This document shows, one piece after another, positions 1 to 23,063 of a stretch of DNA of 23,063 bases. A model generated the notes under the pieces. The model saw only the letters and a list, made by a program, of their open reading frames with translations, made no database searches and was not told where the DNA came from. The position numbers and the translations under genes are program-made. Every line of letters begins with the position of its first letter. Position 1 is the first letter of the stretch. This DNA is from a virus, in the IMG/VR virus record IMGVR_UViG_3300015374_000063, positions 1-23,063 of that record, one strand, 5' to 3'.

Positions 1-819
1 AAGGGGCAGACGGCGGAGGTGTTCACGCGTGTACGCAACTCGGTCGGTTCCAACAAGCGCCTGTCCTGGACAGACTTCGGTGTCGCTGACGGCCCGATGC
101 CGGACATCAACGACCTGGCACTCGCCAGGGCGACGAACCCTGCACTCGGCGGACGTCTCCAGCAGTCGGTGCTCGACCTCGAGCGCGAGATCCTCAGTCC
201 CGAGGGCTACGCCCGTGAGCGGTTCGGCTGGTGGGGCGACCCCGAGACCAAGAGCGATGGCGTCATGAACATCGGCAAGTGGGCGCGGATGGCCAAGCCG
301 AACGCCAAGCAACCCGACCGTGGCCTCGTCGTGATCGACGTGACGCCCAGCCGGCTCGAGTCCACCATCGGTGTCGCCGGCCCTGGCAAGGGCGGCAAGA
401 TCCTGCTGATCGAGAAGACGCGACCGGGCACCGACTGGGTCATTCCGAACCTGCTCAAGATGCTCGAGAAGCGCGACATCGTCGAGGTCGCGCTACACCC
501 GGGCGGGCAGGCCGGCGCGCTCATCCCGGAGCTGGTCAAGGCCGGCATCGAGTACGAGCTCATCAGCACGATGGAGCTCGGCCAGGCATGCGCCGCGTTC
601 CAGGTCGGCGTGAAGCGCGGCAAGTACATCCACGTCGGGCAGCCCGAGCTCGACGCCGCGGTCAAGAACGCGAAGACCCGCTACGCGTCCTCCGGTGAGA
701 CCGAGCTGTGGGACCGGCGTGACCGAACGATCAGCATCTCGCCCCTCGTGGCTGTCTCCGCCGCAGCGTTCCGCTGGGAGAAGCGCGACGACTACGACGT
801 GGAGGAGAGCTACCTGTGA
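1..819 (+). CDS. terL: Terminase large subunit, C-terminal part (partial at 5' end)
   Basis: The large terminase subunit is the DNA-packaging motor; its C-terminal nuclease domain cuts concatemeric phage DNA. The reading frame is open to base 1, so the gene starts left of the window and the N-terminal ATPase with its Walker motifs is absent here; the GTG at 19 is an internal valine. Visible family signatures are the NPALG motif, the SPEGYARERFGWW block that follows it, the VVIDVTP strand carrying a probable metal-binding Asp, and a late RDRTISISPLVAVSAAAF helix. These match actinophage terminases of the HK97-like type. It is followed by portal, protease and capsid genes, the normal packaging-head order. 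The assignment to a terminase is firm; the packaging type (cos or pac) cannot be judged from this part. Confidence 0.93.
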   Translation, partial: KGQTAEVFTRVRNSVGSNKRLSWTDFGVADGPMPDINDLALARATNPALGGRLQQSVLDLEREILSPEGYARERFGWWGDPETKSDGVMNIGKWARMAKPNAKQPDRGLVVIDVTPSRLESTIGVAGPGKGGKILLIEKTRPGTDWVIPNLLKMLEKRDIVEVALHPGGQAGALIPELVKAGIEYELISTMELGQACAAFQVGVKRGKYIHVGQPELDAAVKNAKTRYASSGETELWDRRDRTISISPLVAVSAAAFRWEKRDDYDVEESYL

Positions 820-836
820 CCAGAACGGGAGACGCC

Positions 837-998
837 ATGCGTACCAAGCTCCGCCAGATCCTCGCCGCCAGCTCGGGCCTCCAGGGTCTCGCCGGTGTCG
901 GCTGCGTCGCCGCCGGCGCACTGCTGCTGTGGGGTCCCGGCGTCGCGCTGCTCGTCGTCGGCGGATTCCTCCTGCTCGGCGCGTGGGGTAGTCGATGA
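837..998 (+). CDS. Small two-TM membrane protein between terminase and portal
   Basis: A 53-residue protein of unknown function. It has a basic N-terminus (MRTKLRQ) and two hydrophobic stretches at roughly residues 14-32 and 34-50 separated by a Gly-Pro turn, so it probably forms a membrane hairpin. I chose ATG 837 because GGGAGA at 827-832 lies 4 nt upstream; a GTG at 816 overlapping the terminase stop is in frame but has no better ribosome site. Its stop overlaps the portal start (ATGA at 995-998), so the two are probably translationally coupled. Small membrane proteins occur at this position in some actinophages, but I know no established role. A holin-like function is possible but unsupported by context, since the lysis genes lie 12 kb away. 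Confidence 0.7.
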   Translation: MRTKLRQILAASSGLQGLAGVGCVAAGALLLWGPGVALLVVGGFLLLGAWGSR

Positions 999-2161
999 CC
1001 TGGCCGTTCAGCGATCGGGCCGCCACCGTGCCCGAGCTGCTCGCCGAGCGCGTCGGCATGCGCATGAAGGGCGGCGGCGGTCGCGTCTCACGCGACCGCG
1101 CACTGCGTCACTCAGCCGTGTGGGCATGCCTGCGGTTGCGCGCTGACCTGATCTCCACCATGCCCGTCGACGTGTTCCGGCGAGTCGGCGGCGTGCAGGT
1201 CGAGCAGGCCAAGCCGCCGGTGATGATCACGCCCGGCGGCAAGGAAGTCCGCTGGATGCAGCACATGTACTCGAGCCAGTGGGACCTGGACTCGGTCGGC
1301 AACTCGGTCGGCGTGATCACTGCCGTCGACGGGCTCGGCCTGCCCGCACGTGTCGAGCTCGCGAACATGGACGAGGTCACGTTCATCGGCAAGGGCTCGA
1401 AGATCACCAAGGTCAAGATCGGGCAGACGACCTACGACTACTCGCAGATCTGGCACGAGAAGCAGTTCACCGTCTCTGGCGTGCCGATCGGTCTCTCGCC
1501 GATCGCCTATGCCGCGATGGGTCTCAACAGCGCCCTGTCCGCGATGGAGTTCGCGGCCGAGTGGTTCTCCAACTCGACAGTCCCGGGCGGTCACCTCAAG
1601 AACACAGCCAAGACGCTCAAGCGCGCCGAGGCTGCGCGCGTCAAGGAATCGTTCAAGGCCGCGGTGTCCACCGGCGACGTGTGGGTCAGCGGCAACGACT
1701 GGACCTACGACATGCTCTCGGCGAAGGCGTCCGAGGCCCAGTTCCTCGAGACGCAGCGAGCGTCGGTCCTGGACGTCTGCCGCTACCTGGGCGTGCCCGG
1801 CGACATGATCGACGCCGAGCTCCAGTCCGGTGCCGTCACGTACGCCAACATCACTCAGCGCAACCTCCAGCTGCTGATCATGAACATCGGCCCCGCGATC
1901 AGCCGCCGCGAAGAGGCGATCTCCGGTGGCTGGCTGCCGCAGCCGCGGTACATCAAGCTCAACACCTCCGCCCTCCTGCGCATGGACATCAAGTCCCGCT
2001 ACGAGGCGCACAAGGTCGCGATCGACTCGCGCATCTACCCACCGTCTCGGGCGCTCGACATGGAGAACATGGCGCCGCTGACCCCCGAGGAAAAGGCCGA
2101 GTTCGCGGAGCTGTTCCCGAACAAGGCCGCCACGCCCGCACTGCAAGGGAGCACCACATGA
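995..2161 (+). CDS. Portal protein (HK97 family)
   Basis: Portal proteins form the dodecameric ring at one capsid vertex through which DNA is packaged and the tail attached. The 388-residue length fits the HK97-type portal family. Supporting features are the early RDRALRHSAVWACLRLRADL segment typical of the family's N-terminus, a central stem region with PIGLSPIAYAAMGLNSALSAM, and the late NITQRNLQLLIMNIGPAISR helix followed by a region ending DMENMAPLTPEEKAEFAELF. The start ATG 995 overlaps the preceding stop and the stop overlaps the protease start at 2158. Position between terminase and prohead protease is canonical. Confidence is high. Confidence 0.93.
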   Translation: MTWPFSDRAATVPELLAERVGMRMKGGGGRVSRDRALRHSAVWACLRLRADLISTMPVDVFRRVGGVQVEQAKPPVMITPGGKEVRWMQHMYSSQWDLDSVGNSVGVITAVDGLGLPARVELANMDEVTFIGKGSKITKVKIGQTTYDYSQIWHEKQFTVSGVPIGLSPIAYAAMGLNSALSAMEFAAEWFSNSTVPGGHLKNTAKTLKRAEAARVKESFKAAVSTGDVWVSGNDWTYDMLSAKASEAQFLETQRASVLDVCRYLGVPGDMIDAELQSGAVTYANITQRNLQLLIMNIGPAISRREEAISGGWLPQPRYIKLNTSALLRMDIKSRYEAHKVAIDSRIYPPSRALDMENMAPLTPEEKAEFAELFPNKAATPALQGSTT

Positions 2162-2961
2162 GCGCGTTGGATCGCATCTTCGAGGCCGCCGCCGAGGCGC
2201 GCCAGACCCGCTACCCGGCACTCGCTGCCCGGCCGTCCGAGCGCCGCTGCTCCGAGGAGCAGGGGTCGCGCGCGGCCGCGCTCGTCCGCGCCGAGCGCAT
2301 CGAGATCCGCGAAGCCGGCGGCGACAGCGGACACCTGCACTTCACGGGCTTCGCGTCGGTCTACAACCGCGGGTACGAGATGTGGGACTGGGCCGGCCCA
2401 TACACCGAGCAGGTGGTCTCCGGCGCCGGCGCGACGTCTCTGGCTCGGTCCGACCTCGACGTGCCGCTGGTACTCGCGCACGATTCACTGCGCCGCATCG
2501 CCCGCACCACGAACGGCAGCCTCACGCTGACCGAGCAGACGATCGACGACGTCGAGGGCCTGTACGTCGACGCGCCCGAGCTCGACGCCACCGACGTCGA
2601 CGTGGCATACATCGCGCCCAAACTGCGCTCCGAGCTCGTTGACGAGATGTCGTTCCGGTTCATGATCGTCGCCGGTGCGTGGTCCTCAGACTGGATGGAG
2701 TTCCACATCGAGGAGTACGACATCCACCGCGGCGACGTCGCGATCGTCGGCTACGGCGCCAACCCGTTCACCCAGGGCGCCGGCCTGCGTGGCGCGCAGA
2801 TGCCCAAGCTCGAGGATCTCACCGAGCCGAAGCTGCGCGACCTGGAGAACGCACTCCACGCCGAGCGCAAGCGTCGCGACGGCCAGGTGACGTCGTCGAT
2901 GAGCTTCGAGCAGCTCGACTCCATCGACCGCTCGTCGATGCTCGCGCCCGTCGCCCTCTGA
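2158..2961 (+). CDS. Prohead protease (HK97 gp4 / S78 family)
   Basis: This 267-residue protein is the likely capsid maturation protease, which removes the scaffolding (delta) part of the capsid precursor inside the prohead. The family uses a His-Ser-Glu-type active site; visible candidates are His108 in VPLVLAHDSLRRIART and Ser165 in DEMSFRFMI, the two best conserved S78 blocks. A folded core spans about residues 45-215; the rest is a charged tail (EPKLRDLENALHAERKRRD) that may be a coiled coil serving as a scaffold or targeting element. ATG 2158 overlaps the portal stop and has AAGGGAG about 6 nt upstream. It is directly followed by the capsid gene, whose N-terminus looks like a delta domain, as expected. 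Confidence 0.9.
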   Translation: MSALDRIFEAAAEARQTRYPALAARPSERRCSEEQGSRAAALVRAERIEIREAGGDSGHLHFTGFASVYNRGYEMWDWAGPYTEQVVSGAGATSLARSDLDVPLVLAHDSLRRIARTTNGSLTLTEQTIDDVEGLYVDAPELDATDVDVAYIAPKLRSELVDEMSFRFMIVAGAWSSDWMEFHIEEYDIHRGDVAIVGYGANPFTQGAGLRGAQMPKLEDLTEPKLRDLENALHAERKRRDGQVTSSMSFEQLDSIDRSSMLAPVAL

Positions 2962-2965
2962 TCTT

Positions 2966-2985
2966 CCTCAGCCGACCGGCTGAGG
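2966..2985 (+). terminator. Hairpin between protease and capsid genes
   Basis: A perfect 8-bp stem (CCTCAGCC / GGCTGAGG) with a 4-nt loop begins 5 nt after the protease stop. It is followed only by GATTT, so the T-tract is weak. It may be a partial terminator, a processing site or an mRNA-stabilising hairpin upstream of the highly expressed capsid gene. The remaining 114 nt before the capsid start hold no convincing gene; I see only the capsid ribosome site and one copy of a short imperfect repeat. Confidence 0.5.
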
Positions 2986-3060
2986 GATTTGCCCACCGCC
3001 TCCACGTAGGAGTTCGCGCACGCTTCGGCCTGCCCGGCACCACCGCCTGATCGCCAAGGG

Positions 3061-3174
3061 CTGACCCATCGCAACACCTACCGAAAGGACACCCTGATCA
3101 TGAAGATCAAGGAGCTGATCGAGCAGGTTCGGGCCGGCATGGCCGCGAAGCTGACCGATCGCAACACCCACCGA
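3061..3174 (+). repeat. 24-nt imperfect direct repeat flanking the capsid start
   Basis: The 24-mer at 3061-3084 (in the leader) and the one at 3151-3174 (capsid codons 18-25) agree at 22 of 24 positions, differing only at positions 7 and 18; both share the core ATCGCAACACC. They are exactly 90 nt apart. Sequence beyond the repeat is not duplicated. It could be a remnant of a small duplication or chance similarity. Confidence 0.5.
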
Positions 3175-4524
3175 GGCGTCATCGAGTCGGTTCGCACCGC
3201 GTGTGCTGCCGAGTCGAACCGCCAGCCCACCGAGGCGGAGGCCGACAAGGTCCGCGCAGCGGAGGCCGCGATCAAGGACATCGACGGCGAGCTCGAGGTC
3301 ATGCAGCGCCAGATCGACGAGTACGAGGACGAGCAGCGTCGCGATGACGCCGCCGACCGCCTCGCACGCCAGGTCAACCCCAGCGGTGCACCCGCCGGCG
3401 GCCAGGAGCGCGAGCGCAACCTCGAGGTCAACGAGCGCCGCCCGTACACCAAGGACAGCGATCGCAACGGCAAGCAGTTCCTGCGCGACGTCGCGAACCA
3501 GTTCCTGTACGGCGCCGGCGCTGCCGACGCCAACGAGCGCCTCGGCGCTCACATGCAGGCCGAGCGGGCGGAGCGTGGCGACCAGCTCGACCGCGCCGCC
3601 GGCACGGGCGCCTTCGCCGGCCTCGTGGTCCCGCAGTACCTGACCGACCTGTACGCGCCCAAGGCGCGCCCGGGCCGGCCGTTCGCGGACGCCTGCCGGC
3701 ACCACGACCTCCCCGAGGAGGGCATGACCGCCTACATCGGCAAGGTCACGACGGGCACCACGACCGACGTCCAGGCCGCGGAGTTCGACACCGCCAACGA
3801 GACCGACATCGACGACACGCTGATGTCGATCCCGATCCAGACCAACGCGGGCTCGCAGACGATCTCGCGCCAGGCACTGGAGCGCGGCGTCGGCGTCGAG
3901 GGCACCACGATGGAGGACCTGTTCGCGGCCTACGCCACGACGCTCGACAACAAGCTGCTGAACCAGGCCACCAACGGCCTGACGAACGTGGCCACGTCGA
4001 TCGCCTACACCGACGCCAGCCCGACCGCCCCGGAGCTGTACCCCAAGCTCCTCCAGGCGCCGGCGCAGGCCGAGGCGGCGCTGCTCAACCAGTCGCAGGG
4101 TGACCTCATCGCGGTCATGAACTCCCGGCGCTGGTACTGGCTGCAGAGCCAGCTCACCTCGACCTGGCCGATGTTCGGCCAGTCGGGCATCCCCGCGCAG
4201 AACGGAGGCCTGAGCTACAACGAGAAGTACGGCTCCGGCTTCCGCGGGGTCCTGCCGTCCGGTGCTCCGGTGATCGTCGACAACAACGTCGCGACCAACC
4301 TGGGCGCCGGCACCAACGAGGACGAGATCTACTTCGGCGCCCAGTCGGAGCTCCACCTCTGGGAGGACCCCGACGCGCCGATGCTGCTGCGTGCCGAGCA
4401 GTCGCAGGTCAAGAAGCTGGCGGTCGACTTCGTCGCCTACGGCTACTTCGCCTACACGTTCGTGCGTCGTCCGCACGCGCAGAAGATCAACGGCACCGGA
4501 CTGGTCACGCCGGCCTTCGTCTAG
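3100..4524 (+). CDS. Major capsid protein with N-terminal delta (scaffolding) domain
   Basis: This 474-residue protein is the HK97-fold major capsid subunit. Residues 1 to about 120 are charged and helical (probable coiled coil at about 46-90), resembling the fused delta scaffold removed by the prohead protease. The shell-forming part follows, with GTGAFAGLVVPQYLTDLYAP near residue 170, an E-loop-like region with repeated TTGTTTDVQA, a spine-helix region around TTMEDLFAAYATTLDNKLLN, and a late DEIYFGAQSELHLWEDP strand common in the family. The start ATG 3100 has GAAAGGA about 10 nt upstream. Hairpins precede and follow the gene. I cannot fix the cleavage site; it should lie roughly between residues 110 and 165. 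Confidence 0.92.
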   Translation: MKIKELIEQVRAGMAAKLTDRNTHRGVIESVRTACAAESNRQPTEAEADKVRAAEAAIKDIDGELEVMQRQIDEYEDEQRRDDAADRLARQVNPSGAPAGGQERERNLEVNERRPYTKDSDRNGKQFLRDVANQFLYGAGAADANERLGAHMQAERAERGDQLDRAAGTGAFAGLVVPQYLTDLYAPKARPGRPFADACRHHDLPEEGMTAYIGKVTTGTTTDVQAAEFDTANETDIDDTLMSIPIQTNAGSQTISRQALERGVGVEGTTMEDLFAAYATTLDNKLLNQATNGLTNVATSIAYTDASPTAPELYPKLLQAPAQAEAALLNQSQGDLIAVMNSRRWYWLQSQLTSTWPMFGQSGIPAQNGGLSYNEKYGSGFRGVLPSGAPVIVDNNVATNLGAGTNEDEIYFGAQSELHLWEDPDAPMLLRAEQSQVKKLAVDFVAYGYFAYTFVRRPHAQKINGTGLVTPAFV

Positions 4525-4531
4525 GCCGTCT

Positions 4532-4575
4532 GAGGCGCCCGGCTCTCGCCCCTGCACACGAGAGCCGGGCGCCTC
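4532..4575 (+). terminator. Long GC-rich hairpin downstream of the capsid gene
   Basis: A perfect 17-bp stem (GAGGCGCCCGGCTCTCG with its exact complement at 4559-4575) encloses a 10-nt loop and starts 7 nt after the capsid stop. It is followed by CCCCCG rather than a T-tract, so it may act as a leaky terminator or 3' stability element that raises capsid mRNA relative to downstream genes. Confidence 0.65.
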
Positions 4576-4624
4576 CCCCGCACCACCCAGCACGCCCATT
4601 ACCCGCTCACGAAGGAGCATCAGC

Positions 4625-5053
4625 ATGGCTGCAAAGAACAAGCCGGCCGCCAAGAAGGCGGCCGCAGCGCCCAAGTCGCAGACGCCGGATACGCCGCCTC
4701 CGGCCAACCCCGACGCCCACCCCAACGCCGCCGAGGTCCAGGCCGCAGCGGCTGCCGAGGCCGCGGAGGCCGCGCAGAAGGCTGAGCAGGCCGAGCGCGA
4801 GGCGCAGGCTGCCGCAGCAGCGGTAGCTGACGAGGCGGCCAAGGCGGCCGCTGTCCACCGGTCGACGGAGAGCGACGAGCCTGTCGGTTCCGCCGCCTGG
4901 CGTCGCGCCGACGACCTGCGGGCGCTCGAGGAGGAGCGCGACGCCTGCAAGGCCGCCAAGAAGGACGACCGGGTCAAGGAGATCGAGTCGCAGATCAAGC
5001 GGCTCAAGAGCCTCCCGATCGGCCGCACGGCGCCGAAGCGCGGCCAGGCGTAA
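4625..5053 (+). CDS. Ala/Lys-rich coiled-coil protein of the head module
   Basis: A 142-residue protein without a recognised enzymatic domain. Residues 1-35 are low-complexity Lys/Ala/Pro (AAKKAAAAPKSQTPDTPPP), residues about 38-80 are a long Ala/Glu helix (AEAAEAAQKAEQAEREAQ), and the C-terminus is a charged helical pair ending in VKEIESQIKRLKSLP. The start ATG 4625 has a strong GAAGGAG site at 4611-4617. Small Ala-rich helical proteins are common between capsid and connector genes in actinophages, but I know no proven role. A minor head or scaffold-associated component is an inference from position. Low complexity makes similarity-based assignment unreliable. Confidence 0.8.
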   Translation: MAAKNKPAAKKAAAAPKSQTPDTPPPANPDAHPNAAEVQAAAAAEAAEAAQKAEQAEREAQAAAAAVADEAAKAAAVHRSTESDEPVGSAAWRRADDLRALEEERDACKAAKKDDRVKEIESQIKRLKSLPIGRTAPKRGQA

Positions 5054-5056
5054 GCG

Positions 5057-5647
5057 ATGCCCGACTACTTCGCGCTCGATGAGCTGCGCGCACTGCCCGA
5101 CATGGAGGACGACACCCGCTTCTCCGACGAGCGGTGCGAGGCGGCGGCGGCGTACATCGTCTCCACCATCGAGCGCGAGGTCGGGACATCGTTCATCGGT
5201 CGGCCCGTCACTGGTGAGATCCACAGTGGCGGGCACGACCGCATCCTCCTCGATCACCCGTTCGTCCTGTCGGTCACGAAGGTCGTGTGCAACGGCGTCG
5301 AATACACGACGGGCCTGTCGTTCAAGGCCGGCGTCGTGTCGAGGGTGTCAGGCTCCACCCGTCTGGACTGGGCACCCGGCATCGACAACGTCGCCGTCGA
5401 CTACGTCAAGGGCTACTCCACAGAGCCGCCCGACGACGTCAAGGAGCAGGCGCTCCAGGGCACCCGGGCGCACCTGATCGCCCGCGACGGCGACTCGGAC
5501 ATCAGCGACCGCCGCACATCCCTGTCGACCGAGCTCGGCGTGGAGAACTTCATCGTGGCCGGCCTCGAGCACCCAACCGGCTACCCGGAGGTCGACGCGA
5601 TGATCCTCGGTTGGAAAGAGCAGCTCGACGTGCACGGGTTCGCCTGA
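5057..5647 (+). CDS. Head-tail connector / adaptor protein (HK97 gp6-like)
   Basis: A 196-residue protein that probably forms the adaptor ring under the portal. The N-terminal helical part (LDELRALPDMEDDTRFSDER, then AAAYIVSTIEREVG) followed by a beta-rich middle (HDRILLDHPFVLSVTKVVCNG) and the VDYVKGYSTEPPDDVKEQAL block is the characteristic arrangement of gp6/SPP1 gp15-like adaptors. The C-terminus ends with a helix resembling PEVDAMILGWKEQ, also usual in this family. Start ATG 5057 lies 3 nt after the upstream stop without a strong Shine-Dalgarno site, suggesting coupling. Position after the capsid agrees. The exact connector class cannot be separated by eye. Confidence 0.82.
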   Translation: MPDYFALDELRALPDMEDDTRFSDERCEAAAAYIVSTIEREVGTSFIGRPVTGEIHSGGHDRILLDHPFVLSVTKVVCNGVEYTTGLSFKAGVVSRVSGSTRLDWAPGIDNVAVDYVKGYSTEPPDDVKEQALQGTRAHLIARDGDSDISDRRTSLSTELGVENFIVAGLEHPTGYPEVDAMILGWKEQLDVHGFA

Positions 5648-6093
5648 TGGCCGGCTCAATCCTCGTCGCAGTACGCAAGGAGCTCACGACCCGACTCGGC
5701 CAACTGAAGCCGCTCTCGGGCGTCGAGGTCGGGTACGCCTGGAAGGGCAGCTCCAAGAAGCGGGAGAAGATCTTCACCCGCCGCGGCCGCTTCACGCACG
5801 ACGTCGCCGGCATGCGCGCCGGCCGCAACTTCCGCAACGAGACGGGCCGGTTCGAGCTCGTCATCCTCGTCCAAGGTGTCGGCCGCGACGTGGGCTGGAC
5901 CTCCGATCGCGCCATGGAACTCGGGGTGGCGTGCGAGGAGTTCATCGCCGACCACAAGAGCGACGAGCTCGGCGTCCTTGGCCTCCAGACGCTCATCGTC
6001 GACGGCGAGGGCGAGGTCAACGAGATCAGCGCTGACCGCAGCACGTGGGCGGAGATCGCTTACCCCATCACCTACACAGCTCGACTCACCTAG
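5647..6093 (+). CDS. Probable tail terminator / head-tail joining protein
   Basis: A 148-residue protein whose ATG 5647 overlaps the connector stop by one base (TGATG), suggesting coupled translation. It has an N-terminal helix (ILVAVRKELTTRLGQL), several beta strands (RFELVILVQGVG), a second helix (RAMELGVACEEFIADHKSDEL), and closing strands with the order strand-helix-strand typical of phage tail terminator proteins, which cap the tail tube and set the head-tail joint. It lies in the right place, between adaptor and major tail gene. No individual residue is diagnostic, so a head-closure protein is an alternative. Confidence in a real gene is very high; in the exact role, moderate. Confidence 0.7.
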   Translation: MAGSILVAVRKELTTRLGQLKPLSGVEVGYAWKGSSKKREKIFTRRGRFTHDVAGMRAGRNFRNETGRFELVILVQGVGRDVGWTSDRAMELGVACEEFIADHKSDELGVLGLQTLIVDGEGEVNEISADRSTWAEIAYPITYTARLT

Positions 6094-6106
6094 GAAGGAC
6101 TGACCC

Positions 6107-6484
6107 ATGAAGGTCAAGTACATCGGCCCGTTCGAGGAGATCGAGCTCGCCAACCACAAGGGCACCGTCAAGCGGGGCGACGAGATCGACGTCGAGCAGC
6201 CGTTCGGCGAGTCCCTGCTCGATCAGGTCGACAACTTCGAGCCCGCCGACAAGGCCGCCGAGGACTACCTCAAGGCCAAGGCGGCCGAGGCTGAGAAGGC
6301 CGCGCAGCAGGCGGCCGAGGCAGCAGTCGCCCGTGAGCTCGCGTCGCGCGGCCTCTCGGACAAGTCGACGGTGGCCGAGCTCAAGAAGTACGCCGACGAC
6401 AACGGCATCGAGCTCGGCGACGCCACCACCAAGCCCCAGCTGATCGCAGCGATCACCGGGACCGACCAGATCAAGGAGTCCTGA
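6107..6484 (+). CDS. Small protein with C-terminal SAP/HeH-like helical domain
   Basis: A 125-residue protein with a short N-terminal beta part (MKVKYIGPFEEIEL, a segment typical of small phage structural proteins), a Lys/Ala/Glu-rich helix at about 48-80, and a C-terminal helix-extended loop-helix segment, STVAELKKYADDNGIEL followed by TKPQLIAAI, resembling SAP, HeH or Rho-N domains. Such domains often bind nucleic acid but are also common in small structural phage proteins. AGGAAGG at 6091-6097 sits 9 nt before ATG 6107. It lies between the putative tail terminator and the major tail gene. The role is unknown; a head-tail junction or DNA-binding function is inference only. Confidence 0.78.
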   Translation: MKVKYIGPFEEIELANHKGTVKRGDEIDVEQPFGESLLDQVDNFEPADKAAEDYLKAKAAEAEKAAQQAAEAAVARELASRGLSDKSTVAELKKYADDNGIELGDATTKPQLIAAITGTDQIKES

Positions 6485-6485
6485 C

Positions 6486-7448
6486 ATGGGCGCGTTCGAT
6501 TTCCAGCTCGGCGTGGTCGACGAGGTCACGTTCAACACGGCCCCCGTGGTGTCGCGGTTCTTCGAGTACAACTCGCCCGTCATGCCGATCAAGGCCATCG
6601 CTGGGCGCACTGAGGGCAACCCGCTGCGCGTGGGATCTCGTGCCCGCCGGCAGAACCGGGCGATCCCGTTCTTCGACCACGGCGAGGGAACGCTCCCGTT
6701 CGACGCCATGGACAAGGGCCTCGGGTTCTGGCTCAAGCACATGCTGCCGCACGTCGTCACGACCGGCGCCGGGCCCTACGTCCACACCGCGACGGAGGGC
6801 ACCTCCTCGGAGTCGATGGGCAAGTCGTTCGCCGCCCAGGTCAACGTCCCGTTCCACCCGAGCGGCACCGACCAGGCGTTCACGTTCTCCGGCGGCAAGG
6901 TCACCCAGTGGTCGCTGGAGAACACCGTCAAGGAGATGCTCAAGTGCGAGCTCGGCGTGTGGTTCGCCGGCATGACGACTGCGACCGCCAAGGCCGCGGC
7001 GTCGTACCCGGCGAGCATGAACGATTTCCACTGGGGCGGCTGCGTCGTCAGCATCGGCGGCGGCGCGTTCGACGTGACCGACATCAAGATCGAGGTCAAC
7101 CTCAACCCCGACGTCGAGCGTCCCGCACTTCGCGGCAACACCGCGGCGAAGGAGCCCACGCCGGGCCCGCTCGAGGTGTCGTGGGCGCTGGAGGCTGACT
7201 TCGACTCCCTCGCCCAGTGGAACCGCGTGCACGCCACCACGCCCTCGGGCCTGTCGGCGTCGATCTCCGCGGTCTGGACCAACGGCGCATCGTCGCTGAC
7301 GGCCACCATCCCCGCGGGCCGGTTCGACGAGATCGAGCACGGCGGCGACGAGGGCGCTGTCACGCAGTCGTTCTCCGGAATCGGAGAGTTCGACGGCACC
7401 AACAGCCCGATCACCCTGGCGTACGTCACCACCGACGCCACGCCGTAG
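6486..7448 (+). CDS. Major tail protein (tail tube subunit)
   Basis: A 320-residue beta-rich protein, very probably the tube subunit of a long flexible tail. It begins with the GAFDFQLGVVDEVTFNTAPV pattern seen in actinophage tube proteins, followed by conserved NSPVMPIKAIAGRTEGNPLR and a glycine-rich barrel. The C-terminal part contains EVNLNPDVERPALRGNTAAK and a final barrel half. AAGGAG at 6473-6478 precedes ATG 6486. Position directly upstream of a gp10-like gene and the chaperone genes that always precede the tape measure supports the call. Its length is greater than a minimal single-domain tube protein, leaving room for a second beta domain. Confidence 0.88.
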   Translation: MGAFDFQLGVVDEVTFNTAPVVSRFFEYNSPVMPIKAIAGRTEGNPLRVGSRARRQNRAIPFFDHGEGTLPFDAMDKGLGFWLKHMLPHVVTTGAGPYVHTATEGTSSESMGKSFAAQVNVPFHPSGTDQAFTFSGGKVTQWSLENTVKEMLKCELGVWFAGMTTATAKAAASYPASMNDFHWGGCVVSIGGGAFDVTDIKIEVNLNPDVERPALRGNTAAKEPTPGPLEVSWALEADFDSLAQWNRVHATTPSGLSASISAVWTNGASSLTATIPAGRFDEIEHGGDEGAVTQSFSGIGEFDGTNSPITLAYVTTDATP

Positions 7449-7450
7449 CC

Positions 7451-7888
7451 ATGGCACGCGTCCGGAACAAGGAGGCGTCGATCAATGTCGACGGCCTCCC
7501 CGAGCTACTAGCCGCGCTCAAGGCGATCGACAAGGAGACCGCCAAGCGGCTCCGCCTGACGAACAAGTCAGTCGCGGACTTCGTCGCCGCCGACGCTCGT
7601 GCGGCAGCGTACTCGCTCGGCGGCGTAGCAGGGCACGTCGCCCCGTCAATCAAGGCCGCCGCCGGAGCCCAGTTCGCTGGCGTTTCCGGCGGCGGACCCG
7701 CGTACCCGATGTTCGGCGGTGCCGAGTTCGGCGCCGGCTCGCAATACCCGCAGTTCAAGCCGTGGCGCGGCAACAGCGCAGACGCCGGCTACTTCGTGTA
7801 CCCGGCCATCCGGCAAGACATGGACCGCATCGAGACCGCCTACAAAGAGGCGATCGACGATCTCATTCAGGAAGTAGGACTCGCATGA
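7451..7888 (+). CDS. HK97 gp10-like neck / minor tail protein
   Basis: A 145-residue protein with an N-terminal INVDGLPELLAALKAIDKET helix, a central VADFVAADARAAAYSLGG helix, an Ala/Gly-rich part, a QYPQFKPWRG block, and a C-terminal YFVYPAIRQDMDRIETAYKE helix. This pattern is shared by HK97 gp10-family proteins, which join head to tail or complete the tail. ATG 7451 is 3 nt after the tail-protein stop, with no good ribosome site, so it is probably coupled. Its stop overlaps the next start (ATGA). It is placed after the major tail gene, whereas the HK97 prototype lies before it. The family call is moderately secure and the exact role is not. Confidence 0.72.
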   Translation: MARVRNKEASINVDGLPELLAALKAIDKETAKRLRLTNKSVADFVAADARAAAYSLGGVAGHVAPSIKAAAGAQFAGVSGGGPAYPMFGGAEFGAGSQYPQFKPWRGNSADAGYFVYPAIRQDMDRIETAYKEAIDDLIQEVGLA

Positions 7889-8265
7889 GCAACACCCAGA
7901 AGAGGCCGAAGATCACCCCCAAGCCGGCCAAGAACGAGCCCACCGTCGACGAGGCGCTCGACGCTGGCCTCAAGCTCGTGCTCGACGGCGTCACATACGA
8001 GGCTCGTCTCGGCGACGTGACGCCCGAGATCAACCGCGAGCTTCGCCGCAACATCGGTATGGGCTTCTACGCACTCATTGAGGAGGCCGCCCGCTTCCCC
8101 GACAACGACCTGATCTCCGCGTTCGTGTGGGTCGCGCGGCGCATCAACGGCGAGCACATCGCATTCGACGCCGTCTCGGTGACCTACGCGCAGATCCTCG
8201 ACGACTCCACCGAGCTCAGCCTGCCTGGCAGTGAGCAGGTGGACGACACAGACCCGGAAGCCTGA
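7885..8265 (+). CDS. Tail assembly chaperone, short form (gpG-like)
   Basis: This 126-residue protein matches the gpG-like tail assembly chaperone, which coats the tape measure during tube assembly. It has a Lys/Pro-rich start, a conserved strand-turn LVLDGVTYEARLGDVTPEIN, and a helical core (RRNIGMGFYALIEEAARF, DLISAFVWVARRINGE). It starts in an ATGA overlap with the gp10-like gene and sits just upstream of the tape measure. A second frame downstream encodes a typical gpT-like extension reached by a probable -1 shift before the TGA at 8263-8265. Chaperone identity rests on size, fold pattern and position. Confidence 0.83.
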   Translation: MSNTQKRPKITPKPAKNEPTVDEALDAGLKLVLDGVTYEARLGDVTPEINRELRRNIGMGFYALIEEAARFPDNDLISAFVWVARRINGEHIAFDAVSVTYAQILDDSTELSLPGSEQVDDTDPEA

Positions 8266-8453
8266 GGCGGGCACTGCTCGAGCAGCTGCCCGCCCTCTCT
8301 CACTTCTACCCCGGAATCACGCCACCTGTCATCGAGCACATGTCGCTTCGCGAGGTCATCGCATACCTCCAGTACATGCGCGACGAGAAGGCCAGGCAGG
8401 CACAAGAGCAGCAACGCATGGACGCCCTCTATGAGGCCACGGCCGGGCGATAA
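8235..8453 (+). CDS. Tail assembly chaperone, gpT-like frameshift extension
   Basis: This -1 frame is open from 8235 to the TAA at 8451-8453. From 8262 it encodes LRRALLEQLPALSHFYPG, then PPVIEHMSLREVIAYLQYM and a charged helical tail, a pattern characteristic of the gpGT extension (proline-glycine turn, then MSLREV helix). It lacks its own ribosome site: the first ATG, at 8340, is well inside the conserved block. It is therefore expected to be made as a fusion of about 188 residues with the upstream chaperone. The shift must occur between 8235 and 8265. The downstream end is separated from the tape-measure GTG by 17 nt. Confidence 0.72.
   Translation, partial: AGGRHRPGSLRRALLEQLPALSHFYPGITPPVIEHMSLREVIAYLQYMRDEKARQAQEQQRMDALYEATAGR
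8253..8259 (+). promoter_or_regulatory. Candidate -1 frameshift slippery site (CCCGGAA)
   Basis: In the zero frame this reads C CCG GAA just two codons before the TGA. After a -1 slip the P-site CCG codon becomes CCC, a good re-pairing; the A-site GAA becomes GGA, a poor match. It is the best heptamer in the permitted window but not a canonical X-XXY-YYZ site, so its position is tentative. Confidence 0.35.
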
Positions 8454-8470
8454 CCGAATCGAGGTGAACC

Positions 8471-10255
8471 GTGAGCGGAAGCGCGCGTCGGATCACCATC
8501 GAGTTCCTCGGCAAGGACAAGTCCGCCGGGCGCACCGCTGACCAGGTCGGCGATCGCATGGGCAAGGTTGGCGACAAGCTCAAGAAGTTCGGGGCCGTCG
8601 CCGCCGGCGGACTCGCCCTCGCCGGCATCGCTGTCGGCAAGCTCGGTGTCGACGCCGTCAAGAGTGCCTCGGACATGAACGAGACGCTGTCGAAGTCGCA
8701 GGTGATCTTCGGCAAGCAGTCCAAGGCCATGGAGGGCTGGGCCGGCACGGCATGGAAGTCGGCGGGTCTGTCGAAGCAGGCGGCACTCGAGGCCGCTGCC
8801 GGGTTCGGCGACATGTTCTCCCAGATCGGCTTCGCCGGCGATCAGGCAGCGAAGATGTCGAAGTCGACGGTACAGATGGCCGCCGACCTCGGCTCGTTCA
8901 ACAATCTGCCAACCGGCGATGTCGCCGAGCGACTCTCAGCTGCGTTCCGTGGCGAGTACGACTCGCTCCAGGCGCTGATCCCGAACATCAACGCGGCCCG
9001 CGTCGAGCAGGAGGCGATGGCCAAGACGGGCAAGAAGAACGCCTCCGAACTCACCGCTCAGGAGAAGGCCGCAGCCGTCCTCGCGATCGTCCACAAGGAC
9101 GGCGCACGCGCTCAGGGCGACTTCGCTCGCACGTCGAATGGGCTGGCCAACCAGCAGAAGATCCTCGGCGCCCAGTTCGAGAACCTCAAGGTCAAGATCG
9201 GCCAGAAGCTGCTGCCCGTCGCGGTCAAGCTCGCGATGTGGGCCACCGGCACGATGATGCCGGCGCTCTCCAGGCTGAGCTCGTTCTTGCAGCAGAAGGT
9301 CGGGCCTGCGATCGAGCGAATCCGCGCGATCTTCTCCCGCTCGAGCGGCGGGATGTCGTCAGACGTCCGCCGCAATCTCGACGCGATCCGTTCGACCTTC
9401 CAGTCTGTCGTGTCGATCATTCAGTCGTTGTGGGCCCGCTTCGGTGGCGCGCTGACCGCTCACGCGATCGCGACGTTCAAAGCCCTCCGCACCGTGATCG
9501 GCGGCGCCCTCCAGGTCATCGCCGGCGTGTTCAAGGTGTTCTCCGCCCTACTCAAGGGCGACTGGGCTGGCGTGTGGTCCGGGATCAAGCAGATCCTCCG
9601 CGGCGCCTGGGCCATCATCCGCGGCATCGTCGCCGCAGGGTGGGCCACCATCAAGGCCGCGTTCCGCATCGGAGGCGCAGCCATCAAGGGAATCTTCGGC
9701 GGGATCTGGAACGGAGTGAAGGCACTCGCACGCGCCGGCGCGACAGGTGTCGTGAACCTGATCAAGGGCATCCCCGGGCGGCTCCGCGCCCTCGGCGGAG
9801 TCTTCAAGGCCGCTGGTCGCGGCCTGATCCACCAGTTCGTCGAGGGCATGAAGAACGCCGCTGGCATCATCTCCGGCATCGCGGGCAACGTGTGGAAGGC
9901 TGTGAAGTCGCTCCTCAACGGGGCGATCAACAAGATCAACGCGGCCCTCGACTTCAAGATCTCGATTCCCGGTCCCGACGTGCACGTCAACGCGCCGAAC
10001 ATCCCGCGCCTGGCGAAGGGAGCGATCGTTCGGCGGCGCCCGGGCGGCATCATCGCGAACATCGGCGAGGGTCGTTACGACGAGGGTGTATTCCCACTCG
10101 ACAAGAACGGCATGCCGCGAGGCATGGCGGCGGCCGCGGGCGACGCCGGCGTGGTCGAGGTGCACACGCACGTGTACCTCGACAGCAAGGAGATCCACAC
10201 TGGCCTGCGTCGGTACCGACGCCAGCTCGGCCGACCGCTGGGGCTGGAGGGATGA
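8471..10255 (+). CDS. Tape measure protein
   Basis: The 594-residue tape measure sets tail length; at about 0.15 nm per residue the tail would be near 90 nm, a calculation from a general rule. The start GTG 8471 is preceded by GAGGTG at 8461-8466. Residues 1-60 contain a charged start then Gly/Ala-rich GAVAAGGLALAGIAVGKLGV. The following helical region (SASDMNETLSKSQVIFGKQ, AALEAAAGFGDMFSQIGFAG, SAAFRGEYDSLQALIPNINA) is the conserved core of TP901-1-type tape measures. The middle is long hydrophobic helix with repeated WAIIRGIV and WATIKAAF segments (about 325-470), probable membrane-insertion elements. The C-terminus is beta-rich with HTHVYLDSKEIHTGLRRYRR. No peptidase or muramidase domain is apparent. 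Confidence 0.92.
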   Translation: MSGSARRITIEFLGKDKSAGRTADQVGDRMGKVGDKLKKFGAVAAGGLALAGIAVGKLGVDAVKSASDMNETLSKSQVIFGKQSKAMEGWAGTAWKSAGLSKQAALEAAAGFGDMFSQIGFAGDQAAKMSKSTVQMAADLGSFNNLPTGDVAERLSAAFRGEYDSLQALIPNINAARVEQEAMAKTGKKNASELTAQEKAAAVLAIVHKDGARAQGDFARTSNGLANQQKILGAQFENLKVKIGQKLLPVAVKLAMWATGTMMPALSRLSSFLQQKVGPAIERIRAIFSRSSGGMSSDVRRNLDAIRSTFQSVVSIIQSLWARFGGALTAHAIATFKALRTVIGGALQVIAGVFKVFSALLKGDWAGVWSGIKQILRGAWAIIRGIVAAGWATIKAAFRIGGAAIKGIFGGIWNGVKALARAGATGVVNLIKGIPGRLRALGGVFKAAGRGLIHQFVEGMKNAAGIISGIAGNVWKAVKSLLNGAINKINAALDFKISIPGPDVHVNAPNIPRLAKGAIVRRRPGGIIANIGEGRYDEGVFPLDKNGMPRGMAAAAGDAGVVEVHTHVYLDSKEIHTGLRRYRRQLGRPLGLEG

Positions 10256-12123
10256 CGACCTCCACCCGCATGCCCGACGTCAAGGTCGAGATCGCGTTCA
10301 ACGCCGGCTACATCACGCCGGCCGCGTCGCGGACCTGGACCGACGTCTCCCAGTATGTCGAGCTGCGCGACCTCGTCAAGATCGTCTACGGCCGCACCGA
10401 CGAGTCCACACGGGCCGACGCCAACCGACTCGACCTCACGCTGGACAACACTGATGGCCGCTTCACCGCAGGCAAGGTCGGCAGCCCGTACTACCCGAAC
10501 GTCAAGATCGGGCGACCCATCAAGGTCACTGTCACGCCTGTCGGCGGTGCACCGTCGATCCGCTTCCTCGGCTATGTCGACGAGTGGCCGACCGCCTGGG
10601 CGCAGGGCACGGACGCCTACGCCAAAGCTGACATCGCCGCCAGCTCCCGCATCGCACGACTCGGGTTCGACACAGAGCTCCAGGGCGCCCTCGACGAACA
10701 GGTGCTGCTCGGCGACCCTGATGCCTACTACCCAATGAACGAGCCAGACACGGCCACTGCTGCCGCCGACAGCACTAGCCAGTCGCCGCCGCTCATGCCG
10801 CTGGGCATCGGCGCCGCGCCCACATTCGGCGCTCCGGCTGGGTTGCAGGACCCTGACCGCACGGGCGTGCAGTTCACCAGCGGCAAGTACCTGCGCACGC
10901 TGATCGGTCCCACACTTAGCACAGCCGGCGCCGGGGTGCTTGTCGAAGCGTTCACCATCGTCCAGCTCAACAACGTCGGCATCTTCGAGCTCACGGAGAA
11001 TACGTACTCGAACTACTACGAAGTCGGCAACGACGTCTCCATCCAGCACGTTGGAGATGGTCGAGTCGAGGCACTGTTCGGCGGGAGCGACTACGGCCTC
11101 ACCGTCATGAGCCCGGCCTACGCCGCCGGGACGCGCCTCCACGTCGCCGCACGCCTCTACGTTAGCGGCGCCAACCAGGTCGGCGAGCTGTTCATCAACG
11201 GCGTATCGGTCGGAACCGATACAACGCCGCACACAGTCGACGCCGCGCCGCAGTACCTATGGGCCGGGCACGCGCCCTTCGGCACCGGCACGTCGGTCGT
11301 CTCCAACATCGTGATCAACGCCGCGCTCGCCGACCTCCCCGCTCGGGCCTCGGTGGGCGTCGCAGGGTTCGACGGCGACACCGCGTCCGCGAGGATCATC
11401 CGCTACGCCACATTCGCCGGAATCGATCCTGCGGAGGTCAACGCCGACGCGGGCACCGCGCCCGTGTCGCCCATCGAAACGCAGGGACGTACCGCAATCG
11501 ACGCAATGCGCGCCGTCGAGATCACCGAGGGAGGCGTGCTGCACGACGCACGGGACAACACGCTCCGATTCCGCGGCCGGGCCGCCAGGTACAACACGAC
11601 GACGGCTCTGACAGTCTCAGCCACTCTCGGCGAGATCGAAGCCGGCCTGGAACCGAAGCTTGACAGGGCCGCCCTCGTCAACGACGTGACCGCCACGGCG
11701 AACGACGGCACCAGCGTGCGCGTCGTGAACCAGCCGAGCGCCGACGAGTACGGCCATGCCCGCGACAACCTCGACATCGCGTCGAACATCGAGGCGGCCA
11801 CACAGGCGGCGAACTGGGCCGTCAACACCCACGGCGAGCCACAGTCCAGGATCCCAGCGTTCGGCGTCAACCTCATGCCACTGAACCTCGCCGGGCAGAC
11901 CAATCTCCTGGCGGCAGACATCGGCACGAGGCTCACCGCTGCCGGACTCCCCGTACAAGCGCCAGCCGGGTCGCTCGACTACTTCGTGGAGGGCTACGCC
12001 GAGACCATCGGCGAGGAGTCCTACATGTTCGATTTCAACGTCTCACCGACCACCGGCTACGACGTGTGGACGTGCCAGGACGCCACCTTCGGCGCATTCG
12101 ACGAGTACCCGATCGCACTATGA
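10252..12123 (+). CDS. Minor tail protein with LamG/concanavalin A-like insertion
   Basis: A 623-residue baseplate or tail-tip protein. Residues 1-150 resemble the N-terminal part of actinophage minor tail proteins (DVSQYVELRDLVKIVYGRTD, then LDLTLDNTDGRFTAG, and FLGYVDEWP). Residues about 157-380 look like a LamG/ConA-like jelly roll: DAYYPMNEPDTATAAADS at its start, a middle LHVAARLYVSG block, and VGELFINGVSVG near its end. The remainder (about 400-623) resumes the tail scaffold with DARDNTLRFRGRAARYNTTT. The ATG overlaps the tape-measure stop. LamG folds bind carbohydrate or protein, so the insertion may contact the host surface, which is inference. The stop overlaps a GAGGAG ribosome site for the next gene. 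Confidence 0.85.
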   Translation: MTTSTRMPDVKVEIAFNAGYITPAASRTWTDVSQYVELRDLVKIVYGRTDESTRADANRLDLTLDNTDGRFTAGKVGSPYYPNVKIGRPIKVTVTPVGGAPSIRFLGYVDEWPTAWAQGTDAYAKADIAASSRIARLGFDTELQGALDEQVLLGDPDAYYPMNEPDTATAAADSTSQSPPLMPLGIGAAPTFGAPAGLQDPDRTGVQFTSGKYLRTLIGPTLSTAGAGVLVEAFTIVQLNNVGIFELTENTYSNYYEVGNDVSIQHVGDGRVEALFGGSDYGLTVMSPAYAAGTRLHVAARLYVSGANQVGELFINGVSVGTDTTPHTVDAAPQYLWAGHAPFGTGTSVVSNIVINAALADLPARASVGVAGFDGDTASARIIRYATFAGIDPAEVNADAGTAPVSPIETQGRTAIDAMRAVEITEGGVLHDARDNTLRFRGRAARYNTTTALTVSATLGEIEAGLEPKLDRAALVNDVTATANDGTSVRVVNQPSADEYGHARDNLDIASNIEAATQAANWAVNTHGEPQSRIPAFGVNLMPLNLAGQTNLLAADIGTRLTAAGLPVQAPAGSLDYFVEGYAETIGEESYMFDFNVSPTTGYDVWTCQDATFGAFDEYPIAL

Positions 12124-12133
12124 GGAGTAACTG

Positions 12134-12634
12134 ATGGCCTGGAACACGCCGCTCACGTTCGTCGCCGGCGCGAAGCACACCGCGGCCGCGCTGAACGGCG
12201 GCATCCGTGACTGCCTGAAGGCCATCGGCGATCCGTGGGCCACCACATGGGTGCCCCACTTCGGGGCCCTCACGACAGACCCCACGGTCGGCAACGGGGT
12301 CGTCGCCGGCGGGTTCAACCAGGCCGGCAAGCGCGTGCACTTCTGGGCGGAGTTCACCTTCGGGTCAACGAGCACGGCAGGCGTCGGATCGTGGACCCTG
12401 GACCTCCCCGTTCCCGAAGCCGCGCACAGGTGGCTGTTCGGCGGCAGCTTCCGCGACGCGTCCGCCGGCACCACGTACCGAGTTGCAGGTGAGCGGACTG
12501 CGTCGGGCCTACTCCAACTCCGACTCGATCCGGTCGTGGCCGGCGACAACATGCGCAACGTCACCCCGACGACTCCGGTGACGTGGGCTACGGGTGACGT
12601 GATCTTCGTCCAAGGCACCTACGAGGCGGCCTGA
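12134..12634 (+). CDS. Minor tail protein, beta-sandwich
   Basis: A 166-residue protein that starts MAWNTPLTFVAGAKHTAAAL and continues NGGIRDCLKAIGDPWATTW, the N-terminal pattern of a family of small actinophage tail proteins. The rest is strand-rich (GKRVHFWAEFTFGSTS, then SWTLDLPVPEAAHRWLFGG) and ends with VTWATGDVIFVQGTYEA, a usual C-terminal strand in this family. It is probably a component of the tail tip or fibre. GAGGAG at 12123-12128 lies 5 nt before ATG 12134. No catalytic residues are evident. It lies between the LamG-bearing tail protein and the lysis genes. Identification is by recalled family resemblance, not by search. Confidence 0.76.
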   Translation: MAWNTPLTFVAGAKHTAAALNGGIRDCLKAIGDPWATTWVPHFGALTTDPTVGNGVVAGGFNQAGKRVHFWAEFTFGSTSTAGVGSWTLDLPVPEAAHRWLFGGSFRDASAGTTYRVAGERTASGLLQLRLDPVVAGDNMRNVTPTTPVTWATGDVIFVQGTYEAA

Positions 12635-12636
12635 GT

Positions 12637-12903
12637 ATGACCGGCGAAGGAGAGGGCCAGCTGATCCGTGTAGTCGGCGAGCTTCGGAGCTCGATCGACA
12701 AGCTCCGTGACGAGCTCGTTCGCAAAGACGTCTACGACGCTCAGCGGCAGGCCGACCAGAAGGACGTCGCCGAGGTCACCAAGGACGTCGCCGAGATCAA
12801 GGAGTCAATGCGGTGGCGCGACCGAGTGCTGGTCGCGTCGCTGCTGCTGCCCCTGATCACCAGTTTCATACTCCTCTACGTCTCCCAGCAGGTGAGCCGA
12901 TGA
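12637..12903 (+). CDS. Coiled-coil protein with C-terminal TM segment (holin-like candidate)
   Basis: An 88-residue protein with an N-terminal amphipathic coiled coil (LIRVVGELRSSIDKLRDEL, then QKDVAEVTKDVAEIKESM, about residues 8-58) and one transmembrane segment near residues 63-83 (VLVASLLLPLITSFILLYV). The architecture resembles XhlA-type membrane proteins, which assist holins in some Gram-positive phages. It directly precedes a membrane-anchored collagen-like protein and the endolysin, so a lysis role is likely but unproven. ATG 12637 follows the upstream stop by 2 nt, and its own stop overlaps the next ATG (12900). A tail-associated role cannot be excluded. Confidence 0.72.
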   Translation: MTGEGEGQLIRVVGELRSSIDKLRDELVRKDVYDAQRQADQKDVAEVTKDVAEIKESMRWRDRVLVASLLLPLITSFILLYVSQQVSR

Positions 12904-13454
12904 TCAACGTCAAGCCACTCCGTCTCCGCCACGTCGCCCTCGTCGTCATTCTCGCGATCGCGGCCGTGTGCTTCTACGCCATCTTCACCGTCGTCAACGG
13001 GCTCTCCGACCGACTCGACAAGGCCGAGGAGCACGCGAGTTCAAGCTCAGCCACCGCCGCTGACGCTGTCAGCCGAGCCAAGGTCCTCGAGGCCCAGGTA
13101 AAGCAGCTCGGCGGCACGCCGGCTGTGAGCGTCCCGACCCCGCGACCCAGTGTGGTCCCGAGCAGCCCGTACGTGCCAGTGCCCGGCCCGGCCGGACGCG
13201 ACGGCCGAGATGGTCGCTCCATCCAAGGCCCTCCCGGCGACTCCGTCCAGGGCCCTCCCGGCGACACCGTGACCGGACCAGCGGGCCCGGCTGGACCCGC
13301 AGGCAAGGACGGGACTGACGGCAAGGACGGCTCAGATGGCCGCAGCGTCGCCTCAATGAGCTGCCAGGACGACGGTACGTGGCTGATCACCTACACCGAC
13401 GACACGACCCAGACCGCTGACGGTCCCTGTCGCGTGCCGCTGCCAACCGGCTGA
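12900..13454 (+). CDS. Membrane-anchored collagen-like protein
   Basis: A 184-residue protein with a transmembrane segment at about 11-33, a Ser/Ala-rich probable coiled coil at about 34-70, a Pro-rich linker, a collagen-like Gly-X-Y region at about 96-149, and a terminal domain with Cys155 and Cys177. The collagen-like part contains GPAGRDGRDGRS, two QGPPGD repeats and a GPAGPAGPAGKDGTDGKDG run, with short interruptions (SIQ, SVQ, TVT). Collagen-like repeats are common in actinophage structural proteins; the C-terminal pattern of a Cys, a WLITYTDDTT strand and a second Cys recurs with them. Start ATG 12900 overlaps the previous stop. An N-terminal TM anchor makes a virion fibre less likely. 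A spanin-like lysis role or surface display is speculation. Confidence 0.8.
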   Translation: MINVKPLRLRHVALVVILAIAAVCFYAIFTVVNGLSDRLDKAEEHASSSSATAADAVSRAKVLEAQVKQLGGTPAVSVPTPRPSVVPSSPYVPVPGPAGRDGRDGRSIQGPPGDSVQGPPGDTVTGPAGPAGPAGKDGTDGKDGSDGRSVASMSCQDDGTWLITYTDDTTQTADGPCRVPLPTG

Positions 13455-13473
13455 CCTGCCTTTCATCATCCCG

Positions 13474-13491
13474 ACCCGCCACCGCGCGGGT
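13474..13491 (+). terminator. Weak hairpin upstream of the endolysin gene
   Basis: A 6-bp stem (ACCCGC / GCGGGT) with a 6-nt loop is followed by GTTTCG, between the collagen-like gene and the endolysin ribosome site. It is a modest structure that might attenuate or weakly terminate; it overlaps an in-frame GTG at 13490, which argues against that codon as a start. Confidence 0.35.
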
Positions 13492-13516
13492 GTTTCGCCA
13501 ACCCCAGGAGACTCCC

Positions 13517-14989
13517 ATGGCCATCAAGCGCGCACCACACGCAGACAACGCCGAAGCTCGCGCCAAGGCCAAGGTCGGCACGACCAATCGGGTCGGCATG
13601 TGCGCTCACGAGGTGATCGTCAACATCCTCGGCATCCCGGCGCCGTGGAAGTGGGGCGGCAACGGTAGGGCGTGGGCGTACAACTACTTCCTCGGCGCCC
13701 AGAAGGTCGTGAAGACGAACGACCCGATGAAGGTGCCCGCGGGCGCGGTCGTGATCCACAGGCCTCGCCCCGGCGCCACGACGACTGGCGGCAAGGCCGG
13801 CCACATCGCGATCAGCGCTGGCGGCGGCTACGAATATTCAACAGACCTCCCGCACGAAGGGCGCTGGGGCAAGGTCAAGATCAGCTACGTCGAGGACGTC
13901 TGGGGCAAGGAGCTCGCCGGGTACGTGCTCGTCGACGGTATGGGCTACGACGTGTCACCGCCCGCTCGAGCGACCTCTGTCGCCGTGTGGGGAAAACCCG
14001 AGACGTTCGTGCTCGGAGCGACAGGCTCCGCCGTGACGAGGCTTGGCGAGCGGATCGTCGTGTGGTCCAAGGCGTTGGGCCTCCCCAACCCGTACCGAAC
14101 TGGCCCGTCCTCGCCGCTGACCGCCACCGACGTCGCCGCCCTGGCGAAGATCCAGAGGGCATGGGGCGACCACGACGCGGACGGCTATCCTGGCCCGCTG
14201 ACGTTCGCCCGCCTCGCGCTCGATCCCTCAGAGCCGAAGACGTCGACCGTGAACGTTCTGTTCCTTCCGACCGGCGGATACAACGCCGACGACGCGAAGG
14301 GCGTCACCCGCTGGAAGTCCAACACTGACGGTTTGGCGGCCCTCGTGAACAGGCTCGCCCCCGACCTCGTCGGGACGACCGAGATGTCGAACCGCAAGGT
14401 CAACCCCATGCTGCCGAGGTTCACCGCTGCACTGCCGCGCTACGCGCGCGAGCCGGGCGGCTCCGATGGCCGGTACTGGTTCCGGAAGAACGCCACGACC
14501 GACCACGTAGCCTCTGGGCACGTGGTCGCCTCGGAGCTCTCCGAGCTCAACGATGACGACAAGCAAGGCGCCTGGACTGTCGTCCGCATGGCTGACGGGC
14601 TCCGCGTCCAAGCGATCGTCGCTCACACCGAGAACGAGGACGGCATCGACAGGAGCGGGCCCAACAAGGGCGCCGACGCCGACGACCTGCGCGTCACACA
14701 GTCGGTGTCAATCCTGTCCCGCTCAATCACAGCCGGGGCCGAGCACAAGCCCGATGTCGTGATCTACGTCGGCGACTTCAACTCAGAGAAGCGCGTCAAG
14801 GACGAGATGATCCGCCGCGGCTGGAAGGTGCTCGGCCCGGGCGTCTTCACTCGATGGGACGACACGGCGCACAAGGAGTTCGACTGGGGCTTCATCAAGG
14901 TCGGCAGCGCCACCGTCGACGTCATCAACCACTCGTTCGGCGACCACACGGCCCTGCTCATCCGCTGGACCATCACCAAGGAGGCATGA
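13517..14989 (+). CDS. Endolysin: Cys/His peptidase + peptidoglycan-binding + DNase I-like (EEP) domain
   Basis: A 490-residue three-part lysin. Residues 1-145 look like a CHAP/NlpC-P60-like amidase or peptidase: Cys29 in VGMCAHEV, His96 in GKAGHIAIS, and a glycine-rich WKWGGNGRAW block. Residues about 155-237 resemble the actinophage peptidoglycan-binding module, with LAKIQRAW and DADGYPGPLTF. Residues about 243-486 show the order of endonuclease/exonuclease/phosphatase motifs: Asn256 in LPTGGYN, Glu289 in LVGTTEMS, His370 in VQAIVAHTEN, Asp420 and Asn422 in VIYVGDFNSE, Asp456 in KEFDWGFI, and Asp476/His477 in FGDHTALLIRW. ATG 13517 has AGGAGA at 13506-13511. It precedes the holin-like gene. 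The lysin call is firm. The EEP call rests on motif order and spacing; its substrate (DNA, lipid or polymer) is unknown. Confidence 0.85.
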   Translation: MAIKRAPHADNAEARAKAKVGTTNRVGMCAHEVIVNILGIPAPWKWGGNGRAWAYNYFLGAQKVVKTNDPMKVPAGAVVIHRPRPGATTTGGKAGHIAISAGGGYEYSTDLPHEGRWGKVKISYVEDVWGKELAGYVLVDGMGYDVSPPARATSVAVWGKPETFVLGATGSAVTRLGERIVVWSKALGLPNPYRTGPSSPLTATDVAALAKIQRAWGDHDADGYPGPLTFARLALDPSEPKTSTVNVLFLPTGGYNADDAKGVTRWKSNTDGLAALVNRLAPDLVGTTEMSNRKVNPMLPRFTAALPRYAREPGGSDGRYWFRKNATTDHVASGHVVASELSELNDDDKQGAWTVVRMADGLRVQAIVAHTENEDGIDRSGPNKGADADDLRVTQSVSILSRSITAGAEHKPDVVIYVGDFNSEKRVKDEMIRRGWKVLGPGVFTRWDDTAHKEFDWGFIKVGSATVDVINHSFGDHTALLIRWTITKEA

Positions 14990-14991
14990 CC

Positions 14992-15270
14992 ATGTCCACC
15001 CCCCGCACCCCTTCGCCCGTCCAGATCACTCAGGCGCGCCACCCTCGACGCGCGACGCTGCGATCGAGCGTCCAGTTCATGATCGGCCTCGCGGCGATCT
15101 GGGGCAGCGTGGTCGAGCTCGCAGGACTCGATCCCACACTGCCCGTCATCGCGCCCTCGATCGCCGCCGCGGCGGCCGTCACTCGCGTCATGGCCTCTCC
15201 TGTCGTCGAGGCGTTCCTGCGCCGGCACAAGCTCACGTCGTGGCTCGCAGCCGCGCCACCCAGCAACTGA
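14992..15270 (+). CDS. Holin-like two-TM membrane protein
   Basis: A 92-residue protein with a hydrophilic, basic N-terminus (ITQARHPRRATLRSS), two hydrophobic segments at about 26-45 (VQFMIGLAAIWGSVVELAGL) and 49-68 (TLPVIAPSIAAAAAVTRVM), and a charged tail (EAFLRRHKL). This topology fits a two-TM holin, forming the membrane lesion that releases the endolysin. It lies directly after the endolysin, the usual position. ATG 14992 was chosen because AAGGAGG at 14978-14984 is 7 nt upstream; an in-frame ATG at 14986 overlaps the endolysin stop but is only 1 nt from that site. Function is inferred from topology and position. Confidence 0.78.
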   Translation: MSTPRTPSPVQITQARHPRRATLRSSVQFMIGLAAIWGSVVELAGLDPTLPVIAPSIAAAAAVTRVMASPVVEAFLRRHKLTSWLAAAPPSN

Positions 15271-15273
15271 CCC

Positions 15274-15375
15274 ATGAGAGTCCTCCGCGACATGGTCGCG
15301 TTCTACGTCGTGCTGTTCCGGCTCGACGACCTCGCTGACCACGTCGTCGGCCTCAGCCGAAGGAGTCGCAGATGA
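15274..15375 (+). CDS. 33-residue putative small protein
   Basis: An ATG 3 nt after the holin-like stop opens a 33-codon frame ending in TGA at 15373-15375, which overlaps the next gene's ATG (ATGA). Its sequence has a hydrophobic stretch (MVAFYVVLF) followed by charged residues and ends GLSRRSRR. No ribosome site precedes it, so it would depend on coupling to the upstream stop. The tight fit between its neighbours favours a real gene, but the same stretch must also contain the next gene's GAAGGAG site. A small membrane peptide near the lysis genes is possible; a chance frame is equally plausible. Confidence 0.4.
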   Translation: MRVLRDMVAFYVVLFRLDDLADHVVGLSRRSRR

Positions 15376-15671
15376 CCGTCACACTCGGCGCAACGCCGAT
15401 CGACGCCGAGCTCGTGCTCTCGCCCGATACTGGCTTCGTGTGCACATTCCGCCGCCCCTCCGGCGCCTGGCCGGACGGGATGACGGCTGAGATCCGCATC
15501 GGCGCCCAAGTGTGGCAGGCGACTGTCGTCGCGGACGAAGCGAACTGGGACATCGACAGCGCGACCGTCGATGCCCTGATCGCCACAAATCCGCGCCGCG
15601 CCCAGGTCTACGTCACGATCGACGGCGTCCCGGCGCTGTGGTTCAGCGGGCCGGTGAAGATCCGTGGCTAG
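15372..15671 (+). CDS. Small beta-sandwich protein (LtfC/Gp6-like)
   Basis: A 99-residue protein that looks like the small beta-sandwich family often found just before tail-fibre genes in actinophages (LtfC/p132/Gp6-like). Visible signs are TPIDAELVLSPDTGFVCTFR, the aromatic GAWPDGMTAEIRI, and the ending YVTIDGVPALWFSGPVKI. Start ATG 15372 has GAAGGAG at 15359-15365, 6 nt upstream, a strong site. Its final codons overlap the start of the fibre gene (15664). It may form part of the tail-tip or fibre attachment. The family call is from memory of the pattern; function is unproven. Confidence 0.7.
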   Translation: MTVTLGATPIDAELVLSPDTGFVCTFRRPSGAWPDGMTAEIRIGAQVWQATVVADEANWDIDSATVDALIATNPRRAQVYVTIDGVPALWFSGPVKIRG

Positions 15672-17301
15672 CGTGAGCATGGCGGACGGCGAGGAGATCG
15701 TCGTCGAAACGCCCACGCGGCCCGTCTTGCTACTGGAACGCAGCGAGGTCGTCGTGACGAGCGTCAACGGCGACAGCGGCGACGTTGAGATCGACGTCGA
15801 CCAGGCGTCCGACGAAGCAGTCGCCGCGCACGTCGACGACGATGCCAGTCTCACGACGGCTGCCGTTGCTGCCAGGATCGCCTACGCAACGGCAGCCAAC
15901 CCGCACCTCCTCAAGACGGGCATCCAGGCCATCGGCGAGCTGGGCAATAGCGTCGCTCTCAACGGCGTGCTCTCCTACTACGACTACGCAACATCGGGTG
16001 CGATCACCCTCGGCAGCCTGTCGTACATGGCCACTGCCATCCCGAAGACGAACGGTCGATTCCGCTACGCCGGCGTCGTCGGACACGTTGGCTACACCTC
16101 GACTCAGCTGCTGCCCTACCTCCCTGACCTGATCGCGGCCGGCGTCGCTGGCGGCTGGACCCACGTCGGCCTCCAGGTCATCACGAACGACCCGTTGAAC
16201 CTGCCCTTCGCGACCACCAAGGCGAACATCATCACAATGGTCGACGCGATCTTGGCCGCGGGTATGACGCCAATCCTCTACACCGCACCGCCGCTCGGGT
16301 CGGCGGTCGGCGGAAACACGGGCGCGCCACTGACGAAGCTCACCCAGGCGAACCTCTTCGCGCGCCGGTTGGCGGCAAAGCTCGGCCTGCCACTGGTCGA
16401 CTTCCACAGCGTCACAGTGAACCCGTCCGACAACAACTGGCTGCCGGGATACTCGGCGGATGGGGTGCACCCAACTGCGCTCGGCGCCAAGGCCATGGGC
16501 GACGAGCTCGCGCGCGTCTTGAACACGATCCCCGGACGCACCCCGTCACAGCTCGCCGGTTCCTACAACCCAAACCTCATGCTGCCCGACGCCGTGATCA
16601 CCTCGGCCGCCGCGGACAAGTTCACGTACTCCGGAAACACGGGCGGCGGCTGGGGGCTCAAGGCCTCAACGGGGCCGTTCTGGAAGGGCAACCAACTCAT
16701 CATCAACCGCGGCAGTCTCGGCGACTACGGCGGCATCGGGCCGATCGCACCGGGCCTCTGGGTGCCGGGCAACCGTGTCCGGGTGTCATTTGGCATCGAC
16801 GTGTCCGCATGCCCGACGGGCGGCACATGGTCGGCCAACCTCTACAACTTCACCCAGGCGCAGGCGGTCTGCGGATTCTCCGGCATGTCGAACACTCTGA
16901 CAAACCGATCGGTATCCGTCACCGACTGTGTGACCACGACGGACGCCAACGCGCGGATCATCAACTCGGCATCCGGGGCGTGGCGTCCTACGCACGTCGG
17001 TTGCGCCGTCCAGATCAACTCCGGTGTCACGACCGTGCTTCCTGCTGGGACGACCATCATCAACGTCTCCATGGATGGAAAGCAGGCCTACATGTCCGCC
17101 CCTGCCACTGTGGCCGCGTCCGGACTGTGTGCCACCGTCTCCGGCGAGCCCTGCGTCGCTGTGTTCGAGTTCACGGTCCAGCCGGATATGGTCGGCGACA
17201 CGATCAACGTGCAGGCGACTGCCAGCGGCGCTGCCGGGACCGTCGTCGGGCTAACCCAGCCCACCGTCCAAGACATCACCGCTCTCGGCATCGCCGCCTA
17301 G
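15664..17301 (+). CDS. Tail fibre / spike with SGNH (GDSL-type) hydrolase domain
   Basis: A 545-residue protein. Residues 31-45 (VTSVNGDSGDVEID) resemble the trimerisation collar common in phage fibres. Residues about 86-287 fit an SGNH hydrolase: block I LGNSVALNG with Ser96 (Asp of the usual GDS replaced by Asn), block II VVGHVG with Gly140, block III VITNDPLN with Asn175, and block V DGVHPTALGAKAM with Asp266/His269. All four name-giving residues appear present. The C-terminal half is beta-rich with six or more cysteines and may be a receptor-binding domain. Such domains deacetylate or de-esterify surface polysaccharides in other phages. GTG 15664 overlaps the previous stop; ATG 15679 is an alternative. 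The 3' end overlaps the next gene's ribosome site. Confidence 0.78.
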   Translation: MASVSMADGEEIVVETPTRPVLLLERSEVVVTSVNGDSGDVEIDVDQASDEAVAAHVDDDASLTTAAVAARIAYATAANPHLLKTGIQAIGELGNSVALNGVLSYYDYATSGAITLGSLSYMATAIPKTNGRFRYAGVVGHVGYTSTQLLPYLPDLIAAGVAGGWTHVGLQVITNDPLNLPFATTKANIITMVDAILAAGMTPILYTAPPLGSAVGGNTGAPLTKLTQANLFARRLAAKLGLPLVDFHSVTVNPSDNNWLPGYSADGVHPTALGAKAMGDELARVLNTIPGRTPSQLAGSYNPNLMLPDAVITSAAADKFTYSGNTGGGWGLKASTGPFWKGNQLIINRGSLGDYGGIGPIAPGLWVPGNRVRVSFGIDVSACPTGGTWSANLYNFTQAQAVCGFSGMSNTLTNRSVSVTDCVTTTDANARIINSASGAWRPTHVGCAVQINSGVTTVLPAGTTIINVSMDGKQAYMSAPATVAASGLCATVSGEPCVAVFEFTVQPDMVGDTINVQATASGAAGTVVGLTQPTVQDITALGIAA

Positions 17302-17313
17302 GAGGCTCGCGCC

Positions 17314-17499
17314 ATGACCAAGTTGTCGACCGAGATCCCCGAAGAGTACGAGGGTCCGCCGCCGTCCCTGACGATCGACATCGTCAGAACGTCTAGCAAC
17401 GGATCAGAGCACCGGGCCACGTGCACCGAGGACGGCCTGGCCTACTGGGAAGCTCGAGGGTACCGCCGGGTCGAGGACCTCGAAAGCGGTACCGACTGA
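17314..17499 (+). CDS. Small acidic protein of the late region
   Basis: A 61-residue acidic protein (EIPEEYEGPPPSLTIDIV, ending YWEARGYRRVEDLESGTD). TAGGAGG at 17299-17305, overlapping the fibre stop, is a near-ideal ribosome site. It is the last gene of the late region, and a strong terminator follows 25 nt later. I know of no function; short proteins with a similar ending occur after fibre genes in actinophages and could be fibre-associated or chaperone-like. No transmembrane segment or catalytic motif is visible. Confidence 0.72.
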   Translation: MTKLSTEIPEEYEGPPPSLTIDIVRTSSNGSEHRATCTEDGLAYWEARGYRRVEDLESGTD

Positions 17500-17524
17500 A
17501 TTTCTTGCCACGCACGACCGCATC

Positions 17525-17560
17525 AGCGCCCCACCTCTCAACCGAGAGGTGGGGCGCTTT
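17525..17560 (+). terminator. Strong intrinsic terminator ending the late operon
   Basis: A 15-bp perfect stem (GCGCCCCACCTCTC plus one flanking A-T pair) with an AACC loop is followed by TTTCGTGCGTTT. It is the best terminator in the window and separates the structural and lysis genes from the lipoprotein gene. The tract is short, as is normal in high-G+C genomes. Confidence 0.88.
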
Positions 17561-17597
17561 CGTGCGTTTGGCCGTGAATGTCTGTCACGATGGGGCG

Positions 17598-18023
17598 ATG
17601 CGTCGCATTCTCACCCTCGCCGTGGCCGCCTTCCTGCTCGCCGGTTGTGGCTCGAGCTCGGACCCAGATCCCGCACCGAGAAGCCAGTCGCCCGAGTCGG
17701 GGCTCTCCGCTGACGTCAAGGCCGCCGTGCTGGCCGCGGACAGGGCCAAGACGATCCGCGACGGTTGCGATCCGCAGCGCAAGACGTGGGAGTGCTACTG
17801 GGACTCCTTCGATGACGACGGCGCTGGCCGGCTCGCGGTCTACCTCAAGCTGCCAGCCTCCATGGACGACACCGAGCGGACACGCCTGGCCGCCGAGTCC
17901 GGCTTCACGCTGTTCACGATCATCGGGCCCAACGTGCCCGAGCTGCAGAACGTATCGTTCCGCGATCAGCACGGGCTGGAGATCGGCCAGTCCGATCGCG
18001 ACGGCCCGTTCGTCGTGCAGTAG
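17598..18023 (+). CDS. Phage-encoded lipoprotein
   Basis: A 141-residue secreted lipoprotein. The signal MRRILTLAVAAFLLAGC has two Arg, a hydrophobic core and a lipobox LAGC with Cys17 as the acylation site; a Ser/Pro-rich linker follows (SSSDPDPAPRSQSPES). The mature domain (about residues 35-141) contains Cys57 and Cys66, perhaps a disulfide, and an acidic EFDDDG-like loop (SFDDDGAG). No family is recognised. It lies alone between a strong terminator and an intergenic regulatory region, suggesting its own control; I see no convincing promoter in the 38 nt after the terminator. Lone lipoproteins in temperate actinophages and other phages sometimes exclude superinfection, which is a possibility, not a finding. 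ATG 17598 has only a weak GGGG site upstream. Confidence 0.82.
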   Translation: MRRILTLAVAAFLLAGCGSSSDPDPAPRSQSPESGLSADVKAAVLAADRAKTIRDGCDPQRKTWECYWDSFDDDGAGRLAVYLKLPASMDDTERTRLAAESGFTLFTIIGPNVPELQNVSFRDQHGLEIGQSDRDGPFVVQ

Positions 18024-18035
18024 CCCAAGACGTCG

Positions 18036-18075
18036 GAACCCGCTCGAGCGACACGTCGCGCGCTCCGGCGGGTTC
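18036..18075 (+). terminator. Imperfect hairpin after the lipoprotein gene
   Basis: GAACCCGC (18036-18043) pairs with GCGGGTTC (18068-18075), and GAGCG with CGCTC inside, giving an interrupted stem. No T-tract follows. It may terminate the lipoprotein transcript or isolate the following promoter. Confidence 0.5.
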
Positions 18076-18112
18076 GACGCATGCACGCACACCGCCGACA
18101 CGCGCGGTGACG

Positions 18113-18128
18113 GATAACATAGATTATC
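18113..18128. promoter_or_regulatory. Inverted repeat (operator-like) upstream of the early operon
   Basis: GATAA (18113-18117) and TTATC (18124-18128) form a perfect 5-bp inverted repeat separated by 6 nt, in an unusually AT-rich patch for this genome. Its centre lies about 20 nt before the promoter -10 hexamer at 18140, so a bound protein would cover the -35 region. No identical copy was noticed elsewhere in the window. Confidence 0.5.
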
Positions 18129-18139
18129 TGCCAATCGCG

Positions 18140-18145
18140 TAACAT
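18140..18145 (+). promoter_or_regulatory. Promoter -10 hexamer for a probable leaderless transcript
   Basis: TAACAT matches the actinobacterial -10 consensus (TANNNT). It ends 7 nt before ATG 18153, so transcription would begin at or next to the start codon; no Shine-Dalgarno site precedes that ATG. A second TAACAT at 18115-18120 overlaps the inverted repeat. No good -35 is visible. Confidence 0.55.
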
Positions 18146-18152
18146 CGACGCT

Positions 18153-18410
18153 ATGCGTAACGATGACGAGAATGCTCCTGAGGCCCACACGCTCACGTAT
18201 CCGGGCAAGGTCGACCCTGTGCCGGGATCACTGCTAGGCCCTGGCATGAACGGCAAACAGTGGAAGGTGCTCGGCTCGGTGTACGACCCGGCCACCAACA
18301 CGACTTCGGTCGAGGTCGAGCACTTCCACGCTGATGAGCCCACGCCGCTGGCGGCTCTCCGCGCAGCGAGCGTCATCGGCCGCAAGATCGCACCGAGGCG
18401 GACCGCATGA
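18153..18410 (+). CDS. Unknown 85-residue protein, first gene of the early operon
   Basis: An 85-residue protein of unknown function, rich in short strand-forming stretches (HTLTYPGKVDPVPGSLL, QWKVLGSVYDPATNTTSVEV), with a basic C-terminus (SVIGRKIAPRRTA). It starts at ATG 18153, directly after the -10 hexamer, without a ribosome site, which suggests leaderless translation. Its stop overlaps the next start (ATGA). I do not recognise a family. The neighbours are other short hypothetical proteins in the same transcription unit. No membrane segment or catalytic motif is visible. Confidence 0.75.
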   Translation: MRNDDENAPEAHTLTYPGKVDPVPGSLLGPGMNGKQWKVLGSVYDPATNTTSVEVEHFHADEPTPLAALRAASVIGRKIAPRRTA

Positions 18411-18580
18411 GCGACGCCGCTGTGAAGGTCACGGTCACAGATCCCGAGAGTGGCGAGGTCCTCGGCGAGCGCGTCATCGAGAACGACTACATGGTGATCA
18501 CCGCCGGCAACCGCTATCTCGACGGCGTCAGCGCCTATGGGAACGGCACAGCCGTTTGCACGATCAAGGTGAAGCGATGA
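18407..18580 (+). CDS. Conserved-looking 57-residue phage protein
   Basis: A 57-residue protein, predominantly beta (VKVTVTDPESGEVLGERV, then NDYMVITAGNRYLDGVSAY and CTIKVKR). The pattern of a TDPESGEVLGE turn, an END-Y-x-I strand and a closing TIKVK strand is one I recall from small hypothetical proteins in actinobacteriophages, but no function is known to me. It is coupled on both sides by ATGA overlaps (start 18407, stop overlapping 18577). It is short but fits the chain of overlapping genes exactly. Confidence 0.75.
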   Translation: MSDAAVKVTVTDPESGEVLGERVIENDYMVITAGNRYLDGVSAYGNGTAVCTIKVKR

Positions 18581-19095
18581 GCGCCGACAAGCCGAGCTCG
18601 CGCTACGAGATCCACCGCGAGGTGTTCGCCCAGGGCGTCCTCGAGCGAGCGTTCACCGAGTTCTTCTCGAAGCTGTTCCGACCATTGCGACGCTCGGACT
18701 TCGCCCTCGTCCCGTCGCGCCGCACGTCGACATTGGAGCTGCCGCCCATGCCGCCTCTCGATCACTCGAAGTTCGGCCCCGAGTCCGCGCGCGGTGGCAT
18801 CCTGCCACCCAAGGCCAGCCGCTCGGAGATCGCCGACGAGATCCGCGCCGACGCGCACTATGTCGACGAGCACCCGGCGACACCCGACACGTTCTACGCC
18901 GGCATCCTCCACGCCGAACGCATCGCCCGCATGGGCCGCGACGTCCAGGACGATCCGCAGCGAGTCCGCCCGCCGATCGCGTACATCGGCGCCGAGTCGA
19001 TCGCCACACGCTCCACGCATCGAGCGCCCACGGCGTACGTCGAGCGTCGTCCGCCGGCGGCCTTCGTCGGCGACCACGACATGGGTGTCTCATGA
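18577..19095 (+). CDS. Unknown 172-residue protein
   Basis: A 172-residue protein I do not recognise. The N-terminal part is helical (HREVFAQGVLERAFTEFF), followed by a basic, Pro-rich linker (RRTSTLELPPMPPLDHSKF) and a second helical segment (KASRSEIADEIRADAHYV, then YAGILHAERIARM). The tail is disordered-looking and rich in Arg, Pro and Ala (YVERRPPAAFVGD). It starts in the ATGA overlap at 18577 and its stop overlaps the next start at 19092. No enzymatic motif or membrane segment is visible. Confidence 0.72.
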   Translation: MSADKPSSRYEIHREVFAQGVLERAFTEFFSKLFRPLRRSDFALVPSRRTSTLELPPMPPLDHSKFGPESARGGILPPKASRSEIADEIRADAHYVDEHPATPDTFYAGILHAERIARMGRDVQDDPQRVRPPIAYIGAESIATRSTHRAPTAYVERRPPAAFVGDHDMGVS

Positions 19096-19493
19096 GCGCC
19101 GTCTCGTGCGACCGCTCGGTCTACTGTGCGGCTTCGTTCCATCATCCCGGCTGCGAGGGTGCACGGCTCCGACGCTCGACCGCTGAGCGACGGCCGGTGA
19201 TCGAGGCCGAGACGAAGGTCGTGCAGAACGGCCACACGTGGATACGGCTCCTGCTCGGCGGCAACGTCATCCATAAGGGCCACCTCGTGCCGACCGCGCT
19301 CGAGGCCCAGCAGTACGTCGACCGCGAAGCTGCGGCCGCGCTGGCCGCTCTGGACGCGCTTCGTGTCGTGTGGGTCGACATGGTCGGCCAGGAAGTCAGC
19401 CGCGAAAACTGCATGGTCCTGTCGAACGCAGTGCATGCCGCCCTCCGGACCGCCGGCATCGTCGACGAGGAAGGCGTGGAGGTGCAGCGATGA
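19092..19493 (+). CDS. Unknown Cys/His-containing protein
   Basis: A 133-residue protein of unknown function. Its N-terminus holds three cysteines and two histidines close together (SCDRSVYCAASFHHPGC), possibly a small metal site, but the spacing does not match a known zinc finger. A strand (HTWIRLLLGGNVIHKGHL) and two helices (EAQQYVDREAAAALAALDAL, then NCMVLSNAVHAALRTAGI) follow. Start 19092 and stop 19493 are in ATGA overlaps with neighbours. The role is unknown. Confidence 0.72.
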   Translation: MSAVSCDRSVYCAASFHHPGCEGARLRRSTAERRPVIEAETKVVQNGHTWIRLLLGGNVIHKGHLVPTALEAQQYVDREAAAALAALDALRVVWVDMVGQEVSRENCMVLSNAVHAALRTAGIVDEEGVEVQR

Positions 19494-19885
19494 GCAGCTA
19501 CATGCCGCCGCACCTCGCCGGGCTCGTCCAGGCGATCGCGTACAAGCCGGGCTGGGAGTTCTCACTGCGCGACGAGGTCGAGCCTGACGGTTCCGGTGGA
19601 CTGACTCTCGACATCGTTTCGGAGAGCGAGGACTCGTTCGACTTCATCCGAGTCATCCGCGTGCGCCACAGCTTCCTCATCCCGCCGGCCTCGTACAACC
19701 GCGACGTGTGGGCCGCTTGGCTGTTCGATCGCGTGCGCGACGTCGAGACGCACGAAGCCGGCGAGTTCTTCCGCATCGACGGTGTCCGTGAGTTCGCGCC
19801 CCACCACAGCAACGGCGAAGACCCGTACCGCGTCTGGCATGTCAGCGACTGGGCGACAGCCGCCAAGAGCTCAGGCGACGCATGA
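19490..19885 (+). CDS. Conserved-looking hypothetical protein, 131 residues
   Basis: A 131-residue protein beginning MSSYMPPHLAGLVQAIAYKP, a start that I recall from hypothetical actinophage proteins. It continues with strands (GLTLDIVSESEDSFDFIRV, RVRHSFLIPPASYNRD), a helix (WLFDRVRDVETHEAGEF), and a His-containing segment (FAPHHSNGEDPYRVWH). The fold and role are unknown to me; candidates for metal-binding are the HH pair and the E/H around residue 90. It is coupled on both sides by ATGA overlaps. Nothing suggests secretion or membrane insertion. Confidence 0.73.
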   Translation: MSSYMPPHLAGLVQAIAYKPGWEFSLRDEVEPDGSGGLTLDIVSESEDSFDFIRVIRVRHSFLIPPASYNRDVWAAWLFDRVRDVETHEAGEFFRIDGVREFAPHHSNGEDPYRVWHVSDWATAAKSSGDA

Positions 19886-20322
19886 GCGCAGCCCGCCCCA
19901 GGACGCTGCTGTTCAGCTTGCCGATCGGCATCGAGAACCCGGCCGCACGGAACGAGCGCGGCTCGTCGCTGCAAGACGCTGACGGCTTCAACCTGCCCGA
20001 CCACGTGATTGATGTGCCCGTGTACCTCGATCCCCAGCTCGAGACCCACGGGATGAACGAGTACATGTACGACGGGCGAGTCATCGTCTTGCGTGAGTGG
20101 AACCTCGCCGTCCTCGTGCACGAGATCGCGCACATAGCCCTGGATGTCGTCGCCGCTAGCCGTCTAGTCACAGATATGGCCGACCAGTTCAATCACGCCC
20201 TCATCAACCCCGTCGAGCTCGCGTTCGCCCCGCTGATCCATCGACTGGCCGCCGAGGACCGAAGGCGCCGCCCGCAGGCGGTAGTCGATCCACCTCCGGC
20301 TCCGCATCAGCCGCGGGCATGA
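19882..20322 (+). CDS. HEXXH-motif protein, putative small metallopeptidase
   Basis: A 146-residue protein with an HEIAH motif (His80, Glu81, His84) in LAVLVHEIAHIALDVV, the zinc-binding motif of many metallopeptidases. Glu112 in NPVELAFAPLI is a plausible third ligand at a spacing seen in ImmA/IrrE-like peptidases. Upstream lies a strand-rich region (VIDVPVYLDPQLETHGM, RVIVLREWN). A basic Pro-rich tail follows. It is coupled by ATGA overlaps to its neighbours, within a unit that also encodes an HTH protein two genes later. Motif-based function is plausible; substrate unknown, and short proteins may contain HEXXH by chance, although helix context here is right. Confidence 0.72.
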   Translation: MSAARPRTLLFSLPIGIENPAARNERGSSLQDADGFNLPDHVIDVPVYLDPQLETHGMNEYMYDGRVIVLREWNLAVLVHEIAHIALDVVAASRLVTDMADQFNHALINPVELAFAPLIHRLAAEDRRRRPQAVVDPPPAPHQPRA

Positions 20323-21254
20323 TGACCTGTGCGTGGTGCAGCCGGCCGATCCCGCCGGGCAAGCGGTCCGACTCGGTGTGCTGCTCGAAGCGTTGTCGTC
20401 AGGCGCGCCACCGATTCACCCGTGACGTCGGCTCGGCGTCTGCCGTCGCCACTGGCCACCCACGACGCCTCGCCTACGCCGATCCGCCCTACCCCGGCCG
20501 AGCTCGGAAGTATTACGGCCAGCACCCCGACTACGCCGGCGAGGTCGATCACGCCGCGCTGGTCGCGTCGCTGACGGCCGAGTACGACGCCTGGGCGCTG
20601 TCGACCGCGGCCGACTCGTTGCAGGACATCCTGGCCGTCTGCCCGCCCGGCGTGCGGGTCGCAGCCTGGCACCGCGGCGAACGCCCCCACAAGGACGCCA
20701 CCGCACCGCTGAACGCTTGGGAGCCGGTCATCTACTGGGGCCAGATCCGTCGCGTCGCGCGGCCGCTAGACGCCACGCGTCGTGTTGAGCAGCTGGAACC
20801 CGTCGCGGAGGACCTGCACGACGCGTCGCGACCACCAGGTGGCGTCGCATCCGCAGTCGAGCACGACGCGTCGCGACCCACTCGAGGTGACGCGTCGCAG
20901 GGATCCGCGCGACGCGTCGACTCGATCGTTGACGCCAGCGAGATCCGCGACGAGCTCAGGGCCGAGATCCGCCACCTTGAGCAGGTGCTCGAGGATCTCG
21001 ACCAACCGTCGAACTCGCTCGTGTTCAGGCCATGGGCGAGGACAACCGATCCGGAACGCGTAGTCGGCGCTAAGCCCGCGGCATTCTGGCGTTGGGTGTT
21101 CGAGCTGCTCGGCGCGACACCTATCGACTCGTTCGTCGACGTGTTCCCAGCATCGGGCGGCGGGACGCGAGCCTGGGACACATACGTCCAGGCGTCGCGT
21201 CTCACCGCGGTGGCGCACGACGCCTCGCAGCTCGAGGAGATCCGGCGTGGATGA
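20319..21254 (+). CDS. DNA adenine methyltransferase (beta-class order) with N-terminal zinc finger
   Basis: A 311-residue putative DNA N6-adenine methyltransferase. Residues 4-26 hold a likely treble-clef zinc site (Cys4, Cys7, Cys21 or 22, Cys26). The catalytic motif DPPY is at 55-58 (LAYADPPYPG). The AdoMet-binding motif I lies at 273-286 (VDVFPASGGGTRAW), so the order catalytic motif, target region, AdoMet motif is the beta class. The middle (about 168-200) is a DASR-rich linker encoded by a cluster of ACGCGT palindromes. A conserved-looking VVGAKPAAFWRWVFELLGA block precedes motif I. Likely use is protecting phage DNA from host restriction. No cognate endonuclease is in the window. ATG 20319 overlaps the previous stop. 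Confidence 0.83.
   Translation: MMTCAWCSRPIPPGKRSDSVCCSKRCRQARHRFTRDVGSASAVATGHPRRLAYADPPYPGRARKYYGQHPDYAGEVDHAALVASLTAEYDAWALSTAADSLQDILAVCPPGVRVAAWHRGERPHKDATAPLNAWEPVIYWGQIRRVARPLDATRRVEQLEPVAEDLHDASRPPGGVASAVEHDASRPTRGDASQGSARRVDSIVDASEIRDELRAEIRHLEQVLEDLDQPSNSLVFRPWARTTDPERVVGAKPAAFWRWVFELLGATPIDSFVDVFPASGGGTRAWDTYVQASRLTAVAHDASQLEEIRRG
20775..20918. repeat. Cluster of ACGCGT / GACGCGTC palindromes in the methyltransferase gene
   Basis: ACGCGT occurs at 20775, 20821, 20866, 20890 and 20912, four of these within the octamer GACGCGTC. Spacings are 46, 45, 24 and 22 nt. Three copies extend to the 10-bp palindrome CGACGCGTCG. The copies lie in codons for a DASR/RRVD-rich linker. Confidence 0.7.
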
Positions 21255-21621
21255 TCCTGACATCTTGCGCGCACTGTGGTCGGCGGGCGCGCTGGTCCCG
21301 TACCGCATCACCAAGGCTCTCGACGCGAATGGGCTCTACGGGCCCGAGGTCGACCGGCTGTGCGAGGCGGAGGAGCCCGAGGTTGACGAGTGGGAGGCCG
21401 GCACCCGATACCCGCGGCTTGTCCAGGTCCGCGCGCTCGCTGATCTGTGCGACGTCCACCCGCTGTGGTTCTTCCGCACAACCACCCAGGACGATGGCCG
21501 GCTGACGTCACCGATGTTCCTGTGCGGGCCGAAGGGCTGCGACGTCGTGATCGAGGACGGCGTCGAACACGTCCTCGAGTACCCGCTAGATGTCGTTCGG
21601 GCCACGGTCGGGACGGCATGA
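21247..21621 (+). CDS. HTH-like DNA-binding protein
   Basis: A 124-residue protein with a region resembling a Cro/XRE-type helix-turn-helix: PYRITKALDANGLYGPEVDR and VDEWEAGTRYPRLVQVRALA, followed by ADLCDVHPLWFF, in which the WEAG-x-x-x-P pattern and hydrophobic final helix are typical. A C-terminal part with LCGPKGCDVVIEDGVEHVL may hold a small beta domain with two cysteines. The start GTG 21247 has GAGGAGA at 21234-21240, 6 nt upstream. It overlaps the methyltransferase by 8 nt and precedes the integrase, so it could regulate the operon or lysogeny; this is inference. An enzymatic function is not suggested. Confidence 0.7.
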   Translation: MDDPDILRALWSAGALVPYRITKALDANGLYGPEVDRLCEAEEPEVDEWEAGTRYPRLVQVRALADLCDVHPLWFFRTTTQDDGRLTSPMFLCGPKGCDVVIEDGVEHVLEYPLDVVRATVGTA

Positions 21622-22412
21622 TGGACGGCATGGACGAGCTCAGCGAGGCGCACCTGCAGTACCTCGTGGATGAGCGGAAGCCGGCGAACACGATCAAGGG
21701 CCGGCGGCGTGTGCTGATGCTGATCGGAACCGCCGGCACGGCGAAGCGTGAGGAGATCGAGGAGTGGTGGCGATCTCGGGCCGACCTGGCCGAGTCGACG
21801 CGGGCCAATGACCTCTCGCACCTGCGGTCGTTCTACAGATGGGCGATGCGGTGGGAGCACCGCTGGGACGACCCCACGGTGCGGATCGACGCGCCGAACG
21901 TGCCGAACGGCCTGCCGCGCCCGATCAGTCGTGTGGATCTACAGACGTTGCTCGACGGCCTCGACCCTGACATGCGCCGGGCGGCGTGCCTGGGCGCGTA
22001 CACCGGGATGCGCGTCTCGGAGGCCGCGTCGATCGACTGGGCCGACGTCGACCACGAGCTCATGAGGATCAGGGTCAAGGGCAAGGGCAACAAGTCCAGA
22101 CTCGTGGCGTTCTCACCGGTGCTGCTCGACGAGCTGCTGCCGATCACGGGCGGCAACGTCGTCGCCGCCGGCGGCAAGCCGTACAGCGCCTCGCAGCTCG
22201 AGCGGAAGGTGAACCGGGCGATCGAACGCCTGGGCGTCGCCGCGACATTCCATCAGCTGCGCCACAGGTACGGGACGCTCGCGTATCAGGCCACGGGCGA
22301 CCTGATCGCGGTCGGCCGGCAGATGGGGCACTCGTCGCCGGTCACGACCGCGATCTACGCGGCCGCCTCAGACGCGGTCGCGGACAAGATCGCCCAGGCT
22401 GTCGTCCGCTAG
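21618..22412 (+). CDS. int: Tyrosine recombinase / integrase (short, no arm-binding domain)
   Basis: A 264-residue tyrosine recombinase. Residues 1-95 form a SAM-like core-binding domain (EAHLQYLVDERKPANTIKG, NDLSHLRSFYRWAMRW). The catalytic domain holds Arg132 (TGMRVSEAAS), Lys154-159 (VKGKGNKSRL), His212-x-x-Arg215 (HQLRHRY), His238 (MGHSS) and Tyr247 (IYAA), a complete set. It lacks the N-terminal arm-binding domain of lambda-type integrases and is close to XerC/D size. ATG 21618 overlaps the HTH stop; ATGs at 21621 and 21630 are in-frame alternatives. It is the last gene of the rightward chain and converges with a second recombinase. Function as the phage integrase is likely, but which of the two acts in lysogeny is unknown. 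Confidence 0.88.
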   Translation: MMDGMDELSEAHLQYLVDERKPANTIKGRRRVLMLIGTAGTAKREEIEEWWRSRADLAESTRANDLSHLRSFYRWAMRWEHRWDDPTVRIDAPNVPNGLPRPISRVDLQTLLDGLDPDMRRAACLGAYTGMRVSEAASIDWADVDHELMRIRVKGKGNKSRLVAFSPVLLDELLPITGGNVVAAGGKPYSASQLERKVNRAIERLGVAATFHQLRHRYGTLAYQATGDLIAVGRQMGHSSPVTTAIYAAASDAVADKIAQAVVR

Positions 22413-23063
22413 GCCGCTACAGACAGGGCCGGCGCGGGATCGTCAGCCGGCGGCGGCTTGGTGATGTCGGGCAGGAGCATGATCGCCGCGCGTCGCTGGC
22501 GGTCGTCGATCTGGATGTATCGCTCGGTCGTGGAGATCGAGCCGTGACGCATGAGCTCCTGCACGACACGGGTGTTGACTCCGCGGGCGACCATTTCGGT
22601 GGCGTGCCATCGTCGGAGGCTGTGAGCGGTGCCAGGGGCGCCGGCGCGACGCATGGCGTCGGCAATGACGCGGGACACTGAGGCGCCCAGGACGTGCCCG
22701 CCTGCGGCGCTGTCGCGGTTGGTGGTCCACTGCGGGAACCACCAACCCTTGTCGTCGTAGCGGGCAGCCTCGGCCTTGACGATCGGGTGCAGCGGCAGCA
22801 CGAGGAACGTCCCACCCTTGCCGTGCACCACGATCTCGTTCGAGCGGTGGTCGATGTCGGCGCCGCGGACCTTGGCGATCTCGAAGGCGCGGAGACCCTG
22901 ATAAGCCGACAGCAGGATCATCGTGCGGGTCCTTGCGTGCATGCGTGACGCCACCAGGTGCTCGAGGTGGGCCGTCGAGAGGAACCGCTGCGACCTGCGA
23001 CCGGCCTTGGGCTTCCGAACGCCGTCCATCGGGTTGTCCTCGCGCAGCTGCTCGTCGACGAGC
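22409..23063 (-). CDS. Second tyrosine recombinase (XerD-like), partial
   Basis: A minus-strand tyrosine recombinase whose 5' end is cut by the window edge: the frame is open to the last base, and the sequence before ATG 23029 reads LVDEQLREDNPMDGVRKPKA, a normal linker between core-binding and catalytic domains. The catalytic residues visible are Arg in YQGLRAFEI, Lys in VHGKGGTF, His-x-x-Arg in AHSLRRWHATEM, His in LMRHGSIS and Tyr in TTERYIQI, so the active site is complete. The missing N-terminus should hold a core-binding domain. Its stop shares the CTAG at 22409-22412 with the opposing recombinase. Its role could be integration, excision or dimer resolution. It seems intact as far as visible. 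Confidence 0.86.
   Translation of the reverse strand, partial: LVDEQLREDNPMDGVRKPKAGRRSQRFLSTAHLEHLVASRMHARTRTMILLSAYQGLRAFEIAKVRGADIDHRSNEIVVHGKGGTFLVLPLHPIVKAEAARYDDKGWWFPQWTTNRDSAAGGHVLGASVSRVIADAMRRAGAPGTAHSLRRWHATEMVARGVNTRVVQELMRHGSISTTERYIQIDDRQRRAAIMLLPDITKPPPADDPAPALSVAA

Follow-up and report, generated by a model that had tools for sequence, protein, structure and literature searches.

Endolysins normally consist of wall-cutting domains and a wall-binding domain. The gene at 13517..14989 (+) of the viral DNA studied here raises the question of what a third domain, of the endonuclease/exonuclease/phosphatase (EEP, DNase I) superfamily, would do at the C-terminus of such a chain. The DNA, referred to below as the window, is a 23-kb IMG/VR record (23,063 nucleotides, 67% G+C).

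The lysin gene and its genome setting

The gene is an uninterrupted open reading frame encoding 490 residues (52.8 kDa). A Shine-Dalgarno sequence, AGGAG, lies at 13506-13510, upstream of the ATG at 13517, and the gene's TGA stop shares bases with the start codon of the one that follows (ATGA). C29 is the only cysteine, and the protein has no transmembrane segments. Based on the translation, the Shine-Dalgarno sequence and the codon composition, we annotate the gene as an endolysin of three domains. A preliminary description had proposed a modular endolysin, and the peptidase, the peptidoglycan-binding module and the third domain are indeed present on one chain; the residues it singled out (C29, H96, N256, E289, H370, GDFN 419-422, D456 and GDH 475-477) are all at the positions given. 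Judged from the sequence, a single gene encodes all three domains, and it belongs to the part of a siphophage genome that runs from tail to lysis functions.

Within the window, the terminase, portal, capsid, tape-measure and tail genes follow the normal siphophage order, the terminase being assigned from gene order in relatives. By their capsid, the relatives are actinobacterial phages and prophages, with 18 loci in viral records and 40 in genomes; the closest of the latter, at 73%, is in an Actinomycetota MAG. A tape-measure scan likewise recovered related phages. One of the 18 viral loci is a near-identical contig (L006) that ends within the capsid gene, and the lysin is seen on a single contig. 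The region encoding the third domain has a G+C content by codon position of 0.61/0.46/0.90, like the capsid, portal and tail genes, and the reading frame of the lysin is the sole open frame there.

The gene that begins on the lysin stop codon (14986..15270, +) encodes a holin-like protein of 94 residues with hydrophobic stretches; a Pfam scan of this protein returned no family match, so a holin is what we infer it to be. Upstream, the small protein at 12637..12903 (+) has a C-terminal transmembrane helix and is weakly XhlA-like (phrog_38457, unknown function), and is a possible lysis accessory. The product of 12900-13454 is anchored in the membrane and combines collagen-like GPP/GPAG repeats with a YTDDTTQ motif in its C-terminal part; a similar protein with a YTDGTTQD repeat occurs in an Umezawaea prophage (L197). 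An LtfC-like gene and then a GDSL/SGNH lipase gene, at 15664-17301 (PF13472, E=4e-11; phrog_6102, lipase), follow downstream of the lysin; the product of the latter gene is possibly an esterase acting on the host envelope. Two tyrosine-recombinase genes, at 21447-22412 (+) and 22409-23029 (-), converge tail to tail at the contig end.

Residues 1-148 (13517..13960, +) form a predicted NlpC/P60-CHAP-like Cys/His peptidase, which shares 26-31% identity with actinobacterial NlpC/P60-CHAP-like wall hydrolases. The proposed catalytic pair, C29 (13601-13603, +) and H96 (13802-13804, +), is invariant among relatives of the domain, as are S108, D110 and W129, in agreement with the peptidase-like part initially described. 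The relatives comprise L024/P0005, of which P0005 is weakly NLPC_P60/CHAP by Pfam, together with L074, L075 and L080, and they include plasmid proteins annotated as peptidase M23 or C40. L074 combines the peptidase and the binding module in the order of the window lysin, without the EEP part. By this homology, the chain has the predicted wall-cleaving catalytic domain of an endolysin.

The predicted wall-binding module of the endolysin occupies residues 163-240 (14003..14236, +) and contains the DADGYPGP motif noted earlier. NF038080 (PG_bind_siph) aligns to residues 163-234 with E=7.8e-9 and 35.7 bits, below its curated cut-off of 55, the phrog_17214 endolysin family matches with E=7e-6, and Streptomyces phage endolysins share 40-43% identity with the module. 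Both family matches bear out its identification as peptidoglycan-binding. The same module is also found in Rpf-like, NlpC and amidase proteins.

The C-terminal EEP domain

The third domain spans residues 243-486 (14243..14974, +) and was assigned using Pfam, subfamily profiles and hhalign. PF03372 matched residues 246-423 with E=5.8e-4 for the domain alone and 20.1 bits, below the gathering score of 24.5. The first search with the window domain, across 395 actinobacterial genomes, gave weak matches only, some of which were genuine EEP proteins that are of an exported type and bear fibronectin-III-like repeats. We grew a subfamily profile from one exported actinobacterial EEP protein, with the window protein excluded. 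This secreted-EEP profile scored 55.5 bits against the window domain (E=1.1e-14, Z=24736), compared to a best score of 8.3 bits in 500 shuffled sequences, and hhalign of the domain with this profile gave 97.8% probability over 208 columns and a score of 65.1, the best of 60 shuffles reaching 16.9. Since the seed of this profile had been picked from weak matches to the window domain, the test was repeated with a second profile, comprising only members that were not first found with the window protein, which gave 20.1 bits (shuffles at most 5.1) and 95% in hhalign. An ExoIII-dominated EEP profile reached 14 bits, indicating that the choice of EEP subfamily matters. The EEP alignment A2 was too diverse to serve as a scan query.

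Searches of PDB sequences with single sequences gave chance matches only. Structure prediction from single sequences yielded pLDDT values of 34 for the whole lysin and 37 for the EEP part, too low for the fold to be read, and Foldseek found no match for the latter low-confidence model. The closest long alignment of the domain to any relative has about 26% identity, and no close match was found among bacterial proteins. The profile scores relative to the shuffled controls, with the motifs in order, sustain the EEP assignment of the preliminary description, and we conclude from these comparisons that the third domain is a genuine member of the EEP superfamily, within a subfamily of secreted actinobacterial proteins.

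The motifs vary in how securely they can be placed. Asn256 (14282..14284, +), EEP motif 1, aligns with the Asn of TWN/TYN in the secreted EEP proteins. Glu289 (14381..14383, +), in the predicted metal ligand motif, aligns with the Glu of LQE and is invariant in alignment A2, as are His370 (14624..14626, +), also placed by hhalign, and GDFN 419-422 (14771..14782, +), which the first profile aligns both in the profile search and in hhalign. Asp456 (14882..14884, +) aligns with the Asp of VDHI in hhalign with the first profile, which also aligns GDH 475-477 (14939..14947, +), the probable equivalent of SDH; the second profile aligns the final third of the domain differently, placing both off register. 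Thus, from the full set of EEP motifs originally listed, N256, E289, H370 and GDFN are firm and in register, while D456 and GDH, aligned with one profile of two, are probable. Like other EEP domains, this one has a hydrophobic stretch after GDH, close to the end of the chain. The spacing from GDFN to the final DH is shorter than in relatives, and Asn256 is preceded in the first strand by PTGG, which is unusual. The Cys pair (CSEKC) of some exported EEP relatives is absent from the lysin, which fits folding in the cytoplasm.

The best solved matches of the subfamily profile were 3g6s (a putative EEP protein), 4c1r (a mannosyl-6-phosphatase) and 3mpr. Nocturnin and TDP2 are also among the nearest solved relatives, and weak matches were obtained to beta-hemolysin (3k55) and to 9sf8, an EEP entry of unassigned substrate. 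DNase I itself was not among the structure matches of this profile. Given the diversity of these relatives, phosphomonoesterase, nucleotide phosphatase, nuclease and phospholipase-C-like roles are all compatible with the domain, which is probably an active phosphoesterase.

Occurrence of the domain combination

The fusion had been described as rare, and no second case was found in the phage and viral collections searched. Searches of 50,697 phage records, with the EEP part and with the whole lysin as queries, revealed no relative of the EEP part, and a search of plasmids with it was equally negative. Queries of the lysin, its parts and subfamily patterns against the 2.9 million viral contigs of IMG/VR recovered only the window itself; as such scans depend on exact matches to short patterns, they could overlook distant relatives. 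A GDFN...DHN DNA pattern hit only chance stretches in viral contigs. PF03372 had no match in 12 related virus records, nor did an EEP profile over approximately 50 related phage and prophage loci, many of them partial. Lysins visible in the related loci, typed by reading the sequence, are of amidase, CHAP or M15 type, some carrying the binding module of the window lysin. Two unannotated Listeria phage records showed a weak EEP match. Two fecal 'Bacteriophage sp.' records (L199 and L200) were considered as EEP-lysins and rejected, being export-type EEP proteins without lysin parts; they may represent bacterial DNA in the phage collection. The literature searched yielded no naturally occurring endolysin that carries an EEP or DNase domain, which is weak evidence of novelty. 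The domain combination is new, and its component parts are known.

The nearest precedent is a protein from plasmid p001 of Aeromicrobium yanjiei (WP_153651188.1; L240, 10039-11994), which has an N-terminal membrane segment followed by EEP, SLT_3 and NlpC/P60 domains, the latter two being sub-threshold Pfam matches, and which is annotated merely as an EEP family protein. Its gene adjoins genes annotated as TraM recognition and SCO6880 family, and p001 is typed as MOBP mobilizable. The protein matches 342 plasmid records, with coverage of at least 80% in p001 itself only.

Proposed function and comparison with known systems

We favor, with a little better than even confidence, an endolysin with an added C-terminal EEP phosphoesterase that would act on a second, phosphate-containing target. 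The lysin, having no signal peptide, would accumulate in the cytoplasm until the holin lets it out. The released protein would bind the wall, where the peptidase would cut stem or cross-bridge peptides, and the wall-held, metal-dependent EEP domain would cleave a phosphate-containing target met only outside the cytoplasm. The exported appearance of the closest EEP relatives was counted in favor of this reading. The likeliest target would be an envelope phosphoester, either a wall glycopolymer or a phospholipid, followed by DNA spilling out of the cell. If the domain is an active phosphoesterase, we place an envelope phosphoester just short of an even chance and DNA or RNA somewhat lower, as a substantial possibility, and regard a small phosphorylated molecule as an improbable substrate.

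The strongest alternative, raised in the preliminary description and in our view possible yet distinctly less than evenly likely, is that the EEP domain is a nuclease degrading host and released DNA at lysis, which would reduce viscosity and release virions, or strip away eDNA. Engineered lysin-DNase chimeras are described in a review as useful against biofilm (PMC12833820). DNase I and ExoIII are themselves EEP enzymes, the window domain retains the GDFN, His370 and GDH motifs, and the subfamily profile also matches TDP2 and, weakly, 9sf8. However, the nearest solved relatives of the subfamily are not DNases, and the window domain appears to have Gly at what we take to be the position of DNase I Glu78 (DGRY vs KERY). 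Furthermore, phage DNA awaiting packaging would be at risk from a free DNase synthesized in the cytoplasm ahead of lysis, and the closest fusion, in p001, sits in a DNA-transfer region, where a free DNase seems harmful. The hazard to phage DNA and the oddity of a DNase in such a region tilt the choice slightly towards an envelope phosphoester, with DNA close behind.

Alternatively, the EEP part may be catalytically dead, serving as a binding or spacing domain for wall or nucleic acid. The low similarity to every relative (at most about 26% identity over a long alignment), the shortened region between GDFN and the last DH, and the unusual PTGG before Asn256 would all suit such a domain, but N256, E289, H370, GDFN and the near-terminal DH are kept in order, an unlikely outcome after loss of function, and we consider this explanation unlikely. 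We give still less weight to the protein being a hydrolase carried on the tail or virion and used during entry, rather than a lysin: the gene lies among tail-type genes with the LtfC-like and GDSL lipase genes downstream, yet the modules are typical of lysins, a small membrane protein starts on the stop codon, and no second lysin was seen among the window genes scanned. A false assembly, in which a phage lysin was fused to an EEP gene of bacterial origin and which the single contig and the absence of a homologous fusion from all collections searched might suggest, is very improbable, given the continuous frame, the matching codon composition on both sides, the close ATGA overlap linking the lysin to the phage gene that follows, and the distance of the EEP part from every bacterial protein found.

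Returning to the endolysin with an added phosphoesterase, the phosphoesterase would give lysis a second chemical target. We see roughly equal chances for and against a natural two-target endolysin, directed at peptidoglycan and at a phosphate-containing component such as an envelope polymer, a membrane lipid or spilled DNA. If true, the enzyme would represent a catalytic class that the literature searched does not describe for endolysins. It would then also parallel, as an independent case, the union of EEP and wall hydrolase encoded in the transfer region of an actinobacterial plasmid.

Comparison of the window lysin with known proteins indicates where its parts have been seen before. The endolysins of the Streptomyces phages Marav (gp29), Puginator and Zainub share the PG_bind_siph module at 40-43% identity, whereas the Marav enzyme begins with an amidase-like part, carries one more binding repeat and has no EEP domain. 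The closest EEP sequences are those of the exported actinobacterial proteins with fibronectin-III-like repeats (L103, L158, L100 and L107); unlike the window lysin, these have no wall-hydrolase part and retain a full-length C-terminal region with SDH. The EEP phosphatases 3g6s, 4c1r and 3mpr are free-standing enzymes that resemble the window domain only via the profile, and DNase I and the neutral sphingomyelinase beta-hemolysin (3k55) share its superfamily only distantly. In lysocins, the DNase domain of a bacteriocin is replaced by a lysin (PMC7168136), and the window lysin would be a natural counterpart to the lysin-DNase chimeras engineered against biofilms (PMC12833820).

The p001 protein resembles the window lysin in joining the same EEP subfamily and an NlpC-like peptidase family on one chain. 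It differs in the reverse order of its domains, with EEP first, in being membrane-anchored or exported and encoded in a plasmid transfer region, and in having a lysozyme-like domain and no peptidoglycan-binding module. EEP has thus been united with this peptidase family on two separate occasions, each time in an element that has to get through an actinobacterial wall. This would speak for a role at the envelope, and the pairing suggests that the EEP domain helps at the wall. With the pairing found again on a plasmid of actinobacteria, a common function at the envelope can be tested directly.
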